The translations under genes were made by a program, and so were the position numbers. DNA of 64,000 nt from Mycobacterium sp. GTDB taxonomy: Bacteria > Actinomycetota > Actinomycetes > Mycobacteriales > Mycobacteriaceae. Below the pieces are notes generated by a model. That model saw only the letters and a program-made list of their open reading frames with translations, had not been told where the DNA came from and did not search any database. Shown here one piece after another: positions 1 to 64,000 of the stretch. Location: assembly GCA_020438865.1 (NCBI GenBank), contig JAGQTU010000005.1, positions 1-64,000 of the forward strand, read 5' to 3'. The first letter of the stretch is position 1, and each line of letters opens with the position of its first letter.

Positions 1-579
1 ACCGACATCGAGGGTTACGCCCGCGGGCTGGGTCGCCGCCGTCCCGACATCGCGGTGACCATCCTGCGGCTGGCCAACATGATCGGGCCCGCCATGGACA
101 CCGCACTGTCCCGCTACCTGGCGGGGCCGCTGGTGCCCACGGTGCTCGGCCACGACGCGCGCCTGCAGCTGCTGCACGAGCAGGACGCCCTCGGCGCCCT
201 GGAACGCGCCACCATGGCGGGCCGGGCGGGCACCTTCAACATCGGCGGCAGCGGGATCATCATGATGTCGCAGGCCATCCGCCGCTCGGGCCGGGTGGCC
301 GTCCCGGTGCCCAAGCTCGGCGTGATGGCCCTCGAGTCGCTGCGCAAGGCGACCCGCAACGCCGAGCTCAGCCGCGACCAGCTCGACTACCTCAGCTACG
401 GGCGCGTCATGGACACCACCCGGATGCGGACCGAGTTGGGCTTCCAGCCGAAGTGGACCACGCTGGAGGCCTTCGACGACTATGTGCGCGGTCGGGGATT
501 GACGCCGATCATCGGGCCGGAATGGGTACGCTCTGTTGAGGGTCGCGCGGTCGCAGTGGCGCAGCGTTGGGGAAGCTGA
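1..579 (+). CDS. NAD-dependent epimerase/dehydratase family protein (5' truncated)
   Basis: The frame is open from the first base, so the N-terminus, with the expected Rossmann GxxGxxG motif, lies outside the window. The remaining 192 residues resemble the substrate-binding half of extended SDR sugar epimerases: an 'ILRLANMIGPAMD' segment, a 'FNIGGSG' segment as found where the NAD-bound core meets the lid, and a C-terminal helix region. By gene order it matches the galE2-like gene that precedes the acyltransferase and serB1 in mycobacteria. The substrate cannot be read from this fragment. It ends 31 bp before the next gene on the same strand, so co-transcription is likely. Confidence 0.82.
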   Translation, partial: TDIEGYARGLGRRRPDIAVTILRLANMIGPAMDTALSRYLAGPLVPTVLGHDARLQLLHEQDALGALERATMAGRAGTFNIGGSGIIMMSQAIRRSGRVAVPVPKLGVMALESLRKATRNAELSRDQLDYLSYGRVMDTTRMRTELGFQPKWTTLEAFDDYVRGRGLTPIIGPEWVRSVEGRAVAVAQRWGS

Positions 580-610
580 AGACATCTCGGTGGGGAAGAG
601 GGAAACTGAC

Positions 611-1678
611 GTGGCGGGCGATTCCAAGGCGAAAGTGATTCCGCTGCACTCGAATACGAGTCGGGCAGCGGCTGCGAGGCGTGCCTCGCAGCGCGCCGAA
701 GCGGCCCGCCGACATCCCTCGCTGCTCTCCGATCCCGGTGCCACCGCCTCGGCGGAGGAGATCGCCGCCGTCGTGCGCGAGATCGACCATCTGCGCGCCG
801 ACGCGACCGGCTCCGCCACCGCCGACGAAGCGCCCAACGAACTTGCGCAACGCATCGGTGCGGTCGCCGATTTCCTTCGGAAACGGTTGACCGGCGACTA
901 CAGCGTCGACGAATTCGGTTTCGATCCGCAGTTCAACAACGCCGTCGTGCTGCCGATGCTGCGGGTGTTCTTCGAGAACTGGTTCCGGGTCGAGGTCAGT
1001 GGGGTGGAGAACCTGCCCACCGAGGGCGCCGCCCTCGTCGTCGCCAACCACGCGGGCACGCTGCCGTTCGACGGGCTGATGCTCTCGGTCGCGGTGCACG
1101 ACCATCACCCCGCCAACCGCGATCTGCGGCTGCTGGCCGCCGACATGGTGTTCGACATGCCGTTCCTGGGTCCGATCGCCCGCAAGGCCGGACACACCAT
1201 GGCCAGCACCGTCGACGCGCACCGGCTGCTGGCCGGCGGCGAGCTGACCGCGGTGTTCCCCGAGGGATACAAGGGCCTCGGCAAGCACTTCCGCGACCGC
1301 TACAAGCTGCAGCGGTTCGGCCGTGGTGGGTTCGTCTCGGCGGCGCTGCGCACCAAGGCCCCGATCGTGCCGTGCTCGATCGTCGGGTCCGAGGAGATCT
1401 ATCCGATGGTGGCCGACGTCAAGCTGCTGGCCCGCGTGCTGGGCCTGCCGTACTTCCCGATCACGCCGCTGTTTCCGTTGGCGGGCCCGGTCGGGCTGGT
1501 GCCGCTGCCGTCCAAGTGGCACATCGCATTCGGCACACCCATCGAGACCGCCTCCTACGACGAGTCCGCGGCCGACGATCCGATGGTCACCTTCGACCTG
1601 ACCGATCAAGTGCGCGAGACAATCCAGCAGACGCTGTACCAGCTGCTGACGCAGCGCCGCAACACGTTTCTGGGCTGA
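611..1678 (+). CDS. Lysophospholipid/glycerolipid acyltransferase (PlsC superfamily, MGAT-like branch)
   Basis: A 355-residue acyltransferase expected to move an acyl chain from acyl-CoA to a glycerolipid acceptor at the membrane. The catalytic block appears as NHAGTLPFDG near residues 145-154 and the second block as FPEGYKG near 216-222. The H-to-D spacing is longer than the usual HX4D, as in the DGAT/MGAT-like branch. I chose GTG 611 because GAGGGA lies just upstream and the protein then starts VAGDSKAKV. The frame also opens at 536 inside the previous gene, but that segment looks non-coding. The acceptor is unknown; phospholipid or triacylglycerol synthesis is inferred from the family. Confidence 0.85.
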   Translation: MAGDSKAKVIPLHSNTSRAAAARRASQRAEAARRHPSLLSDPGATASAEEIAAVVREIDHLRADATGSATADEAPNELAQRIGAVADFLRKRLTGDYSVDEFGFDPQFNNAVVLPMLRVFFENWFRVEVSGVENLPTEGAALVVANHAGTLPFDGLMLSVAVHDHHPANRDLRLLAADMVFDMPFLGPIARKAGHTMASTVDAHRLLAGGELTAVFPEGYKGLGKHFRDRYKLQRFGRGGFVSAALRTKAPIVPCSIVGSEEIYPMVADVKLLARVLGLPYFPITPLFPLAGPVGLVPLPSKWHIAFGTPIETASYDESAADDPMVTFDLTDQVRETIQQTLYQLLTQRRNTFLG

Positions 1679-1681
1679 GTC

Positions 1682-2182
1682 CTAGCGCCGCATCGCGGCG
1701 GCGGCGATCGCGGCGACCTGTGCGTTGGTCTCCTCGTCGCCGTTGGCCTCACCGATCATGGTGACCACCGTGGTCATCACCGGGTCGCCGTTCTCGTCGG
1801 TCACCTCGCTGCGCAGTTCGCTGATGACCGTCCCGTGCGATTCGATCACCGAGTCCAGGTACGAGTCGAAGTACAGCTTGTCGCCGGCCACGATCGGGCG
1901 GTGATAGAGGATCTTCTGGTCGCGGTGGATGACTCGGGCCAGATTGATGCCGACGTCGAAATTGCGGAAGATCTCCAGCTGCACCTGACGGCCGGCGATC
2001 GCGATGAACGTGGGGGGCGCCACCACGTCGGAGTAGCCCGCGGCCTTGGCCGCCTCCTCGTCGAAGTGCAGCGGATCCTCGCTCTGGATCGCCTTGGCGA
2101 ACTCGCGGATCTTCTCCCGCCCGACCAGGTAGTAGTCCGGATAGCGGAAGTGCGTTCCGATGATCTCGCTGGCGATCGACAC
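1682..2182 (-). CDS. MaoC/HadA-like (3R)-hydroxyacyl dehydratase N-terminal domain protein
   Basis: A 166-residue hot-dog fold protein of the FAS1_DH_region/MaoC_dehydrat_N type. The segments '[16 protein letters not shown]', 'EDPLHFD' and 'APPTF' are characteristic of HadA and its paralogues, which pair with a HadB-type subunit in FAS-II dehydration. The length equals that of the mycobacterial Rv0504c-type HadA homologue. The catalytic Asp/His of the hydratase-2 motif normally sits in the partner subunit, so this one is probably a substrate-binding half; no partner is encoded nearby. Start GTG 2182 follows a TAGGCT -10 by 8 nt. The frame reads further upstream through a hairpin repeat, which I regard as non-coding. 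Confidence 0.8.
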
Positions 2183-2190
2183 GGTTTTCG

Positions 2191-2196
2191 AGCCTA
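2191..2196 (-). promoter_or_regulatory. -10 element TAGGCT for the HadA-like gene
   Basis: TAGGCT fits the mycobacterial TANNNT -10. The GTG at 2182 begins 8 nt downstream, so the transcript would carry at most one or two leader bases. Confidence 0.45.
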
Positions 2197-2232
2197 TCAG
2201 CGACCTTTCAGCGCCCGGCCGGCCGCCGTGCG

Positions 2233-2296
2233 CGCCGAGTGTGGGCCCTGTGCACGCGAAAACGCGATCTGGCGTGCATACGGCCCACAGTCGGCG
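2233..2296. repeat. Long imperfect inverted repeat (25-bp arms, 14-nt loop)
   Basis: Arms 2233-2257 and 2272-2296 are reverse complements with three mismatches; the loop is 2258-2271. The element fills the gap between the end of the serB1-like gene and the start of the HadA-like gene, both on the minus strand. As RNA it would form a strong hairpin directly after serB1. There is no T-tract, so it is either a processing or attenuation signal or a palindromic intergenic repeat. Confidence 0.75.
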
Positions 2297-2305
2297 AGGA
2301 AGCAC

Positions 2306-3262
2306 CTAGCGGTGCTCGTGCCGCCGGGACACGGCCGCCGCGAGGGCCCCGCCGACCGCCCCCAACGCCAGCGCCGACGGCACCCCGATGCGGGCGGCCT
2401 TGCGGGCGGTGCGGAAGTCGCGGATCTCCCAGCCCCGCTCGCGGGCCAGGACGCGCAGGTCGGCGTCCGGGTTGATGGCGACCGCGGTGCCGACCAGCGA
2501 CAGCATCGGCACGTCGTTGTAGCTGTCCGAGTACGCGGTGCAGCGCTTGAGGTTGAGCCCCTCGCGGATGGCCAGCGCCCGCACGGCGTGCGCCTTGCCG
2601 ACGCCGTGCAGGATGTCGCCGACCAGCCGCCCGGTGAACACCCCGTCGACGGACTCCGCGACGGTGCCCAGGGCGCCGGTGAACCCCAGCCGCCGGGCGA
2701 TCGTCTCGGCCAACTCGTAGGGGGTGGCCGTCACCAGCCACACCTGCTGGCCGGCGTCGAGGTGCATCTGGGCCAGCGCCCGGGTGCCGGACCAGATCTT
2801 GTCGGCGATGATCTCGTCGTAGATCTCCTCGCCGACGTCGATCAGCTCGGCGGTCGAGCGGCCCTCGATGAACGCCAGCGCCTTGCGCCGGCCCTCGGCC
2901 ACGTCCTCGCTGTTCTCCCGCCCGGTCAGCTGGAACTTGGCCTGCGCATAGATGAACTTCGCCATGTCGCCGTAGGTGAAGTACTTGCGGGCGGCCAGCC
3001 CCCGACCGAAGTGCACCAGCGACGAGCCCTGCACCAGCGTGTTGTCGACGTCGAAGAACGCCGCCGCGGTCAGGTCGGCGGGCGGCGGACCCGGGGCGGC
3101 CGCCGGCTCGACGTCGGGCTCGCGGCGGGCGGCGGCGCTGGCGTCGCGGGCCACCGCGCTGGCCTGCTGGGCCAGCAGATCCTCTACGGCCCGCTCGGCG
3201 CTGGCCTGCCCCGCCTCCAGCTCCGCCTGGTCCTGGTCGTACTCCCCGGAACCCATGGTCAT
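2306..3262 (-). CDS. serB1: HAD-IB family phosphatase (SerB1-type) with C-terminal membrane anchor
   Basis: A 318-residue HAD hydrolase. The nucleophile motif FFDVDNTL places D71/D73 at the active site, '[10 protein letters not shown]' is motif II and '[11 protein letters not shown]' is motif IV. The first ~65 residues are a charged, Ala-rich linker. The C-terminus carries Arg residues and a short hydrophobic helix ([19 protein letters not shown]), so membrane attachment is likely. Mycobacterial annotation calls this locus serB1, a putative phosphoserine phosphatase. HAD-IB members also act on other phosphomonoesters, so the substrate is uncertain. Start ATG 3262 (MTMGS) is used; ATG 3256 is also possible. 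It diverges from the glutaredoxin-like gene with 46 bp between them. Confidence 0.82.
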
Positions 3263-3308
3263 CACCCTATCGGCCGACCCGGCGGCCGCAGGTGCGACAC
3301 TGTCGCGG

Positions 3309-3569
3309 GTGAGCCGAGCGCATGTCGAACTGCTGACCAGGGCCGGGTGCGGTATCTGCGAGCGCGTGCACGATCGGCTGGCGCAGCTGGCCGCCGAGTT
3401 GGATTTCGAGCTCACGAGCACCGACGTGGACGCCGCCGCGGCCGCGGGCGACTCCGCGCTGCGGGCCGAGTTCGGCGACCGGTTGCCGGTGGTCCTGCTC
3501 GACGGCCGGGAGCACAGCTACTGGGACGTCGACGAGCCCCGATTGCGTGCCGATTTGGCGGCCCGGTGA
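3309..3569 (+). CDS. Glutaredoxin-like protein (DUF836 type)
   Basis: An 86-residue thioredoxin-fold protein with C14-G-I-C17 at the start of the first helix ([13 protein letters not shown]) and a 'RLPVVLLDG' cis-Pro segment. These features match the small glutaredoxin-like family encoded just before hemA in mycobacteria. It probably reduces disulfides in the cytoplasm, but the electron donor is unknown. I start it at GTG 3309; the frame is open upstream but those codons lie inside the divergent serB1 gene. Confidence 0.78.
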
Positions 3570-3611
3570 ACTCGCACACGAATTTGGTCAGCTGCCTGCG
3601 CGGGGATTACC

Positions 3612-3628
3612 GTGGAAGTAAGTTCCAC
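3612..3628. promoter_or_regulatory. Perfect inverted repeat GTGGAA-N5-TTCCAC upstream of hemA
   Basis: The 6-bp arms are exact and the spacer is GTAAG. It lies about 50 bp before hemA in the 107-bp gap after the glutaredoxin-like gene. Its size and symmetry suit a dimeric repressor operator; I cannot name the regulator. Confidence 0.4.
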
Positions 3629-3676
3629 TAACCGACACAATCGTGACAGCAAGGGAGCGGGCCAGGTGATCGTGCC

Positions 3677-5047
3677 GTGAGCGTCCTGCTGTTCGGGGTG
3701 TCGCATCGCAGCGCGCCGGTCTCGGTTCTCGAGCAACTGTCCACCGATGAATCCGATCAGGCCAAGATCGTCGATCAGGTGCTGCAGTCGCCGCTGGTGA
3801 CCGAGGCGATGGTGCTGGCGACCTGCAACCGGGTCGAGGTCTACGCGGTGGTCGACGCCTTCCACGGCGGCCTGTCGGTGATCGGCCAGGTGCTCGCCGA
3901 GCACTCCGGCATGTCGATGGGCGACCTGACCAAGTACGCCTACGTCCGCTACAGCGAGGCCGCCGTCGAGCATCTGTTCGCCGTCGCCTCCGGCCTGGAC
4001 AGTGCGGTGATCGGCGAGCAGCAGGTGCTCGGCCAGGTCCGCCGCGCCTACGCCTCGGCCGAGGCCAACCAGACCGTCGGGCGGGTGCTGCACGACCTGG
4101 CCCAGCGCGCGCTGTCGGTGGGCAAGCGGGTGCACTCCGAGACCGCGATCGACGCGGCCGGCGCCTCGGTGGTCTCGGTGGCGCTCGGCATCGCCGGCGC
4201 CCGGCTGGACACCGGGCTGGCCGGGCGGACCGCCGCCGTGATCGGCGCCGGCTCGATGGGCGGGCTGTCGGTGGCGCATCTGGTGCGGGCCGGGGTCAGC
4301 CACATCCACGTCGTCAACCGCTCGCTGCCGCGCGCGCAGCGGCTGGCGGCCAGCATCCGCGAGCAGGGTGTCGGCGCGGAGGCAGTGGAGCTCGACCGGC
4401 TGGCCACCGCGATGGCCGACGCCGACGTGGTGATCAGCTGTACCGGCGCGGTGCGCCCGGTGGTGTCGCTGGCCGACGTGCACCATGCGCTGGCCACCTC
4501 GCAGCGCGACGAGACCGCCCAGCCGCTGGTGCTCTGTGACCTGGGCATGCCGCGTGACATCGACCCCGCCGTGGCCGGGCTGCCGGGTGTGTCGGTGGTC
4601 GACATGGAGCGGGTGCAGCGGGAACCGTCGGCGCGCGCCGCGGCCACCGACGCCGAGGCCGCCCGCCAGATCGTCGCGGCCGAGGTTGCTGAGTATCTGT
4701 CCGTGCAGCGGATGGCGGAGGTCACGCCCACCGTCACCGCCCTGCGGCAGCGCGCCGCCGACGTCGTCGAGGCCGAGTTGCTGCGGCTGGAGAACCGGTT
4801 GCCCGGCCTGGACGACGGCCAGCGCGTCGAGGTGGCGCGCACCGTGCGCCGGGTGGTCGACAAGCTGCTGCACGCGCCGACGGTGCGGGTCAAGCAGCTG
4901 GCCAGCGCGCCCGGTGGCGACACCTACGCCGAGGCGCTGCGTGAACTGTTCGAACTCGACCCGCAGGCCGTCGACGCCGTCGCCGCAGGCGAATTGCCTT
5001 TGGCGGCAGCGGAATTCGACCCGAGCCGGCGCGACGGCTCCGAGTAA
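3677..5047 (+). CDS. hemA: Glutamyl-tRNA reductase
   Basis: The 456-residue enzyme reduces glutamyl-tRNA(Glu) with NADPH to glutamate-1-semialdehyde, the first committed step of C5 tetrapyrrole synthesis. The N-terminal catalytic domain has the nucleophile in ATC50NRVEVY. The NADPH domain shows GAGSMGG near residue 192, and the C-terminal dimerisation helices follow ('[13 protein letters not shown]'). Start GTG 3677 gives [15 protein letters not shown], the conserved N-terminus; the other nearby GTG runs into a stop. hemC follows 5 bp after the stop, so this is the first gene of the haem operon. Its product feeds HemL, encoded separately at 25.4 kb. Confidence 0.96.
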
Positions 5048-5052
5048 CCCGC

Positions 5053-6021
5053 TTGACTGACAGCGGCGACGCGGTGATCCGGATCGGCACCCGGGGTAGC
5101 CTGCTGGCGACCACCCAGGCCGGCACCATCAGGGATCAGCTCATCGAGCGCGGGCACCGCGCCGAACTGGTGATCATCAGCACCGCGGGCGACCGTTCTG
5201 ACCAGCCGGTCGCCGAGATCGGGGTCGGGGTCTTCACCGCCGCCCTGCGCGAGGCGATCCACGAGAACCGAGTCGACATGGCCGTGCACTCGTACAAGGA
5301 TTTGCCGACCGCGCCGGACGCCCGCTTCGTCATCGCCGCGGTACCCCGCCGCGAGGACGCCCGCGACGCGCTGGTGGCCCGCGACGGCCTGGTGCTGGGG
5401 GAGTTGCCGGCCGGATCGGTGATCGGCACATCGTCCGTGCGCAGGGCCGCGCAGCTTAGAGCACTGGGTCTCGGTTTGGAAATCCGCCCCCTAAGAGGCA
5501 ACCTAGATACCAGGTTGAACAGGGTAAGCAGCGGTGTTCTCGACGCCATCGTGGTGGCCCGGGCGGGTCTGGCCCGCATCGGTCGCCTCGGCGATGTCAC
5601 CGAGACGCTGGAGCCGGTGCAGATGTTGCCAGCGCCGGCTCAGGGTGCGCTTGCGGTGGAGTGCCGCGCGGGCGACACCGGGCTTGCGGCGCTACTGGCG
5701 GAGTTGGACGATCCCGACACCCGCGCCGCGGTCACCGCCGAGCGAACCCTGCTGGCCGAACTGGAGGCGGGTTGTTCCGCACCGGTGGGCGCGATCGCCG
5801 AGGTGGTCGAGTCCATCGATGAGGACGGCAACGTCTTCGACGAGCTGTCGCTGCGCGCATGCGTGGCGGCGGCAGACGGATCCGACGTGATCCGTGCGTC
5901 CGGCGTAGGCACGCCCGGCCGCTCCGCAGAGCTGGGGCTCGCGGTGGCCGCGGAGTTGTTCGAGCTGGGCGCGCGCGAGGTCATGTCGCACAGGGCTCCG
6001 CCGACGACCGAGGCGGAGTAG
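5053..6021 (+). CDS. hemC: Porphobilinogen deaminase (hydroxymethylbilane synthase)
   Basis: It joins four porphobilinogens into hydroxymethylbilane. The 322-residue sequence shows [10 protein letters not shown] at the N-terminus, 'HSYKDLPT', 'RAAQLRALG', '[11 protein letters not shown]' and the dipyrromethane cofactor site LEAGC241SAP. TTG 5053, 5 bp after hemA, gives [15 protein letters not shown] 5074 would give VIRIGTRGS, closer to the usual start, and cannot be excluded because neither has a clear Shine-Dalgarno. The next gene follows by 7 bp. Confidence 0.95.
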
Positions 6022-6028
6022 AGCGGGA

Positions 6029-7711
6029 GTGAAGATGACTGGGCACGGAAGCGGACGGGGCCGCAAGGCCAAGCCGGGACGCATCACGTTCGTCGGTTCG
6101 GGTCCTGGTGACCCGGGCCTGCTCACGACACGCGCCCGCACCGTCCTCGCGAACGCCGCGCTGGTGTTCACCGACCCCGACGTGCCGCAGGCCGTGCTGA
6201 CCGTCGTCGGCGCCGACCTGCCCCCGACCGCCGGGCCCGCCCGGGCCGACGCCCCCCGACCGCGGGCCGAGGCCGACGGCGCGGTGGCCGACGAGATCGC
6301 CCCGCCGGTGGTCTCGGTCGGAGCCGACATCCGGCCCGCCCTCGGCGACCCGGCCGAGGTGGCCAAGACCCTGCTGGCCGAGGCCAAGGCCGGTTTCGAC
6401 GTGGTGCGCCTGGTGGCCGGTGACCCGCTGTCGGTGGACTCGGTCATCACCGAGGTCAACGCGGTCGCGCGCAGCCACATGGAGTTCGAGATCGTCCCCG
6501 GCCTGCCCGGCACCAGCGCCGTGCCGTCCTACGCCGGTCTGCCGCTGGGCTCCGCGCACACCGTCGCCGACGTGCGCGGCGAGGTGGACTGGGCCGCCCT
6601 GGCCGCCGCGCCCGGCCCGCTGATCCTCACCGCGACCGCCTCGCACCTGCCCGATGCGGCCCGCATCCTCATCGAGTACGGCCTGGCCGAGAACACCCAG
6701 TGCGTGGTGACCGCCAACGGCACCACCTGTGCGCAGCGCTCGGTCGAGACCACGCTGACCGGCCTGACCGACCGCGCCGCCCTGGCCGGCGGCAACGACC
6801 CGGCCGGCCCGCTGACCGGCACGCTGGTGGTCACCATCGGCAAGACCGTCGCCCACCGGGCCAAGCTGAACTGGTGGGAGAGCCGCGCCCTGTACGGCTG
6901 GACCGTGCTGGTGCCGCGGACCAAGGATCAGGCCGGCGAGATGAGTGACCGCCTGGTCGGTCACGGCGCCCTGCCGGTCGAGGTGCCCACCATCGCCGTC
7001 GAGCCGCCCCGCAGCCCGGCCCAGATGGAAAGGGCCGTCAAGGGTTTGGTCGACGGCCGCTACCAGTGGGTGGTGTTCACCTCCACCAACGCGGTGCGCG
7101 CGGTGTGGGAGAAGTTCGGCGAGTTCGGCCTGGACGCCCGCGCGTTCTCCGGGGTGAAGATCGCCTGCGTCGGTGAGGCGACCGCCGACCGGGTGCGCGC
7201 CTTCGGCGTCAGCCCGGAGCTGGTGCCCTCCGGTGAGCAGTCCTCGTTGGGTCTGCTCGACGAGTTCCCGGAGTACGACAGCATTTTCGACCCGGTCAAC
7301 CGGGTGCTGCTGCCGCGGGCCGACATCGCCACCGAGACGCTGGCCGAGGGCCTGCGTGACCGCGGCTGGGAGATCGAGGACGTCACCGCCTACCGCACCG
7401 TGCGCGCGGCACCGCCGCCGGCCGAGACCCGCGAGATGATCAAGACCGGCGGGTTCGACGCCGTCTGCTTCACCTCCAGCTCGACGGTGCGCAACCTGGT
7501 CGGCATCGCGGGTAAGCCGCACGCCCGCACGATCGTCGCGTGCATCGGGCCCAAGACCGCCGAGACCGCGGCGGAATTCGGCCTGCGGGTCGACGTGCAG
7601 CCCGAGACCGCCGCGGTCGGTCCGCTGGTCGACGCGCTGGCCGAGCATGCCGCCCGGCTGCGTGCCGAGGGCGCGCTGCCCCCGCCGCGCAAGAAGAGCC
7701 GGCGCCGCTAA
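6029..7711 (+). CDS. hemD: Bifunctional uroporphyrinogen-III C-methyltransferase / uroporphyrinogen-III synthase
   Basis: A 560-residue fusion. The N-terminal ~270 residues are a SUMT/CysG-type methylase (VGSGPGDPGLLT near 16-27, 'VRLVAGDP', 'PGLPGTSAVPSYAGLPLG'). The C-terminal half is uroporphyrinogen-III synthase ('GWTVLVPRTKDQAGEMSDRL', 'VFTSTNAVRAVWEKF', 'CFTSSSTVRNLVG'), which closes hydroxymethylbilane to uroporphyrinogen III. The fusion is the normal form in mycobacteria. A low-complexity insert of Ala/Pro/Asp (about 65-100) interrupts the methylase domain. Start GTG 6029 has GAGCGGGAG overlapping upstream; ATG 6035 is an alternative. hemB follows after 14 bp. Confidence 0.94.
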   Translation: MKMTGHGSGRGRKAKPGRITFVGSGPGDPGLLTTRARTVLANAALVFTDPDVPQAVLTVVGADLPPTAGPARADAPRPRAEADGAVADEIAPPVVSVGADIRPALGDPAEVAKTLLAEAKAGFDVVRLVAGDPLSVDSVITEVNAVARSHMEFEIVPGLPGTSAVPSYAGLPLGSAHTVADVRGEVDWAALAAAPGPLILTATASHLPDAARILIEYGLAENTQCVVTANGTTCAQRSVETTLTGLTDRAALAGGNDPAGPLTGTLVVTIGKTVAHRAKLNWWESRALYGWTVLVPRTKDQAGEMSDRLVGHGALPVEVPTIAVEPPRSPAQMERAVKGLVDGRYQWVVFTSTNAVRAVWEKFGEFGLDARAFSGVKIACVGEATADRVRAFGVSPELVPSGEQSSLGLLDEFPEYDSIFDPVNRVLLPRADIATETLAEGLRDRGWEIEDVTAYRTVRAAPPPAETREMIKTGGFDAVCFTSSSTVRNLVGIAGKPHARTIVACIGPKTAETAAEFGLRVDVQPETAAVGPLVDALAEHAARLRAEGALPPPRKKSRRR

Positions 7712-7725
7712 CGCGGAATGCAGCC

Positions 7726-8709
7726 ATGCCCGGTTTCCCCTCGCATCGTCCGCGCCGGCTGAGGTCGACCCCGGCGCTGCGTCGGCTGGTGGCCCAGACA
7801 TCCTTGGAGCCAAGGCATCTCGTGCTGCCGATGTTCGTCGCCGACGGCATCGCCGAGCCCCGCCCGATCTCCTCGATGCCCGGCATGGTGCAACACACCC
7901 GGGATTCACTGCGGCAGGCCGCCGTTGCAGCCGTCGAGGCCGGTGTCGGCGGGCTGATGCTCTTCGGGGTGCCCCGCGACGAGGACAAGGACGCCGTCGG
8001 CTCGTGCGGACTGGACCCGGACGGGATCCTCAACGTCGCCCTGCGCGATCTCGCCAAGGACCTCGGTGACGCCACCGTGCTGATGGCCGACACCTGCCTC
8101 GACGAGTTCACCGACCACGGGCACTGCGGGGTGCTGGACGCCCGTGGCCGCGTGGATAACGACGCCACCAACGCCCAGTACGTGAAACTGGCTGTGGCGC
8201 AGGCGGAGTCGGGTGCGCACGTGGTCGGTCCCAGCGGCATGATGGACGGCCAGGTGGCCGCCATCCGGGACGGCCTCGACGCCGCGGGGTTCACCGATGT
8301 GGTGATCCTGGCCTACGCGGCGAAATTCGCCTCGGCGTTCTACGGCCCGTTCCGCGAGGCGGTGGCCTCCAGCCTGCAGGGCGACCGGCGCACCTATCAG
8401 CAGGACAGCGCCAACGCGCGGGAAGCGTTGCGCGAGATCGAACTCGACATCGACGAGGGTGCCGACATCGTGATGGTCAAGCCGGCGATGGGCTACCTGG
8501 ACATCGTGCGCGCGGCCGCCGACATCTCGCCGGTCCCGGTGGCCGCCTACCAGGTGTCGGGGGAGTACGCGATGATCAGCGCCGCCGCGGCCAACGGGTG
8601 GATTGACGCCCGGGCGGCCGCGCTGGAGTCCCTGACCTCCATCCGGCGTGCCGGGGCCGACATCGTGCTGACGTACTGGGCGGCCGACGTGGCGGGCTGG
8701 CTGGCGTGA
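7726..8709 (+). CDS. hemB: Delta-aminolevulinic acid dehydratase (porphobilinogen synthase)
   Basis: It condenses two 5-aminolevulinates to porphobilinogen. The 327-residue protein has 'RPRRLRSTPALRRLV', 'MADTCLDEFTDHGHCG', YAAK200FASAFYGPFR and MVK252PAMGYLDI; the two lysines are the Schiff-base residues of the family. The zinc-site region keeps only part of the CxCxxxxxxxC pattern, so Mg-type catalysis is likely, as in related actinobacteria. ATG 7726 gives MPGFPSHRPRRL and is the only sensible start after hemD. Its TGA overlaps the GTG of the next gene. Confidence 0.95.
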   Translation: MPGFPSHRPRRLRSTPALRRLVAQTSLEPRHLVLPMFVADGIAEPRPISSMPGMVQHTRDSLRQAAVAAVEAGVGGLMLFGVPRDEDKDAVGSCGLDPDGILNVALRDLAKDLGDATVLMADTCLDEFTDHGHCGVLDARGRVDNDATNAQYVKLAVAQAESGAHVVGPSGMMDGQVAAIRDGLDAAGFTDVVILAYAAKFASAFYGPFREAVASSLQGDRRTYQQDSANAREALREIELDIDEGADIVMVKPAMGYLDIVRAAADISPVPVAAYQVSGEYAMISAAAANGWIDARAAALESLTSIRRAGADIVLTYWAADVAGWLA

Positions 8710-9128
8710 ACCAGGAACCGCCGGCGACGACACCCGCGCGCCCGGAAGACGTCACGACCGGCTTCTGGCTGTGGCTGATCTCCCTGCCACTGCTGCTGAC
8801 CGGCTACCTGGTGGACGCGTTCACCGCCGCCCCGAAGCACACCTCGATGCTGGTGCACGCCATCACCGCGATGTTCGCGCTGATGTTGGGGGCGCTGGTG
8901 CTGACCTTCCTGCTGCTGATGCGCTCGGGGTACCGCTGGGCCCGAACGCTGCTATCCGGCGGTGGGATCTCGACGGTCATCTACACCTTGGCCAGCCTGT
9001 TCACCGTCTCGCGGCCGCCGGTGGCGGCCATCGTGTTCGCGATCACCGGCATCGTGGGCTCGGTGTTGATCGGCGGCGGGATGTACCTGCTGCACCGCCA
9101 GGACGGCCACGGGTTCTTCACCCGATGA
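8706..9128 (+). CDS. Small membrane protein downstream of hemB
   Basis: A 140-residue protein starting at a GTG that overlaps the hemB stop (GTGA), so it is translationally coupled. It has four hydrophobic segments: 'FWLWLISLPLLLTGYLVDAF', 'AITAMFALMLGALVLTFLLL', 'TVIYTLASLFTV' and 'AAIVFAITGIVGSVLIGG'. The Pro/Thr-rich N-terminus should be cytoplasmic. No catalytic motif is visible. Its position suggests a role accessory to haem metabolism, but that is only context. Confidence 0.7.
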   Translation: MNQEPPATTPARPEDVTTGFWLWLISLPLLLTGYLVDAFTAAPKHTSMLVHAITAMFALMLGALVLTFLLLMRSGYRWARTLLSGGGISTVIYTLASLFTVSRPPVAAIVFAITGIVGSVLIGGGMYLLHRQDGHGFFTR

Positions 9129-9147
9129 CCGCTAGGCTGGCCCGACC

Positions 9148-9597
9148 ATGACCCCCACCGAACCCCGGCCCACCTTGGTCACCGCCGCCTTCTGGCTCCT
9201 GGTTGTCGGCGCGGTGCTGCTGCTCGCGGGTGGGCTGCTGTCCGTGACGATCAACTTCGACACGCTGCGTCATGCCGCCGCGCCGTCGGTTTCCGACCAG
9301 GCCATCCGCGACTTCATCCGATTGCATCGCGCGGCCGGGGTGGCGTGTGCCATGGCCGCGGTCGGGCTATCCGCACTCGTTGTGCGCACCCGTGCCGGCG
9401 ACCCACGCTTTCGCCGGGCGACCATCGCCCTTGGGTTGGTGACCATCGTGCTCGTCGCTCTGATCGCGGTGTTCGTCGGCACACACATCTTGGCCCTGCT
9501 GAGCCTGCTTCCGATCATCGCCGGCACGCTTCTCCTGACGCGTCCGCCGGTGGTCGAGTGGTTCAACGCCGACGACCAGGCGGGCCCCGATGCATGA
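9148..9597 (+). CDS. Small membrane protein
   Basis: A 149-residue protein with about four predicted transmembrane helices (LVTAAFWLLVVGAVLLLAGG near 12-31, then 'GVACAMAAVGLSALVV', 'IALGLVTIVLVALIAVFVG' and 'ILALLSLLPIIAGTLLL'). Its beginning (TLVTAAFWLLVVGAVLLL) recalls that of the preceding membrane protein, so the two could be distant paralogues. It starts at ATG 9148, 19 bp after the previous stop, and overlaps the next gene by 8 bp. Function unknown. Confidence 0.68.
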   Translation: MTPTEPRPTLVTAAFWLLVVGAVLLLAGGLLSVTINFDTLRHAAAPSVSDQAIRDFIRLHRAAGVACAMAAVGLSALVVRTRAGDPRFRRATIALGLVTIVLVALIAVFVGTHILALLSLLPIIAGTLLLTRPPVVEWFNADDQAGPDA

Positions 9598-10120
9598 CGA
9601 CGGAGCCGTCGGGCAACCCGTGTCGGCTCCCGAGGTGCTGTTCTTCGAGAACGGTGCGACGTGGTACTGGCTGCTGGCCGGCCCGCTGTCCGCGGCCGCG
9701 ATGCTGACGATCCAGCTCAAGGGCGGCATGGGATTCCAGTGGTTCATCCCGACGGTGTTCCTGGTGCTCGTCACCGGCTTCCTGACGCTTCAGGTCAAGG
9801 CCGCCCGCATCCACACCAGCGTCGAGCTCACCCGCGACTACCTGCGACAGGGCACCGAGACCATCAAGGTGGCCAGCATCGTGCGGGTGCTGCCGCCGGC
9901 GCAATTCAAGGCCGGGTCCCGGGAGGCGGAGAAGTGGCAGGCGGCCCGCGCCCTGGGTGAACTGACCGGTGTGCCCCGCGGACGGACCGGCATCGGCATC
10001 GAGCTGACCCACCACCGCACCGCGCAGGCCTGGGCCCGCAAGCACGAGCAGCTGCGCGAGATCCTGACCCGGCTGGTCGACGGCGAAGATCTTCGGGACC
10101 TCGAGGACCTGCTCCGGTGA
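9590..10120 (+). CDS. Two-helix membrane protein with a cytoplasmic PH-like domain
   Basis: The 176 residues start with 'EVLFFENGATWYWLLAGPLSAAAM', giving two closely spaced membrane helices, and continue into a soluble domain with 'AARIHTSVELTRDYLRQGTETIKVASIVRVLPP'. This looks like the bacterial PH-like membrane proteins (DUF3093-like pattern). By order it should match the small transmembrane gene just after hemB in M. tuberculosis. It overlaps both neighbours (8 bp and 4 bp), so it belongs to the haem operon tail. Function unknown. Confidence 0.7.
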   Translation: MHDDGAVGQPVSAPEVLFFENGATWYWLLAGPLSAAAMLTIQLKGGMGFQWFIPTVFLVLVTGFLTLQVKAARIHTSVELTRDYLRQGTETIKVASIVRVLPPAQFKAGSREAEKWQAARALGELTGVPRGRTGIGIELTHHRTAQAWARKHEQLREILTRLVDGEDLRDLEDLLR

Positions 10121-10374
10121 GGCATGTCGTGCAGCTGGTCCTGGCCGGGCTGGCGGTCGTGGGTGCGGTGCTGAGCTGGCTGCGATCGTCCCGGGTGGTC
10201 GACGTCGCACCCGTCGCAGAGGGACAACCGGCCACCACGTCGGTGGTCTATCACGCGCCGATGCTGCTGCTGACGCTCGGGCTCGCCACCACCGCGGGTG
10301 TGCTGCTGGTGCTCGGTATCGCCGGGCTGGTGCGCGCGCGAAATCGCGGGCGGGCTCAGAACACCCGGGTCTGA
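10117..10374 (+). CDS. Small two-helix membrane protein
   Basis: An 85-residue protein starting at a GTG that overlaps the previous TGA. It has hydrophobic stretches at residues 4-21 (VVQLVLAGLAVVGAVLSW) and about 50-73, and a basic C-terminus (RARNRGRAQ). It is the last gene of the hemA-to-membrane-protein run. Its 3' end overlaps the convergent amidohydrolase gene by 19 bp. No function can be assigned. Confidence 0.65.
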   Translation: MRHVVQLVLAGLAVVGAVLSWLRSSRVVDVAPVAEGQPATTSVVYHAPMLLLTLGLATTAGVLLVLGIAGLVRARNRGRAQNTRV

Positions 10375-11501
10375 CCCTCCAGCACCGGAACCGTCTCCGG
10401 CAGCTTGTAGGTCTCGATGCCGTTGCGGAACATCACCGCCTCGCGGGCGTGCTCCGGCAGGTGCTTGACCAGCCAGCGCGGGTCGTCGAACGTCCAGTGC
10501 GGGTAGTCGGAGGAGAACAGCAGGATCTTCTCGCACTCCATCCATTCGAAGGCCCGCAGCAGTTCGGTCTTGTCCTCCGGGTAGTCCAGCGGCTGGGTGG
10601 TGAACTTGATGTGGTCCTTGACGTACTCGCTGGGCTTGCGCTTGATGTCCACCCAACTCTTGCGCGCCTCGTAGATCGCGTCCATCCGCCACATCAGCGG
10701 CAGGATCCAGTTGAAAGCGTGCTCCACCAACACGATTCGCAATGTCGGGTAGCGGTCGAAGACGCCGTCGAAGATCAGGCTCATCACCTGGTTGGCGGCC
10801 AGCAGCGAGTAGGTGACCATGAAGTCGTGGTTGTAGCTGGGGAAGCCCACCGGCGGGATCGGGAGCGTCTCGTGGGTGCCCCGGGCCAGGTGGCAGCTGA
10901 CCGTGATGTCGTGTTTGGTGGCGGCCGCCCAGATCGGGTCGTATTTCGGGTCGCCCCATGAGGGGCGGGGTTCGGCCTTGATCAGGATCTGCGACATGAA
11001 GGGGTGCCCGGCCCACTTCTCGATCTCGAGCGCCGCACCGGCCGGATCCTCGATGGCCACCGAGATCGATCCGCGCCAGCGCTGGTGCCAGTTGGTCCGG
11101 CTGTCCAGCCAGTGCCGGTCGATCCAGATGTTGGTGGCGATCGCCGAGGCCTGCGCGGCCTCGGGCAGCCGGGCGCCGGCCGCCAACGGCTCGAGGATGG
11201 CGATGTCGGCGCCGGCCTCCATGATCAGCTGGCGGAACATCAGCTCCGGATCACTGCCGGCGAACTCGCCGTCCTGGGGGAAGGTGTCCACCCGCATCGC
11301 GTAGGCATGCGCGTAGTCCGGGGCGTCGTAGTAGATCTTCTCGCCGACCGGGTGCGACAGGAAGTACTTGGTGCGCCACGGCTCGGGGATGTATTCGAGC
11401 AGCACCCCGCGCCGCGGCACCGGGTGCACATCGGAGTCCACACAGCGCACGGCGATGCGTTCGGCCGGTGCGGCCCGCTGTTCGGCATGGGTCAGGGTCA
11501 T
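10356..11501 (-). CDS. Amidohydrolase family (amidohydro_2) TIM-barrel protein
   Basis: A 381-residue metal-dependent hydrolase or decarboxylase. The N-terminal strand has 'CVDSDVHP', the family's metal-binding DxH. Downstream are 'VSCHLARGTHE', 'LRIVLVEHAFNWILPLMWRMD' and 'ILLFSSDYPHWTFDDP', which supply the remaining His/Asp ligands. The subgroup is common in mycobacteria, where the substrate is usually unknown; aromatic or carboxylate decarboxylation is one option. I chose ATG 11501 with GGAGG about 11 nt upstream over GTG 11522. It diverges from the copper ATPase gene with about 60 bp between them. Confidence 0.85.
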   Translation of the reverse strand: MTLTHAEQRAAPAERIAVRCVDSDVHPVPRRGVLLEYIPEPWRTKYFLSHPVGEKIYYDAPDYAHAYAMRVDTFPQDGEFAGSDPELMFRQLIMEAGADIAILEPLAAGARLPEAAQASAIATNIWIDRHWLDSRTNWHQRWRGSISVAIEDPAGAALEIEKWAGHPFMSQILIKAEPRPSWGDPKYDPIWAAATKHDITVSCHLARGTHETLPIPPVGFPSYNHDFMVTYSLLAANQVMSLIFDGVFDRYPTLRIVLVEHAFNWILPLMWRMDAIYEARKSWVDIKRKPSEYVKDHIKFTTQPLDYPEDKTELLRAFEWMECEKILLFSSDYPHWTFDDPRWLVKHLPEHAREAVMFRNGIETYKLPETVPVLEGQTRVF

Positions 11502-11535
11502 TCCACCAGTGTCCTCCCTCACCCGCCCTTGACGG

Positions 11536-11554
11536 TATACCCCCTAGGGGTATA
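11536..11554. promoter_or_regulatory. CsoR-type copper operator TATACCCC-CTA-GGGGTATA
   Basis: Two exact 8-bp arms with a 3-bp centre match the pattern bound by CsoR/RicR copper-sensing repressors. The right arm overlaps the -10 (TATAGT, 11551-11556) of the copper ATPase gene, the ideal position for Cu-relieved repression. No csoR gene lies in the window. Confidence 0.85.
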
Positions 11555-11556
11555 GT
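11551..11556 (+). promoter_or_regulatory. -10 element TATAGT of the copper ATPase gene
   Basis: TATAGT ends 7 nt before ATG 11564, so the mRNA should be leaderless. It overlaps the right arm of the CsoR-type operator. Confidence 0.65.
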
Positions 11557-11563
11557 TCGCGAT

Positions 11564-13735
11564 ATGGCGACGACGGATCTCCAGCTGACCGGGATGAGCT
11601 GCGCGTCCTGCGCCGCGAAGATCGAGCGCAGCCTCAACGATCTGGACGGTGTGCAGGCGACGGTGAACTTCGCCGTGGAGCGCGCGCACGTCGAGCACGG
11701 CGCACAGGTCTCCGAGCACGACCTGATCCACGCGGTGGAGAGCACCGGCTACCACGCCTCGGTGATCGACCACTCCGGCATGGGCGAGAACCACATGAAC
11801 CACGACGTACCCACCGACCAGCTGCGCCCGCGGTTGATCGGTTCGGCGGTGCTGGCGCTGCCGGTGCTGGCGCTGTCGATGGTGATGCCGTGGCAGTTCC
11901 CCGGCTGGCAGTGGGTGGTGCTGGCGCTGACGACGCCGATCGTGGTGTGGGGCGGCTACCCGTTCCACAAGGCCGCGCTCAACAGCGCCCGGCACGGCTC
12001 GTCGACGATGGACACCCTGGTCTCGATCGGCACGCTGGCCGCGTACGTGTGGTCGGCGGTCGCGGTCGTGACCGGAGCCGCCGGGCCGGCGACATCGGGC
12101 GCCGGAGCCGCCGGGCCGGCGACATCGGGCACCGGAGCCGGCCATGTCTACTTCGAGGTGGCCGCCGCCGTGACGGTCTTCCTGCTGGCCGGCCGCTACG
12201 CCGAGGCCAAGGCCAAGCGCTCGGCCGGCGCCGCCCTGCAGGCGCTGCTGTCGCTCGGCGCCAAGGACGCCGTGGTGCTGCGCGACAGTGGTGGTGCCGA
12301 GGCCGAGGTCCGGATCCCGGCCGCCGAGCTGCGCGTGGGCGACGTGATCGTGGTCCGTCCCGGCGAACGGGTCGCCACCGACGGCGTCGTGGTCGACGGC
12401 GCCTCGGCGCTGGACACCTCGGCGATGACCGGCGAGTCGGTGCCGGTCGACGTCGGCCCCGGCACCGAGGTCCTCGGCGGTGCGGTCAACACCTACGGCC
12501 GAATCCTGTTGCGCGCCAACAAGGTCGGCGCCGACACCCAGCTGGCCCGGATGGCCCGGATGGTCTCCGACGCGCAGAGCGGCAAGGCCTCGATCCAGCG
12601 GCTGGCCGACCGGGTGTCCGCCGTCTTCGTGCCCGCCGTGCTGATCATCGCGGCGGTCACGCTGGCCGCCTGGCTGCTGTCCGGGCATTCGGCGGCCGCC
12701 GCGTTCACCGCGGCCGTCGCGGTGCTGATCATCGCCTGCCCGTGCGCGCTGGGCCTGGCCACCCCGACCGCGATCCTGGTCGGCACCGGCCGCGGTGCGC
12801 AGCTCGGTGTGCTGATCAAGGAGCCGCAGGTGCTCGAGACGGTCCGCGGTATCGACACCGTCGTGCTGGACAAGACCGGCACCGTCACCTCCGGTGCGAT
12901 GAGCGTCGCGCAGGTAGAGGGCGGAGTCGAGGGGGCGGATTCCGACACCGTGCTGGCCCGCGCCGCCGCGGTCGAATCTGCCTCCGAACACCCGGTGGCC
13001 GCCGCGATCGTGGCCGCCGCCCGCGCCCGCGGCCTGGCCGTCCCGCCGGTCACCGACTTCGTCAACGAGCCGGGCACCGGCGTGCGTGGGGTGGTGGACG
13101 GGGTGACCGTGCGGGTGGCCCGGGCGTCGGACGACGACGGCCGCACGAGCGTCGCCGTCAGTTGGGACGGTGCGCAGCACGGGGTGATCCGGCTGGTCGA
13201 CGCCGTGAAGCCCAGCAGCCCCGAGGCCATCGCCGAGCTCAAGGCGATGGGCATCACCCCGGTGCTGCTGACCGGTGACAACGCCGCCGTCGCGGCGCGG
13301 GTGGCCGCCGAGGTGGGCATCGAGGCCGACGACGTGATCGCCGGCGTGCTGCCGTCGGAGAAGGCCGACGTGATGAAGAAGCTGCAGGCCGACGGGCGCC
13401 AGGTCGCGATGGTGGGCGACGGTGTCAACGACTCCGTGGCGCTGGCCACCGCCGACATCGGGATGGCGATGGGCACCGGCACCGACGCGGCGATCGAGGC
13501 CGGCGACATCACACTGGTGCGCGGCGACCTGCGCACCGTGCCGACCGCGCTGCGGCTGTCGTCGCGGACGCTTCGGATCATCAAGCAGAACCTGTTCTGG
13601 GCGTTCGGCTACAACGTCGCGGCGATCCCGCTGGCGGCGCTGGGCTTGCTGAACCCGATGATCGCCGGCGCCGCGATGGCGGTGTCGTCGGTGTTGGTGG
13701 TGACGAACAGCCTGCGGCTCAGACGGTTCCACTGA
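11564..13735 (+). CDS. Copper-exporting P1B-type ATPase
   Basis: A 723-residue pump that uses ATP to move Cu(I) out of the cytoplasm. It has one N-terminal heavy-metal domain with GMSC13ASC16, then a short Met/His-containing linker (HSGMGENHMNH) and eight membrane helices. The intramembrane metal site is C392-P-C394 (IIACPCALGLATP). The actuator loop has MTGESVPVD, the phosphorylation site is D436KTGT, and the hinge is 'VGDGVNDSVALA'. It resembles mycobacterial CtpV/CtpB. A 30-bp tandem duplication adds ten residues to an external loop. The CsoR-type operator and leaderless -10 support copper induction. No chaperone or csoR gene adjoins it. Confidence 0.93.
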   Translation: MATTDLQLTGMSCASCAAKIERSLNDLDGVQATVNFAVERAHVEHGAQVSEHDLIHAVESTGYHASVIDHSGMGENHMNHDVPTDQLRPRLIGSAVLALPVLALSMVMPWQFPGWQWVVLALTTPIVVWGGYPFHKAALNSARHGSSTMDTLVSIGTLAAYVWSAVAVVTGAAGPATSGAGAAGPATSGTGAGHVYFEVAAAVTVFLLAGRYAEAKAKRSAGAALQALLSLGAKDAVVLRDSGGAEAEVRIPAAELRVGDVIVVRPGERVATDGVVVDGASALDTSAMTGESVPVDVGPGTEVLGGAVNTYGRILLRANKVGADTQLARMARMVSDAQSGKASIQRLADRVSAVFVPAVLIIAAVTLAAWLLSGHSAAAAFTAAVAVLIIACPCALGLATPTAILVGTGRGAQLGVLIKEPQVLETVRGIDTVVLDKTGTVTSGAMSVAQVEGGVEGADSDTVLARAAAVESASEHPVAAAIVAAARARGLAVPPVTDFVNEPGTGVRGVVDGVTVRVARASDDDGRTSVAVSWDGAQHGVIRLVDAVKPSSPEAIAELKAMGITPVLLTGDNAAVAARVAAEVGIEADDVIAGVLPSEKADVMKKLQADGRQVAMVGDGVNDSVALATADIGMAMGTGTDAAIEAGDITLVRGDLRTVPTALRLSSRTLRIIKQNLFWAFGYNVAAIPLAALGLLNPMIAGAAMAVSSVLVVTNSLRLRRFH
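12072..12131 (+). repeat. 30-bp in-frame tandem duplication inside the copper ATPase gene
   Basis: Two near-identical 30-bp units (12072-12101 and 12102-12131) encode Gly/Ala/Pro/Thr/Ser-rich decapeptides (GAAGPATSGA, GAAGPATSGT) between membrane helices. A third partial unit follows. The length suggests slippage and possible strain-to-strain length variation. Confidence 0.85.
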
Positions 13736-13761
13736 CGACGGCTCCTGGCCGGCACTCGTTC

Positions 13762-13820
13762 TGCCCGGCTACGAGCGACTCTTCATCCGGCCGCGGGCCA
13801 TAGTCGCTCATAGCCGGGCA
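13762..13820. repeat. Inverted pair of the 19-bp dispersed repeat (copies A and B)
   Basis: Copy A (13762-13780, minus orientation) and copy B (13802-13820) of the element AGTCGCTCGTAGCCGGGCA face each other across a 21-nt loop and pair with one mismatch. They lie between the convergent ends of the copper ATPase and a secreted-protein gene, where a bidirectional hairpin could stop transcription. The 118-bp gap has no other recognisable content. Confidence 0.8.
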
Positions 13821-13853
13821 CACCGGTGTACCCCAGACCCAGCCACGGACCGG

Positions 13854-14108
13854 TCAGTCGCTGCCGGGGCAGTCGAGGTCGACGTACGCGGTGGGGGCCG
13901 ATCGATGCACCCCGGTGACCGTGCACTGCGCCAGCGCCCCGTTGGGCTGGCCGTTGAGCTGGACGTTGTACCCCTGGGCCTGGAGGTCGCTGACGACATC
14001 GGTCGCCGAGTCGGTGGCCCTGGCGGCGGCAGCGGCGGTGGCCGGCCAGGCGGTCAACCCCGCCGTGAGTACCGCGGCAACTCCAATTGCTTTGTGACAC
14101 TTGCTCAT
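13854..14108 (-). CDS. Small secreted protein
   Basis: An 84-residue protein with a Sec signal peptide (MSKCHKAIGVAAVLTAGLTA, then an Ala-rich stretch; cleavage probable around residue 28-30). The mature part has two cysteines, at 'AQCTVTG' and 'DLDCPGSD', that could form a disulfide. The segment 'VVSDLQAQGYNVQLNG' is typical of a small secreted mycobacterial family whose role is unknown. ATG 14108 lies 29 bp after the Rieske gene on the same strand. Confidence 0.75.
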   Translation of the reverse strand: MSKCHKAIGVAAVLTAGLTAWPATAAAAARATDSATDVVSDLQAQGYNVQLNGQPNGALAQCTVTGVHRSAPTAYVDLDCPGSD

Positions 14109-14137
14109 ACATCTAGATAGCCGCTCGGGTTACGCCG

Positions 14138-14833
14138 TCAGGTCGACCTGCCGACCGGAGCCAGCACCTCGACGGCGCCCTCATGTTCGCGAACACCGAA
14201 GTGCGGCAATGGTTTCGGCGCGATCGGCAGCGCGTGGGTCAGCACCTCGCCGGCCGGCGAGAAGGATGTCGAGTGGCAGGGGCAGCGCAGCCGGACCGCG
14301 GCCTGGTCCCACCACAGCCGGCAGCCCTGGTGGGTGCACGCCCCGGAGACGGCCTCGACGCGCCCGTTGACCCGGCGGACGAACCCGGACACCGAGCCGA
14401 GGTCGAACGCACGCACCTCGCCTTCGTCCAGTTCGGCAGCGTCGAGTACCCGCTGCCAGGAGCCGTCGGTCGGCACCACCTCGTCACCGGCGACGGCCTC
14501 CGGGCCGGGGGCGTGCGCGGCCGACAGCACCCGGTCGACCGAGAATGCGGCGACCGCAACGGTCGCCGCAGCGGTGGCGCCCACGATCACCTGCCGCCGG
14601 TTCGGTGTCGAAGCGGTGGCGTTCGCCGGGGGCGAGTCCGACATCTCCTCGGCGAGCCTGACCTTCAATTGGTCTAGAAACTCCGGGCGGGGGTCGCCCG
14701 CCCCCTCCCGCGCGGCGGCGAGCTCGATCGCGGTGTGGATCTGCGCCGCCTCGAACTCGTCCGCGGTGAACGGCCTGGGCTGCCGCTCGGCGAGCAGGTC
14801 GTCGATGTAGTCGCGCAGTTCGCGGCGGCTCAT
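14138..14833 (-). CDS. Membrane-tethered Rieske [2Fe-2S] protein, candidate redox-sensing anti-sigma factor
   Basis: A 231-residue protein in three parts. Residues 1-68 are a charged helical cytoplasmic segment. Residues 79-100 (NRRQVIVGATAAATVAVAAF) form a twin-arginine-like signal or anchor. Residues 120-231 are a complete bc1-type Rieske domain: C166-T-H168-Q-G-C171 and C184-P-C186-H187, with C166/H168/C184/H187 as expected cluster ligands and C171/C186 as the disulfide. It overlaps the ECF sigma gene by 4 bp. That coupling and the small N-terminal domain before a membrane segment are the layout of anti-sigma factors, so I infer a sensor that reads extracytoplasmic redox state. A plain electron-transfer role remains possible. 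'AHA' near 106-108 could be a cleavage site. Confidence 0.78.
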   Translation of the reverse strand: MSRRELRDYIDDLLAERQPRPFTADEFEAAQIHTAIELAAAREGAGDPRPEFLDQLKVRLAEEMSDSPPANATASTPNRRQVIVGATAAATVAVAAFSVDRVLSAAHAPGPEAVAGDEVVPTDGSWQRVLDAAELDEGEVRAFDLGSVSGFVRRVNGRVEAVSGACTHQGCRLWWDQAAVRLRCPCHSTSFSPAGEVLTHALPIAPKPLPHFGVREHEGAVEVLAPVGRST

Positions 14834-15345
14834 CGGGTCGGCCCGTCGTCGATCTGCGCGGCCAGCCGCAGGGCGCGGTGCTGAAGCACCTTCGCGTTGG
14901 CGACGCTGACACCGAGGTCACGCGCCGCCTCCCGGACCGAACGACCCTGCAGGAAGCGCAGTTCCAGTACTCGTCGGTAGTTGTCGGGAAGGCGGTCGAG
15001 GACCGCGGCCACCCGCTCGGGCGCGGTGCTGGACGCGCCGTCACCGTCGGTCGCCGCGGTCTGCTCGTCGATCGTGGTGATCTCGCGGCCCATCGTGGCG
15101 CGCCAGTGCGCGGCGAGCACCGTGCGCGCGGTCGCCCGCAGGTAGGCGCGGACCTCCGCGACACTGGCGGTCAACCGCAGCGGCCGCATTGCGGCCAGGA
15201 AGACCTCGGAGGTCAGGTCCTCGGCGTCGGCGCGATTGCCGACGCGGGCGAAGATCGTCCGGTACACCCACACCGCGTTGTCCTCGTAGACGGCCCGCCA
15301 GTCGGGGTAGCAGGTGTCGGCCACCAGCCGAAGCTCCGGCCTCAT
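14830..15345 (-). CDS. ECF-type RNA polymerase sigma factor
   Basis: A 171-residue sigma-70 family protein with only regions 2 and 4. Region 2 spans about 22-85 ('WVYRTIFARVGNRADAEDLTSEVFLAAM' pattern) and region 4 about 115-165 ('LDRLPDNYRRVLELRFLQGRSVREAARDLGVSV', a helix-turn-helix for the -35). It is translationally coupled to the Rieske protein, its probable regulator. It diverges from the cupredoxin operon over 101 bp, which would be the natural target. I did not find a convincing matching pair of ECF promoter elements there, so autoregulation is inference. Confidence 0.9.
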   Translation of the reverse strand: MRPELRLVADTCYPDWRAVYEDNAVWVYRTIFARVGNRADAEDLTSEVFLAAMRPLRLTASVAEVRAYLRATARTVLAAHWRATMGREITTIDEQTAATDGDGASSTAPERVAAVLDRLPDNYRRVLELRFLQGRSVREAARDLGVSVANAKVLQHRALRLAAQIDDGPTR

Positions 15346-15446
15346 GAATGCCGCCTCTCGTCGCGCACCTCGGCGCTGTAACCGCCGCCGTATCTGTAGG
15401 TGACACGTTCCAATCCCCGAATCCGGTTCAGTCCAGGAGGCAATTC

Positions 15447-15833
15447 ATGCACCCACCCCATCGGGCGGCGTTGGTCTTCCTCGGTGTCGCCGCCGCGGTG
15501 GCCGCCTGCTCGGCGCCGGGCAGTTCGGCACCGCTCGTGGTACCCGCGTCGGTCACGACCGCGACATCGGTTGCGCCGGTTGCGGGTTCCACAGTCAACA
15601 TCTCGGACATGGCGTTCGCCCCGCCGGCGCTGAGCGTGAAGGTGGGGCAGACCGTCACCTGGGTCAATCACGACGAGGAGCCGCACACCATCGCTGCGGG
15701 AGACGGCTCGTTCCACTCGCCGGGCATGGCCGCGAACGGTGTCTTCAGCTTCACCTTCACCAAGCCGGGCACCTACGACTACGTCTGCAGCATCCACCCG
15801 TTCATGCACGGCAGCGTGACGGTGACGCCGTGA
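15447..15833 (+). CDS. Cupredoxin-domain lipoprotein (type-1 copper protein)
   Basis: A 128-residue exported blue-copper-type protein. A lipobox ends at C21 (VAAAVAAC), so the mature protein should be lipid-anchored. After a Ser/Thr/Val-rich linker the plastocyanin-like fold begins at 'MAFAPPALSVKVGQTVTWVN'. Copper ligands are H80 (EPHTI), C114, H117 and M120 (VCSIHPFMHG). The start is fixed by AGGAGG at 15435-15440, 6 nt before ATG 15447. It is the first gene of a three-gene operon divergent from the sigma/Rieske pair and probably passes electrons or copper outside the membrane. Confidence 0.9.
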   Translation: MHPPHRAALVFLGVAAAVAACSAPGSSAPLVVPASVTTATSVAPVAGSTVNISDMAFAPPALSVKVGQTVTWVNHDEEPHTIAAGDGSFHSPGMAANGVFSFTFTKPGTYDYVCSIHPFMHGSVTVTP

Positions 15834-16762
15834 GCCCCGATCATGACCCGGCGACCATGTCGCGGCGCCAACTCATCCGGCACGGCGCCTGGTTCGGCGC
15901 CGCGGTGGGCCTGACCGTGGTCGGCGGTGAGGTGCTTTCGCACCTGGCGTCGGCGGCCCCGACCGCGCAGCCGGCCGGGGCCACGCTGCGTTTCGCTCAG
16001 GTCAGCGACAGCCACATCGGATTTCACGGCGCCGCCAACCCCGATGTCGTCGACTCCTTCGGCCGGGCGATCACCGCGATCAACCATCTCGGCTATCGCC
16101 CGGACTTCGTCATCCACACCGGCGACCTGACGCACCTGTCCACCCCGGAGCAGTTCGACCAGGTCAAGCAGATGATGGGCGGCATCAACGCGCCCCAGGT
16201 GTTCACCGTGCCCGGCGAGCACGACTCGGTCGACGACGCCGGGCAGAAGTACCGGGCCGCCTTCGGCGCGGGCAGTCGCGGTGACGGCTGGTACAGCTTC
16301 GACGTCGGAGGCGTCCACGTGATCGGCCTGGTGAACACCCTCAACCTGAACAAACTCGGCCATCTCGGCGTCGACCAATTGGAGTTCGTCGAGAAGGACG
16401 TCGCACCGCTGACGTCGGACACCCCGATCATCGTCTTCACCCACATTCCGCTGTTCGCGATGTACCCGGACTGGGGGTGGGGCACCGATGACGCCGCGCA
16501 GGCGCTGAACCATCTGCGTCGGTTCTCGTCGGTGACCTGTCTGAACGGCCATGTGCACCAGGTGTTTTCCAAGACGGAGGGCAACGTCACGTTCCACAGC
16601 GCCACCACGACGGCCTACCCGCTGCCGCACCCCGGCGACGGGCCCGCGCCCAAGCCGATCACGCTGCCGGCGGGCGCCCTGCAGGATGCGCTCGGCATCC
16701 GCGAGGTGACCTATGTCAAGGGACAATCGCAGCTCGCGCTCAAGGAGGAGAAGCTCGGATGA
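15830..16762 (+). CDS. Tat-exported metallophosphoesterase
   Basis: A 310-residue calcineurin-like phosphoesterase. The N-terminus has SRRQLIRHG (R12/R13) followed by a hydrophobic core, a twin-arginine signal. The metal-binding blocks are D60-S-H62, GD99LTH, PGEHD (129-132, where Glu replaces the usual Asn of GNHD), 'FTHIPLF' and NGHVHQ. The GNHD-to-GEHD change removes the usual Asn metal ligand, so catalysis may be altered. GTG 15830 overlaps the cupredoxin stop and the 3' end overlaps the membrane-protein gene by 4 bp. Substrate unknown. Confidence 0.87.
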   Translation: MSPDHDPATMSRRQLIRHGAWFGAAVGLTVVGGEVLSHLASAAPTAQPAGATLRFAQVSDSHIGFHGAANPDVVDSFGRAITAINHLGYRPDFVIHTGDLTHLSTPEQFDQVKQMMGGINAPQVFTVPGEHDSVDDAGQKYRAAFGAGSRGDGWYSFDVGGVHVIGLVNTLNLNKLGHLGVDQLEFVEKDVAPLTSDTPIIVFTHIPLFAMYPDWGWGTDDAAQALNHLRRFSSVTCLNGHVHQVFSKTEGNVTFHSATTTAYPLPHPGDGPAPKPITLPAGALQDALGIREVTYVKGQSQLALKEEKLG

Positions 16763-17136
16763 GCAGGCTGATCGATCTCGCCATCGGCGCCGCACTCCTG
16801 ACCGGCGCGGTCAGCCACGGCTACCTCTATATCCATGGCTACCAACATATTCCGGCGATCGGACCAGGGTTCCTGGCCCTGGCCAGTGGGTCCGCCACGC
16901 TGGCCGTGCTGATCGCCCTCGGCGGTCCGTGGTGGTTGCGCGTGCTGGCCTTCGTCGCCTCGCTCGGCGCGCTGGTCGCGTTCGGGCTCTCCCGCACCGT
17001 CGGCGTGTTGGGGTTCGTCGAACGCGGCTGGCAGCCGATACCGCATGCGGCGCTCAGCGTGGTCGCCGAGGCGGTCGTCGTGGTGCTCTGCGTCGCCGCC
17101 CTCGTCCCGCGGGTCGCCGGCGGCAGTCGCTCGTAG
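16759..17136 (+). CDS. Four-helix membrane protein
   Basis: A 125-residue protein with about four membrane helices and two His-rich first-loop positions ('SHGYLYIHGYQHIPAIG'). Histidines near membrane edges could bind haem or metal, but that is speculative. ATG 16759 overlaps the metallophosphoesterase stop. The last residues (GGSRS) and the TAG stop are contributed by copy C of the dispersed 19-bp repeat, so the native C-terminus may have been reset by that element. Confidence 0.75.
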   Translation: MSRLIDLAIGAALLTGAVSHGYLYIHGYQHIPAIGPGFLALASGSATLAVLIALGGPWWLRVLAFVASLGALVAFGLSRTVGVLGFVERGWQPIPHAALSVVAEAVVVVLCVAALVPRVAGGSRS

Positions 17137-17143
17137 CCGGGCA
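17125..17143 (+). repeat. Dispersed 19-bp repeat, copy C
   Basis: An exact AGTCGCTCGTAGCCGGGCA. It supplies the last codons (Ser-Arg-Ser) and the TAG of the preceding membrane-protein gene. Confidence 0.85.
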
Positions 17144-17203
17144 CGCAGCCCTCCCCGCCGACCGCGCGCGCAACCCCCTTGCCCACCGAATGGACCGGCG
17201 TTA

Positions 17204-17241
17204 GAATTCCTCGCACGTAGAATTCACTGCCTGCTGAATTC
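17204..17241. promoter_or_regulatory. Three GAATTC direct repeats at exact 16-bp intervals (candidate TetR operator)
   Basis: GAATTC occurs at 17204, 17220 and 17236, each preceded by TA or CT, just upstream of the TetR start. Regular spacing near one and a half helical turns suggests cooperative binding by the adjacent regulator. Confidence 0.5.
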
Positions 17242-17266
17242 GGTGGGCCGGCGTGAGGGGACCGGA

Positions 17267-17881
17267 TTGGCGGCCAAGCGAATCCATACCGGGCGGCGGC
17301 CCGGGGCCACCACCACGCGCGCGCTGATCGGTGACGCCGCCCGAAAGCAGTTCGCCGAACTGGGTTATGACCGCACCTCGATCCGCTCGGTCGCCAAACA
17401 GGCCGAGGTCGACCCCGCGCTGGTGAAGCACTTCTTCGGCACCAAGTGGGAGCTGTTCCTGGCGGTCGTGGAGCTCCCGCTGGACCCGCCGGCGCTCATC
17501 GAGACGGTGGTGACGGGCGATCAGGCGCTGGTGGGCCGGCGGCTGGCCGCGGCGCTGATCGACATCCTCGACGACGAACGCCGCCGGCGTCCGATGCTGA
17601 GCATGATCCGCGCCGCCACCTCCGAGCCGGCGGCCGCGGTGCTGGTGCGGGAGTTCCTGACCCGAAACATCCTGGAGCCCATCGCCGAACGGCTCGGTGC
17701 GGCCGACGCCCGGTACCGGGCCGGGCTGGTGATGTCGCAGATCGTCGGCTTCACCATGTCGCGCTACGTGGTGGCCCTGCAGCCGTTGGCGAAGCGATCC
17801 CGCGACGACCTCATCGCCGACCTGGGGACCACCTTCCAGCACTACCTGCGGGGCGAGCTCGGGCCGGGAGGCGGCCGATGA
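17267..17881 (+). CDS. TetR family transcriptional regulator
   Basis: A 204-residue repressor. The N-terminal helix-turn-helix is 'IGDAARKQFAELGYDRTSIRSVAKQAEVDPALVKHFFGTKWELF' (about residues 18-62), classic TetR. The C-terminal ligand domain shows 'MIRAATSEPAAAVLVREFLTR'. I chose TTG 17267 because GAGGGG lies 7 nt upstream; GTG 17243 is an in-frame alternative without a ribosome site. Its stop overlaps mmpS, so it most likely controls its own mmpS-mmpL operon. The inducing ligand is unknown. Confidence 0.9.
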   Translation: MAAKRIHTGRRPGATTTRALIGDAARKQFAELGYDRTSIRSVAKQAEVDPALVKHFFGTKWELFLAVVELPLDPPALIETVVTGDQALVGRRLAAALIDILDDERRRRPMLSMIRAATSEPAAAVLVREFLTRNILEPIAERLGAADARYRAGLVMSQIVGFTMSRYVVALQPLAKRSRDDLIADLGTTFQHYLRGELGPGGGR

Positions 17882-18324
17882 GGAAACCCCCGGTCGGCCG
17901 CCTGCTGGCGCGCCGGTGGACGGTACTGGTCGCCGTGGTGGTGGTCGCGGTGGCGGGCTTCGCGGTCTATCGCCTGCACGGCATCTTCGGATCGCACAAC
18001 AACGTCTCGGCCGACGGCGCGCTGCCCAACGACAACACCGCGTCCACGCCCAAGCATGTCGTCATCGAGGTCTTCGGCGACCCGGGTGCGCACGCCACCA
18101 TCACCTACCTCGACGTCAACGCGCAGCCGCAGCGCGTCGACAACGCCCGGCTGCCGTGGTCCTACGACGTCACCACCACCCAGCCCGCCGTCTTCACCAA
18201 CGTTGCGGCCCAGGGCAACAGCGATTCCCTGGGCTGCCGCATCACGATCGACGGCGCGGTCAAGGACGAACGCACCGTCAACACGTTGAACGCCTACACC
18301 TACTGTCTGGAGAAGTCCGGGTGA
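17878..18324 (+). CDS. MmpS family accessory protein
   Basis: A 148-residue protein with a short basic N-terminus, one membrane helix (WTVLVAVVVVAVAGFAVYRLH, about 19-39) and a periplasmic beta domain with 'VVIEVFGDPGAHATITYLDVNAQPQ' and two cysteines ('LGCRITIDG', 'AYTYCLEKSG'). These are the hallmarks of MmpS, which assists MmpL in lipid or siderophore export. ATG 17878 overlaps the TetR stop; its own stop overlaps mmpL. The paralogue number cannot be assigned from sequence alone. Confidence 0.9.
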   Translation: MRKPPVGRLLARRWTVLVAVVVVAVAGFAVYRLHGIFGSHNNVSADGALPNDNTASTPKHVVIEVFGDPGAHATITYLDVNAQPQRVDNARLPWSYDVTTTQPAVFTNVAAQGNSDSLGCRITIDGAVKDERTVNTLNAYTYCLEKSG

Positions 18325-21245
18325 GCGAGCATCAAGCCCAGCACAGTCCCGTGGTGCACCGCATCGCCCGCGGCATCCGGTGGTTCTCGGTGCCCATCGT
18401 CCTGGTGTGGCTGCTCATCGCCGCGACGACCAACGTCTTCGTCCCGCAACTCGAGGACGTCGGCAAGGCCCACAACGTCTCGCTGATCGCGGCGGACTCG
18501 CCCGCGCTGCAGGCGATGAAGCGGATGGGCAAGGACTTCCACGAGTTCGACTCGGACAGCATCGCGATGATCGTGCTCGAGGGCGAGCAGCCGCTGGGCG
18601 CCGAGGCGCACCAGTACTACGACACGCTGGTCCGCAAGCTGACCGCCGACACCAAACACGTGCAGCACATCCAGGACTTCTGGGGCGACCCCCTGACGGC
18701 GGGCGCGGCCCAGAGCAACGACGGCAAGGCCGCCTACGTGCAGGTGAATCTCGCTGGTAACCAAGGGGATTCACTGTCGCTGCAGTCGGTCGACGCGGTG
18801 CGCGACATCGTCGACCACACCCCGGCGCCGCCGGGCGTCAAGACCTACGTCACCGGCGCCGCGCCGCTGTTCGCCGACCAGCTCTCGGTCGGCAGCCGCG
18901 GCATCGGCAAGGTCACCGTCATCACCATCCTCGTGATCATGGCGATGCTGCTGTTCATCTACCGATCCATCTCGGCCGCGGTGGTGACCCTGCTGACGGT
19001 GCTCGTCGAGATGTCGGCCGCGCGCGGCATCGTCAGCCTGCTCGCCGACTCCGGCGTCATCGGGCTGTCCACGTTCGCCACGAACCTGCTCACCCTGCTG
19101 GTGATCGCCGCCGGCACCGACTACGCGATCTTCCTGGTCGGTCGCTACCACGAGGCCCGCCAGCTCGGCGAGGACCGCGAAACCGCCTTCTACACCATGT
19201 ATCACGGCACCGCGCACGTAATCCTGGGCTCCGGCCTGACCGTGGTCGGCGCGGTGTCGTGCCTGAGCTTCACCCGGTTGCCGTACTTCCACAGCATGGG
19301 TCCGCCCGCCGCCATCGGGGTGGCGGTCGCGTTGGTCGCCGCGCTGACGCTGGCGCCCGCCGTGCTGACCGTCGCCTCGCTGTTCGGGCTCCTGGAACCG
19401 CGGCGTTCGATGCGCACCCGCACCTGGCGGCGCATCGGCACCGCCGTGGTGCGCTGGCCCGGGCCGGTCCTGTTGGTCAGCCTCGGCATCGCCCTGATCG
19501 GCCTGCTCGCCCTGCCCGGCTACAAGACCAGCTACGACCAGCGGCGCTATCTGCCCGGCAGCGCCCCGGCCGTCGCCGGCTACGCCGCCGCCGAACGGCA
19601 CTTCTCCCAGGCCCGGCTCAACCCGGAACTGCTGATGATCGAAGCCGACCACGACATGCGCAACCCGGCCGACATGATCCTGCTGGAACGGGTGGCCCGG
19701 TCGGTCTTCCACACCGCGGGCATCGCCGAGGTGCAGTCGATCACCCGGCCGCTGGGCACCCCGCTGGATCACACGTCGCTCGGCTTCCAGCTCGGCGCGC
19801 AGAGCGTCGGCCAGGTCCAGAACCTGCCGTTCCAGCAGGCCCGCGCCGCCGACATCCTCAAGCAGGTCGCCGAGATCGACACCTCGATCGAAACCCTCAA
19901 GCAGCAACTCACCCTGCAACAGCAGGCCAACGCGGCCACCGACGAACAGGCCAGGGCGTTCCACGAAACCGTGGCGATCGCCGAGGATCTGCGCAACAAG
20001 ATCGCCAACTTCGACGACTTCCTGCGTCCGCTGCGCAACTACTTCTACTGGGAGCCGCACTGCTACGACATCCCGGCGTGCGCGGCGGTGCGCTCGGTGT
20101 TCGACGCGCTCGACGGGCTCGACGCGCTCACCGACCAGTTGGGCAATGTCACCGCCAGCCTGGACAAGCTGACGGCGCTGCAGCCGCAACTGCTCGCGCT
20201 GATCCCGAAGCAGATCGCCAGCCAGGAGGCCAACCGCGACCTGGCCATGACCAACTACGCCACCAACTCCGGGATCACCGCCAACAGCGCGGCCAACCTG
20301 GACAACGCGGGCGCCATGGGCAAGGCGTTCGACGCCGCCAAGACCGACGACTCGTTCTACCTGCCGCCCGAGGCGTTCACCAACCCCGAGTTCCAGCGCG
20401 GGCTGAGGCTGTTCCTGTCCCCGGACGGCAAGTCCGCCCGGCTGATCATCACCCACGATGGGGATCCGGCGACCCCCGACGGCATCGCCCACATCGCCGC
20501 CATCCGCAACTCCGCCAAGGACGCGGTCAAGGGCACCCCGCTCGGAAACGCCAACATCTACCTGGCCGGCACCGCGTCCACCTACAAGGACATCAGCGAG
20601 GGCGCGAAGTACGACCTGATGATCGCGGCGATATCGGCGCTCAGCCTCATCCTGCTGATCATGGTGTTCGTCACCCGAAGCCTGGTGGCCGCGCTGGTCA
20701 TCGTTGGCACGGTGGCACTTTCGCTGGGTGCCTCGTTCGGGCTGTCGGTGCTGCTGTGGCAGGACATCCTGGGCACCCCGCTGTACTGGATCGTGCTGGC
20801 GCTGTCGATCATCCTGCTGCTGGCGGTCGGCTCGGACTACAACCTGTTGCTGATCTCCCGGTTCCGGGAGGAGATCCACGCCGGCCTGAACACCGGCATC
20901 ATCCGCGCCATGGTGGGCTCCGGTTCGGTGGTCACCTCGGCGGGCCTGGTGTTCGCCGCCACCATGGCCGCCTTCGCATTCAGTGATCTGCGGGCCATCG
21001 CCCAGGTCGGCACCACGATCGCGCTCGGCCTGCTGTTCGACACCCTGATCGTGCGCTCGTTCATGACGCCGTCGATCGCGGCGCTGCTCGGCCGCTGGTT
21101 CTGGTGGCCGCAACGGGTCCGTCCCCGGCCCGCGAGCACGATGCTGCGGCCGTACGGCACCCGGTCCTCGGTGCGCCAGCTGCTGCTGTGGGACGACGAC
21201 GATGACGTGCAGCACCAACCCGCCCCGGCCGAGGAGCGCCGATGA
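18321..21245 (+). CDS. MmpL family RND lipid transporter
   Basis: A 974-residue inner-membrane transporter with two RND halves. Proton-relay Asp-Tyr pairs are visible at D267-Y268 (AGTDYAIFLVGRYHEAR) and D839-Y840 (GSDYNLLLISRFREE). Between the halves, residues about 510-650 form a long Gln-rich coiled-coil region ('ETLKQQLTLQQQANAATDEQ') with two Cys (HCYDIPACAAV), the extended periplasmic domain of MmpL4/5-type proteins. GTG 18321 overlaps mmpS. Cargo is probably a mycobacterial glycolipid or siderophore; drug efflux is possible because TetR-mmpS-mmpL operons often affect susceptibility. Confidence 0.94.
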   Translation: MSEHQAQHSPVVHRIARGIRWFSVPIVLVWLLIAATTNVFVPQLEDVGKAHNVSLIAADSPALQAMKRMGKDFHEFDSDSIAMIVLEGEQPLGAEAHQYYDTLVRKLTADTKHVQHIQDFWGDPLTAGAAQSNDGKAAYVQVNLAGNQGDSLSLQSVDAVRDIVDHTPAPPGVKTYVTGAAPLFADQLSVGSRGIGKVTVITILVIMAMLLFIYRSISAAVVTLLTVLVEMSAARGIVSLLADSGVIGLSTFATNLLTLLVIAAGTDYAIFLVGRYHEARQLGEDRETAFYTMYHGTAHVILGSGLTVVGAVSCLSFTRLPYFHSMGPPAAIGVAVALVAALTLAPAVLTVASLFGLLEPRRSMRTRTWRRIGTAVVRWPGPVLLVSLGIALIGLLALPGYKTSYDQRRYLPGSAPAVAGYAAAERHFSQARLNPELLMIEADHDMRNPADMILLERVARSVFHTAGIAEVQSITRPLGTPLDHTSLGFQLGAQSVGQVQNLPFQQARAADILKQVAEIDTSIETLKQQLTLQQQANAATDEQARAFHETVAIAEDLRNKIANFDDFLRPLRNYFYWEPHCYDIPACAAVRSVFDALDGLDALTDQLGNVTASLDKLTALQPQLLALIPKQIASQEANRDLAMTNYATNSGITANSAANLDNAGAMGKAFDAAKTDDSFYLPPEAFTNPEFQRGLRLFLSPDGKSARLIITHDGDPATPDGIAHIAAIRNSAKDAVKGTPLGNANIYLAGTASTYKDISEGAKYDLMIAAISALSLILLIMVFVTRSLVAALVIVGTVALSLGASFGLSVLLWQDILGTPLYWIVLALSIILLLAVGSDYNLLLISRFREEIHAGLNTGIIRAMVGSGSVVTSAGLVFAATMAAFAFSDLRAIAQVGTTIALGLLFDTLIVRSFMTPSIAALLGRWFWWPQRVRPRPASTMLRPYGTRSSVRQLLLWDDDDDVQHQPAPAEERR

Positions 21246-21694
21246 CACAGAGCCTGTGGGGCCTGCTGACCCTGATCTCCTATGTGGCGGTATTCGTCTT
21301 CGCTGCAGGCGCTTTCGTGCTGGTGACCCGGCTGCTGAAACGTCAGGACAGTCCGCTGAGCGAACAGGTCGGCGCCCTCACTGCGATCCTGCGCAAGGTG
21401 CGCAAACGTGAGTCGATGTCGGCCGAGGAACTCGATTACGCGCGGCAGGTCATCGCCGACCGCCGATCGCCCCTGGCGTTCTGCATCCCGTTCGTGATCA
21501 TCGGGGTCGGCTGCATCTACGTCTTCGGCAGCCTCGAGCAGTTGCACGGCCGCGATCCGTCGATACGTACGTTCATCGGGCTGATCCCGATGTTGGCCGG
21601 CACCAACCTGACCATGCAACTGCTGCGGATCGCGAAGCTGAAGCGCCGCCTGCCGAAGGCGCCGGCGCCGCCCGCCGACCTTACGCCCGCCTGA
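21242..21694 (+). CDS. Membrane protein cotranscribed with mmpL
   Basis: A 150-residue protein with an N-terminal helix (LLTLISYVAVFVFAAGAFVL), a charged cytoplasmic stretch (RLLKRQDSPLSEQVGALTAILRKV and on) and two later helices ('LAFCIPFVIIGVGCIYVFG', 'FIGLIPMLAGTNLTMQL'). The C-terminus is Lys/Pro-rich. ATG 21242 overlaps the mmpL stop, so it is probably a fourth member of the transporter operon. Function unknown. The 3' end overlaps the convergent nitroreductase gene by 14 bp. Confidence 0.72.
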   Translation: MTQSLWGLLTLISYVAVFVFAAGAFVLVTRLLKRQDSPLSEQVGALTAILRKVRKRESMSAEELDYARQVIADRRSPLAFCIPFVIIGVGCIYVFGSLEQLHGRDPSIRTFIGLIPMLAGTNLTMQLLRIAKLKRRLPKAPAPPADLTPA

Positions 21695-22061
21695 GCAGCA
21701 CCGCGCTCTCGAACGGCAGGGCGGCGAAGATCGGCCGCCACAGCCCCGAAACATGATGGGCGGCTTCGGCTTTCGGCATCACCCGCGGGTCGGCGACGCC
21801 GAAGGTCCGGCCGTACCGCTTGAGCCGCCCGCCTTCGGCGGCGGTGATGTTCTTCAGCCAGTCCCGGTCGGGCCCGTAGGTGAGGAGAATCGCCACACCC
21901 TCGTCGGTGCTGAACACCGTCAGCGGGGTCCGGAACCGGCGGCCCGAGCGGCGGCCGACGTGTTCGAGAATGCCCATCGTCGGGATGTAGCCCGCCCACA
22001 GGCGCTGGATCGGGTTGGTGACGTGCCGGTTGAACCGGGCCAGCCATTGCGGTAGCTGCAT
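21681..22061 (-). CDS. Deazaflavin (F420)-dependent nitroreductase family protein
   Basis: A 126-residue split-barrel protein of the DUF385/Ddn type. It shows 'LEHVGRRSGRRFRTPLTVF', the cofactor-phosphate binding region, and 'LLTYGPDRDWLKNI', the usual strand-helix pair. Such enzymes reduce nitro groups, quinones or other acceptors with F420H2. ATG 22061 is 21 bp from the ATG of a related divergent gene, so a single short promoter region serves both. Confidence 0.82.
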   Translation of the reverse strand: MQLPQWLARFNRHVTNPIQRLWAGYIPTMGILEHVGRRSGRRFRTPLTVFSTDEGVAILLTYGPDRDWLKNITAAEGGRLKRYGRTFGVADPRVMPKAEAAHHVSGLWRPIFAALPFESAVLLRRA

Positions 22062-22082
22062 TACTCGATCAAACTCCGACTC

Positions 22083-22478
22083 ATGGCCTATCTCAAGCCG
22101 CCTTGGTTCGCCGCGAGGATCTTCAACAAGATCGCGATGGCCACCGGCATCTCGGGTAGCGAGCGGCTGATCGTCACGGCCCGCTCGAGTGGACGACAGC
22201 AGGAGATTCCGGTGATCACCGTCGACGTCGGCGGCACCCGTTACCTGGTGTCGACCCGCGGCGAATCCCAGTGGGTCCGCAACGTTCGCGCCAACCCCAC
22301 GGTCACCCTGGCGACCAAGGTCGGTACGGCGCGCTTCTCCGCCACCGAAATCCCGGTTTCGCAACGCGATCCGGTGCTCACCGCATACCGCGCCAAGGCC
22401 GGCAAGACCGTCGACGGCTACTTCGCCAAACTGCCCGACCCGGCCGACCACCCGGTGTTCGGCCTCACGCCGGTGTGA
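22083..22478 (+). CDS. Deazaflavin (F420)-dependent nitroreductase/PNPOx-like protein
   Basis: A 131-residue split-barrel protein of the same broad family as its divergent neighbour. Key stretches are 'ERLIVTARSSGRQQEIPV', 'RYLVSTRGESQWVRNVRANP' and a C-terminal 'FAKLPDPADHPVFGL'. The G/E/S-Q-W-V-R-N element is the typical cofactor and substrate loop. The 3' end overlaps the NifU-like gene by 14 bp on the opposite strand. The physiological substrate is unknown. Confidence 0.82.
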   Translation: MAYLKPPWFAARIFNKIAMATGISGSERLIVTARSSGRQQEIPVITVDVGGTRYLVSTRGESQWVRNVRANPTVTLATKVGTARFSATEIPVSQRDPVLTAYRAKAGKTVDGYFAKLPDPADHPVFGLTPV

Positions 22479-23004
22479 GGCCGACGACCAGCCGGTCGCC
22501 CCGGGAATCCACCTCGACCAGGTCTGGGCAGCGCTGACGCAACTCGCCGAGCAGCCGCTGCCGCAGGGTCTGTTCGGCCGCGGCGCAGTTCGCGCAGGCG
22601 CCGCCCAGTTGCACCGCGACCGCGTCACCGGCCGGCTCCGCGGACACCGTCCCGCCGTGCGAGCGCACGAAGTCGCCGACCGATCCGTCGATCAGGTCGG
22701 CCGTCACCCGCATCAGCACCTCGCCGGGTGCGGGTTCGACCACCCAGCCCGCGGCGTCGCCGAGTGCGTCGCGCAGCGCGGCCTCGACGGTGCGGCCCTG
22801 CTCGCGCCAGGACAGGCCGTCGCGCAACCACAACCACACCGCGCCGTGCTCGACGAGCCCCCGGGTCAGCGTGCCGTCACCGAACAACGTCCCCAGTTCG
22901 CCTGGGGCGGTGCGGATTCGGCCGGGCGGTAGGCTACCGGGCGGCACCACCCAGCGGACCGCGGCCGGTTCTCCGGCCACCCGTTCGGCGTGCAGCGCGA
23001 TCAC
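22465..23004 (-). CDS. NifU C-terminal-domain-like protein, third gene of the feo operon
   Basis: A 179-residue protein. The C-terminal ~70 residues have 'GGACANCAAAEQTLRQRLLGELRQRCPDL', where the CANC pair corresponds to the CxxC of Fe-S scaffold (Nfu/NifU) domains. The N-terminal ~100 residues contain 'RTAPGELGTLFGDGTL', of unknown fold. GTG 23004 overlaps the feoB stop, so it is translationally coupled. Where enterobacteria carry feoC, this operon carries a possible Fe-S carrier or sensor, which suggests that it receives or reads imported iron. Confidence 0.75.
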   Translation of the reverse strand: MIALHAERVAGEPAAVRWVVPPGSLPPGRIRTAPGELGTLFGDGTLTRGLVEHGAVWLWLRDGLSWREQGRTVEAALRDALGDAAGWVVEPAPGEVLMRVTADLIDGSVGDFVRSHGGTVSAEPAGDAVAVQLGGACANCAAAEQTLRQRLLGELRQRCPDLVEVDSRGDRLVVGLTPA

Positions 23005-24953
23005 CACAGCGCGGCGACGATCGTCCTGGCCGCCAGCGCCATCACCCAGGCCACCACGAACATGTAGCCGAACGCGATCGCCGGCCACTTCCACGATCCG
23101 GTCTCGCGGCGCAGCACCCCGACCGTGGACATGCACTGCAGCGCGTACATGAAGAACAGCAGCAGCGCCGCGATCGTCGGCGCGTCGAAGAGCAGCCGCC
23201 CGGCCTGCGGCCCTTGCTCGACCCGCATACCGCGCAACGAGGCGCCCGGGTCGTCGGGGGACTGAGCCGCCGCGACCTGGCCCAGCGTTGCGACGAATGT
23301 CTCCCGCGCCGCCAGCGAGGACAGGATGCCGACGTTGATCCGCCAGTCGAAGCCCAGCGGCGCGAACACCGGCTCGACCGCCCGGCCGACCGAGGCCGCA
23401 TACGAGCGGTCGATCACGTAGGCCGAGACGGCGGCCGGATCGCTGGTGTCGACACCGGCGGCGGCCAACTGGTCCGGGTGGCGCAGCGGAAGGTTGAGCA
23501 GCACCCACAGCACGGCCGTGGTGACCAGGATGATCGAGGAGACCTTGCGCAGGAACGCCGCCGCGGCGGTCCACACCTCGGCGGCCATCGTCCGCAGCCG
23601 GGGCACCTGATACGGCGGCATCTCCATGTAGAACGGCAGCAGCGGGCCACCCCGCGACGTCAGCCGCTTGAACACCGCGGCCGCCGCCATCGCCGACACC
23701 GCGCCCATCAGGTACAGCCCGAACATCACCACGCCGCGCGCGCTGAACGGGCCGACCCGTGCCGCCGGGTCGAACAGCAGGCTCACCAGCAGCAGGTACA
23801 CCGGCAGCCGTGCCGAGCAGGTCATCAGTGGGGCGCCCATCATGGTGGCCAGCCGGTCCTTGGCCGACGGCAGCGAGCGGGTCGCCATGATCCCCGGGAT
23901 CGCGCACGCCACCGAGGACAGCAGCGCCACGAACGCGCGGCCCTCCAGCCCGGCGCGGGCCATCACCCGGTCCATCAGGAACGCCGCGCGGCTCAGGTAG
24001 CCGGAGCCCTCGAGCAGCGCGATCAGGACGAACAGCAGGATGATCTGCGGCAGGAAGGACAGCACGGTGCCCACCCCGCCGATCACCGCCTCGGACAGGA
24101 ACGCCGACAGCCAGGACAGGTGCACGTGCGCGCTGACCATGCCGCCCAGCCAGCCGAAGAAGTCGCCGACGTAGCCCTGCAGCGGCGCCGCCAGGGTGAA
24201 GATCGTCTGGAAGAACACGAACATCGTGAGCAGGAAGATCACCGTGCCGGCCACCGGATGCAGCAGGACGGCGTCGATGCGGCGGGTGCGGTGGTCCAGG
24301 TCGGGCAGTTCGTAGCCCGCGGCCCGCAGCACCGAGTCCACCCACGCGGTGACCTCCGCGGTGTCGGTGGGCGGCGGCACCACCGGGGTGCTCCACGATT
24401 CGAAGCCGGCCATCGCCTGCCGCAGCGCGACGACCCCGTCGCGGTGGCCGGCCACCACCGGCACCACCGGCACGCCGATGGCCCGACTGAGCGCCGCGAC
24501 GTCGATGTGCCCCTGCCGCCGGGCCAGGTCGTCGGTGAAGGTCAGCACCACGCAGGTGGGCAGGCCGGTCTGCAGCAGCTGGGCCAGCAGGCCCAGGGAG
24601 CGGCGCAGCGTCGTCGCGTTCAGCATGACCAGTAACGCGTCCGGGACGTCGACGCGCAGGTTGTGATGGTCGGTGTCCAGGACGTCGACCACGATCTGCT
24701 CGTCGGGGCTGATCGGGTCCAGGCTGTAGGTTCCCGGCAGGTCCTCGACCACCACCGGCCCGTCGTCCAGCCGCATCCGGCCCTCGAACCGGGCCACGGT
24801 CACCCCGGGGTAGTTGCCGGTCTTGGCGTGCAGCCCGGTCAGCGCGTTGAACAGGGTGGTCTTGCCGGAGTTCGGGCTCCCGACCACCGCGAACCGGGTC
24901 AGCCCGACATTGGTGGCGGCTCCGCCGCCGCCGTGGTGGTGGTGCCCGCTCAA
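23001..24953 (-). CDS. feoB: Ferrous iron transporter FeoB
   Basis: The 650-residue Fe2+ permease has an N-terminal G protein domain: G1 GSPNSGKTT (25-33), 'YPGVTV' as G2, 'VVEDLPGTYSL' as G3, and 'LNATTLRRS' in the G4 position where NxxD is expected, so guanine specificity may be relaxed. It starts with a His-rich tag (SGHHHHGGGG) that could bind metal. The C-terminal half holds two gate repeats and about eight helices ('CAIPGIMATRSL', 'LPVYLLLVSLLF'). The start is a TTG overlapping the feoA stop. Feo imports Fe2+ under low-oxygen or low-pH conditions. Confidence 0.93.
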   Translation of the reverse strand: MSGHHHHGGGGAATNVGLTRFAVVGSPNSGKTTLFNALTGLHAKTGNYPGVTVARFEGRMRLDDGPVVVEDLPGTYSLDPISPDEQIVVDVLDTDHHNLRVDVPDALLVMLNATTLRRSLGLLAQLLQTGLPTCVVLTFTDDLARRQGHIDVAALSRAIGVPVVPVVAGHRDGVVALRQAMAGFESWSTPVVPPPTDTAEVTAWVDSVLRAAGYELPDLDHRTRRIDAVLLHPVAGTVIFLLTMFVFFQTIFTLAAPLQGYVGDFFGWLGGMVSAHVHLSWLSAFLSEAVIGGVGTVLSFLPQIILLFVLIALLEGSGYLSRAAFLMDRVMARAGLEGRAFVALLSSVACAIPGIMATRSLPSAKDRLATMMGAPLMTCSARLPVYLLLVSLLFDPAARVGPFSARGVVMFGLYLMGAVSAMAAAAVFKRLTSRGGPLLPFYMEMPPYQVPRLRTMAAEVWTAAAAFLRKVSSIILVTTAVLWVLLNLPLRHPDQLAAAGVDTSDPAAVSAYVIDRSYAASVGRAVEPVFAPLGFDWRINVGILSSLAARETFVATLGQVAAAQSPDDPGASLRGMRVEQGPQAGRLLFDAPTIAALLLFFMYALQCMSTVGVLRRETGSWKWPAIAFGYMFVVAWVMALAARTIVAALW

Positions 24954-25255
24954 CTCACCGGTTCCACGTGGATGCAGCGGGACTGGTCGGCCCGCAGGGC
25001 GATCTCGTAGTCGCCGACGCGGTACACGATCGGGTCGCGCAGCGGGGCGCGGCGCACCATGGTGACCTCGATGCCCGGAACGATGCCGAGGTCGAAGAAC
25101 CGGCGGGCGGTGCTGGCGGCGACCTCGTCGCCGTAGCCGACGACCTTGGCCCGCTGCCCGCGGTCGAGGTCGGCCAGGGTGACCGTGGCCGGGGTGTCCA
25201 CCTCGGAGCCGGACGCCAGCCGGCGCCGGCTCATGCGGTCGGAGACTGAGGACAC
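24950..25255 (-). CDS. feoA: Ferrous iron transport protein A (SH3-like)
   Basis: A 101-residue FeoA with the SH3-like core 'TLADLDRGQRAKVVGYGDE', 'ARRFFDLGIVPGIEVTMVRRAPLRDPIVYRVGDYEIALR'. It is a cytoplasmic partner of FeoB. GTG 25255 is preferred because a TATTCT -10 ends 6 nt upstream, giving a leaderless mRNA; ATG 25234 would remove seven residues. feoB overlaps by 4 bp. The promoter region also holds a weak IdeR-like sequence. Confidence 0.9.
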   Translation of the reverse strand: MSSVSDRMSRRRLASGSEVDTPATVTLADLDRGQRAKVVGYGDEVAASTARRFFDLGIVPGIEVTMVRRAPLRDPIVYRVGDYEIALRADQSRCIHVEPVS

Positions 25256-25259
25256 TAGG

Positions 25260-25278
25260 AGAGAATAGGCTTACCGAC
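25260..25278. promoter_or_regulatory. Weak IdeR-like box overlapping the feoA -10
   Basis: Aligned by eye to the 19-bp IdeR consensus, 12 positions match, including the core AGGCTtACC. It overlaps the -10. The match is below that of typical strong sites, so it is only a candidate. Confidence 0.25.
25262..25267 (-). promoter_or_regulatory. -10 element TATTCT of feoA
   Basis: TATTCT is followed by six bases and then GTG 25255, the usual spacing for mycobacterial leaderless transcripts. Confidence 0.6.
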
Positions 25279-25354
25279 CGATCCCGGCGCGGTGGTGTCC
25301 GCCACCCGGAACGCCTCTCCTACACCCTGTAGTCGACACCGGTGTCCGGGCTGG

Positions 25355-25360
25355 GACACT
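25355..25360 (+). promoter_or_regulatory. Candidate -10 GACACT of hemL
   Basis: GACACT is followed by 7 nt and then ATG 25368, which favours that ATG over GTG 25362. A 12-bp palindrome GACACCGGTGTC lies at 25335-25346, near the -35 position. Confidence 0.35.
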
Positions 25361-25367
25361 GGTGGCC

Positions 25368-26687
25368 ATGAGCAGCACGGACCAGGCCGCCCGGACCGCC
25401 GCGTCGGCCAAGTTGTTCGCCGACGCCTGCGCGGTGATCCCGGGCGGGGTCAACTCGCCGGTGCGGGCGTTCAACTCCGTCGGTGGCACCCCGCGCTACA
25501 TCACCTCCGCCCAGGGCTACTGGCTGACCGACGCCGACGGCAACCGCTTCGTCGACCTGGTCTGCTCGTGGGGCCCGATGATCCTGGGCCATGCGCACCC
25601 GGCGGTCGTGGAGGCGGTGCAGCGGGCCGCCGCCAACGGCCTGTCCTTCGGCGCCCCCACCCCGGGCGAGACCGAGCTGGCCGCCGAGATCGTGGCCCGG
25701 GTGCAGCCGGTGCAGCGGGTCCGGCTGGTGAACTCCGGCACCGAGGCCACCATGAGCGCGGTGCGCCTGGCCCGCGGCTTCACCGGCCGGGCCAAGGTGA
25801 TCAAGTTCTCCGGCTGCTACCACGGGCACGTCGACGCGCTGCTGGCCGACGCCGGCTCCGGGGTCGCCACCCTGGGCCTGCCGTCCTCGCCGGGGGTCAC
25901 CGGCGCGACCGCCGCGGACACCATCGTGCTGCCCTACAACGACGTCGCCGCGGTCGAGGAGTCGTTCGCCAAGTTCGGCGACACCATCGCCGCGGTCATC
26001 ACCGAGGCCTGCCCGGGAAACATGGGCGCGGTGGCCCCGCTGCCCGGCTACAACGCCGCGCTGCGCCGCATCACCGCCGAGCACGGGGCGCTGCTGATCA
26101 TCGACGAGGTGATGACCGGCTTCCGGATCAGCCGATCCGGTTGGTACGGCGTCGATCCGGTGGACGCCGACCTGTTCACCTTCGGCAAGGTGATGAGCGG
26201 CGGGCTGCCCGCCGCGGCGTTCGGCGGCCGCGCCGACGTGATGGAGCGACTGGCCCCGCTGGGGCCGGTGTATCAGGCCGGCACGCTGTCCGGTAACCCG
26301 GTCGCGGTGGCCGCCGGCCTGGCGACGCTGCGGCACGCCGACGACGCCGTCTACGCCGCGCTGGACGCCAACGCCGAGCGGCTGGCCGGTCTGCTCGCCG
26401 CCGCGCTGACCGAAGCCGGTGTGGCGCATCAGGTTCCGCGGGCGGGCAACTTCCTGTCGGTGTTCTTCACCGACTCGCCGGTGACCGACTTCGCCGCCGC
26501 GCGGGCCAGCGAGACCTGGCGGTTCCCGGCGTTCTTCCACGCCCTGCTGGACGCCGGGGTGTACGCGCCGCCCAGTGCGTTCGAAACCTGGTTCGTCTCG
26601 GCCGCACTCGACGACGCCGCGTTCGAGCGGATCGCCGCCGCCCTGCCGGCAGCGGCGCGGGCGGCTGCGGAGGCCAAACCGGCATGA
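25368..26687 (+). CDS. hemL: Glutamate-1-semialdehyde 2,1-aminomutase
   Basis: The 439-residue PLP enzyme turns glutamate-1-semialdehyde into 5-aminolevulinate. Visible blocks are '[11 protein letters not shown]', '[16 protein letters not shown]', '[17 protein letters not shown]', '[13 protein letters not shown]', '[11 protein letters not shown]' and the PLP lysine in FGK274VMSGG. It completes the C5 route begun by hemA but lies 15 kb away, beyond an accessory block, and has its own promoter. It diverges from feoA over about 110 bp. The phosphatase gene overlaps its stop. Confidence 0.96.
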
Positions 26688-27292
26688 GCGGCCTGACCAC
26701 CGTGCACGTGATGCGCCACGGTGAGGTGCACAACCCGGAGCAGATCCTCTACGGGCGGCTGCCCGGCTACCACCTGTCGGATCGCGGCCAGGAACAGGCC
26801 AGGGCGGTGGCCGAGGCACTGGCCGACAGTGACATCGTCGCCATCATCGCCTCACCGCTGGAGCGCGCCCAGCAGACCGCCTCGCCCATCGCCGAACGGC
26901 ACGGGCTGAGCATCGCCACCGATCCCGACCTCATCGAGTCGCTGAACATCTTCGAGGGCAAGAAGGTGTCGCCCGGCGACGGTGCCCTGCGCGACCCGCG
27001 CAACTGGAAGTACCTCGTCAACCCGCTGCGGCCGTCCTGGGGCGAGCCGTATGTCCAGGTGGCCGCCCGGATGCGCGGCGCCCTCGAGCGGGCCCGCATC
27101 CTGGGCGCCGGCCACGAGGTGGTGTGCGTCAGTCATCAACTGCCGGTGGAGATCCTGCGCCGGGCCATGATCGGCAAACGGCTGCCGCACGATCCGCGCA
27201 AGCGGATGTGCGGGCTGGCGTCGCTGAACACCTTCGTGTTCGACGGTGACGAGTTGGTCGACTGGCAGTACCGGGAGCCGGCCGAGCGGTGA
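26684..27292 (+). CDS. Histidine phosphatase (phosphoglycerate mutase-like) family protein
   Basis: A 202-residue phosphatase with the phospho-histidine motif MR11H12GEVHNP, the partner '[14 protein letters not shown]' and '[11 protein letters not shown]' with the second catalytic His. It is the standard gene between hemL and the cytochrome c genes in mycobacteria, with ATGA overlap on the 5' side and GTGA on the 3' side. The substrate is unknown; a role in haem or cytochrome c assembly would be inferred from position only. Confidence 0.9.
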
Positions 27293-27909
27293 GGCGGTGG
27301 GTGGTCCTGCGGTTGATGATCACCGCACTGGCGGCGGCGATGCTGGCCGGCTGCTCCACCGGCGACGACGCGGTCGCGCAGGGCGGCACCTTCGAGTTCG
27401 TCGCCCCCGGCGGCAAGACCGACATCTTCTACGACCCGCCAGCCAGCCGCGGCAAGCCGGGACCGGTGAGCGGGCCGGACCTGATGGACACCTCGAAGAC
27501 GCTGTCGCTCAACGACTTCGAAGGCAAGGTCGTCGTGATCAACGTGTGGGGTCAGTGGTGCGGGCCGTGCCGCGCGGAGATCACCCAGCTGGAGAAGGTG
27601 TACGACGCCACCCGCAACCTTCCGGTCGCGTTCCTCGGAATCGACGTCCGGGACAACGACATCGACGCGCCCCGGGATTTCGTCGCCGACCGCAAGGTCA
27701 GCTATCCGTCCATCTACGACCCGGCGATGCGCACCATGATCGCGTTCGGCGGCAAGTACCCCACCACGGTCATCCCGTCGACGGTGGTTCTCGACCGCGA
27801 ACACCGGGTGGCCGCGGTGTTCTTGCGTGAGCTCCTTGCCGATGACCTGCTGCCGGTCGTGCAGCGGCTGGCCGCCGAACCGGCCCCGGCGAAATCGGCT
27901 GCACCATGA
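27289..27909 (+). CDS. Thioredoxin-like lipoprotein for cytochrome c maturation (CcsX/ResA type)
   Basis: A 206-residue exported thiol-disulfide oxidoreductase. The lipobox ends at C22 (MLAGC) and the thioredoxin site is WC91GPC94 in 'VWGQWCGPCRAEI'. Further conserved parts are 'FLGIDVRDN' and the cis-Pro segment 'YPTTVIPSTVVLD'. It should reduce apocytochrome c haem-binding cysteines outside the membrane, using electrons passed by CcdA. It overlaps both neighbours by 4 bp. Confidence 0.92.
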   Translation: MRRWVVLRLMITALAAAMLAGCSTGDDAVAQGGTFEFVAPGGKTDIFYDPPASRGKPGPVSGPDLMDTSKTLSLNDFEGKVVVINVWGQWCGPCRAEITQLEKVYDATRNLPVAFLGIDVRDNDIDAPRDFVADRKVSYPSIYDPAMRTMIAFGGKYPTTVIPSTVVLDREHRVAAVFLRELLADDLLPVVQRLAAEPAPAKSAAP

Positions 27910-28685
27910 CCGGTTTCGCGCAGACCGCGGCGGCGGGGCCGCTGCTGCTGGCCGTCGGCGTGTGCGTGCTGGCCGGTCTGGTGTCGTTCGCCTCGCCGTG
28001 CGTGGTGCCGCTGGTGCCCGGCTACCTGTCGTACCTGGCAGCCGTCGTCGGTGTCGACGATCTCGACGCCGGCGCCGGGCAGGTGGCGCTGCGCACCGCC
28101 AGGTGGCGGGTGGCCGGGTCGGCCCTGCTGTTCGTCGCCGGCTTCACCGCGGTGTTCGCCCTGGGCACCGTCGCCGTACTCGGGATGACGACCTCGCTGA
28201 TCACCAATCAGCTTCTGCTGCAACGGGTCGGCGGTGTGCTGACCATCATCATGGGCCTGGTGTTCATCGGGTTCATCCCCGCGCTGCAGCGGCAGGCCCG
28301 GTTCACCCCGCGCCGGCTGGCCGGGGTGGCCGGCGCGCCCCTGCTGGGCGCGGTGTTCGGGTTGGGCTGGACGCCGTGCCTGGGGCCGACGCTGACTGGT
28401 GTCATCACCGTCGCCTCGGCCACCGACGGCGCCAGCGTGGCGCGCGGGCTGCTGCTGGTGATCGCCTACTGCCTGGGCCTGGGCATTCCGTTCGTGCTGC
28501 TGGCGCTGGGATCGGGCTGGGCCGTCAACGGTTTCGGCTGGCTGCGCCGCAACACCCGGGCCATCCAGATCTTCGGCGGGCTGCTGCTGATCGCCGTCGG
28601 CGTCGCGCTGGTGACCGGGGTATGGAACGACTTCGTGTCCTGGGTGCGTGACGCGTTCGTCTCGGATGTCAGGTTGCCGATATGA
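27906..28685 (+). CDS. ccdA: CcdA cytochrome c biogenesis thiol-electron transporter
   Basis: A 259-residue membrane protein with six helices. The paired cysteines sit in 'FASPCVVPLVPGYLSYL' (helix 1) and 'LGWTPCLGPTLTGVI' (helix 4), the CcdA signature. It carries reducing equivalents from cytoplasmic thioredoxin to the lipoprotein upstream. ATG 27906 overlaps the previous stop, and its TGA overlaps the resB ATG. Confidence 0.94.
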   Translation: MTGFAQTAAAGPLLLAVGVCVLAGLVSFASPCVVPLVPGYLSYLAAVVGVDDLDAGAGQVALRTARWRVAGSALLFVAGFTAVFALGTVAVLGMTTSLITNQLLLQRVGGVLTIIMGLVFIGFIPALQRQARFTPRRLAGVAGAPLLGAVFGLGWTPCLGPTLTGVITVASATDGASVARGLLLVIAYCLGLGIPFVLLALGSGWAVNGFGWLRRNTRAIQIFGGLLLIAVGVALVTGVWNDFVSWVRDAFVSDVRLPI

Positions 28686-30319
28686 CCGCCGCCCCTCCGC
28701 GAGCAGACGCACAATCGCATAAAACGAGCGGCCCCAGTGCGATTGTGCGTCTGCTCGCTCGGTACGCCCGCAACCTGTGGCGTGCGCTCACCTCGATGGG
28801 CACCGCGCTGGTGCTGCTGTTCCTGCTCGCCCTGGCCGCGGTACCCGGCGCGCTGCTGCCGCAGCGCAGCCTCAACGAGGCCAAGGTCGGCCAATACATC
28901 CTGAACCACCCGGTCATCGGGCCGTGGCTGGAGCGGCTGCAGTTCTTCGAGGTGTTCTCCAGCTTCTGGTTCACCGCGATCTATGTGCTGCTGTTCATCT
29001 CGCTGGTCGGCTGCCTGACGCCGCGGATGATCGAGCACGTCCGCAGTCTGCGGGCCACCCCGGTGCCGGCGCCGCGCAACCTCAGCCGGTTGCCGAAGTA
29101 CGCCACCGCCGACGTGCCGGGCGACCCCGCGTCCGTCGCCGCGGGCATCTCGGCGCGGCTGCGCGGCTGGCGCCAGGTGACCCGGGAGGCGGACGGGATC
29201 ACTGAAATTTCGGCGGAGAAGGGGTATCTGCGCGAGTTCGGCAACATCGTCTTCCACTTCTCGCTGCTCGGCCTGCTGGTCGCCATCGCGGTCGGCAAGC
29301 TGTTCGGCTACGAGGGCAACGTCATCGTGATCGCCAACGGCGGGCCGGGATTCTGCTCGGCCTCACCGGCGGCGTTCGACTCGTTCCGGGCCGGCAACAG
29401 CGTCGACGGTACCTCCCTGTACCCGATGTGCCTGCGGGTCAACGACTTCCAGGCCCGGTACCTGCCCAACGGCCAGGCCACCTCGTTCGCCTCCGACATC
29501 GACTATCAGGCCGGCGCCGACCTGGCCACCGGAACCTGGCGGCCGTACCGCCTCGAGGTCAACCATCCGCTGCGCATCGGCGGTGACCGGGTCTATCTGC
29601 AGGGTCACGGCTACGCGCCGACCTTCACGGTGACGTTCCCGAATGGCCAGAAGCGCACTCAAACCGTGCAGTGGCGCCCCGACGACCCGCGCAGCCTGCT
29701 GTCCTCCGGCGTCGTCCGTGTGGACCCGCCCGGCGGCATGTACCCGAACGCCGACGAACGCCGCAAGCATCAGCTCGCGATCATGGGCCTGTTCGCGCCC
29801 ACCGCCGAGTTCGACGGCACCCTGCTGTCCTCGAAGTACCCCGCGCTCAACGACCCCGCCGTGGCCATCGACATCTACCGCGGCGACACCGGCCTGGACA
29901 GCGGCCGCCCACAGTCGTTGTTCAGCATCGACCACCGGCTGCTGGAGGAGAAGCGGCTGACCAAGGTCAAGCGGATCAACCTGCGCCAGGGCGAGCAGGT
30001 GCGTCTGGACGACGGCACCGTGGTGCGGTTCGACGGCGCCACCCCGTTCGTCAACCTGCAGGTCTCACACGACCCCGGCCAGGTGTGGGTGCTGGTGTTC
30101 GCGCTCACCATGATGGGCGGGCTGCTGGTGTCGCTGATCGTGCGCCGACGCCGGGTATGGGCGAGGATCGAGGCCGGTGGGACGCCCGGTACGGTGAATG
30201 TCGAGCTGGGCGGCCTGGCCCGGACCGACAACTCGGGCTGGGGCAGCGAGTTCGAGAAGCTCACCGAGCGGTTGTTGACGGATCTGCCCGCCGAGGCGCC
30301 GTCGAAAGAGAAGGTGTAG
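28682..30319 (+). CDS. resB: ResB/Ccs1 cytochrome c biogenesis protein
   Basis: A 545-residue system II synthetase subunit with three N-terminal helices ('MGTALVLLFLLALAAVPGALLPQ', 'FTAIYVLLFISLVGCL', 'NIVFHFSLLGLLVAIAV'), a large periplasmic domain and a fourth helix ('VWVLVFALTMMGGLLVSLIV'). With CcsA it delivers haem to apocytochromes. ATG 28682 overlaps the ccdA stop. Codons 6-26 are formed by a perfect 21-bp inverted repeat (28699-28758), so the first ~26 residues (TAAPPRADAQSHKTSGPSAI) probably come from an inserted element; the family core begins around 'RNLWRALTSMG'. Confidence 0.93.
   Translation: MTAAPPRADAQSHKTSGPSAIVRLLARYARNLWRALTSMGTALVLLFLLALAAVPGALLPQRSLNEAKVGQYILNHPVIGPWLERLQFFEVFSSFWFTAIYVLLFISLVGCLTPRMIEHVRSLRATPVPAPRNLSRLPKYATADVPGDPASVAAGISARLRGWRQVTREADGITEISAEKGYLREFGNIVFHFSLLGLLVAIAVGKLFGYEGNVIVIANGGPGFCSASPAAFDSFRAGNSVDGTSLYPMCLRVNDFQARYLPNGQATSFASDIDYQAGADLATGTWRPYRLEVNHPLRIGGDRVYLQGHGYAPTFTVTFPNGQKRTQTVQWRPDDPRSLLSSGVVRVDPPGGMYPNADERRKHQLAIMGLFAPTAEFDGTLLSSKYPALNDPAVAIDIYRGDTGLDSGRPQSLFSIDHRLLEEKRLTKVKRINLRQGEQVRLDDGTVVRFDGATPFVNLQVSHDPGQVWVLVFALTMMGGLLVSLIVRRRRVWARIEAGGTPGTVNVELGGLARTDNSGWGSEFEKLTERLLTDLPAEAPSKEKV
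28699..28758. repeat. Perfect inverted repeat (21-bp arms, 18-nt loop) inside the resB 5' coding region
   Basis: Arms 28699-28719 and 28738-28758 are exact reverse complements around loop 28720-28737. It lies 17 bp downstream of the resB ATG and is read through in frame. The geometry resembles palindromic repetitive elements. As mRNA it would put a very stable hairpin in the early coding region. Confidence 0.88.
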
Positions 30320-30323
30320 TCGC

Positions 30324-31304
30324 ATGAACACCGAGCACATCGACATCGGGCTGGCCCGGTACTCCGACTGGGCGTTCACGTCGTCGATCATCGTCCTGGT
30401 CGCCGCGCTGCTGCTGCTGGCCGTCGAGCTGGCCTCCAGCCGCGGCCGCAAGGTGGAGGCCCGCGAACTGGTGGCAGCGGGAGCCGGTGTCACCGCCGAC
30501 AGTGACCGGCCCGGTGTCGTCATCGACGAGCCCGGCCGGTCCCTGGACGAGCGGGTCGGCAAGGCCGGCCTGGCCCTGGTGTACCTCGGCATCGCGCTGC
30601 TGTTCGCCTGCATCGTGCTGCGCGGCCTGGCCACCGTGCGGGTGCCCTGGGGCAACATGTACGAGTTCATCAACCTGACCTCGTTCTGCGGGCTGATCGC
30701 CGGCGCCGTCGTGCTGCGCAAGCCGCAGTACCGCGCGCTGTGGGTGTTCGTCCTGGTGCCGGTGCTGATCCTGCTGGCCGTTTCGGGCAAGTGGCTCTAC
30801 ACCAACGCCGCTCCGGTGATGCCCGCGCTGCAGTCCTACTGGCTGCCGATCCACGTGTCGGTGGTGAGCCTGGGCTCCGGGGTGTTCCTGGTTGCCGGCG
30901 TGGCCAGCATCCTGTTCCTGCTCAAGATGTCCCGGTTCGGGGAACCGGGCGCCGAGGGGGCATTGGCTCGCGTCGTGGCGAAACTGCCCGACGCGCAGAC
31001 CCTGGACCGGATCGCCTACCGCACCACGATTTTCGCGTTCCCGATCTTCGGTTTCGGCGTGATCTTCGGGGCCATCTGGGCCGAGGAGGCGTGGGGCCGC
31101 TACTGGGGCTGGGACCCCAAGGAGACGGTGTCGTTCATCGCCTGGGTGGTCTACGCCGCTTACCTGCATGCGCGTTCGACGGCGGGCTGGCGGGACAGGA
31201 AGGCCGCGTGGATCAATGTCGTCGGCTTCGTCGCCATGGTGTTCAACCTGTTCTTCATCAACCTGGTGACGGTCGGTCTGCACTCCTACGCCGGGGTCAG
31301 CTGA
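30324..31304 (+). CDS. ccsA: CcsA/CcsB haem-handling cytochrome c biogenesis protein
   Basis: A 326-residue membrane protein of the HemX/CcsA family with about eight helices. The haem-presenting tryptophan-rich loop is 'EEAWGRYWGWDPKETVSFIAW'. Flanking histidines occur at 'LPIHVSVVSLG' and 'YLHARSTAGW'. Together with ResB it forms the system II haem lyase. ATG 30324 follows resB by 4 bp. Confidence 0.94.
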   Translation: MNTEHIDIGLARYSDWAFTSSIIVLVAALLLLAVELASSRGRKVEARELVAAGAGVTADSDRPGVVIDEPGRSLDERVGKAGLALVYLGIALLFACIVLRGLATVRVPWGNMYEFINLTSFCGLIAGAVVLRKPQYRALWVFVLVPVLILLAVSGKWLYTNAAPVMPALQSYWLPIHVSVVSLGSGVFLVAGVASILFLLKMSRFGEPGAEGALARVVAKLPDAQTLDRIAYRTTIFAFPIFGFGVIFGAIWAEEAWGRYWGWDPKETVSFIAWVVYAAYLHARSTAGWRDRKAAWINVVGFVAMVFNLFFINLVTVGLHSYAGVS

Positions 31305-31313
31305 ACCGTTCGG

Positions 31314-31319
31314 TAGGGT
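31314..31319 (+). promoter_or_regulatory. Candidate -10 TAGGGT ahead of the MinD-like ATPase gene
   Basis: TAGGGT lies in the 70-bp gap after ccsA. The start would be near 31326, leaving a leader of about 50 nt with the AGGGGG ribosome site. Confidence 0.35.
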
Positions 31320-31374
31320 TGTGGCGGCGCCACGAACATCACTCGACCCAGCGATACTTCAGGGGGAAGTGCAC

Positions 31375-32541
31375 GTGTCCGATCCGCACAACAACGAACT
31401 GACCGATCCCACAACGGTTTTCCGTACCGAACGGTTCACCGATCCGGCGCTGGCAGCGCCCGGGCCGCAACCGGACTGGTTCGCACCCACGCCGCCGACC
31501 GGCATTCCGCTGGATCCGATCCCGGCCGGGGTGTATCACCACCGGCACGCCCAGGCTCCCGTTCAAGCCATGGCGCCGCCGCCGGTGCGGCCCACCGTGC
31601 CGCCGACGCCGTATCCCGACCTGGCCACCGGCGCGCTGCTCAAGCCGGCGAAACCCGCGCCGACCGCGGGCTGGCGCAAGTGGCTGTACCTGTTGTCGGG
31701 CAAGCTGATCAACGTCGGCGACGGCCCGCACGAGGCCCGCTACAACAGCCTGATCGCGCAGGCGAACCGCCCGTTGGCCGGGTGCTACCGGATCGCGTTG
31801 CTGTCGCTGAAGGGCGGCGTCGGCAAGACCACCATCACCGCCACGCTCGGCGGCACCTTCGCCTCCATCCGCGGCGACCGGGTGATCGCGGTCGATGCCA
31901 ACCCCGACCGCGGCACGCTCAGCCAGAAGGTGCCGCTGGAGACGCCGTCCACGGTGCGCCACCTGCTGCGCGACGCCGAGGGGATCGAGCGCTACAGCGA
32001 CATCCGGCGCTACACCTCCCAGGGCCCCAGCCGGCTGGAAGTGCTGGCCTCGGAAAGCGATCCGGCCGTCTCGCAGGCCTTCAGCGCCGAGGACTACACC
32101 CGCGCGCTCGAGGTGCTGGAGCGGTTCTACAGCCTGGTGCTCACCGACTGCGGCACCGGCCTGCTGCACTCGGCCATGACCGCGGTCCTGGCCAAGGCGG
32201 ACACCCTGATCGTGGTGAGCTCCGGATCGGTCGACGGCGCCCGCAGCGCCTCGGCGACCCTGGACTGGCTCGACGCGCACGGGCACGAGGACCTGGTGCG
32301 CAACTCGGTGTGCGTGATCAACGCGGTGCGGCCCCGTTCGGGCAAGGTCGACATGCAGAAGGTGGTGGACCACTTCTCCCGGCGGTGCCGTGCGGTGCTG
32401 GTGGTGCCGTTCGATCCGCACCTGGAGGAGGGGGCGGAGATCGACCTGAAGCGGCTCAAGCCCAAGACCCGCGAGGCGCTCGTCGAACTGGCCGCCGTGG
32501 TGGCCGCGGGCTTCCCCGCGGCGGCCGAACAGCCCGCCTAG
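31375..32541 (+). CDS. MinD/ParA-like (CobQ/CbiA-type) ATPase
   Basis: A 388-residue protein. The first ~120 residues are Pro-rich and low complexity, possibly disordered. The ATPase core starts at 'CYRIALLSLKGGVGKTT' with the deviant Walker A K146-GGVGK151-T, and continues with 'VIAVDANPDRGTLSQKV' and 'LVLTDCGTGLLHSAM'. Such proteins dimerise on ATP at membranes or nucleoid. It resembles the mycobacterial gene after ccsA and also ESX-linked EspI-type ATPases; the partner is unknown. AGGGGG lies 8 nt before GTG 31375. Its stop interlocks with the convergent small gene at CTAG. Confidence 0.85.
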   Translation: MSDPHNNELTDPTTVFRTERFTDPALAAPGPQPDWFAPTPPTGIPLDPIPAGVYHHRHAQAPVQAMAPPPVRPTVPPTPYPDLATGALLKPAKPAPTAGWRKWLYLLSGKLINVGDGPHEARYNSLIAQANRPLAGCYRIALLSLKGGVGKTTITATLGGTFASIRGDRVIAVDANPDRGTLSQKVPLETPSTVRHLLRDAEGIERYSDIRRYTSQGPSRLEVLASESDPAVSQAFSAEDYTRALEVLERFYSLVLTDCGTGLLHSAMTAVLAKADTLIVVSSGSVDGARSASATLDWLDAHGHEDLVRNSVCVINAVRPRSGKVDMQKVVDHFSRRCRAVLVVPFDPHLEEGAEIDLKRLKPKTREALVELAAVVAAGFPAAAEQPA

Positions 32542-32699
32542 CGCGGGTTGTTGTCGTCGCGGCTGAGCCGCCAGAGGAATTCCGGATCGTCGTCGGGCCC
32601 GATGACACGCGTCTTGGGCCGATCGGCCTGGCTACGGACGGCACGCCAGCCGACGTAGACCACTGCGGCGATGATCAGGATCAGAAGCAGGTAGAGCAC
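32538..32699 (-). CDS. 53-residue membrane microprotein
   Basis: Read on the minus strand from GTG 32699, the sequence has one N-terminal helix (LYLLLILIIAAVVYVGWRAV) and a polar tail rich in Asp and Arg ('TRVIGPDDDPEFLWRLSRDD'). A perfect AGGAGG sits at 32705-32710, about 5 nt before the start, which strongly supports translation. It matches the position of a small conserved mycobacterial gene (Rv0530A type). It probably acts as a single-pass membrane peptide, cytoplasmic tail included. Function unknown. Confidence 0.8.
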   Translation of the reverse strand: MLYLLLILIIAAVVYVGWRAVRSQADRPKTRVIGPDDDPEFLWRLSRDDNNPR

Positions 32700-32733
32700 G
32701 GGAACCTCCTTTGTCTGAATATACGCGCGTCGG

Positions 32734-32739
32734 TAGGCT
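32734..32739 (+). promoter_or_regulatory. -10 element TAGGCT for the 105-residue membrane protein
   Basis: TAGGCT followed by 7 nt and GTG 32747 indicates a leaderless transcript and fixes the start. Confidence 0.6.
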
Positions 32740-32746
32740 CGGCGCC

Positions 32747-33064
32747 GTGTCCGACAAAGAGGCGGCCGGCTCGACGGGTCGCATGATCTTCGACGTCGTC
32801 CTGTACACGCTGGCGCGCATCGTGTTGGTGGTGGCCCTGACGGCCGCGATCTTCTTCGGCGCGCGGGTGATCGGCGTCCAGCAACTCCCGCTCGTGGTCG
32901 CGCTGCTGTTCGCGATCGTCATCGCTTTGCCGCTGGGTATCTGGGTGCTCGCCCCGCTGCGCCGGCGGGCCACCGCGGGCATCGCGGCCGTCGACGAGCG
33001 CCGCCGCACCGACCGTGAGCAGTTGCAGTCCCGGCTGCGTGGCGACAAGCCCGAGACCGACTAA
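32747..33064 (+). CDS. Small two-helix membrane protein (DUF4229-like)
   Basis: A 105-residue protein with helices at about 15-38 ('[24 protein letters not shown]') and 44-66 ('[23 protein letters not shown]'), then a charged tail ([13 protein letters not shown]) that may be a short coiled coil. The start GTG 32747 is set by the leaderless -10; the frame opens earlier at 32711 but without support. It overlaps menA by 4 bp on the opposite strand. Function unknown; conserved next to menA in mycobacteria. Confidence 0.8.
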
Positions 33065-33930
33065 CTGAACCCCAGCGCCGACGCCACCGCGATCGACCAC
33101 ACCAGCATCGTCAGGCCGGTGTCCCGCAGCACCGGGATGAGCTCGCGCCCGCCGAGGCCGCGCCGCACCGGGCTGGCCGCGCGTACTGCCAGCGGGGCGG
33201 CCACCAGACCCGCCGCGCACCACGGCGTCGCCAGCATCAGCACCAGGGTGAGCACCGCGGCAACGGCCAGCAGCGACTGGTAGAGCACCCGGGTGCGCCG
33301 TTCACCGAGCCGGACGGCCAGCGTCATCTTGCGGGCCGCGGTGTCGGTCGGGATGTCCCGCAGGTTGTTGGCCACCAGCACCGCCGAGGACAGCGCGCCG
33401 GTGGCCACGGCCAGCGCCAGGCCCACCCAGTCCACCCGCAGCGCCTGGGTGTACTGCGTGCCGAGCACCGCCACCAGGCCGAAGAACACGAACACGGCCA
33501 CCTCGCCCAGGCCGGCGTAGCCGTAGGGCCGCGTCCCCCCGGTGTAGAGCCAGGCGCCGGCGATGCAGACCACGCCGACGCCGATCAGCCACGGTGCGCT
33601 CAGGATCGCCAGCGCCAACCCGGCGACCGCGCCGACGGCCAGGCTGATCACCGCCGCGGTCAGAACCGCCCGCGGCGATGCCAGCTTGGACCCGACCAGC
33701 CGCAGCGGCCCGGCGCGCTCGTCGTCGGTGCCGCGGATGCCGTCGGAGTAGTCGTTGGCGAAGTTCACCCCGATGATCAGCGCCATCGACACGGCCAGCG
33801 CCAGCAGCGCCTTCCACCACACCGCGGCGGCCAGCCAGGCCGCCGCACCGGTACCAGCGATCACCGGCGCGATCGCGTTGGGCAGGGTCCGCGGCCGCGC
33901 ACCCTCCACCCACTGCGCCAGGCTCGCCAT
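33061..33930 (-). CDS. menA: 1,4-dihydroxy-2-naphthoate polyprenyltransferase
   Basis: The 289-residue UbiA-family enzyme attaches the polyprenyl chain to DHNA to form demethylmenaquinone. The first Asp-rich motif is N59-D60-YSD63 in '[17 protein letters not shown]' and the second '[14 protein letters not shown]'. About eight to nine helices follow. ATG 33930 gives [22 protein letters not shown], the conserved start; an in-frame ATG at 33969 would add 13 atypical residues and lie over the next gene's promoter. With menE and menC in this window it belongs to the menaquinone pathway. Confidence 0.95.
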
Positions 33931-33973
33931 GCCGCCATCGTCGCACGCGGCCCGCGCCCGTTCGGGCATGGCT

Positions 33974-33979
33974 CACAAT
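33974..33979 (+). promoter_or_regulatory. Candidate -10 CACAAT of the MTA phosphorylase gene
   Basis: CACAAT is followed by 6 nt and ATG 33986, consistent with a leaderless transcript. Confidence 0.35.
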
Positions 33980-33985
33980 GGTCGG

Positions 33986-34762
33986 ATGATCGGAGTCATC
34001 GGCGGCAGCGGCTTCTACTCGTTCTTCGGGTCCGATGCCCGCAGCGTCAACCTGGACACCCCGTACGGCGAGCCGAGCGCCCCGATCACCGTGGGCCGGG
34101 TCGGAACCCACGAGGTGGCGTTCCTGCCGCGGCACGGCCTGAGCCACCAGTACTCGCCGCACACCGTGCCCTACCGGGCGAACATGTGGGCGCTGCGGGC
34201 GCTCGGCGTGCGTCGGGTGTTCGGCCCGTGCGCGGTCGGCAGCCTCACCCCCGAACTCGGGCCGGGCGCGATCGTGGTGCCGGACCAGTTGGTCGATCGC
34301 ACCCGCGGCCGCGGCGACACCTATTTCGACTCCGGTGGAATCCATGTCGGGTTCGCCGACCCGTACTGCCCCACGCTGCGGGCGGCGGCCACCGGCCTGC
34401 CCGGCGTGGTCGACGGCGGAACCATGGTGGTGGTGCAGGGTCCGCGGTTCTCCACCCGTGCCGAGAGCATCTGGTTCGCGCGGGAGGGTTTCACACTGAT
34501 CAACATGACCGGGTATCCGGAGGCGGTGCTGGCCCGGGAACTGGAGATGTGTTATGCGGCAATCGCTTTAGTGACCGATCTCGATGCCGGTATCGAGACC
34601 GGTGGCGGCGTGCGGGCCATCGACGTGTTCGCCGAGTTCGAGAAGAACCTGGTGCCGTTCAAGAAGCTGGTGCACGAGGCGATCGACCAGCTGACCTCCG
34701 ACCGGGTGTGCACGCACTGCCTGGCGCACGAGGGTGTCGAGTTGCCGTTCGACCTGCCGTGA
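33986..34762 (+). CDS. S-methyl-5'-thioadenosine phosphorylase
   Basis: A 258-residue purine nucleoside phosphorylase-like enzyme that splits methylthioadenosine with phosphate. Motifs: 'GVIGGSGFY' at the N-terminus, 'LPRHGLSHQYSPHTVPYRANMWAL', 'VVVQGPRFSTRAES', 'NMTGYPEAVLARELEMCYAAIALVTD' with the substrate-binding Met and Asp. ATG 33986 is used because of the leaderless -10. MTA arises from polyamine or homoserine-lactone-type reactions and its salvage returns methionine. The next gene overlaps by 4 bp. Confidence 0.92.
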   Translation: MIGVIGGSGFYSFFGSDARSVNLDTPYGEPSAPITVGRVGTHEVAFLPRHGLSHQYSPHTVPYRANMWALRALGVRRVFGPCAVGSLTPELGPGAIVVPDQLVDRTRGRGDTYFDSGGIHVGFADPYCPTLRAAATGLPGVVDGGTMVVVQGPRFSTRAESIWFAREGFTLINMTGYPEAVLARELEMCYAAIALVTDLDAGIETGGGVRAIDVFAEFEKNLVPFKKLVHEAIDQLTSDRVCTHCLAHEGVELPFDLP

Positions 34763-35790
34763 GGGTGCTGCTGACCGGCGCCGCCGGGTTCATCGGCGGC
34801 CGGGTGTGGGCGGCCCTGCTCGCCGCCGGCCACGAGGTCGTCGCGCTGGACGCGATGCTGCCCGCGGCGCACGGCCCGGGAGCGGCGCTGCCCGACGGTT
34901 GCCTCCTTGTCGATGTGCGGGACGGTGACGCGCTGGCCCCGCTGCTGGCCGGGATCGACGTCGTGTGTCATCAGGCCGCGGTGGTGGGGGCCGGGGTCGA
35001 TGCCGCGGACGCGCCGTCGTACGCGAGCCACAACGACTACGGCACCGCGGTGCTGCTGGCGCAGATGTTCGCCGCCGGGGTGCAGCGACTGGTGCTGGCG
35101 TCCTCGATGGTGGTCTACGGCCAGGGCGGCTACTCCTGTCCGGTGCACGGGGTGGTCGACCCGCTGCCCCGCACCCGGGCGGATCTCGACGGCGGGCGTT
35201 TCGAGCACCGCTGCCCGGTCGGCGGCGAGGAACTGGCCTGGCGGCTGGTGGACGAGGACGCACCGCTGCGGCCGCGCAGCCTCTACGCCGCGAGCAAGAC
35301 CGCGCAGGAGAACTACGCGCTGGCCTGGTCGGAGTCGGCGGGCGGCTCGGTGGTCGCGCTGCGCTACCACAACGTCTACGGCCCCGGGATGCCGCGGGAC
35401 ACCCCCTATTCCGGGGTCGCCGCGATCTTCCGGTCCTCCCTCGAGAAGGGTGAGCCGCCAAGGGTTTTCGAGGACGGTGGTCAGATGCGCGACTTCGTGC
35501 ACGTCGACGATGTCGCCGCGGCAAATGTGGCGGCGATCGGTTCGGATGCCGATGGGTTCCTGGCCGCCAACGTCTGCTCGGGACGGCCGATCTCGATCCT
35601 GGACGTCGCGAGCCGGCTGTGCGAGGCGCGTGGCGGGCCGGCGCCGGTGGTCACCGGTCAGTACCGCAGCGGCGACGTCCGCCACATCGTCGCCGACCCG
35701 GCCCGCGCCGCCGAGTCGCTCGGATTCCGGGCCGCGGTGAAACCGACCGATGGTCTGTCCGAGTTCGCGTTCGCGCCGCTGCGGGCGTAA
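34759..35790 (+). CDS. NAD-dependent epimerase/dehydratase (GalE-like)
   Basis: A 343-residue extended SDR. The NAD motif is G7-AAGFIG13, the catalytic pair Y176-x-x-x-K180 in 'SLYAASKTAQENY', and 'RYHNVYGPGMP' and 'RDFVHVDDVAAAN' are typical of nucleotide-sugar epimerases or dehydratases. It matches the galE3-like gene beside MTA phosphorylase in mycobacteria. The four cysteines around 'YSCPVHGVV' and 'HRCPVGGEE' are not typical of GalE, so the substrate may differ from UDP-galactose. GTG 34759 overlaps the previous stop. Confidence 0.88.
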   Translation: MRVLLTGAAGFIGGRVWAALLAAGHEVVALDAMLPAAHGPGAALPDGCLLVDVRDGDALAPLLAGIDVVCHQAAVVGAGVDAADAPSYASHNDYGTAVLLAQMFAAGVQRLVLASSMVVYGQGGYSCPVHGVVDPLPRTRADLDGGRFEHRCPVGGEELAWRLVDEDAPLRPRSLYAASKTAQENYALAWSESAGGSVVALRYHNVYGPGMPRDTPYSGVAAIFRSSLEKGEPPRVFEDGGQMRDFVHVDDVAAANVAAIGSDADGFLAANVCSGRPISILDVASRLCEARGGPAPVVTGQYRSGDVRHIVADPARAAESLGFRAAVKPTDGLSEFAFAPLRA

Positions 35791-35868
35791 CGAGCGACCA
35801 TTTTGTGGCGCCCGTCACAGGATGAAATCGTTTATCGCACAGTGTGATTGACCGCGGTCCCCGGCTTC

Positions 35869-35884
35869 GGTGACTCTGGTCACC
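35869..35884. promoter_or_regulatory. Inverted repeat GGTGAC-TCTG-GTCACC upstream of ahpC
   Basis: Exact 6-bp arms lie in the 181-bp gap before ahpC. A second, imperfect palindrome (ATCGCACAGTGTGAT) lies about 30 bp upstream. Either could bind a peroxide-responsive regulator such as an OxyR or Fur-family protein; none is encoded beside it. Confidence 0.35.
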
Positions 35885-35971
35885 TCTGGGTGGTTGAGGT
35901 CCGACTCGGGCCTCCGCATCTGACAGAATCTTGAATGGTTCCAAAAACTAGATACGAGGATCGGTGGCAGC

Positions 35972-36559
35972 ATGGCGCTCTTGACAATCGGTGATCAATT
36001 CCCGGCTTACGACCTGAAAGCCGTCGTCGGCGGTGATCTCTCCAAGGTGGACGCCAAGCAGCCCGACGACTACTTCACGCAGGTGACCAGCGACGACAAC
36101 CCCGGCAAGTGGCGGGTTATCTTCTTCTGGCCCAAGGACTTCACCTTCATCTGCCCGACCGAGATCGCCACCTTCGGCAAGTTCAACGACGAGTTCGAGG
36201 ACCGCGACACCAAGGTCATCGGTGTGTCGATCGACAACGAGTTCGTGCACTTCCAGTGGCGTGCGCAGCACGACGACCTGAAGAAGTTGCCGTTCCCGAT
36301 GGTCTCCGACCTCAAGCGGGAGCTCAGCGAGGCCGCCGGCGTGCTGAACGCCGACGGGGTGGCCGACCGCGCGACCTTCATCGTCGACCCCAACAACGAG
36401 GTCCAGTTCGTCTCGGTGACCGCCGGGTCGGTCGGCCGCAACGTCGAAGAGGTGCTGCGGGTGCTCGACGCCCTGCAGTCCGACGAGCTGTGCGCCTGCA
36501 ACTGGAAGAAGGGCGATCCGACCATCAACGTCGGCGAGCTGCTCGCCGAGGCGGTCTGA
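35972..36559 (+). CDS. ahpC: Alkyl hydroperoxide reductase AhpC (peroxiredoxin)
   Basis: The 195-residue 2-Cys peroxiredoxin reduces organic peroxides and peroxynitrite. The peroxidatic cysteine is C61 in '[12 protein letters not shown]', and the resolving region has C174/C176 in ELCACNW, the three-cysteine arrangement known in mycobacterial AhpC. A GAGG element about 12 nt upstream precedes ATG 35972. ahpD follows at once. No oxyR gene lies next to it, unlike in many mycobacteria. Confidence 0.96.
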
Positions 36560-36560
36560 T

Positions 36561-37094
36561 TTGAGCATCGACGCGATCAAAGAGGCGCTGCCGGAGTACG
36601 CCAAGGATCTCAAGCTCAACCTCGGCAGCATCGTCCGATCGACGGAGCTGACCGAGCAGCAGCTGTGGGGTGCGCTGGTGGCCACCGCTGCGGCGACGAA
36701 GTCGGAGCGGCTGCTGCGTGAGGTCACCGAGGACGCACTCGGCGTGCTGTCCGAGGAGGCCTACCACGCGGCGCTGGGTGCGGCCTCGATCATGGGGATG
36801 AACAACGTCTTCTATCGCACCAAATACCAGCTCGAGGGTCGCTACGACGACCTGCGGGCCGGGCTGCGGATGAACATCATCGCCAACCCGGGCGTCGCGA
36901 AGGCCGACTTCGAGCTCTGGTCGCTGGCGGTGTCGGCGATCAACGGCTGCGCGCAGTGCCTGTCCGCGCACGAGGACGAACTCCGCAAGGCCGAGGTGTC
37001 GCGCACGGCGATATTCGAGGCCATCCGGCTGGCGTCCATCGTGTCCGGGGTGGCGCAGGCGCTGCTGACCGCGCAGGTGCTGACCACCGCCTGA
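36561..37094 (+). CDS. ahpD: AhpD alkylhydroperoxidase
   Basis: A 177-residue carboxymuconolactone decarboxylase-fold protein. The redox/proton relay site is C130-A-Q-C133-L-S-A-H137. It recycles AhpC using lipoyl-bound electrons from the dihydrolipoamide system. The start is TTG 36561, one base after the ahpC stop, giving [17 protein letters not shown], in agreement with the family N-terminus. Length equals that of the M. tuberculosis protein. Confidence 0.95.
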
Positions 37095-37112
37095 CCGGTT
37101 CGCCGCCGCGCG

Positions 37113-37118
37113 CATACT
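37113..37118 (+). promoter_or_regulatory. -10 element CATACT of the nitronate monooxygenase gene
   Basis: CATACT, 7 nt, then GTG 37126. It suggests an independent leaderless transcript rather than readthrough from ahpD. Confidence 0.45.
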
Positions 37119-37125
37119 GTGCTTT

Positions 37126-38253
37126 GTGAAGACAGAGATCTGCGACCAGTTCGGCATCGACTTCCCGCTTTTCGCATTCAGCCATTGCCGCGACGTCGTC
37201 GCCGCGGTGACCAACGCCGGCGGGTTCGGTGTGCTGGGTGGCGTCGCGTTCCGCCCGGACCAGCTCGACCAGGAGCTCACCTGGATCGACGAGCAGGTCA
37301 AGGGCAAGCCCTACGGCGTCGACATCATCGTGCCGGCCAAGTACGAGGGCAAGGGGGAGAACCTGTCCTTCGGCCAGCTCGCCGAGCGCATTCCGGAGGA
37401 GTTCCACAGCTTCGTCCGGGAGTTGCTGGTCGCCCACGACATCGAGGTCGACGACGAGCGGCGGATCGCCCCGTCGTCGCTCGGCGGCGACACCGGACAG
37501 AGCCTGCTGGAGATCTCGCTCAACCACCCGATCAAGTTGATGGCCAATGCCCTTGGCGTGCCGCCGGATTACATGATCGAGGCGGGCAAGCAGACCGGGA
37601 TTCCGGTGGCGGCGCTGGTCGGCGCCAAGGAGCACGCCATCAAGCAGGTCAATGCGGGCGTGGATCTCATTGTCGCGCAGGGCACCGAGGCCGGCGGGCA
37701 CTGCGGTGAGGTGACGACGCTGGTGCTCATCCCCGAGGTGATCGAAGCGATGGAGGAGCTGGGCAAGTCGGTGCCGGTGCTGGCGGCCGGCGGCATCGTG
37801 ACGGGACGGCAGATGGCGGCGTCGGTGGCGTTGGGTGCCGCCGGTGCGTGGACCGGTTCGGTGTGGCTGACGACGGAGGAGGCCGAGACCGCGCCGCACA
37901 CCGTGCAGAAGATGCTCGCCGCGACGTCCCGGGACACCGTGCGTTCGGCAGGGCGCACCGGGAAGCCGTCGCGCCAGCTCCGCTCGGACTGGACCGACGC
38001 GTGGCTGCCGAATCCAGGTGGCCGTCAGCCGCTGCCGCTGCCCTTGCAGTCGATGATCTCCGAGCCGGTGCTGCGCCGCATCGACAAGCTGGCCGAGGGC
38101 GGCCATCCCGGTGCCCAGCAGCTGGCGACGTACTTCGTCGGGCAGGGCGTGGGCCTGATGAACAAGGTGAAGCCCGCCCGCGAGGTCGTGCTGGAGTTCA
38201 TCGAGGACTACCTGACGGCCGCCGAGCGACTGTGTCGATCACTCGAGGAGTGA
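37126..38253 (+). CDS. Nitronate monooxygenase / 2-nitropropane dioxygenase-like FMN enzyme
   Basis: A 375-residue TIM-barrel flavoprotein. Recognisable parts are 'AAVTNAGGFGVLGGVAF', 'GTEAGGHCGEVTTLVLIPEV' and 'PVLAAGGIVTGRQMAASVALGAAGAWTGSVWL', the FMN-phosphate binding region. It probably oxidises nitroalkanes such as propionate-3-nitronate. Its position next to ahpCD fits a detoxification cluster. The insert at about 75-130 ('RIPEEFHSFVRELLVAHDIEVDDE') is longer than in minimal family members. Confidence 0.88.
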   Translation: MKTEICDQFGIDFPLFAFSHCRDVVAAVTNAGGFGVLGGVAFRPDQLDQELTWIDEQVKGKPYGVDIIVPAKYEGKGENLSFGQLAERIPEEFHSFVRELLVAHDIEVDDERRIAPSSLGGDTGQSLLEISLNHPIKLMANALGVPPDYMIEAGKQTGIPVAALVGAKEHAIKQVNAGVDLIVAQGTEAGGHCGEVTTLVLIPEVIEAMEELGKSVPVLAAGGIVTGRQMAASVALGAAGAWTGSVWLTTEEAETAPHTVQKMLAATSRDTVRSAGRTGKPSRQLRSDWTDAWLPNPGGRQPLPLPLQSMISEPVLRRIDKLAEGGHPGAQQLATYFVGQGVGLMNKVKPAREVVLEFIEDYLTAAERLCRSLEE

Positions 38254-38298
38254 TCTGTCAAGTCATCCAATTGTGTTCTGTGGATGGATGTTTGGGGC

Positions 38299-38307
38299 TG
38301 TGGATAA
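38299..38307 (+). promoter_or_regulatory. DnaA-box-like TGTGGATAA upstream of the 13E12 gene
   Basis: TGTGGATAA is the exact complement of TTATCCACA. CTGTGGAT occurs twice with 20-bp spacing (38278 and 38298). The site lies in the 92-bp gap before the HNH gene. A replication role is not supported; it may be a feature of 13E12-type elements. Confidence 0.4.
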
Positions 38308-38333
38308 CCTCGGCGGGTGTCAGTGGGTAGGCA

Positions 38334-38339
38334 TATCCT
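38334..38339 (+). promoter_or_regulatory. -10 element TATCCT of the 13E12 gene
   Basis: TATCCT, 6 nt, ATG 38346: leaderless arrangement. Confidence 0.5.
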
Positions 38340-38345
38340 TCAAAC

Positions 38346-39674
38346 ATGCGTTCGATCCAGGCGGTGCTCGATGACCTCGAGGATGTCCTCGAGGAGTTGG
38401 CCGCCGCCGACCTCGACGCGGTGGCTCCCGCCGCCCGCTACACGGTGCTGGAGCGCCTGGAGACCGCGGCGCGCCGCCAGACCGCCGTATCGCACACCCT
38501 GGTGGCCGGCCTGGAGCAACTGCCCGGCTGGCCGGCCCCGCACATCGCGCTGTCCGATGTGCTGCGGATCTCCCGCGCCGAGGCACGGCGCCGGGTGCGC
38601 GACGCCGCGCTGTTGACGCCGCGGCGTTCTCTGACCGGCGAGCCGCTGCCCCCGCTGCTGGAGGGCACCGCCGAGGCCTGGCAGGCCGGGGTGCTCGACG
38701 GCGAGCACTTGGCGGTGATCCAGCGGTTCCTGCGCGAGTTGCCCGCCGCCATCGGCCCGATGGAGACCGCCAAGGCCGAGCGCACCCTGGCCACCCAGGC
38801 CGCCACCCTGCGCCCCGATCAGCTACAGACCGTGGCCGCACGGATGGCCCTGACCCTCAACCCCGACGGCAAGTTCTCCGACCAGGACCGGGCGCTGCAG
38901 CGCGGGTTCACCTGGTCCGGGGCGCAGCGCCCCGACGGCATGAGCACCGGAAAGTTGGTGGCCACCCCGGAGTTGCGGGCCGAACTGGACGCCTGGTTCG
39001 CCAAATTCGCGGCGCCGGGTATGTGCAACCCCGACGACCAAACCCCGGTGGTGAACGGCGAGCCCAGCGAGGAAGCCGCCCAGCAGGATCTGCGCTCGCA
39101 TGGTCAACGCCAGCACGACGCCCTCGGTGCGCTGGTGCGCTCCCAGTTGGGCAACCCCGAACTCGGCGCCCACCGGGGACTGCCGGTGACTGTGATCGCC
39201 ACCGTGACGTTGTCCGATCTGCAACACGCCACCGGGCACGCCGTCACCGCCGGCGGCACCCTGCTACCGATGCGGGATCTGATCCGCATGGCCGCCCACG
39301 CCAACCACTACCTGGCGGTTTTCGACCAGCACACCGACTGCCCGTTATATCTGGGCCGGGCCAAGCGCATCGCGTCTGCCGATCAGCGGATTGTGTTGCA
39401 CGCCAAGGACCGTGGCTGCACCGCGCCCGGCTGCACCGCCCCCGGTTACTTGTGCGAGGTGCACCACGTGGAGGAATGGGCCGCCGGCGGAAGGACCGAC
39501 ATCGACACCCTTACCTTCGCCTGCGCCGGGCACCACAAACTGCTCGACCACGGCTGGACCACCAAAAAGCTCGCCAACGGCGACACCCAATGGATCCCAC
39601 CACCCCAACTGCCCCTCCCGGCAGGCACCAACACCTACCACCACCCCGAACGGTTGTTGGTCAGCCCGGAGTGA
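38346..39674 (+). CDS. DUF222 / 13E12-repeat HNH endonuclease-like protein
   Basis: A 442-residue protein. The N-terminal ~300 residues are the DUF222 helical domain; the C-terminal HNH-like zinc site has 'GCTAPGCTAPGYLCEVHHVEEWAAGGRTDIDTLTFACAGHHKLLDHGW'-type spacing, seen at about 365-415. In most homologues the middle Asn of HNH sits before Leu-(T/L)-x-x-C; here that position is Thr (DIDTLTFAC), so nuclease activity may be lost. These genes are multicopy and mobile-like in mycobacteria. It interrupts the order between ahpCD and the esterase. Confidence 0.9.
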   Translation: MRSIQAVLDDLEDVLEELAAADLDAVAPAARYTVLERLETAARRQTAVSHTLVAGLEQLPGWPAPHIALSDVLRISRAEARRRVRDAALLTPRRSLTGEPLPPLLEGTAEAWQAGVLDGEHLAVIQRFLRELPAAIGPMETAKAERTLATQAATLRPDQLQTVAARMALTLNPDGKFSDQDRALQRGFTWSGAQRPDGMSTGKLVATPELRAELDAWFAKFAAPGMCNPDDQTPVVNGEPSEEAAQQDLRSHGQRQHDALGALVRSQLGNPELGAHRGLPVTVIATVTLSDLQHATGHAVTAGGTLLPMRDLIRMAAHANHYLAVFDQHTDCPLYLGRAKRIASADQRIVLHAKDRGCTAPGCTAPGYLCEVHHVEEWAAGGRTDIDTLTFACAGHHKLLDHGWTTKKLANGDTQWIPPPQLPLPAGTNTYHHPERLLVSPE

Positions 39675-39680
39675 AAGCGG

Positions 39681-40661
39681 TCAGCCGACCCCGAGGGCCG
39701 GGCCGACCGTGGTGTTCCACGACTCCTGCATCTCCGACTCGAAGAGTCCCCAGGTATGCGAGCCCTCGGGCCGCACCACGTACTTGATGGGCAGGCCACC
39801 GGCGGCGGCGGCATCGGCGAAGATCTTGGTGTTCGCGGCGACGATGCCCTCGATCAGCCCGCCGGCGAAGTTGTTGCCGAAGCCGTCGGGCAGCCGGTCC
39901 ACGGCGCCCTGTCCGCCACCGGACGCGGCGGCATAGACCGCCACACCGCGCAGCTTGTCGATGTTCTTCGACGGGTCGTGGGCGATCCACAGTGGGCCGC
40001 CGAGCGGTCCCCACATCGCCTCGGCGCTGGCGCCGCCCCCGGCCAGGGTCAGCGCGACGTTGTTCGGGTCGGCCGACGGCGCGGGCAGACCGCTGTAGGA
40101 GGCGACGGCGCGGAACAGCCCGGGCGCCTGCACGGCGTAGTCGATCGCGGTCCCACCGGTGCTGGACAGCCCGCCGACCGCGTTGCGGCCGTTGGTCTTG
40201 TACAGCGAGTTGATGATCGGCGGCAGCTCGCTGGTCATGTACGTCTGGTACTGCTTGCTGCCATCGGCGACCCAGTTGGTCCACCAGCTGAACTGGCCGC
40301 CCAGCGGCGAGACCACGTTGACGTTCTTGTTGGCGAAGAAGCCCTGGATGTCGGTCATCCCGAACCACGCCTTCGCGCCCGGGGCGAAGCTGGCACCCGG
40401 ATCCAGGTTGTCGCCACCGTCGATGCCGGGCAGCAGGTAGAAGGTCGGCGCGCCCGAACGCGGCGCCTTGAAGACGTCGTTGACGATCACCAGGTTCATC
40501 GCCGGGGAGTACACCGACACCTTGTCCCAGCGGTCGTTGACGTGCTGGACGTCGGTGACATGCGCGCCCTGACCCGGGTCCGCCGCGGCATGGGGGATAG
40601 CCAGAAGCGAAGTCAACGTGAACAGGACAACCATCAATACGCGTACGCGGCTCAGAATCAC
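39681..40661 (-). CDS. Secreted antigen-85-like esterase
   Basis: A 326-residue alpha/beta hydrolase with a signal peptide (RVRVLMVVLFTLTSLLAIPHAAA, cleavage after ~28). The nucleophile elbow is GLSSTGG near 160-166, where antigen 85 proteins have GLSMAG. Other blocks are 'FYLLPGIDGGDNLDPG', 'VNVVSPLGGQFSWWTNW' and 'EGSHTWGLFE' with the catalytic His. It is a member of the mycolyltransferase-like esterase family; mycolyltransferase activity is not assured. GTG 40661 follows CATAAT by 6 nt, so the transcript should be leaderless. It diverges from the next gene. Confidence 0.86.
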   Translation of the reverse strand: MILSRVRVLMVVLFTLTSLLAIPHAAADPGQGAHVTDVQHVNDRWDKVSVYSPAMNLVIVNDVFKAPRSGAPTFYLLPGIDGGDNLDPGASFAPGAKAWFGMTDIQGFFANKNVNVVSPLGGQFSWWTNWVADGSKQYQTYMTSELPPIINSLYKTNGRNAVGGLSSTGGTAIDYAVQAPGLFRAVASYSGLPAPSADPNNVALTLAGGGASAEAMWGPLGGPLWIAHDPSKNIDKLRGVAVYAAASGGGQGAVDRLPDGFGNNFAGGLIEGIVAANTKIFADAAAAGGLPIKYVVRPEGSHTWGLFESEMQESWNTTVGPALGVG

Positions 40662-40667
40662 GCGCTG

Positions 40668-40673
40668 ATTATG
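40668..40673 (-). promoter_or_regulatory. -10 element CATAAT of the antigen-85-like esterase gene
   Basis: CATAAT is close to the TATAAT ideal and ends 6 nt before GTG 40661. An imperfect direct repeat beginning AATATT (40719 and 40760) lies in the same intergenic region. Confidence 0.6.
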
Positions 40674-40806
40674 TGGGTCGGCCCCCTGTCCGGCACGTCC
40701 AACTCGGCGTTTGGTCGAAATATTTTCGCGGCGAACGCAACTTGCGCCCCATCCGCACCAATATTTGCGGCGCACGCGCCCGCCCGGCGCTGTCGGACGG
40801 TCTTCC

Positions 40807-40812
40807 TACCAT
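40807..40812 (+). promoter_or_regulatory. -10 element TACCAT of the DinB-like gene
   Basis: TACCAT, 6 nt, ATG 40819: leaderless arrangement. Confidence 0.5.
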
Positions 40813-40818
40813 GCAGGC

Positions 40819-41394
40819 ATGGACAACCCCGACCACTCGATCGGCGACCTGGCCGTCGTCGCCCTCGATCTGTTCATCGGCGCCGTCGCCACCATCGGCC
40901 CCCGTGACTGGGACAAGCCGTCGAACCTGGACGAATGGACCCTGCGCGACCTCGTGGGGCACGCCACCGGTAGCGCCGCCAAGATCGTGGCGCTCCTCGA
41001 GGGCGGCGAGATCTGGCAGGGCCCGTCGCAGCCCGCCGACTGGATCACCGACGACCCGACGGCAAGGCTGACCGAACTGGCCGGCCGGCTGCGCGGCGCG
41101 CTGCCGGGTGCGGACTTCGACGCGCCTCGTCCATCGCCGGGCGGTGAGGTGCCCCTGCGCAACGCGCTCGGCTTCCCGGTCTGCGACCTGGCCCTGCACA
41201 GCTGGGACATCCATCGGTCCGAGGGTCGCCTGACGGACTTGCCGGACCAGGTGCTCACCCTGACCCGAACGATGGTCGGCTCGCTGCCCGAGGACCGGCT
41301 GCGCCGCCCCGGCGCGTTCGGACCCGAGCAACCCGCCCCGCCGGACGCCTCGCCCACCACCGCGCTGATGGCCTACCTCGGCCGCGCGGTCTAG
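40819..41394 (+). CDS. TIGR03086/mycothiol-dependent maleylpyruvate isomerase N-terminal family protein
   Basis: A 191-residue DinB-fold protein. '[26 protein letters not shown]' gives the first metal His and '[15 protein letters not shown]' the H-x3-H pair, the usual three-His zinc site. Such proteins use mycothiol as a cofactor or substrate in actinobacteria, with varied reactions. Substrate unknown. The start is fixed by the leaderless -10. Its stop interlocks with the histidine kinase stop at CTAG. Confidence 0.85.
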
Positions 41395-42419
41395 TCAGCC
41401 AGCGGCAGCCGCACCTCGAACCGCGCGCCGGTCGGCAGGTTGTGCGCCGACAGCGTGCCGCGGTGCGCCTGTACCAGGCCGGCGGCGATGGCCAGCCCCA
41501 GGCCCGACCCGCTCGGCAGCGACGAATCGGCCCGGGGCACACGGTCATTCGAGCCGCGGTAGGCGACGTCGAACACCCGCGGCAGGTCGGCCTGGTCGAT
41601 CCCGACCCCGGTGTCGTCCACCCGCGCCCAGGCGCCGTTCTCGTCGGAGCCCAGCGCCAGCTTCACCGAACCGCCGGACGGGGTGTGCGCAATCGCGTTG
41701 GCCACCAGGTTGGACAGCACCCGCACCAGCGCGCGGTCGCTGCCGATCACCCGCACCGGCTTCGGCGGCAGCGACGCCTCCAGTGCGACCCCGGCCCGTT
41801 CGGCGGCGATCCGGTGCGCGGACAACACATCGTCGACGACCTCGTCGAGCGCCACTCGTTCGTACGGCGCGTACACCGCACCGGCGTTGATCTTCGACAT
41901 CTCGAACAGGTCGTCGACCATCTCGGAGAGCCGAATCGACTCCTGCTCAATGCGTTTGGCCGTCGTCAGCACTTCGTCGTCCTCGACCACGCCGTCGGCG
42001 ATCGCCTCGGACAGCGCCCGGATACCGGCCAGCGGGGTGCGCAGGTCGTGGCTGACGAAGGCCACCAGCTGGCGCCGGGACTGCTCGGCCGCCCGCTCGG
42101 AGTCCCGAATCTCCTGCTCCCACACCATCCTTCGGGCCTGATAGCGGGCCAGCATCACCGCCGCGGGCAGGGTCACCACCGACACGATGACGAGCACCAC
42201 GGCGATCCGCGCGAAGGTGCCGGTGATCATGAAGCCGCTGGCGCCGATCACACCGGAGAAGGTGGCCAGCGTCGGGATCAGCACCAACGCCACCATGCTT
42301 ACGGTCAGCGACCAGGAGCGGCTGAGCCGGATGATCAGGCCACCGATCAGAACCACCGGCAGGGAGCAGGCCAGAGCTAGTAGTGCGATTTCCACCAGTT
42401 CATGCGGTGGCACGGTCAC
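41391..42419 (-). CDS. Two-component sensor histidine kinase
   Basis: A 342-residue kinase with about four membrane helices in the first ~100 residues ('[22 protein letters not shown]', '[19 protein letters not shown]', '[20 protein letters not shown]') and no large extracellular sensor. The H-box is [10 protein letters not shown], the N-box '[13 protein letters not shown]', then 'DDTGVGI' and '[12 protein letters not shown]'. A short sensor suggests it reads the membrane or a partner. GTG 42419 overlaps the response-regulator gene by 20 bp. The ligand is unknown. Confidence 0.92.
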
Positions 42420-43104
42420 CGCCGCCGGCTTCACCGCGCCACAGGTACCCACGGCCCCAGACCGTTTGTACGCGGTGATGCTCGCCGAGCTTGGACCGCA
42501 GCCGCTTGACGTGCACCGTCACCGTAGACAGGTCACCGAAATCCCAATGCCACACCTGCTGCAGCAGTTCCTCGCGGGAGAACACCGTGTCGGTGTGGGT
42601 CAGGAAGAACAACAGCAGGTCGAATTCCCGGTTGGTCAGGCCCACCGGCTTGCCGTTTACCGTCACCGCCCGGGCGGCGGTGGACACCGTCAGGTCGCCG
42701 ACGGTGATCTCCAGCGGTAGCGCCGAGGTGGGCGCCGGGGTCCGGCGCAGCACCGAACGCACCCGCAGCGCCAGCTCCCGGGGGCTGAACGGCTTGGTCA
42801 GGTAGTCGTCGGCGCCGGCCTCCAGGCCGTTGATCCGGTCGTCCTCCTCGCTGAGCGCGGTCAGCAGGATCACCGGCACGCTGTAGTTGCCGCCCTGCCG
42901 CAGCGTGCGGCACAGCGACAGGCCGTTCGGCCCGGGCATCATTACGTCCAGCACGGCGACGTCGATCCGTTCGGTGCCCAGCACCCGCAGGGCCTCGTTC
43001 CCGTCGCCGGCCACGGCGACCTCGAGGCCGTCCCGCTCCAGGTAGCGGCGGACGACATCCCGTACAACGGTGTCGTCATCGGCGATCAAAACACGGGTCG
43101 GCAC
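42400..43104 (-). CDS. OmpR/PhoB-family response regulator
   Basis: A 234-residue regulator. The receiver domain has the acidic pair in 'LIADDD', phospho-acceptor D53 in VLDVMMPG, and '[13 protein letters not shown]' with the conserved Lys. The winged-helix DNA-binding domain includes '[30 protein letters not shown]' and '[12 protein letters not shown]'-type recognition helix ([14 protein letters not shown]). GTG 43104 is preceded by TACCCT at leaderless spacing. It diverges from the sugar/Moco operon by 100 bp, so that operon is a natural target. Confidence 0.93.
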
Positions 43105-43111
43105 ACCACAA

Positions 43112-43117
43112 AGGGTA
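43112..43117 (-). promoter_or_regulatory. -10 element TACCCT of the response-regulator gene
   Basis: TACCCT, 7 nt, GTG 43104. Confidence 0.5.
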
Positions 43118-43190
43118 GCGCGCACCGGCCGCCACCTGCACCGACGTCATCGTTTTGTCATTCGGTGCTGCGCCGCCCCGCACCGCTCCC

Positions 43191-43196
43191 TAGTGT
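43191..43196 (+). promoter_or_regulatory. -10 element TAGTGT of the glycosyltransferase operon
   Basis: TAGTGT is followed by 8 nt and ATG 43205, giving a leader of one or two bases at most. Confidence 0.45.
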
Positions 43197-43204
43197 CAGC
43201 AGGT

Positions 43205-43861
43205 ATGCCCGACTGTCCGGTCACGGTGGTGTTGCCCTGCCTCAACGAGGCCGAGTCGCTGCCCACCGTGCTCGCCGCGGTCCCGTCCGGATACCGGGCC
43301 CTGGTCGTTGACAACAACAGCACCGACGGCACCGCCGAGGTGGCACGCCGGCACGGCGCGGACGTGGTCAGCGAGTCGCGGCCCGGTTACGGCTCGGCGG
43401 TGCACGCCGGTGTGGTCGGCGCGGCGACGCCCATCGTGGCGGTCCTGGACGGCGACGGATCGCTGGATCCGGCGGCCCTGCCGCGGCTGGTCGACGAGCT
43501 GGAGCGCGGCGCCGACATGGTGACCGGGCGGCGCCGCCCGGTCCGCGGCCTGAAGTGGCCCTGGCATGCCCGGCTGGGCACCGCGGCGGTGTGCTGGCGG
43601 CTCCGGCAGCGGCACCGGCTGCCGGTGCACGACATCGCCCCGATGCGGGTGGCCCGCCGCGACGCCTTACTCGCGTTGGGAGTGACCGACCGGCGATCGG
43701 GGTACCCGGTCGAACTACTGGTCCGCGCCGCGGCCGCCGGGTGGCGGGTCGTCGAGGTGGACGTCGACTACGGCCCGCGCTTCGGCGGCAAGTCCAAGGT
43801 CAGCGGATCGGTGCGCGGAAGCTTCACCGCCGCTGTGGACTTCTGGAAGGCGATCTCGTGA
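43205..43861 (+). CDS. GT2 family glycosyltransferase (dolichyl-phosphate sugar synthase-like)
   Basis: A 218-residue GT-A enzyme with 'VTVVLPCLNEAESLPTVL', the DXD-type metal site 'VAVLDGDGSLDP' and 'GYPVELLVRAAAAGWRVVEVDVDYGPRFGGKSKVSGS'. There is no membrane domain, so it is a soluble or peripheral enzyme that would charge a lipid or small acceptor. First gene of a five-gene operon; the next gene overlaps its stop. The matching gene in M. tuberculosis is described as a polyprenyl-phosphate sugar synthase-like protein. Confidence 0.88.
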   Translation: MPDCPVTVVLPCLNEAESLPTVLAAVPSGYRALVVDNNSTDGTAEVARRHGADVVSESRPGYGSAVHAGVVGAATPIVAVLDGDGSLDPAALPRLVDELERGADMVTGRRRPVRGLKWPWHARLGTAAVCWRLRQRHRLPVHDIAPMRVARRDALLALGVTDRRSGYPVELLVRAAAAGWRVVEVDVDYGPRFGGKSKVSGSVRGSFTAAVDFWKAIS

Positions 43862-44538
43862 CGGCCGAGCCCCGGCAGCTACCGGTGACCGCGCTGGTGG
43901 TGGCGAAGGCTCCGGTGCCGGGACTGGCCAAGACCCGCCTCGCCGCGGACCTGGGCGCCGACGCCGCCGCCGACATCGCCGCCGCCGCCCTGCTGGACAC
44001 GCTCGACGCGGTCGCCGACACCCCGGTCGAGCACCGGGTCGTCGCGATGACCGGCGATCTGAACCGAGCCTGCCGCGCGCCGGAGATCCGGGACCGGCTG
44101 GCCGCCTTCACCGTCATCGACCAGCGCGGTGACGACTTCGCCGCGCGGCTGGTCAACGCCCACGCCGACGCCGCCGCCGCGACCGGGCGCCCGATCCTGC
44201 AGATCGGCATGGACACGCCGCAGGTGAGCCCGGCGCTGCTCACCGAATGCGCCCGCGCACTGGTGACCGCGCCCGCCGTCCTGGGCATGGCGCGCGACGG
44301 CGGCTGGTGGGTGCTCGGTGTCAGCGAGCCGACGTGGGCGAAGTGCCTGCTCGACGTGCCGATGTCGCGATCCGACACCGGCGCTGTAACGCTTCGGGCG
44401 CTCCAACACACTGGTGTGTCGGTAACACTTGTGCCGGAGCTCAGAGATGTCGACACCGTCGACGACATCGTGGCGGTCCGCAATGAATGCGGGTCGTTCA
44501 GTCGGTTTGTGGCCACCACTCGCGAGGCGGGAGTTTGA
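43858..44538 (+). CDS. DUF2064 / TIGR04282 nucleotidyl- or glycosyltransferase-like protein
   Basis: A 226-residue GT-A fold protein with 'ALVVAKAPVPGLAKTRLAADLG', the signature of the family, 'ILQIGMDTPQVSPALL' and 'MARDGGWWVLGVSEP', which resembles the sugar-nucleotide binding loop of nucleotidyltransferases. TIGR04282 members occur in arsenosugar and other modified-sugar clusters. It overlaps the GT2 gene by 4 bp, so the pair probably acts in sequence. The substrate is unknown. Confidence 0.83.
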   Translation: MTAEPRQLPVTALVVAKAPVPGLAKTRLAADLGADAAADIAAAALLDTLDAVADTPVEHRVVAMTGDLNRACRAPEIRDRLAAFTVIDQRGDDFAARLVNAHADAAAATGRPILQIGMDTPQVSPALLTECARALVTAPAVLGMARDGGWWVLGVSEPTWAKCLLDVPMSRSDTGAVTLRALQHTGVSVTLVPELRDVDTVDDIVAVRNECGSFSRFVATTREAGV

Positions 44539-44539
44539 C

Positions 44540-45169
44540 ATGCTCGGACAGCTCTACGAAGAGGCGTTGACCGGCGAACGATGTTGGCTCCGGCACGACG
44601 ACGGCCGTCGGCACCGATTGCCGGTGCACAGCTGGCTCGGCGGACACGGCGCCGACCAGTGCTTCGACCGTGCGGTCGTCGACCTGTGCCAGGGGCCGAC
44701 CATCGACTTGGGTTGCGGCCCAGGGCGTTTGGTGACGCACCTGATCCAGCGCGGGATTCCGGCGCTCGGTGTCGACCAGTCCGAGACGGCGGTGCGCCTG
44801 GCCCGGCGCAGCGGCGCGCCGGTGTTGCTGCGCGACCTGTTCGAGCCGCTGCCGGGCACCGGCCGTTGGGAGACGGTGCTGCTGGCCGATGGCAACGTCG
44901 GCCTCGGCGGTGATCCCTGGCGGGTGCTGCGCCGCGCGGCCGAACTGATCAGCGCGACCGGGCGCTGTGTCGTCGAATTCGAGGCCGCCGTCGCCGGGGT
45001 GCGCTCGAGTTGGGTCCGCCTGGAGTCCTCCGACAACATCGGCCCGTGGTTCCGGTGGGCCTTGGTCGGTATCGACTACGCCGCCGCGCTCGCCAGGGAA
45101 GTCGGCCTCGCGGTGATCGGAATCCACCCGATCGGCGACCGGGTTGTGGCTACACTCGCGCCGGAATGA
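44540..45169 (+). CDS. Class I SAM-dependent methyltransferase
   Basis: A 209-residue enzyme with the SAM motif 'TIDLGCGPGRLVTHL' (about 55-69), the acidic loop 'ALGVDQSETAVRLARRSG' and 'ETVLLADGNVGLGGDPWRVLRRAAEL'. The N-terminal region ('WLRHDDGRRHRLPVHSWLGG') is typical of the methyltransferases found beside DUF2064 genes. ATG 44540 lies one base after the previous stop. Acceptor unknown. Confidence 0.85.
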   Translation: MLGQLYEEALTGERCWLRHDDGRRHRLPVHSWLGGHGADQCFDRAVVDLCQGPTIDLGCGPGRLVTHLIQRGIPALGVDQSETAVRLARRSGAPVLLRDLFEPLPGTGRWETVLLADGNVGLGGDPWRVLRRAAELISATGRCVVEFEAAVAGVRSSWVRLESSDNIGPWFRWALVGIDYAAALAREVGLAVIGIHPIGDRVVATLAPE

Positions 45170-45176
45170 CGACACC

Positions 45177-46292
45177 ATGAGCGCGCCCGCCAAGGCAACA
45201 TTGCGCGGCACCGCGGTGACGGCCCGGGTCGGGCTGGCACTCGGCGTCGCGGTGGTCATCTGCTTCGTCACCGGGTTCATCAGTCACTTCATCCAGCACC
45301 CGCAGCCGTGGTTCTTCTGGCCGACGCGGCCGGTGTGGCTCTATCAGTTCACCCAGGGCCTGCACGTCATCGCCGGCATCGCCGCGATCCCGCTGCTGCT
45401 GGTCAAGCTGTGGTCGGTCTACCCGAAACTGTTCGAGCGGCCCATCATCGGCGGGCTCACCCGGCAGATCGAACGGGCCTCGATCCTGGTGCTTGTCGGC
45501 TCGATGATCTTCCAGCTCTCCACCGGCATCATGAACATCGCGCAGTGGTATGCGTTCAAGTTCTTCTTCACCACCAGTCACTACGCGATGGCGTACGTCG
45601 CCGCCGGTGCTGTGCTGGTGCACATCGGCGTCAAGCTGCCGATCATCCGGCGCGCGCTCGGCGAGCCGCTGGAGGAGATCCCGACCGGTGAACTGAAGGG
45701 ACCCAGCCGGCGTGCGGTGCTCAACGGCACCTGGCTGGCCGTCGGCATCGCCACGGTGCTCACCGCCGGGCAGACCATCACCTGGTTCCGGCACACCTCG
45801 CTGCTGGCGCCGCGCTCCGGCAAAGGGCCACAGGGCATTCCGGTGAACCGCTCGGCGTTCGCGGCCGGAGTGCTGCGCAGCGCCCGGTCTCCGGACTACC
45901 GGTTGACCGTCGTCAACGGCGCCACCACCAAGGCGTTCACCGTGGCCGAGTTGGGCGCCATGCCGCAGGCCACCCACCGGTTGCCGATCGCGTGCGTCGA
46001 GGGCTGGAGTGCCACCGCCGACTGGACCGGGATCGTGCTCGCCGACCTGATCCGCGCGGTCGGGGGGAACCCGGACTCCGATGTGCGGATGATCTCGCTG
46101 GAACCGCCCGGGCCCTACTCCCGCACCGTGCTGCCGGCGCGGCACGCCCGTGACTCGATGACCCTGATCGCGCTGCGACTCAACGGACAGCCGCTGGATA
46201 TCGACCACGGCTACCCGGCCCGGCTGATCGCGCCGACGAGACCCGGTGTGCTGCAAACGAAGTGGCTCAGTCGCATCGAGGTTGTCTCGTGA
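45177..46292 (+). CDS. Membrane-anchored molybdopterin-dependent oxidoreductase (sulfite-oxidase family)
   Basis: A 371-residue protein. The first ~180 residues form a membrane domain with about four to five helices and several His ('GFISHFIQHPQPWFFW', 'FTQGLHVIAGIAAIP', 'TSHYAMAYVAAGAVLVHIGVKL'), like a di-haem cytochrome b561. The C-terminal part is a sulfite-oxidase-type Moco domain, with the Mo-ligating cysteine C273 in 'PIACVEGWSATADW' and the ending 'TRPGVLQTKWLSRIEVV'. It should pass electrons between a periplasmic substrate and the quinone pool. Start ATG 45177, 7 bp after the methyltransferase. Confidence 0.88.
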   Translation: MSAPAKATLRGTAVTARVGLALGVAVVICFVTGFISHFIQHPQPWFFWPTRPVWLYQFTQGLHVIAGIAAIPLLLVKLWSVYPKLFERPIIGGLTRQIERASILVLVGSMIFQLSTGIMNIAQWYAFKFFFTTSHYAMAYVAAGAVLVHIGVKLPIIRRALGEPLEEIPTGELKGPSRRAVLNGTWLAVGIATVLTAGQTITWFRHTSLLAPRSGKGPQGIPVNRSAFAAGVLRSARSPDYRLTVVNGATTKAFTVAELGAMPQATHRLPIACVEGWSATADWTGIVLADLIRAVGGNPDSDVRMISLEPPGPYSRTVLPARHARDSMTLIALRLNGQPLDIDHGYPARLIAPTRPGVLQTKWLSRIEVVS

Positions 46293-46807
46293 CCGCCACC
46301 CGGGTCGCGCTGATGCTGGGCGGGGTCGCCCTCGGCCTGTACGGCGTGCTGCTGCTGATGGACAACTCGACCGAGGTGATCATCCGGATCGTGGCGTGGG
46401 CGCTGATCGGTGTGCTGTTGCACGATGCGGTGTTCGCCCCGGTCTGCCTGGCCCTGGGTTTCGCGGGCCGTCGTATCCTGCCGCACCGGTGGTGGACACC
46501 GATTCTGGTGGCCTCGTTGTGCACGGTGGTCCTGGTGTTGCTCGCGATCCCGGTCTACACGAAACCTGGTCAGCACCTCGACAATCTGACGGTGCTGGAC
46601 CGTAACTACCAGGCCGGCTTCTGGATCGCGCTGGCGGTGGTGTGGGGTGCGGCGCTGCTGTACCTGATCGGCGACCGGGCGCTACCAGTTCGTGAAGATG
46701 AAGTGGTTGAGCAGCAGGGCGCCGATCACGTTGAGGCTCAACCACCATCGCTGGGCGCGGACCGGGAGCAGGGCCCCGGCGGCGAGCAGCCACACCTCGA
46801 ACGGTAG
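46289..46807 (+). CDS. Membrane protein, last gene of the sugar/Moco operon, with an antisense-overlapping tail
   Basis: A 172-residue protein with four helices in the first ~130 residues ('VALMLGGVALGLYGVLLLM', 'IIRIVAWALIGVLLHDAVF', 'TPILVASLCTVVLVLLAIPV', 'AGFWIALAVVWGAALLYLIG'). The last ~40 residues ('REDEVVEQQGADHVEAQPP') are polar and lie entirely over the 3' end of the convergent gene, a 126-bp overlap. Homologues probably stop near 'YLIGDRAL', so a stop may have been lost here. GTG 46289 overlaps the previous stop. Confidence 0.7.
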   Translation: MTATRVALMLGGVALGLYGVLLLMDNSTEVIIRIVAWALIGVLLHDAVFAPVCLALGFAGRRILPHRWWTPILVASLCTVVLVLLAIPVYTKPGQHLDNLTVLDRNYQAGFWIALAVVWGAALLYLIGDRALPVREDEVVEQQGADHVEAQPPSLGADREQGPGGEQPHLER

Positions 46808-48037
46808 CCAGATCCGTTCGGTCTCCGCCTTGGACAGCCGCGACAGGTCGGCGAACAGGATCGCGGCCAGGGCGGCCAGCACCAGCAGGTGGATTCCGGA
46901 GCGCCGCCTGATCGCGGCGATGTCGAACGTCCGGCTGATACCGGCGACGGTGCCCAGGCCCACCGCGCAGACCACCGAGGCCAGGTTCGCCCACCCCCAG
47001 TACTGGAACGGGCGGTTGTTCGCGATGCCCTGCCAATAGCGCTGCTGGACAAGGGTGTAGCCGTCGAACCACCAGAACCCGGCGATGGCGAACGCCGCCA
47101 CCATCGCGAGCGCCGCGGCGACGGCGGGGATCAGCGTCCGCACCGCGGCGCGGCGGTTCGGCGCGCAGATCAGCACCGCGACCGCCGGTAGCGCCATCAA
47201 CGCCAATCCGTAGTTCAGGAAGATCGCCCAGCCCAGCAACAGCCCCGACGCCACGGCGGCGAGCACCGCACGCCGTCCGGTGCCGCGAACCGCCAACGCC
47301 AGTAGGGCGATGCCCCAGGCGGCAACCCCGGCGTAGTAGCCGTCGGCCGACACGGCGATCCAGATCGCGGTGGGGGCCACCGCCGCGAACGGGGCGACCA
47401 GGCGTGCGGTCTCCTCGCCGGACAGCGCGCGAACGGTGACGATCACCGCCGCCGCCGCGCTGGAACCGACCAGCACGCAGAACAATCCGGCCCAGGCGCC
47501 GCCGCCGAGCCCGATCCGGTCCAGCCACACGAAGGTCAGCAGCGCGCCGGGCGGATGCCCGGAGACGTGGGTGATCCACGAGTGCGGCTGGAAGTCCAGG
47601 ATGCGGCTCGCGAAGGTGCGCACCGCTTCCGGGATGTCGGTGATGCTCGGGACTTGGCGCAGGTATTCGTGTTTGGAGGTCAGCCGCCCGGCGAAGCCCG
47701 GCTGCCAGCCGTCGACCATCGCCAGCGCGAACGCCCAGGCGAACGAGGTCGTCCAGGTGGTGAACGTCAGCCGGCGCCACGAGAGCCGCTGGGTCAGCGA
47801 CTGGCCCCAAAGCACCGCCGCGAGGCCGATCAGGATCGCGGGCACGGTGCCCCAGCCCATGTGCGGTCGCCACCAACCGAAGATGGGTGCCGCGTCGGCG
47901 AAGTCGCGGATCTGCTGTGGAGTCATCTTGATCAGGGGGGTGACGATGCCCAGGTGCAGATCCGGCACCACGAATGCCGCGACGACGAGCAGCACCCCGG
48001 CGGTGACCGCCACCGCCTCCCTGCGCCCGATGCTCAC
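46682..48037 (-). CDS. Polytopic membrane protein (glycosyltransferase-C-like)
   Basis: A 451-residue membrane protein with about ten to twelve helices. The first long loop carries 'YLRQVPSITDIPEAVRTFASRILDFQPHSWITHVSGHPPG', an extracytoplasmic motif region seen in lipid-linked-sugar GT-C transferases. Later parts include 'LGWAIFLNYGLALMALPAVAVLI'. It matches the ~449-residue integral membrane protein between the polyprenol-sugar genes and menE in mycobacteria. Donor and acceptor unknown. GTG 48037 is chosen with TAGGCT 8 nt upstream; ATG 48070 would add 11 residues. Confidence 0.82.
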   Translation of the reverse strand: MSIGRREAVAVTAGVLLVVAAFVVPDLHLGIVTPLIKMTPQQIRDFADAAPIFGWWRPHMGWGTVPAILIGLAAVLWGQSLTQRLSWRRLTFTTWTTSFAWAFALAMVDGWQPGFAGRLTSKHEYLRQVPSITDIPEAVRTFASRILDFQPHSWITHVSGHPPGALLTFVWLDRIGLGGGAWAGLFCVLVGSSAAAAVIVTVRALSGEETARLVAPFAAVAPTAIWIAVSADGYYAGVAAWGIALLALAVRGTGRRAVLAAVASGLLLGWAIFLNYGLALMALPAVAVLICAPNRRAAVRTLIPAVAAALAMVAAFAIAGFWWFDGYTLVQQRYWQGIANNRPFQYWGWANLASVVCAVGLGTVAGISRTFDIAAIRRRSGIHLLVLAALAAILFADLSRLSKAETERIWLPFEVWLLAAGALLPVRAQRWWLSLNVIGALLLNHFIFTNW

Positions 48038-48045
48038 AATCGCCC

Positions 48046-48051
48046 AGCCTA
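48046..48051 (-). promoter_or_regulatory. -10 element TAGGCT of the polytopic membrane-protein gene
   Basis: TAGGCT, 8 nt, GTG 48037. Confidence 0.45.
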
Positions 48052-48121
48052 CGGATCGGTGATGTGGCATTGTCCGAAGAGTGTCCGCGCCCACCGCGGT
48101 GCCGCCTTCCGGGGTTGTGAC

Positions 48122-48910
48122 ATGACGCCAAGTGCCGTTGTGTTGATCCATGGCGCTTGGAGTCGCGGCGAGCAATTGGCGGGTGTGCGCGACGCCTTCG
48201 AGGAACGCGGCTACACCGCCTACACTCCGACGCTGCGCCACCACGAGTTGCCCCTGGAGGAAGGCGCGGACAAGATTGCGATGCTCAGCCTGCGGGACTA
48301 CACCGATGATCTTGTGCAGTTCGTCGAGTCGCTGCCGTCGCCGCCACTGATCATCGGCCACTCGCTCGGCGGCCTGATCGCCCAACTCGTGGCGGCTCGC
48401 TCGCATCACGCTGGACTTGTCGCCGCCTGCCCGGCCCCGCTCGGTCTCGCTGGAACCAACCCGACCACAGTGCGAATCGCACTGAGCGGCAGGCATTCGA
48501 GGCCGGAAACCAAACCGGTCTATCCGCCCCGATGGGACCTCTTCCGGGGCGGCGTCGCCAACGCCCAACCCGAAACAACGGCGCGACAGATCCACAACGA
48601 CCTGGTGTGCGAATCCGGTCGGGTCATCAACTTCGAGGTCGGGCAGCCGTGGCGGGATCGCGCCAAAGCCGCCAGGGTCGACTACGCCTCGATCACCGGC
48701 CCGGTACTCGTCATCGGCGCCGGGCGCGACCGGATCGTGCCGCCGCGCACCGCGCGCCGCACAGCCAAGCGCTTTCGCGACGGAACCTATGCCGAGATAC
48801 CCGGTTCCGACCACATGGTTTTCTCTGGCGAGACGCTCCCCACCGCGATGGCCCATATCGACGGCTGGATCGCTCGTAGCCTCGGGCCCAATCCGAATAG
48901 TCGCTCGTAG
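48122..48910 (+). CDS. Alpha/beta hydrolase
   Basis: A 262-residue hydrolase with oxyanion region 'VVLIHGAWSRGEQL', nucleophile GHS81LGG and a catalytic His in 'IPGSDHMVFSGE'; 'VIGAGRDRIVPP' holds the Asp. A close relative of esterase or lactonase-type cytosolic enzymes. The C-terminus (NPNSRS) and TAG stop come from copy D of the dispersed 19-bp repeat. It stands alone between a divergent and a convergent gene. Substrate unknown. Confidence 0.85.
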   Translation: MTPSAVVLIHGAWSRGEQLAGVRDAFEERGYTAYTPTLRHHELPLEEGADKIAMLSLRDYTDDLVQFVESLPSPPLIIGHSLGGLIAQLVAARSHHAGLVAACPAPLGLAGTNPTTVRIALSGRHSRPETKPVYPPRWDLFRGGVANAQPETTARQIHNDLVCESGRVINFEVGQPWRDRAKAARVDYASITGPVLVIGAGRDRIVPPRTARRTAKRFRDGTYAEIPGSDHMVFSGETLPTAMAHIDGWIARSLGPNPNSRS

Positions 48911-48917
48911 CCGGGCA
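48899..48917 (+). repeat. Dispersed 19-bp repeat, copy D
   Basis: An exact AGTCGCTCGTAGCCGGGCA preceded by AT. It supplies the final Ser-Arg-Ser codons and the TAG of the alpha/beta hydrolase gene. Confidence 0.85.
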
Positions 48918-48935
48918 CAACGACCGCCCCCGAAC

Positions 48936-49328
48936 TCACCCGGACCAGGATGACCACTGCGAGACGCTCACCCCGATCACCGGGCCGGTCAACGAAACCG
49001 AATGGTATTGCGGATATTTCGCCCGCAGCAGCTCATAGCCGCGGGCCAGCTCCGGGCCACCCCGATGGATGACGGCAACGCCGTCTGCCCGCACCCACCA
49101 TAGCTGCGACCAGTCGTCGGCGTAGTGGTCCACCAACACGCTGACAAAGGGGTTGGCCTCGATGTTGGCCAGCCGGCGCAACCGCTGCGTCGACTTGGGT
49201 TTGGCGTCCACCGCGGTGTAGATCGTCGCGTCGGCGAGGGCGAACACCACCGGCACCAGATGGGGCCGGCCGTCCGGCGTGACGGTCGCCAGCCGCGCGA
49301 CGGGTGCGGCGGCGAACCGCTCGATCAC
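48936..49328 (-). CDS. PPOX-class F420-dependent/flavin split-barrel protein
   Basis: A 130-residue split-barrel enzyme of the TIGR03668 type: '[49 protein letters not shown]' is the F420-binding pattern. It likely reduces an unknown small acceptor with F420H2. GTG 49328 overlaps the stop of the alpha/beta hydrolase upstream, so the two are cotranscribed. Confidence 0.86.
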
Positions 49329-50197
49329 ACCTGGGTGGCGGGCTGTTCGATCTCCGCGGCCCGCTTGCTGGTGATGAAGTCGTCGATCAGGTCCACCACC
49401 TCGGTGGGCCGCTCCACCTGGGGGAAGTGCCCGACGCCGGGCATCACCTCGAGGCGGGCGTCCGGGCGCGCCTCGAGCGCGGCGTACGCGTGCTGGACCG
49501 GGATGATGGCGTCCTGCTCGCCCCAGATGGCCATGATCGGCATGTCGGCCCGGACGTTGAGCCGGTTCAGCGCGCTGACCGCCTGTCCGCGGTAGTCGAC
49601 GACGGAGCGCAGCGTGCGCAGGAACGCCTGCCGGGTCTCGGCGTCCGAGAACGAGCTGTAGGCGTTCCAGATCTCCGCGCCGCGCGGCGACTCGATGCCC
49701 ATCTTGGCGAACCAGGACCGGACCTTCTCCCCGGCGGACAACACCGGCTGCGGAGCGATGACCGGCATGATCAACTCGGCGCCGGGGGCCGACAGCAGCC
49801 GCAGCGTCCAGCCCACATCGGGGCCCAGCCCGCCGCTGCCGATCAGCACCAGGCGCTCGCAGTAGTCGGGATGTTGATAGACGAACTGCATGGCCACCCC
49901 GCCGCCGAGCGAATGCCCGACGATCGTGGCCCGGGCCACACCGAGCTCGTCCAGCAGATCGCGCAACAGCACCGCGAACGCGCCGAGCGAGTAGTCGCTG
50001 CGGGGTTTGGCCGACATGCCGTGCCCGAGCAGGTCGGGCGCGATCACGCGGTACTTGCGCGACAGCGGCTTGATCACCGACCGCCAGGTCTGCGAACTGC
50101 CGGCCATGCCGTGCAGCAGCAGGATCGCGTCACCCTGGCCTTCGTCCTGATAGGCCAGGCGGTTTCCGTGCAGATCGAGATACTTGAGCTCACCCAT
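49325..50197 (-). CDS. Alpha/beta hydrolase
   Basis: A 290-residue hydrolase with '[15 protein letters not shown]', the nucleophile GHS96LGGG, '[15 protein letters not shown]' (Asp) and '[13 protein letters not shown]' (His). This is the haloalkane dehalogenase/esterase-like group common in mycobacteria. It precedes the F420-type gene by overlap and lies 42 bp downstream of menE on the same strand. ATG 50197 gives [17 protein letters not shown], a normal start. Substrate unknown. Confidence 0.88.
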
Positions 50198-50239
50198 GGG
50201 TGTCGAGTCCCCTCGTACGTGTGTCGATAATCATGTTGT

Positions 50240-51364
50240 TCACCAGCCATAGCCGCCGGGAAGGTCGCCGCCACTGGAGAAGCGCGCTCGCAGCGCTCGG
50301 CGGTCGATTTTCCCGATACCGCGCCGGGGCAGCTCATCGACGATGTGCAGTTCCCGCGGCGCCGCGGTGGCATCCAGCGATTGCGCCAGATAAGTCTTGA
50401 CGTCATCAAGGGTGGGTTCCGCATAACCGGGTGTCAATATGACGGCCGCCACCACCCGCTCGCCGAGGCGATCGTCGGCGAGCCCGAAGACCGCGCAGTC
50501 CGCCACCGCCGGGTGCCGCGCCAAGACCGCCTCCACCGGTGCGGGCATCACGGTCAGCCCGCCGGTGCTGATGGCCTCGTCGATGCGGCCCAGCACGATC
50601 AGCCGCCCCGCGTCGTCGACGGTTCCGAGGTCGTCGGTGCGAAACCAGCCCGGCTCGGCGAACGGATCCGGATCGGGCGGGTTCCGGTAGCCCTTGGCCA
50701 GCGTCGCCCCGCCGATGACAATGCGGCCCTCGCCCGGTTCGGCGCCGTCGTCCAGGCGGATCTCGACCCCGTCCAGGGGGACACCGTCGTACACGCAACC
50801 GCCGGCGGTCTCGCTGGAGCCGTAGGTGCGCACCACCCGGACGCCGGCAGCCGCGGCGCCCTCGAGCACCGGTCGCGGCGCGGGGCCGCCGCCGAGCAGG
50901 ACCGCGTCCAGGTCGGCCAGCGCCGCGGTGGCCGCCGGATCGAGCAGCGCCTTGGCCAGCTGGGTGGCCACCAGCGAGGCATAGCGGCGGCCGGACCCCA
51001 ATTCGGCTATCGCGGTTGGTAATTCGGCAAGGTCGAAACCCGCCGAGACGTCCATCTCCACCGGCACCGTGCCGGCCAGCACGCTGCGCACCAGCACCTG
51101 CATGCCGGCGATGTGGTGGGCGGGCAGCGCGAGCAGCCAGGTGCCCGGGCCGCCGAGCCGGTCGTGGGTGGCCGAGGCGCTGGCGATCAGGGCCGCGGGC
51201 GTCAGCATCGCGCCCTTGGGGGTCCCGGTGGTTCCGGAGGTCGAGACCACCAGCGCGATGTCGTCGTCGATCTCCTCGCCGATCCGCAGCGCGATCGTCA
51301 ACAGTTCGATCTCGCGCAGATCGGCGGGCACCGGCGCCAGCGGAGCGTCGCGGCCGTCCAACAC
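50240..51364 (-). CDS. menE: o-succinylbenzoate-CoA ligase
   Basis: The 374-residue ANL enzyme activates o-succinylbenzoate with ATP and CoA for menaquinone synthesis. P-loop 'ALVVSTSGTTGTPKGAML', 'YGSSETAGGCVYDG', 'DLGTVDDAGRLIVLGRIDEAISTGG' and the adenylation Lys in 'RRGIGKIDRRAL' are present. It is shorter than typical ANL enzymes because the N-terminal subdomain is reduced. GTG 51364 (VLDGRDAP) is the only standard start. Homology-like sequence (RIATLRALAIPPGPSAL) continues upstream with no ATG, GTG or TTG. Confidence 0.9.
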   Translation of the reverse strand: MLDGRDAPLAPVPADLREIELLTIALRIGEEIDDDIALVVSTSGTTGTPKGAMLTPAALIASASATHDRLGGPGTWLLALPAHHIAGMQVLVRSVLAGTVPVEMDVSAGFDLAELPTAIAELGSGRRYASLVATQLAKALLDPAATAALADLDAVLLGGGPAPRPVLEGAAAAGVRVVRTYGSSETAGGCVYDGVPLDGVEIRLDDGAEPGEGRIVIGGATLAKGYRNPPDPDPFAEPGWFRTDDLGTVDDAGRLIVLGRIDEAISTGGLTVMPAPVEAVLARHPAVADCAVFGLADDRLGERVVAAVILTPGYAEPTLDDVKTYLAQSLDATAAPRELHIVDELPRRGIGKIDRRALRARFSSGGDLPGGYGW

Positions 51365-51432
51365 CCCCTCCAGGGCGGCCAGCAGCGCGAGCGCGGACGG
51401 ACCGGGCGGGATGGCGAGCGCGCGAAGGGTGG

Positions 51433-51735
51433 CTATTCGACGTCCTCGGTATCGAAGGGGTCGTCCAGCGGCCAGCCGTAGGCGGCCAGCTTGGCCCGCA
51501 CCCGCTCGACGTCGTCGGGGGAGGGGAGCTCGTCGGTGATCTGGGTGATCAGCACCCCGATGTCGATGTGGTCGAAGTCACCGGACTCGACGAGTTGCTG
51601 GGCGACCAGCCGCACCTCTTCGTCTCCGAGCCGACGCCGCAACAGGGCGAACAGCGGAACTTGGTCGGGCTGGGGGACGCCATCGGGGTACCCGGACTTG
51701 ATCCAGGTCACGATCTTGGTGAGGAACTTTGTCAC
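51433..51735 (-). CDS. DUF3349 protein, menE-side copy
   Basis: A 100-residue helical protein: 'KFLTKIVTWIKSGYPDGVPQPDQVPLFALLRRRLGDEEVRLVAQQLVESG' and 'ITDELPSPDDVERVRAKLAAYGWPLDD'. It matches the DUF3349 family next to menE in mycobacteria; the fold is a small helical bundle and the function unknown. GTG 51735 is chosen because GGGAG lies about 8 nt upstream and the length equals the family's. A paralogue is encoded at 53569. Confidence 0.87.
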   Translation of the reverse strand: MTKFLTKIVTWIKSGYPDGVPQPDQVPLFALLRRRLGDEEVRLVAQQLVESGDFDHIDIGVLITQITDELPSPDDVERVRAKLAAYGWPLDDPFDTEDVE

Positions 51736-51866
51736 CGCGATATCTCCCGAACTGGGGTGCATGAGGGCGTCTATTGGACACTTCGAATGCTAGTCGGCGT
51801 GTTCTCAAACTGCCGCCCCCGAATACCCGGACTTCGGCGAAACCGGCGAATGATGGGCCCCCGCCG

Positions 51867-51884
51867 GGTGAACAGCGGATGAAC
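51867..51884. promoter_or_regulatory. PHO-box-like direct repeat GGTGAAC-AGCG-GATGAAC upstream of pit
   Basis: On the minus strand it reads GTTCATC-CGCT-GTTCACC, the 11-bp-spaced direct repeat recognised by actinobacterial PhoP/RegX3-type regulators. It lies 95 bp before the pit ATG in the 243-bp gap 51736-51978. Nothing else there was recognised except a candidate -10 CAGAAT 7 nt before the pit start. Confidence 0.6.
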
Positions 51885-51978
51885 AGCTCAACAGCATCAG
51901 CAAATTGCCAGGTTGACCGGATATCGGTGACTTTCGGCAGCTAGTCAAAGTGTCCGATGGCACGCCAGAATCAACGCC

Positions 51979-53253
51979 ATGAGCGCGGAGCTGATCATCC
52001 TGGTGCTTTTGATCGCCACGGCACTGGCCTTCGACTTCACCAACGGGTTCCACGACACCGGCAACGCGATGGCGACCTCCATCGCGACCGGGGCGCTGAA
52101 GCCGAAGACGGCGGTGCTGCTGGCGGGCGTGTTGAACCTGGTCGGCGCCTTCCTATCGGTAGAGGTGGCCGTCACCGTCACGACCTCGGTGCTCAAGGTG
52201 CAGGACTCGAAGACCGGCCACCTGCTGCCCGGTATCGACGCCTCGACCGGTTTGACGATCATCTTCGCGGGCCTCATCGGTGGCATCCTGTGGAACCTGC
52301 TGACCTGGCTGTTCGGCATCCCGTCGAGCTCGTCGCACGCCCTGTTCGGTGGGCTCATCGGGGCCGGCCTGGCCGCCCTGGGCACCAAGGGCGTCAACTG
52401 GACCGGCGTCACCCAGAAGGTGCTGATCCCCGCGCTCGCGGCCCCGGTCATCGCCGGCCTCGTCGCGGCCTGCGGCACCTGGCTGGTCTACCGGATCACC
52501 CGCAAGGTGCTGGCGCGCCGCCGCGAGGAGGGCTTCCGCTGGGGTCAGATCGCCACCGCGTCGCTGGTCGCGCTGTCGCACGGCACCAACGACGCGCAGA
52601 AGACCATGGGCGTCATCGCGCTCGCGCTGATCACCACCGGGCATCTGACCGGCGATGTGAAGAAGGACGGCCTGCCGTTCTGGATCATCTTCAGCTGCGC
52701 GGTGGCCATCGGCCTAGGCACCTACCTCGGCGGCTGGCGGGTCATCCGCACGCTGGGCAAGGGCCTGGTGGAGATCGAGTCGCCGCAGGGCCTGGCCGCC
52801 GAGGCATCGTCGGCGGCGATCATCCTCAGCTCCAGCGCCGCCGGTATGGCCCTGTCGACCACCCACGTCGCCACCGGCTCGATCCTGGGCAGCGGCGTCG
52901 GCAAGCCGGGCGCCGAGGTGCGCTGGGCGGTGGCCGGCCGGATGGCGGTCGCCTGGCTGATCACGCTTCCGGCGGCCGGTCTGGTCGGTGCGCTGGCGTA
53001 CTGGCTGTCCTACTTCGTCAAGGACGTCACGAGTTCCCCGTTGATGGGTGACGGGCTGATCTTCCTGATCCTGCTGGGGGCGTCCTTCTTCATGTGGTGG
53101 CGTGCCCAGCAGCAGAAGGTCGACCACAGCAACGTCAACGCCGACTGGGACACCTCGACCAACTCCGTCGTGCCCGCCGAGGTCCGCGAGGCCGCCAAGA
53201 ACGGCAAAGCGGTCAAGCCGACCACCACGACCACGCCCAAAGCGTCGGTCTGA
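51979..53253 (+). CDS. pitA: Low-affinity inorganic phosphate transporter (Pit)
   Basis: A 424-residue phosphate permease with about ten helices. The duplicated signature appears as 'FDFTNGFHDTGNAMATSIATGAL' near 19-41 and 'ALSHGTNDAQKTMGVIALAL' near 197-216. The C-terminus is a charged tail ending in Thr/Lys repeats. It imports metal-phosphate with protons. In M. tuberculosis the equivalent gene lies on the other strand relative to menE, so this locus has been inverted. A PHO-box-like site upstream suggests phosphate control. Confidence 0.94.
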   Translation: MSAELIILVLLIATALAFDFTNGFHDTGNAMATSIATGALKPKTAVLLAGVLNLVGAFLSVEVAVTVTTSVLKVQDSKTGHLLPGIDASTGLTIIFAGLIGGILWNLLTWLFGIPSSSSHALFGGLIGAGLAALGTKGVNWTGVTQKVLIPALAAPVIAGLVAACGTWLVYRITRKVLARRREEGFRWGQIATASLVALSHGTNDAQKTMGVIALALITTGHLTGDVKKDGLPFWIIFSCAVAIGLGTYLGGWRVIRTLGKGLVEIESPQGLAAEASSAAIILSSSAAGMALSTTHVATGSILGSGVGKPGAEVRWAVAGRMAVAWLITLPAAGLVGALAYWLSYFVKDVTSSPLMGDGLIFLILLGASFFMWWRAQQQKVDHSNVNADWDTSTNSVVPAEVREAAKNGKAVKPTTTTTPKASV

Positions 53254-53276
53254 CACCGGAATCAAAGGACAAGTCG

Positions 53277-53561
53277 ATGACTTACTTCGAGTCGATTCTC
53301 AAGGTGCTGATCGTGGGCCTGGTGCTCGGTGCCGGCCTGCCCGCGGTGTTCGCGACCGGGATGCTGGCCTACTCGTTCGGGGCGGGCGGCGAAGAGGCCG
53401 ACCACCTCATGCACAAGCCGAACCCGGCGCTGAAGATTCTCGGGATCCTGCTGTTCCTGTTCGTCAGCTTCGTGATCATCACCGCGGTCGCGTGGATCAC
53501 CCGCGCGACCGTCATTCACCACTTCGGTGTCGATCTGTTCCCGATGTTCCCCAAGAAGTGA
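53277..53561 (+). CDS. Small two-helix membrane protein downstream of pit
   Basis: A 94-residue protein with helices at about 7-30 ('ILKVLIVGLVLGAGLPAVFATGM') and 52-75 ('LKILGILLFLFVSFVIITAVAWI'). AAAGGAC precedes ATG 53277. It is the companion gene of pit in mycobacteria and may be a transporter accessory. No motif suggests a catalytic role. Confidence 0.8.
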   Translation: MTYFESILKVLIVGLVLGAGLPAVFATGMLAYSFGAGGEEADHLMHKPNPALKILGILLFLFVSFVIITAVAWITRATVIHHFGVDLFPMFPKK

Positions 53562-53568
53562 GGGTGCG

Positions 53569-53889
53569 ATGACAGTCCAGCAGCAGCAGCCGAGCCCGAC
53601 ATTTCTGGAGAACGTCCTCGGTTGGTTGCACAAGGGTTATCCGGAAGGTGTTCCGCGCAAGGACTACTACCCGCTGCTGGCACTGCTGAAGAGGTCGCTG
53701 TCCGAGGACGACCTGGTGCAGGCGGCGCAGACCATCCTGCGCGAGAGCGACTTCGAGACTCCCGTGACGCCGGATCAGATTCGGCAGGCGATCAGCGACG
53801 TCATCGAGAAGGAGCCGACGTCCGACGAGATCAACCAGGTAGCCGGTCGGCTCGCGATGGTGGGCTGGCCGCTGGCCGACCACGGCTGA
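53569..53889 (+). CDS. DUF3349 protein, pit-side copy
   Basis: A 106-residue paralogue of the DUF3349 protein at 51433: 'NVLGWLHKGYPEGVPRKDYYPLLALLKRSLSEDDLVQAAQTILRES' aligns with 'KIVTWIKSGYPDGVPQPDQVPLFALLRRRLGDEEVRLVAQQLVES', and both end in GWPL. It starts at ATG 53569, 7 bp after the small membrane gene, so it belongs to the pit transcript. Two DUF3349 genes on opposite sides of pit indicate duplication. Function unknown. Confidence 0.85.
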   Translation: MTVQQQQPSPTFLENVLGWLHKGYPEGVPRKDYYPLLALLKRSLSEDDLVQAAQTILRESDFETPVTPDQIRQAISDVIEKEPTSDEINQVAGRLAMVGWPLADHG

Positions 53890-53908
53890 CGCCACAAACG
53901 AACGCCCG

Positions 53909-54385
53909 CTACGTCGGGAGCGTGGTCGCCAGCGTCGTCGGGGTGATGGTGATCCGCACGCTGTAGGACGAGATCGCCTCGCCGAGGCCCAATAGATCCG
54001 CCTCCAGGTGGTACTTGGCCCAGAACATCTTGTCTTCCCTGGGGTCGACGGCTTCAGCCGTCACCGCAGCCTTGCCGCCGACGACGACGATGCCCCTGCC
54101 GCCGCCATCGGACTCCAGGTGCAGGCTCACCTCGGGGTGCTCGAACACGTGCGTCACCCGGCCGGCCCGGGGCGGGCTGTAGACGGTGAAGGTCCCGCCG
54201 TCGAAGTAGAACCACATCAGCGCCGGCGCCGGAATGCCCGTCGAAGCCACCGTGGTCAGCCACGCGTAGCGTGCGTGCGTCAGCTTCTTGGTGAGCTCGC
54301 GGCTGAGATCGTCCGCGTTGAAGGGCATTTCGGTGACTTGACCGGCGAGCCCGCGGAAATCCAGTTCACCCTCGGTGGCATTCAC
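53909..54385 (-). CDS. Pyridoxamine 5'-phosphate oxidase-like (TIGR03667-type) protein
   Basis: A 158-residue split-barrel flavin or F420 protein: 'HARYAWLTTVASTGIPAPALMWFYFDGGTFTVYSPPRAGRVTHVF' and 'VSLHLESDGGGRGIVVVGGKA'. GTG 54385 is used because GGGGAGG sits 6 nt upstream; an internal ATG 54328 would remove about 19 residues. It lies alone, convergent to the pit operon. The substrate is unknown. Confidence 0.82.
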   Translation of the reverse strand: MNATEGELDFRGLAGQVTEMPFNADDLSRELTKKLTHARYAWLTTVASTGIPAPALMWFYFDGGTFTVYSPPRAGRVTHVFEHPEVSLHLESDGGGRGIVVVGGKAAVTAEAVDPREDKMFWAKYHLEADLLGLGEAISSYSVRITITPTTLATTLPT

Positions 54386-54478
54386 TGGGTGCCTCCCCGC
54401 GACTCGAGCATCTCGGGAAGGTAGTCGGAGAAGGTGATGCGCGCCTTGACGGCAGGTGAAGTCCAGGCAAACGACCGA

Positions 54479-54865
54479 TCAGCCGCGCGTATCCCTCCGC
54501 AGCGGGTGGTCCGCGGGGATCTGCACGAAGATCAGCGTCACGCCGTCCGGGTCGGTCACGTGCATCTCGTGCAGCCCCCACGGTTCCTGGCGGGCCTCCC
54601 GTGCGATCTCGACACCGCGGCCGCGCAGTTCGTCCTGGGTGGCGTAGATGTCGCGGACCTGCAGCCAGAGCGCGCCGGGAAATGCGTCGCCCGGCGTCGT
54701 CGGCGCGCCGTGCCCGGCCAGTTCGATCAGCGACTGCCCGGCGTAGAACACCGTGCCCGCCCCGTATTCGCGGGCGATGGCCAGACCGATGGCGTCGCGG
54801 TAGAACGCCACCGAACGCTGATAGTCGAACGGCCGGAACAGGATTCGGCTCGCCAGGATCTCCAT
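54479..54865 (-). CDS. Glyoxalase/bleomycin-resistance superfamily (VOC) protein
   Basis: A 128-residue VOC protein: 'ASRILFRPFDYQRSVAFYRDAIGLAIAREYG', 'SLIELAGHG' and 'HEMHVTDPDGVTLIFVQIPAD' give the paired beta-alpha-beta-beta-beta units with His/Glu metal positions. Length matches the 128-residue mycobacterial homologue annotated as a lactoylglutathione-lyase-like protein. It follows the SDR gene by 8 bp. Reaction unknown; detoxification or dioxygenase chemistry is possible. Confidence 0.86.
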   Translation of the reverse strand: MEILASRILFRPFDYQRSVAFYRDAIGLAIAREYGAGTVFYAGQSLIELAGHGAPTTPGDAFPGALWLQVRDIYATQDELRGRGVEIAREARQEPWGLHEMHVTDPDGVTLIFVQIPADHPLRRDTRG

Positions 54866-54873
54866 GTCACTCC

Positions 54874-55767
54874 TCAGCTGGGCTGCATGCGCTGACGCCT
54901 GAGCATGCGGTTGAGCACACCGGGTGCGACGACGTCGAGCGCGCGCGCCGACACCGCGATGCGCGGGGCGATGCGCACCGGGCGGTGCCGGGCGGCGTCG
55001 ATCATCCACTGCCCGGCCTCGCGGGGGGTCAGCGCGGGCAGGCCGTCGTAGGCCTTGGTCGGCGCGATCATCGGGGTGGCGACCAGCGGGTAATACAACG
55101 TGGTGGAATGCACTCCGCGACTTGACCATTCGGTCTCGATGACCCGGCTCACCGCCGACAGCGCGGCCTTGGACGCGTTGTACACCCCGAACAGTGGCGA
55201 GGCCTCGCTGAGCACACCCCAGGTCGAGACGTTGATGATGTGGCCGTCGCCGCGCTCGATCATCCCCGGCGCGAAGCCGCGGATCAGCCGCAGCGGCGAG
55301 TAGTAGTTGAGCACCATGGTGCGCTCCACGTCGTGCCAGCGGTCCAGCGATTCGGCCAGCGGCCGGCGGATCGAGCGGCCGGCGTTGTTGACCAGGATGT
55401 CGATGTCGCCGACGGTGTCGACCAGGTCGTCGACGGCGTCGAGGTCGGACAGGTCGCAGGGCACCGCGGTGGCTGTGCCGCCGTTGGCGGTGATCCGGTC
55501 GGCGACCTCCTGCAGCAGGTCTTCGCGGCGCGCGACGACGATGACCTCGGCGCCCTTCTGCGCGAACAGTTCGGCCCCGGCCTCGCCGATTCCCGACGAG
55601 GCCCCGGTGACCAGGACGCGCTTGCCGCGCAGTCGCACGGTGGTGCCGGTCGGCGCGCTGAGCGGCGGGCGCATCCCGGCCAGGGCGATGGCGTCGGTCA
55701 GCCGGCGGCGCAGAGGGGTCACGCCTGCCGAGTCTATTGATGCGGTTTCGTCAGGGTTGTTGGACAC
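54874..55767 (-). CDS. Short-chain dehydrogenase/reductase
   Basis: A 297-residue SDR with G55-ASSGIG61 (VLVTGASSGIG), NNAG around 127-130, S181 and Y196-NASK200. It has a ~45-residue N-terminal extension before the Rossmann strand. The C-terminus is basic (RMLRRQRMQ). The mycobacterial counterpart sits beside the same VOC gene. It likely uses NADP(H) on a lipid or steroid-like alcohol; unproven. GTG 55767 overlaps the secreted-protein gene by 17 bp. Confidence 0.9.
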   Translation of the reverse strand: MSNNPDETASIDSAGVTPLRRRLTDAIALAGMRPPLSAPTGTTVRLRGKRVLVTGASSGIGEAGAELFAQKGAEVIVVARREDLLQEVADRITANGGTATAVPCDLSDLDAVDDLVDTVGDIDILVNNAGRSIRRPLAESLDRWHDVERTMVLNYYSPLRLIRGFAPGMIERGDGHIINVSTWGVLSEASPLFGVYNASKAALSAVSRVIETEWSSRGVHSTTLYYPLVATPMIAPTKAYDGLPALTPREAGQWMIDAARHRPVRIAPRIAVSARALDVVAPGVLNRMLRRQRMQPS

Positions 55768-56380
55768 CGTTCTGGGCGATGCTCTGAGCGCCGCAGGTGA
55801 TCGTCATCGCGGCGGCGACCACCGGGTCCTGCAGCGAGGTGCCGGGGATGGTGTCGGAGCGGCCGATAGTCGCGCGGAAGCCGTCGAGATCGATCTCGGT
55901 GCGGCGCACGGTGTAGCCGCCACCGTCGGGCAGTGCCTGCAGTCCGACCAGGCGTGGGCCGTCACCGAGGTCGGCGCAGCCGACGCCGGTGCCGTTGCCG
56001 CGCAGGTTCTGCAGGTCGAACTCGAACGGCTCACCCTGCCCGTCGTACACGGTGGAGATCTTGCAGTCGTCGAGCACATAGAGGCGGGCCACCCGGCCGT
56101 TGCTCACGATCAGCTGCCGGTAACCGCCGCCCTGCGCGTCCATCACCATCGCCTGCAACGGCATGGGGCCCGCGTTGGGCACCCGGATCCGGTTGGTGCC
56201 CCCGGCCGTGGTCACGCCGACCAGCCCGTCGGGGCTGATCCACACCGTGCCGCCGTCGAAGGGCTTGCTGGCCGAACCGGGCGTCGCCCCCTCGTCGATG
56301 CAGAACGGGTCGGCGTGCGCCGCCGGGGCGAAGTTCAGCAGGGCCGCGCCGAGTGCCGCGGCGATCAGCAGGCGGATCAT
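55751..56380 (-). CDS. Secreted protein of unknown function
   Basis: A 209-residue exported protein with a signal peptide (MIRLLIAAALGAALLNFAPAAHA, cleavage before DPFCIDEG). The mature part is beta-rich and has four cysteines ('PFCIDEG', 'DDCKIST', 'VGCADLG', 'ITCGAQS') that could form two disulfides. The family is widespread in mycobacteria and unassigned. ATG 56380 overlaps the nitroreductase stop, so they are cotranscribed. Confidence 0.8.
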   Translation of the reverse strand: MIRLLIAAALGAALLNFAPAAHADPFCIDEGATPGSASKPFDGGTVWISPDGLVGVTTAGGTNRIRVPNAGPMPLQAMVMDAQGGGYRQLIVSNGRVARLYVLDDCKISTVYDGQGEPFEFDLQNLRGNGTGVGCADLGDGPRLVGLQALPDGGGYTVRRTEIDLDGFRATIGRSDTIPGTSLQDPVVAAAMTITCGAQSIAQNGVQQP

Positions 56381-56829
56381 CGGGCCGGCTCGAATCGGAA
56401 CACCGCGCACCGCCCCGCGAGCGCCTCGAATTCATCGGGCCTGCCCTCGGTGACCAGGCCGGCGTTCTTCATGAAGCTGACGCCGGTGGGCACCAGGGTG
56501 GGGAAGGCCCGCAGCAGCGGGCGGGCCTCGTCGGCGGGCAGTTCGACCATGCGGACCGGTTCGGCGCTGCGGCCCTGGGTCAGCGTCGCGACGTCGGCGG
56601 CGCGGGCATTGCGCACCCAGTCCGCCCCCGGGAATCCGCCGACGACGTAGCGCTTGCCGTCGACCGTGAACGGGGTGATCGGGGTGGACCGCGGCTTACC
56701 GGACTTGCGGCCCGGCACCGTGAGCACCACCGGGCCGTCCTTCATGATGCCCAGTCGCATGACGGTCATGAACACCTTGTTCATCGGTTTCAGCCACCAC
56801 GGCGGGGTGATGCGCTCGGAGTCAGCCAT
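56377..56829 (-). CDS. Deazaflavin (F420)-dependent nitroreductase family protein
   Basis: A 150-residue Ddn-like protein: 'PVVLTVPGRKSGKPRSTPITPFTVDGKRYVVGGFPGADWVRNARAA' is the cofactor-binding region. The N-terminus 'PPWWLKPMNKVFMTVMRLG' is an amphipathic membrane-facing helix, as in Ddn. The start ATG 56829 follows TAGCGT by 6 nt, indicating a leaderless mRNA. This family reduces quinones and nitroimidazole drugs. Confidence 0.87.
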   Translation of the reverse strand: MADSERITPPWWLKPMNKVFMTVMRLGIMKDGPVVLTVPGRKSGKPRSTPITPFTVDGKRYVVGGFPGADWVRNARAADVATLTQGRSAEPVRMVELPADEARPLLRAFPTLVPTGVSFMKNAGLVTEGRPDEFEALAGRCAVFRFEPAR

Positions 56830-56835
56830 GCCCAA

Positions 56836-56841
56836 ACGCTA
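56836..56841 (-). promoter_or_regulatory. -10 element TAGCGT of the nitroreductase gene
   Basis: TAGCGT, 6 nt, ATG 56829. Confidence 0.5.
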
Positions 56842-57177
56842 CCCCGCGCGCAGTCCGGGGTGGGGCGTCTCTTGCCCGGCTTTGAGCGACTCTGCCGCGT
56901 CCCGCATGGCCTGCACCCGTGTGATGATGCGGTGTTCGGTGCCGCGCGGCATCCCCGCTGCGCTGTAACGGCCCCGGCCCCTTCTGCGCACCCGATCCCT
57001 TCGCATTTCCCAGCGCAACGCGTCGGACACCGTCTTCGTGGGCCGCCCCGGCACGATGAAGTTCCAGTCGTCCAGTGCGGCAACGAGTTCGGTGACGCTG
57101 CTCTGCCCCTGCAACTGCAACAGCCGGGTCAGGCAGTACCGCAGCTCAGTTCCGCGCAACACGTAACGATCGGCCAT
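56839..57177 (-). CDS. Small HTH-like hypothetical protein flanked by inverted 19-bp repeats
   Basis: A 112-residue basic protein. Residues 15-75 ('CLTRLLQLQGQSSVTELVAALDDWNFIVPGRPTKTVSDALRWEMRRDRVRRRGRGRYS') read as a winged-helix-like DNA-binding domain. The C-terminus ('AESLKAGQE') is coded by copy F of the dispersed repeat, and copy E lies 39 bp upstream of the start, so the gene is bracketed by inverted copies. This looks like a mobile or recently acquired unit. Function unknown. Confidence 0.6.
   Translation of the reverse strand: MADRYVLRGTELRYCLTRLLQLQGQSSVTELVAALDDWNFIVPGRPTKTVSDALRWEMRRDRVRRRGRGRYSAAGMPRGTEHRIITRVQAMRDAAESLKAGQETPHPGLRAG
56873..56891 (-). repeat. Dispersed 19-bp repeat, copy F (two mismatches)
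   Basis: On the minus strand it reads AGTCGCTCAAAGCCGGGCA. It lies inside the 3' coding end of the small HTH-like gene, where the TAG of other copies is replaced, so the frame stays open. Confidence 0.75.
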
Positions 57178-57215
57178 GACCGCACCGTCGCACACGCCCC
57201 CGACAATCGCGGGAT

Positions 57216-57234
57216 AGTCGCTCGTAGCCGGGCA
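57216..57234 (+). repeat. Dispersed 19-bp repeat, copy E
   Basis: An exact AGTCGCTCGTAGCCGGGCA preceded by AT, in the 65-bp gap between the HAD hydrolase stop and the HTH-like gene start. It is inverted relative to copy F. Confidence 0.85.
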
Positions 57235-57242
57235 CCACACAC

Positions 57243-57905
57243 CTACCCCAGGAGCGCGTCGACGAGGGCCCGCGGTCGCTGATCGGTGGGCAGCGGGTCG
57301 ACCAGGATGAAATCGCAGCCCACCGCGCGGGCGGCGCCGTCGTTCTCCTCGCTGTCGCCGACCATGACCGCGTCCTCGGCGGCGACGCCCAACCGCTCCA
57401 GCGCGACGCGGAAGATCCGGGGGTCGGGTTTGACCGCGCCGACTTCGTAGGACAGCACGAACTCGTCGATCTGGGCGCCGGCCCGCCGGAACGCCGGGCG
57501 GAGGTCGAACGCGATGTTGGAGACGACGGCGGTCTTCACCCCGCGCCCGCGCAGCGCGTCGAGCACCTCGACGGTGTCGGGGTAGGGCGTCCACGACAGC
57601 GGGTCGACCACCCGGTCGTAGAGCGCGCGGGCGTGCCGGTCGGGCAGCCCGGATTCGCGCAGCACATGGAGGTAGGCCTCGCGGTGCAGCGACGGTGCCA
57701 GGTCGCGGTCCAGCCAGGCCCGGTAGGCCTCCTCGGACATCCCGGCCATCCGTCCGGTGGGGTGGGTGAGCCGTTCCATCAGCTCGGCCTGCACGTGCTG
57801 GTCGACCGGACCGCTGGTCAGCTCCATGCCGTCGAACCAGCTGTCGTCCTCCTCGAGGCGGAACAGCGTGCCGGAGAAGTCGAACAGGACGGCGCGTACG
57901 GGCAT
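57243..57905 (-). CDS. HAD superfamily hydrolase
   Basis: A 220-residue HAD phosphatase with nucleophile motif LFDFSGTLF, in which the second Asp is replaced by Ser. A helical cap follows. 'TAVVSNIAF' is motif II, 'VKPDPRIFRVAL' holds the Lys and 'MVGDSEENDGAARAVG' motif IV. The usual DxD pattern is altered to DFS, so a pure phosphatase role is doubtful; family members with DxS can be dehalogenases or other hydrolases. ATG 57905 gives MPVRAVLFDF. Confidence 0.83.
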   Translation of the reverse strand: MPVRAVLFDFSGTLFRLEEDDSWFDGMELTSGPVDQHVQAELMERLTHPTGRMAGMSEEAYRAWLDRDLAPSLHREAYLHVLRESGLPDRHARALYDRVVDPLSWTPYPDTVEVLDALRGRGVKTAVVSNIAFDLRPAFRRAGAQIDEFVLSYEVGAVKPDPRIFRVALERLGVAAEDAVMVGDSEENDGAARAVGCDFILVDPLPTDQRPRALVDALLG

Positions 57906-57975
57906 GGCCCCATCGTCGCATCGCCGACACAACTCTTTGCGTTTGGATGTGACGTCGATCACGCAGCTCTGGTAT

Positions 57976-57991
57976 TGTGAACGCGCTCACA
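57976..57991. promoter_or_regulatory. Perfect CRP-type site TGTGA-ACGCGC-TCACA
   Basis: It matches the consensus TGTGA-N6-TCACA at every fixed position. It overlaps a candidate -10 (TATTGT, 57973-57978) for the 69-residue membrane-protein gene, so repression by the cAMP receptor protein is likely there. The divergent HAD gene could also respond. Confidence 0.75.
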
Positions 57992-58005
57992 CTTGGAGGT
58001 GTTCG

Positions 58006-58215
58006 ATGGCTGTTGTGAACGATTCGAGCCTTGCTCGCCCTTCGTCGACGACCGAAGGCGCCTTCCAGCGTGTGTTCATGGCCGTCGTGCTGGCCGTCAT
58101 CGCGATCGGGGCCATCGTCGGCATGGTGATCGCCGTGTCGACGGGACAGGGCGAGGCCGTCTTCGGCATCGGCCTGATCGCCGGCGGCCTGCTGTTCGCC
58201 GCCGCGCTCAGTTAG
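58006..58215 (+). CDS. Small membrane protein under a CRP-type site
   Basis: A 69-residue protein with a Ser/Thr-rich N-terminus and two helices at about 22-44 ('FMAVVLAVIAIGAIVGMVIAV') and 51-68 ('AVFGIGLIAGGLLFAAAL'). GGAGG at 57995-57999 lies 6 nt before ATG 58006. The perfect CRP-type site just upstream points to cAMP control. Function unknown. Confidence 0.8.
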   Translation: MAVVNDSSLARPSSTTEGAFQRVFMAVVLAVIAIGAIVGMVIAVSTGQGEAVFGIGLIAGGLLFAAALS

Positions 58216-58239
58216 CGCTCGGCTCGCCGCCCCGCATCG

Positions 58240-59838
58240 TCACCCGACGGCGCGTCCCGCACCCTCCCAGAACTGCGCCCGCACGGCCTTCTTGTCCGGC
58301 TTGCCCAGCGCGGTCACCGGTACCGACTCGACGACGATCACCTGCTTGGGGGACTGCACCGAACCCTTGCGCTCCTTGACCGCGGACTGGATTTCCACCG
58401 TCACCCGCGCCACCGACTCCTCGTCCGACGGGTGGTCGGGGCGCAGCACGATCACCGCGGTCACCGCCTCACCCCACTTCTCGTCGGGGGTGCCGATCAC
58501 GCAGACCTGCGCCACCGCGGGATGCTCGGCGACGACGTCCTCGACCTCGCGCGGGAACACGTTGAACCCGCCGGTCACGATCATGTCCTTGACCCGGTCG
58601 ACGATGAACCAGAAGCCGTCCTCGTCCTCGCGGGCCATGTCGCCGGTGTGCAGCCAGCCGTCCTTGAAGGTCTTGGCGGTCTCCTCGGGCAGGTTCCAGT
58701 AGCCGCCGCTCAGCAGCGGCCCGGACACGCAGATCTCGCCGACCTCGCCCTGGGGCACCGGCCTGCCGTCGGCGTCGAGCAGCGCGGTCCGGGCGAACAG
58801 GGTGGGCCGCCCGCAAGAGGTCAGCCGCTTCTCGTCGTGGTCGGCCTTGGCCAGGTACGAGATCACCATCGGCGCCTCGGACTGCCCGTAGTACTGGGCG
58901 AAGATCGGCCCGAACCGGCGGATCGCCTCGGCGAGGCGCACCGGGTTCATCGCCGAGGCGCCGTAGTACACCGTCTCCAGCGAGGACAGATCGCGGGTGT
59001 GCGAGTCCGGATGGTCCATCAGCGCATAGATCATCGACGGCACCAGCATGGTGGCGGTGATCTTCTGCTCCTCGATCACCCGCAACACCTCGGCCGGGTC
59101 GAACTTGGTCAGCACCACCAACTCGCCGCCCTTGATGATGGTCGGCACGAAGAACGCCGCCCCGGCATGCGACAGCGGCGTGCACATCAGGAAGCGCGGG
59201 TTCTCCGGCCACTCCCACTCGGCGAGCTGAATGGTCGTCATCGTGGTGATCGACTGCGCGGTGCCCAGCACGCCCTTGGGCTTGCCGGTGGTGCCGCCGG
59301 TGTAGGCCATCCCGCCGATGTGATCCGGCGGCAGGTCGGCGGCGACCAGCGGCTGCGGGGTGTAGCCGGCGGCCGCCGCGGTCAGGTCGACCGCGACATC
59401 GGCGAGCTCGGCAGGCACCGGCCCGATGGTCAGTACCTGCTTGAGGCCGGGCACCTTGTCCAGCAGGCCCAGCGCGCGCTCGACGAACATCGGGTTGGGG
59501 TCGATGATCAGCGACGTGACGCCGGCGTCGTTGAGCACGTAGGCGTGGTCGTCCAGCGAGCCGAGAGGGTGTAGTGCCACCCGGCGGTAGCCCTGGGTCT
59601 GGCCGGCGCCGATGATCATCAGCACCTCGGGCCGGTTCAGCGACAGCAGGCCGACGGTCGTGCCGGTGCCGGCACCGAGCGCCTCGAAGGCCTGGATGTA
59701 CTGGCTGATGCGATCGGCCAGCTGACCGCCGGTGAGTGTGGTGTCGCCGAGGAACAGCACGGGCTTGTCCTTGTTGCGCTTGAGCGCCCCTACGGTGAGA
59801 TGGCCGGAATGGATGGGGTGGCGCAACAGATCGGTCAT
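58240..59838 (-). CDS. fadD8: Acyl-CoA synthetase (FadD8-like)
   Basis: A 532-residue ANL ligase that activates a carboxylic acid as acyl-AMP then acyl-CoA. The P-loop is 'MAYTGGTTGKPKGVLG', followed by 'YYGQSEAP', 'LHTGDMAREDEDGFWFIVDRVKDMIVTGGFNVFP' and the catalytic Lys in 'TALGKPDKKAVRAQ'. Gene order matches fadD8. ATG 59838 follows TAGTCT at 7 nt, and a KstR-like box covers that promoter, so a steroid or cholesterol-derived acid is a reasonable substrate guess. Confidence 0.88.
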   Translation of the reverse strand: MTDLLRHPIHSGHLTVGALKRNKDKPVLFLGDTTLTGGQLADRISQYIQAFEALGAGTGTTVGLLSLNRPEVLMIIGAGQTQGYRRVALHPLGSLDDHAYVLNDAGVTSLIIDPNPMFVERALGLLDKVPGLKQVLTIGPVPAELADVAVDLTAAAAGYTPQPLVAADLPPDHIGGMAYTGGTTGKPKGVLGTAQSITTMTTIQLAEWEWPENPRFLMCTPLSHAGAAFFVPTIIKGGELVVLTKFDPAEVLRVIEEQKITATMLVPSMIYALMDHPDSHTRDLSSLETVYYGASAMNPVRLAEAIRRFGPIFAQYYGQSEAPMVISYLAKADHDEKRLTSCGRPTLFARTALLDADGRPVPQGEVGEICVSGPLLSGGYWNLPEETAKTFKDGWLHTGDMAREDEDGFWFIVDRVKDMIVTGGFNVFPREVEDVVAEHPAVAQVCVIGTPDEKWGEAVTAVIVLRPDHPSDEESVARVTVEIQSAVKERKGSVQSPKQVIVVESVPVTALGKPDKKAVRAQFWEGAGRAVG

Positions 59839-59845
59839 GTGGACC

Positions 59846-59851
59846 AGACTA
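59846..59851 (-). promoter_or_regulatory. -10 element TAGTCT of fadD8
   Basis: TAGTCT, 7 nt, ATG 59838; overlapped by the KstR-like box. Confidence 0.55.
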
Positions 59852-59863
59852 GAACGTGTTCCA
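59850..59863. promoter_or_regulatory. KstR-like box TAGAACGTGTTCCA
   Basis: It fits TnnAACnnGTTnnA, the steroid-catabolism repressor motif, at all fixed positions. It overlaps the fadD8 -10 and lies 92 bp before the divergent acyl-CoA synthetase gene. Confidence 0.65.
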
Positions 59864-59954
59864 GTTCGGAAGGAAGGGCGACCTCAGAGTCGGATCCGCG
59901 CCAGAATCGACAAGCCCTGACCCGGGGCCTGCGCGGCGTGGCACCCTGTGCGGT

Positions 59955-61523
59955 ATGCAAGCACCTCCCGAACCGCGTTTCCTCGACGACCGGCTGGCCT
60001 ACTGGGCCGAACACAAGCCCGACGGCGAGGCCATCTCGTACCTGAACAGGTCCTGGACCTGGGCCCAGTGGAACGACCGGGTGCGCAGGCTGGCCGGGGC
60101 GCTGGCCGCCCGCGGGATCGGCCGCGGCGACGTGGTGTCCTTCCTGGACAAGAACCACCCGGCCTGCGTCGAGACCACGCTCGCCGCGGCCACGCTCGGC
60201 GCGGCCACCGCGATCATCAACTTCCGGTTGGCCGGCGACGAGATCGACTACGTCCTCAACGACTCCGGCGCCAAGCTGCTGATCGTCGGCACCGAACTGC
60301 TGCCGCAGATCGAGAAGATCCGCGACCGGCTGACCCACGTCGAAGAGGTCATCACCGTCACGCCGGACGGCGCGGACGGCGATCAGTACGAGGCCATGCT
60401 GGCCGCCGCCACGCCCCGCGGCCGCGATCCCGAGGTCACGCCGAACGACGTCTGCGTGATCATGTACTCCTCGGGCACCACCGGAAACCCCAAGGGCATC
60501 CGGCTCACCCAGGCGAACCTGATCGCGCACACCGTCAACGCCGGCACCTTCGAATTCGAGGACGACGACAAGAACATGGTGGCGATGCCGCTGTTCCACG
60601 TCGGTGGTTCGTCGTACGCGCAGTTCGGCATTCACGCCGGCATCCCCAGCATCATGACCCGCGAGGTCGACGGCGGCTCGCTGGCGGGTGCGCTGCTGGC
60701 CGGGGCGACCCGTACCTTCCTGGTGCCCGCGGTGCTGGGCAAGGTGATGGAGATGGGCCCGGACGCGATCAAGCTGTTCAACCAGCTGCGCACGTTCGTC
60801 TACGGCGCCTCGCCGATGCCGCCCGCGCTGCTGCGCACGGCGCTGGAGGCGTTCCCGAATACCGACTTCGTCCAGGTGTACGGCCTGACCGAGGTGTGCG
60901 GCGCCATCACCCAGCTCTCCCCGGAGGCGCACCGCGACGAGAGCCGCCCCGAGCGGCTCACCAGCGCCGGCCAGCCGGCCCGCGAGGTCGAGGTCCGCAT
61001 CGTCGACCCGGACACCCTCGAGGAGGTTCCGACCGGCCAGCCCGGCGAATTGTGGTTCCGCACACCGCAGTTGATGGAGGGCTACCACAACAAGCCGGAG
61101 GCCACCAAGGAGGCGATCACCGAGGACGGCTGGTTCCGCACCGGCGACATCGGGCGCGTCGACGAGGACGGTTTCGTGTTCGTCGAGGACCGGCTCAAGG
61201 ACATGATCATCTCCGGTGGCGAGAACATCTACTCCGTCGAGGTCGAGCGCGCGCTCACGGATCATCCCGCCGTGCTGGACGCCGCGGTGTTCGGCATCCC
61301 GGACGAGAAGTGGGGCGAGTCGGTCAAGGCGGTCGTCGAGTTGTCCGCCGGTGAATCCGCCACCCCGGAGGAGTTGATCGCCTGGTGCCGCGAGCGGCTG
61401 GCGCACTACAAGTGCCCGCGTCAGGTGGACATCTTCGAGGAGCTGCCGCGCAACCCCACCGGCAAGCTGCTCAAGCGCGATCTGCGAAAGCCGTACTGGG
61501 AGAACCGCGACCGCGCGATCTGA
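59955..61523 (+). CDS. Acyl-CoA synthetase / adenylate-forming ligase
   Basis: A 522-residue ANL ligase. P-loop 'IMYSSGTTGNPKGIRL', 'YGLTEVCGAITQL', 'GDIGRVDEDGFVFVEDRLKDMIISGGENIYSVEVE' and the catalytic Lys in 'NPTGKLLKRDL' are intact. It is similar to medium-chain or aromatic/steroid acyl-CoA ligases. Start ATG 59955 with CACCCT 7 nt upstream, probably leaderless. It diverges from fadD8 across the KstR-like box and overlaps menC by one base, an unusual coupling of acid activation with menaquinone synthesis. Confidence 0.9.
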   Translation: MQAPPEPRFLDDRLAYWAEHKPDGEAISYLNRSWTWAQWNDRVRRLAGALAARGIGRGDVVSFLDKNHPACVETTLAAATLGAATAIINFRLAGDEIDYVLNDSGAKLLIVGTELLPQIEKIRDRLTHVEEVITVTPDGADGDQYEAMLAAATPRGRDPEVTPNDVCVIMYSSGTTGNPKGIRLTQANLIAHTVNAGTFEFEDDDKNMVAMPLFHVGGSSYAQFGIHAGIPSIMTREVDGGSLAGALLAGATRTFLVPAVLGKVMEMGPDAIKLFNQLRTFVYGASPMPPALLRTALEAFPNTDFVQVYGLTEVCGAITQLSPEAHRDESRPERLTSAGQPAREVEVRIVDPDTLEEVPTGQPGELWFRTPQLMEGYHNKPEATKEAITEDGWFRTGDIGRVDEDGFVFVEDRLKDMIISGGENIYSVEVERALTDHPAVLDAAVFGIPDEKWGESVKAVVELSAGESATPEELIAWCRERLAHYKCPRQVDIFEELPRNPTGKLLKRDLRKPYWENRDRAI

Positions 61524-62506
61524 TGCTGCCGGATCTCGGGGATCTGCTCGACCGGCTGCACGTCGTCGCGCTGCCGATGCGGGTCCGGTTCCGCGGCATC
61601 ACGCTGCGCGAGGTGGCGCTGATCGACGGGCCGGCCGGCTGGGGTGAGTTCGGCGCGTTTCTCGAGTACGAGCCGCCCGAGGCCGCGCACTGGCTGGCTG
61701 CCGGTATCGAATCCGCCTATCGCGCAACGCCTCCCGCGCGACGGACGGGCATCCCGATCAACGCCACGGTGCCCGCGGTGCCCGCCGAGCAGGTGCCCGA
61801 GGTGCTGGCCCGCTTTCCCGGGACGCGCACCGCGAAGGTGAAGGTCGCCGAGCCGGGTCAGACGCTGGCCGACGACGTCGCCCGGGTCAATGCGGTGCGC
61901 GCGCAGATCCCGACCGTGCGGGTGGACGCCAACGGCGGCTGGACGGTGGACGAGGCGGTGGCCGCGGCGGGCGCGCTGACCGCCGACGGCGCGCTGGAGT
62001 ATCTCGAGCAGCCGTGCCGCACGGTGCCCGAACTGGCCGAGGTGCGCAGCCGGGTGGACGTGCCGGTGGCGGCCGACGAGAGCATCCGAAAGGCCACCGA
62101 CCCGCTCGCGGTGGTCCGCGCGGGCGCCGCCGACGTGGCGGTGCTCAAGGTGGCCCCGCTCGGCGGGGTTGCGGCGCTGCTGGACATCGCCGCGCAGATC
62201 GACATCCCGGTGGTGATCTCGTCCGCGCTGGACTCCGCGGTCGGCATCGCCGCCGGGTTGGCCGCGGCGGCCGCACTGCCCACCCTCGAGCACGCCTGCG
62301 GGCTGGGCACCGGGGGGCTGTTCGTCGAGGACGTCGCCGACCTCGCGCCGGTCGATGGTGCGCTAGCGGTCGTCGACGTCACGCCCGACCCGGCCCGGCT
62401 GGCCGCCCTGGCCGCACCACCCGACCGCCGGGACTGGTGGATCGCGCGGGTTCGCGAGTGCTACCCGCTCGCCGAGATCGACGCGGGCGCGGGAAAGTTC
62501 GAGTAG
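61523..62506 (+). CDS. menC: o-succinylbenzoate synthase
   Basis: The 327-residue enolase-superfamily enzyme dehydrates SHCHC to o-succinylbenzoate. The acid-base lysine is in K105-VK107 (TAKVKVAEP), metal ligands are D135 (VDANGGW), E162 (EQPC) and D185 (ADES), and the second Lys is K209 (VLKVAPLGG). ATG 61523 shares its A with the previous TGA. It supplies the substrate of MenE (50.2 kb). Confidence 0.94.
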   Translation: MLPDLGDLLDRLHVVALPMRVRFRGITLREVALIDGPAGWGEFGAFLEYEPPEAAHWLAAGIESAYRATPPARRTGIPINATVPAVPAEQVPEVLARFPGTRTAKVKVAEPGQTLADDVARVNAVRAQIPTVRVDANGGWTVDEAVAAAGALTADGALEYLEQPCRTVPELAEVRSRVDVPVAADESIRKATDPLAVVRAGAADVAVLKVAPLGGVAALLDIAAQIDIPVVISSALDSAVGIAAGLAAAAALPTLEHACGLGTGGLFVEDVADLAPVDGALAVVDVTPDPARLAALAAPPDRRDWWIARVRECYPLAEIDAGAGKFE

Positions 62507-62578
62507 CGGGCACGCTGGCGTCGATTTCGGTGCACCCGCGGTCATGAATCCGTCATTCCATCGGCCCCCTTCCCGGGC

Positions 62579-62584
62579 GATACT
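62579..62584 (+). promoter_or_regulatory. -10 element GATACT of the 140-residue hypothetical gene
   Basis: GATACT, 6 nt, GTG 62591, leaderless spacing. Confidence 0.5.
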
Positions 62585-62590
62585 TGAGCC

Positions 62591-63013
62591 GTGAAGCGTC
62601 GGGTGCTGTCGGTTTCCGTGTCGTCCCTGATCCGGCCGACCGGGCCGGCTGCTGTCATGGTGACGCCGGACGGCGGCATCGGCGTCGTGCCACCCAACGC
62701 CATCGACCGGCTGATCGAGGGCCCGCAGTGGGACGCGCTGTCCGGTCGGCACGGGCTGGTGTTCTGGTTCAACGTCGTGGCCAATCAGCGCCACGAGGTC
62801 AACCGGCTGGCCACCCAACTGCTGCTCGCCACTTCGGGATGGTCGGCGGACGACGTGCCGCTGCTGCGCGGCCCGGTGCTGGTCGCGGCGAAGCTGCCCA
62901 GCGGAGCGCCGACCGCGCTGTCGATGGCCCACTTCGAATTGCTCAACGCCTGGTCGACGCTGTCCTGGCGGGCCCGCCGGACGCTGCGCCGCCGCATCGC
63001 CACCTGCGGCTAA
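62591..63013 (+). CDS. Conserved hypothetical protein
   Basis: A 140-residue protein without a signal peptide. 'VMVTPDGGIGVVPPNAIDRLIEGPQWDALSGRHGLVFWFN' and 'NRLATQLLLATSGWSADDVPLLRGPVLVAAKLPSGAPTAL' suggest an alpha/beta cytoplasmic protein with a basic C-terminus (RARRTLRRRIATCG). I do not recognise the family. Start GTG 62591 is supported by a leaderless -10. It sits alone between menC and a divergently unrelated regulator on the same strand. Confidence 0.65.
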   Translation: MKRRVLSVSVSSLIRPTGPAAVMVTPDGGIGVVPPNAIDRLIEGPQWDALSGRHGLVFWFNVVANQRHEVNRLATQLLLATSGWSADDVPLLRGPVLVAAKLPSGAPTALSMAHFELLNAWSTLSWRARRTLRRRIATCG

Positions 63014-63038
63014 CGCCGTGGCCTAATTCGTGGGGTGC

Positions 63039-63054
63039 ATGGCGTAGACGCCAT
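63039..63054. promoter_or_regulatory. Palindrome ATGGCGT-AG-ACGCCAT upstream of the GlxA-type regulator
   Basis: A perfect 16-bp palindrome centred about 33 bp before the regulator start. It is a candidate autoregulatory operator; a matching -10 (AACACT, 63068-63073) lies between it and ATG 63080 at leaderless spacing. Confidence 0.45.
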
Positions 63055-63079
63055 CGCTCGCGTGCTCAACACTGAGTGC

Positions 63080-64000
63080 ATGACCCGATCGGTGGTGATC
63101 CTCGGCTTCCCCGGCGTGCAGCCGCTGGACCTGGTCGGCCCGCACGACGTGTTCGCCGGCGCCGCGCTGCTCACCGAGGGCGGCTACGCGGTCAGCGTGG
63201 TCGCCCCCGACGGCCGGCCCATCACCACCCCGACCGGCCTGGCTTTCGTCGCCCAGCCGACACCCGAGCCGGACACCATCGACACCCTGGTACTGCCCGG
63301 CGGCGCGGGGGTCGACGCCGTGCGGGAGGACCCGGCGACCATGGCCTGGATCCGCACCGCGGCGGCCGCCGCCCGCCGCGTGGTCAGCGTCTGCACCGGC
63401 GCGTTCCTGGCCGCCGAGGCCGGCCTGCTCGACGGCCACCGCGCCACCACACACTGGGCCTTCGCCGACCGGCTGGCCCGCGAGTTTCCGGCCGTCACCG
63501 TCGACCCCGAGCCGATCTTCGTGCGCAGCGCGCCCACGGTGTGGACCGCCGCGGGCGTCACGTCGGGCATCGATCTCGCGCTGGCGCTCGTCGAGGAGGA
63601 CTACGGCACCGAGGTCGCCCAGACCGTGGCCCGCTGGCTGGTGCTGTACCTGCGCCGTCCCGGCGGACAGACCCAGTTCGCCGCCCCGGTGTGGATGCCA
63701 CGCGCCCGCCGCGAGCCGATCCGCGAGGTCCAGGAGTCCATCGAGGCCGAACCCGGTGCCCCGCACAGCATCCCGGACCTCGCCCGCCGGGCCGCGATGA
63801 GCCCGCGGCATTTCACCCGGGTGTTCACCGACGAGGTCGGCGAGGCGCCCGGCGCCTACGTCGAACGCATCCGCACCGAAGCCGCCCGGCGGCAATTGCA
63901 GGAGACCGACGACACCGTCGTCGCCATCGCCGCCCGCTGCGGCTTCGGCACCGCGGAAACCATGCGCCGCAACTTCATTCGCCGCATCGGGGTGTCACCC
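63080..64000 (+). CDS. GlxA-family transcriptional regulator (DJ-1/PfpI plus AraC HTH), 3' truncated by the window
   Basis: The frame from ATG 63080 is open to the end (307 codons). The N-terminal DJ-1/PfpI domain shows 'VVILGFPGVQPLDLVGPHDVF' and 'VVSVCTGAFLAAEAGLLDG' with the conserved Cys at the nucleophile elbow. The C-terminal AraC-type HTH has 'DLARRAAMSPRHFTRVFTDEVGEAPGAYVERIRTEAARRQL' and 'AIAARCGFGTAETMRRNF'. It should be a metabolite-responsive activator; target genes are downstream of the window or at its own palindrome. Confidence 0.9.
   Translation, partial: MTRSVVILGFPGVQPLDLVGPHDVFAGAALLTEGGYAVSVVAPDGRPITTPTGLAFVAQPTPEPDTIDTLVLPGGAGVDAVREDPATMAWIRTAAAAARRVVSVCTGAFLAAEAGLLDGHRATTHWAFADRLAREFPAVTVDPEPIFVRSAPTVWTAAGVTSGIDLALALVEEDYGTEVAQTVARWLVLYLRRPGGQTQFAAPVWMPRARREPIREVQESIEAEPGAPHSIPDLARRAAMSPRHFTRVFTDEVGEAPGAYVERIRTEAARRQLQETDDTVVAIAARCGFGTAETMRRNFIRRIGVSP

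What the first reader, a model, noticed from the sequence alone, without database searches (positions are those of the whole stretch)
14138..17136. Candidate redox-sensing sigma system: ECF sigma, Rieske-domain anti-sigma, cupredoxin and Tat metallophosphoesterase
Seen: an ECF sigma gene (14830-15345) overlaps by 4 bp a gene for a protein with a short charged N-terminal domain, a twin-arginine-like membrane segment and a complete bc1-type Rieske domain (all four cluster ligands and both disulfide cysteines). Divergent by 101 bp is an operon of cupredoxin lipoprotein, Tat-signal metallophosphoesterase and a His-containing membrane protein. Known: anti-sigma factors are normally encoded right after their ECF sigma and have a cytoplasmic N-terminal domain, one membrane helix and an external sensor. 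Inference: the Rieske cluster is the external sensor, releasing sigma when oxidised, reduced or lost, and the operon is its output. I know of no characterised Rieske-type anti-sigma factor.
Basis: partly seen in the sequence, partly recalled or inferred. Interest (0 to 1): 0.82.

Follow-up and report, generated by a model that had tools for sequence, protein, structure and literature searches.

The report
Rieske-domain anti-sigma factor module
A mycobacterial gene switch pairs a transcription-starting protein with a membrane-bound guard that carries an iron-sulfur (Rieske) domain, probably on its outer side, which may let the cell sense the chemical state of its envelope and make copper and other exported redox proteins in response.

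Summary
In detail: an ECF sigma gene overlaps by 4 bp a gene for an N-terminal domain, a twin-arginine membrane segment and a Rieske domain; a cupredoxin/metallophosphoesterase/membrane-protein operon diverges from them. It is a conserved module. Sigma lies directly upstream in 164 of 165 loci. All 23 of 296 class genomes with this sigma subgroup also have the Rieske protein. A motif, TGTAACC-N7-CTATC, precedes sigma (144 of 158) and cupredoxin (137 of 138) but not the Rieske (0 of 160) or phosphoesterase (0 of 137) genes. Its strict form occurs in 23 of 41 relatives with a close homologue and 0 of 107 without. The own genome has two sites, both here. The N-domain reaches no anti-sigma model's cut-off but resembles the domain of proteins encoded after BldN-type sigmas. 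One genome lost sigma and N-domain together at this locus. So the sigma/anti-sigma pairing and its targets are well supported by comparison; sigma binding and cluster-based sensing are inferred. The structure server stayed busy. Open-library searches listed no Rieske anti-sigma.

The parts
14830..15345 (-). ECF sigma factor gene (171 aa); nearest solved relative 6dxo_A, recalled as sigma-BldN
14138..14833 (-). Rieske-domain protein, proposed membrane-anchored anti-sigma factor (231 aa)
14636..14833 (-). N-terminal domain, residues 1-66, proposed sigma-binding domain (no Cys in residues 1-75 in 158 of 160 loci)
14594..14599 (-). twin arginine R79-R80 of a Tat-type anchor
14531..14593 (-). weakly hydrophobic membrane segment ending near D100-R101 (D in 144, R in 142 of 160)
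14156..14461 (-). Rieske [2Fe-2S] domain, residues 125-226; ligand stretch residues 166-187 at 14273-14338
14116..14133 (-). motif GTAACC-N8-TATC in front of the small secreted gene; the only match to this pattern in the genome
13854..14108 (-). small secreted protein gene (84 aa); its ATG lies 25 nt after the G of GTAAC
15378..15394 (+). motif GTAACC-N7-TATC in front of the cupredoxin operon; the only match to this pattern in the genome
15447..15833 (+). cupredoxin lipoprotein gene, amicyanin-like (below the amicyanin cut-off)
15830..16762 (+). Tat-signal calcineurin-like metallophosphoesterase gene
16759..17136 (+). small membrane protein gene, no family found

Best explanation
[quoted passage not shown] Residues 1-66 hold sigma in the cytoplasm, probably in the manner of the class III (RsbN-type) domain. 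The twin-arginine segment is an uncleaved anchor that places the folded, cluster-loaded Rieske domain outside the membrane through the Tat route. A change in that cluster (redox state, loss or failure of assembly) frees sigma, by a conformational change or by proteolysis. Free sigma then drives the promoters marked TGTAACC-N7-CTATC, which in this genome are the cupredoxin/phosphoesterase/membrane-protein operon and a small secreted protein. Shown by comparison: module conservation, pairing, target motif. Inferred: sigma binding, export, cluster loading, lack of cleavage, nature of the signal.
For: Sigma directly upstream in 164 of 165 loci (5 duplicates), overlapping by 4 nt in 152. In 296 class genomes the sigma profile hits 23, all on the Rieske list. 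Motif within 300 bp of sigma 144/158, cupredoxin 137/138, Rieske 0/160, phosphoesterase 0/137; shuffled means 0.15-0.25. Strict motif in 23 of 41 relatives with a close homologue (40 full-length, 1 without N-domain) and 0 of 107 without (Fisher p 4e-16). Both sites in the own genome lie in the module. N-domain profile against the domain of nine proteins encoded after BldN-family sigmas: score 27.8 over 60 columns (HHalign probability 55%), against at most 19.5 in 68 comparisons with slices of six other families. In an N-domain search of 246 genomes, 3 of the 14 weak hits fall in the gene right after a BldN-like sigma (those sigmas score 165-177 bits to TIGR02952, cut-off 206). Best solved relative of sigma is 6dxo_A, E 9e-15. 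Sigma and N-domain are both gone at the G057 locus while anchor, Rieske domain, cupredoxin and phosphoesterase stayed. Ligands 160/160, twin arginine 160/160. The anchor is modestly hydrophobic with a positive charge after it in 150/160, like the Sec-avoidance features of Tat-exported actinobacterial Rieske proteins (PMC5449189, passages).
Against: No binding or expression data. N-domain reaches no anti-sigma cut-off in Pfam or NCBIfam; the one anti-sigma hit, NF052375, is far below cut-off (12.8 against 100 bits, E 0.088). No convincing solved structure. Against the presumed Streptomyces RsbN set alone the score is not significant (10.9), and with another column rule the best match shrinks to 24.8 over 41 columns. 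Covariation between sigma and N-domain could not be told from sigma against Rieske domain (158 pairs, effective number about 38 at 80% and 88 at 90% identity). The window's own sigma lacks the motif. In the own genome the reversed control patterns match 1 and 2 times, so the number of sites is not above chance; only their placement is telling. AxA occurs after the anchor in 84 of 160, so cleavage cannot be excluded and would part sensor from sigma. Motif spacing does not fit an ordinary ECF promoter.
Confidence: 0.72

Rival explanations
1. The protein is the anti-sigma factor, but the signal is biogenesis rather than redox state: the anti-sigma is stable and membrane-placed only if the [2Fe-2S] cluster is inserted and Tat exports the folded domain, so iron or Fe-S shortage or a blocked Tat route frees sigma.
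For: Twin arginine and ligands kept in 160 of 160; Tat exports folded Rieske proteins in actinobacteria (PMC5449189, passages).
Against: The outputs identified are copper and other envelope proteins, not iron uptake or Fe-S assembly genes.
Confidence: 0.25
2. The Rieske protein is an electron-transfer partner of the cupredoxin, made together with the sigma factor but not its inhibitor; the N-domain has another task and sigma is controlled otherwise.
For: Rieske and cupredoxin domains can be redox partners (recalled); cupredoxin found with 142 of 165 loci.
Against: 23 of 165 loci lack a cupredoxin in the stretch fetched (some stretches are short), whereas sigma is missing in one; N-domain resembles BldN-partner domains; in G057 the N-domain went with sigma while Rieske domain and cupredoxin stayed. 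Sigma shows no regulatory extension of its own.
Confidence: 0.12
3. The shared motif belongs to another transcription factor, and sigma is only co-regulated with the operon.
For: An in-frame open ATG lies exactly 25 nt after the G of GTAAC in 60 of 137 cupredoxin, 17 of 29 small secreted and 4 of 11 DoxX genes with the motif; such transcripts must start at or before it, so TATC would sit at a -10 position and GTAACC too close for a usual -35 box.
Against: Strict motif absent from all 107 relatives without a close homologue. The neighbouring TetR gene is not kept with the module; other neighbours were not surveyed for regulators.
Confidence: 0.08

Closest known systems
sigma-BldN / RsbN (class III anti-sigma) of Streptomyces
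   Same: Sigma is closest to 6dxo_A among solved structures (recalled as BldN) and to the BldN model TIGR02952 in NCBIfam, below its cut-off. Partner encoded just downstream, single membrane segment, short N-terminal domain with a similar last helix.
   Different: Outer domain is Rieske; the one BldN-partner protein scanned has DUF5667. Tat-type anchor. Match to presumed Streptomyces RsbN alone not significant. BldN with RsbN controls chaplins and rodlins (reference title); here the targets are envelope and redox proteins.
Class I (zinc or non-zinc) anti-sigma factors such as RseA, RskA, RsrA, ChrR
   Same: Layout of cytoplasmic N-domain, membrane helix and outer sensor seen in many of them (PMC7406223, outline, first parts of sections 6 and 7, passages).
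   Different: No HxxxCxxC in 160 of 160, no anti-sigma model reached.
RsmA, the [2Fe-2S] anti-sigma-M of Streptomyces coelicolor (recalled; paper not held)
   Same: An anti-sigma factor whose activity depends on a [2Fe-2S] cluster.
   Different: As recalled it is a cytoplasmic RsbW-like protein with no Rieske fold, no membrane anchor and no outer sensor.
bc1/b6f Rieske proteins, including actinobacterial QcrA
   Same: Cluster motifs, disulfide pair, Tat-type anchor.
   Different: No bc1 genes among the neighbours identified; scores far below the QcrA and PetC cut-offs; N-terminal domain in place of extra membrane helices; Phe in place of the hydrogen-bonding Tyr in 160 of 160.

Membership tests
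ECF sigma factor | sigma region 2 and region 4 only, small protein | tested here: met
   Pfam r2 and r4, no region 3 listed, 171 aa
ECF anti-sigma factor | encoded directly after its sigma and kept together | tested here: met
   164 of 165 loci; 23 of 23 genomes in the converse search
ECF anti-sigma factor | N-terminal domain binds the sigma factor | not testable with these tools
   no binding data; covariation inconclusive; structure server busy in 23 tries
Class I anti-sigma domain | match to an anti-sigma domain model; HxxxCxxC in the zinc type | tested here: not met
   no Pfam or NCBIfam model reached (NF052375 at E 0.088); 0 of 160 with HxxxCxxC
Class III (RsbN-type) anti-sigma domain | sequence similarity over the three-helix sigma-binding region | tested here: inconclusive
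   27.8 against nine BldN-partner domains, nulls at most 19.5 of 68; 10.9 against presumed Streptomyces RsbN alone; 3 of 14 weak hits lie in BldN-like partners
Class III (RsbN-type) anti-sigma domain | RsbN fold and sigma contacts | not tested
   no model obtained
High-potential (bc1-type) Rieske domain | CxH..C and CPCH ligand loops with the disulfide cysteines | tested here: met
   160 of 160
High-potential (bc1-type) Rieske domain | Ser and Tyr hydrogen-bonding the cluster (Ser163/Tyr165 in bc1) | tested here: not met
   Thr in 153 of 160 and Phe in 160 of 160; role of these residues from PMC12445004 and PMC10715153 (passages)
bc1 complex Rieske subunit (QcrA) | reaches the curated cut-off | tested here: not met
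   22 bits against 275 for NF050121
Tat substrate | twin arginine before a weakly hydrophobic segment with Sec-avoidance charge | tested here: met
   160 of 160 RR with a hydrophobic segment; mean hydropathy 1.54, positive charge after it in 150 of 160
Tat substrate | Tat-dependent export of the Rieske domain | not testable with these tools
   needs experiment

The most novel reading that the evidence does not exclude
A Rieske cluster outside the membrane works as a reversible redox gate on a cytoplasmic sigma factor, and the cupredoxin made under its control exchanges electrons with that cluster, closing a feedback loop. Because the cluster is loaded inside before Tat export, the guard also reports on Fe-S supply. 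Free sigma acts on an unusual compact promoter (GTAACC 7-8 nt from TATC), often leaderless with the ATG as the start of the transcript.
Probability: 0.2. Interest if true: 0.9.

Novelty: new variant of a known kind. Interest (0 to 1): 0.76.

Why it matters
It would be the first anti-sigma factor known to the author of this report with a Rieske [2Fe-2S] domain as outer sensor, and it is common: 169 of 396 genomes of the genus have a match, as do genomes of three other families of the order (f5, f8, f13), three more of the class (f27, f30, f32) and one of another class of the phylum. It gives a direct way to ask how actinobacteria read the redox state outside the cytoplasm, suggests a role for proteins recognised only by their Rieske domain, and supplies a motif specific enough to propose regulons from genomes.

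Tried and rejected
Rejected: class I zinc anti-sigma (no motif, no model). Rejected: bc1 subunit (scores, identified neighbours). Rejected: chance neighbours. Weak: hits of the N-domain profile in solved structures (2wzv E 0.081, 6f3t E 1) and in families (best E 0.0029; 0.025) were taken as chance. Inconclusive: mean-field covariation of 158 sigma/Rieske pairs; the N-domain, 29% of the positions, gave 10 of the top 20 but 36 of the top 100 cross-protein pairs. Helix periodicity supports the first N-domain helix (shuffles 0.0025), the third weakly (0.086) and the second not at all (0.92). Of the 14 weak N-domain hits, 11 had no match to the window's sigma in the stretch fetched and by eye most looked unrelated or off-frame. 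Of 20 BldN-family loci, 15 partner proteins were used; the other 5 gave off-frame or very short ORFs and were left out. Structure prediction was asked for 23 times and never started because the server was full, so no fold search was made. The RsbN structure paper, the ECF classification paper and the RsmA paper were not held under the ids tried.
Full report
OBSERVATION. Sigma (14830-15345, -) and the Rieske protein (14138-14833, -) share ATGA. The protein has an N-domain of about 66 residues, a linker, R79-R80, a weakly hydrophobic segment and a Rieske domain with all four ligands and the disulfide pair. The cupredoxin operon starts 101 bp away on the other strand.

CONSERVATION. In 148 relatives, 73 have some Rieske match and 41 a close homologue, 40 of them full-length. 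Around them the sigma gene lies directly upstream, and cupredoxin, phosphoesterase and the small membrane protein lie either on the other strand or downstream in the same direction. A profile over 393 class genomes found 28 hits, 24 of them the module by my reading of the list, including 15 genomes of three other families; 13 of those 15 were fetched, sigma was upstream in 13, cupredoxin present in 9 and phosphoesterase in 7. In the genus 169 of 396 genomes have a match. Over 165 loci (5 duplicates; a 166th, L122, dropped for a weak match, with no sigma hit) sigma was adjacent in 164, with a 4-nt overlap in 152; cupredoxin was seen in 142, phosphoesterase in 141, the membrane protein in 123, the small secreted protein in 33 and DoxX in 11. 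The loci were chosen by the Rieske protein alone; of the capped list, 80 further places were fetched besides the loci given with it. Conversely, a sigma profile hit 23 of 296 class genomes at E below 1e-30, and all 23 are on the Rieske list; only the best first-look candidates of each genome were scored. A genome of another class (G988) has sigma followed by two tandem Rieske proteins, each with an N-domain, and keeps the motif.

NATURAL LOSS. In G057 (L055) sigma and the N-domain are gone from the locus while twin arginine, anchor, Rieske domain, cupredoxin and phosphoesterase remain. One case, but what is expected if sigma and N-domain form one working unit.

TARGETS. Upstream of sigma and cupredoxin lies TGTAACCc-N6-CTATc, written TGTAACC-N7-CTATC elsewhere here (the core was fixed by the pattern used). 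It is within 300 bp of sigma in 144 of 158, of cupredoxin in 137 of 138, of the phosphoesterase in 0 of 137 and of the Rieske gene in 0 of 160; dinucleotide shuffles gave means of 0.15 to 0.25 and at most 2. Of 14 sigma genes without it, 10 have doxX in the stretch; in the seven of these inspected the motif stands before doxX. The strict form TGTAACC-N7-CTATCT is in 23 of 148 relatives, every one among the 41 with a close homologue; the reversed control pattern is in 2 of 148 (Fisher p 4e-16). In the own genome (90.9% complete) the two spacings give one site each, 14116-14133 (-) before the small secreted gene and 15378-15394 (+) before the cupredoxin operon; the reversed controls gave 1 and 2 matches, so it is the placement, not the number, that tells. 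The window's sigma gene has none. Sites away from sigma lie before a cupredoxin/phosphoesterase pair (L142), a PPE-family gene (L135 by Pfam; L140 and probably L128 alike) and small secreted proteins (L145, L146), and one (L127) before nothing recognised. In other lineages the motif also fronts DoxX proteins and a Tat-signal protein with a weak PAP2 match (L113); a similar protein, haloperoxidase-like by recall, lies near the G988 module. Apart from sigma itself and the PPE genes, the outputs recognised look exported or membrane-bound.

AN ODD PROMOTER. An in-frame open ATG lies exactly 25 nt after the G of GTAAC in 60 of 137 cupredoxin, 17 of 29 small secreted (the window's included) and 4 of 11 DoxX genes with the motif; the next commonest place has 17, 3 and 2, and sigma does not show it. 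Many of these cupredoxin starts open good lipoprotein signal peptides. Such transcripts must begin at or before that ATG, which puts TATC at a -10 position and leaves GTAACC only 7-8 nt further up, too close for a usual -35 box. A weaker G-rich block 16-17 nt after GTAAC would fit the BldN-type layout that I recall, but would place the start inside these genes. This is unexplained.

N-DOMAIN. No family reaches its cut-off; whole-protein scans gave one anti-sigma hit far below cut-off (NF052375, E 0.088); no solved structure. Proteins encoded after BldN-family sigmas were read from 15 of 20 loci; the one scanned has a DUF5667 outer part. Against nine of them (families f25, f27, f28) the N-domain of 159 loci scores 27.8 over 60 colinear columns, probability 55%, or 24.8 over 41 columns with another column rule; 68 slices of six other families scored at most 19.5, and a column-shuffled control on the smaller profile gave 0 of 200 at the observed 25.2. 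The six of family f31, presumed Streptomyces RsbN, score 30.8 against the same nine, but the N-domain against those six alone only 10.9. Independently, an N-domain search of 246 genomes gave 18 strong hits, all at N-termini of the Rieske proteins, and 14 weak ones, 3 of which lie in the gene right after a BldN-like sigma (165-177 bits, below the TIGR02952 cut-off). The shared core is the last helix, P-x-x-E-F-x-x-x-L-x-x-R-L; the last helix of class I and III domains contacts sigma region 2 (PMC7406223, parts of sections 6 and 7 and passages). I place the domain near class III, unproven.

SENSOR. Motifs CTH[QL]GC and CPCH, 12 residues apart, in 160 of 160; Thr in 153 and Phe in 160 at the places of bc1 Ser163 and Tyr165 (the numbering match is mine). 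The disulfide marks the high-potential type and the two side chains tune the potential (PMC12445004, passages; PMC10715153, passage), so a cluster of somewhat lower potential is expected (inference). Tat export of folded actinobacterial Rieske proteins and their Sec-avoidance features are described (PMC5449189, passages); the anchor here has such features. AxA after the anchor in 84 of 160 leaves cleavage open.

MECHANISM AND RIVALS. Most likely: anti-sigma with an outer Rieske sensor, sigma freed when the cluster changes, output of envelope and redox proteins. Main rival within this reading: the signal is cluster supply or Tat export rather than redox state. Less likely: an electron-transfer partner that is no inhibitor, or a different factor at the motif.

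KNOWN OR NEW. Searches for Rieske with anti-sigma, ECF, sigma-factor and cupredoxin terms in the held open library listed no such protein (searches list 40 of 437 and 15 of 150 papers). Of the three papers, two were read by passage and use the word Rieske in unrelated tables; the third was seen in the listing only. A cytoplasmic [2Fe-2S] anti-sigma, RsmA, is recalled as precedent and could not be read. 102 of 157 ECF groups were called unstudied in a 2021 review (PMC8103513, passages). I file it as a new variant of the ECF sigma/anti-sigma kind.

Noticed in passing
window 14104-14133 and related loci: A fixed 25 nt from GTAAC to an ATG in three unrelated gene types suggests leaderless transcripts and a promoter with unusually close elements.
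   Followed up: partly
window 11468-13735 (+): CopA-like P-type ATPase gene (name recalled), convergent with the module and kept as a neighbour in eight of the related loci, but without the motif.
   Followed up: partly
window 15830-16762: The phosphoesterase reads PGEHD where GNHD/E is usual (motif recalled), also in a relative at L142; a possible change of a metal ligand.
   Followed up: no
L127, L128, L135, L140, L145, L146: Motif sites away from the module, before PPE-family genes, small secreted proteins and unassigned sequence.
   Followed up: partly
L344 (G988), about 6004-8205: Two tandem Rieske anti-sigma candidates behind one sigma in another class of the phylum.
   Followed up: partly
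L035, L036, L037 (MAG RYN_164): Three copies of the sigma/Rieske pair in one assembly, one with an apparently shortened sigma.
   Followed up: no
L055, about 5500-6000: A glycine-rich, PGRS-like stretch (name recalled) borders the deletion that removed sigma and the N-domain.
   Followed up: no
window 17273-21245: TetR-family regulator followed by genes that look like MmpS and MmpL (TetR by Pfam; the other two names recalled), next to the module but not kept with it.
   Followed up: no
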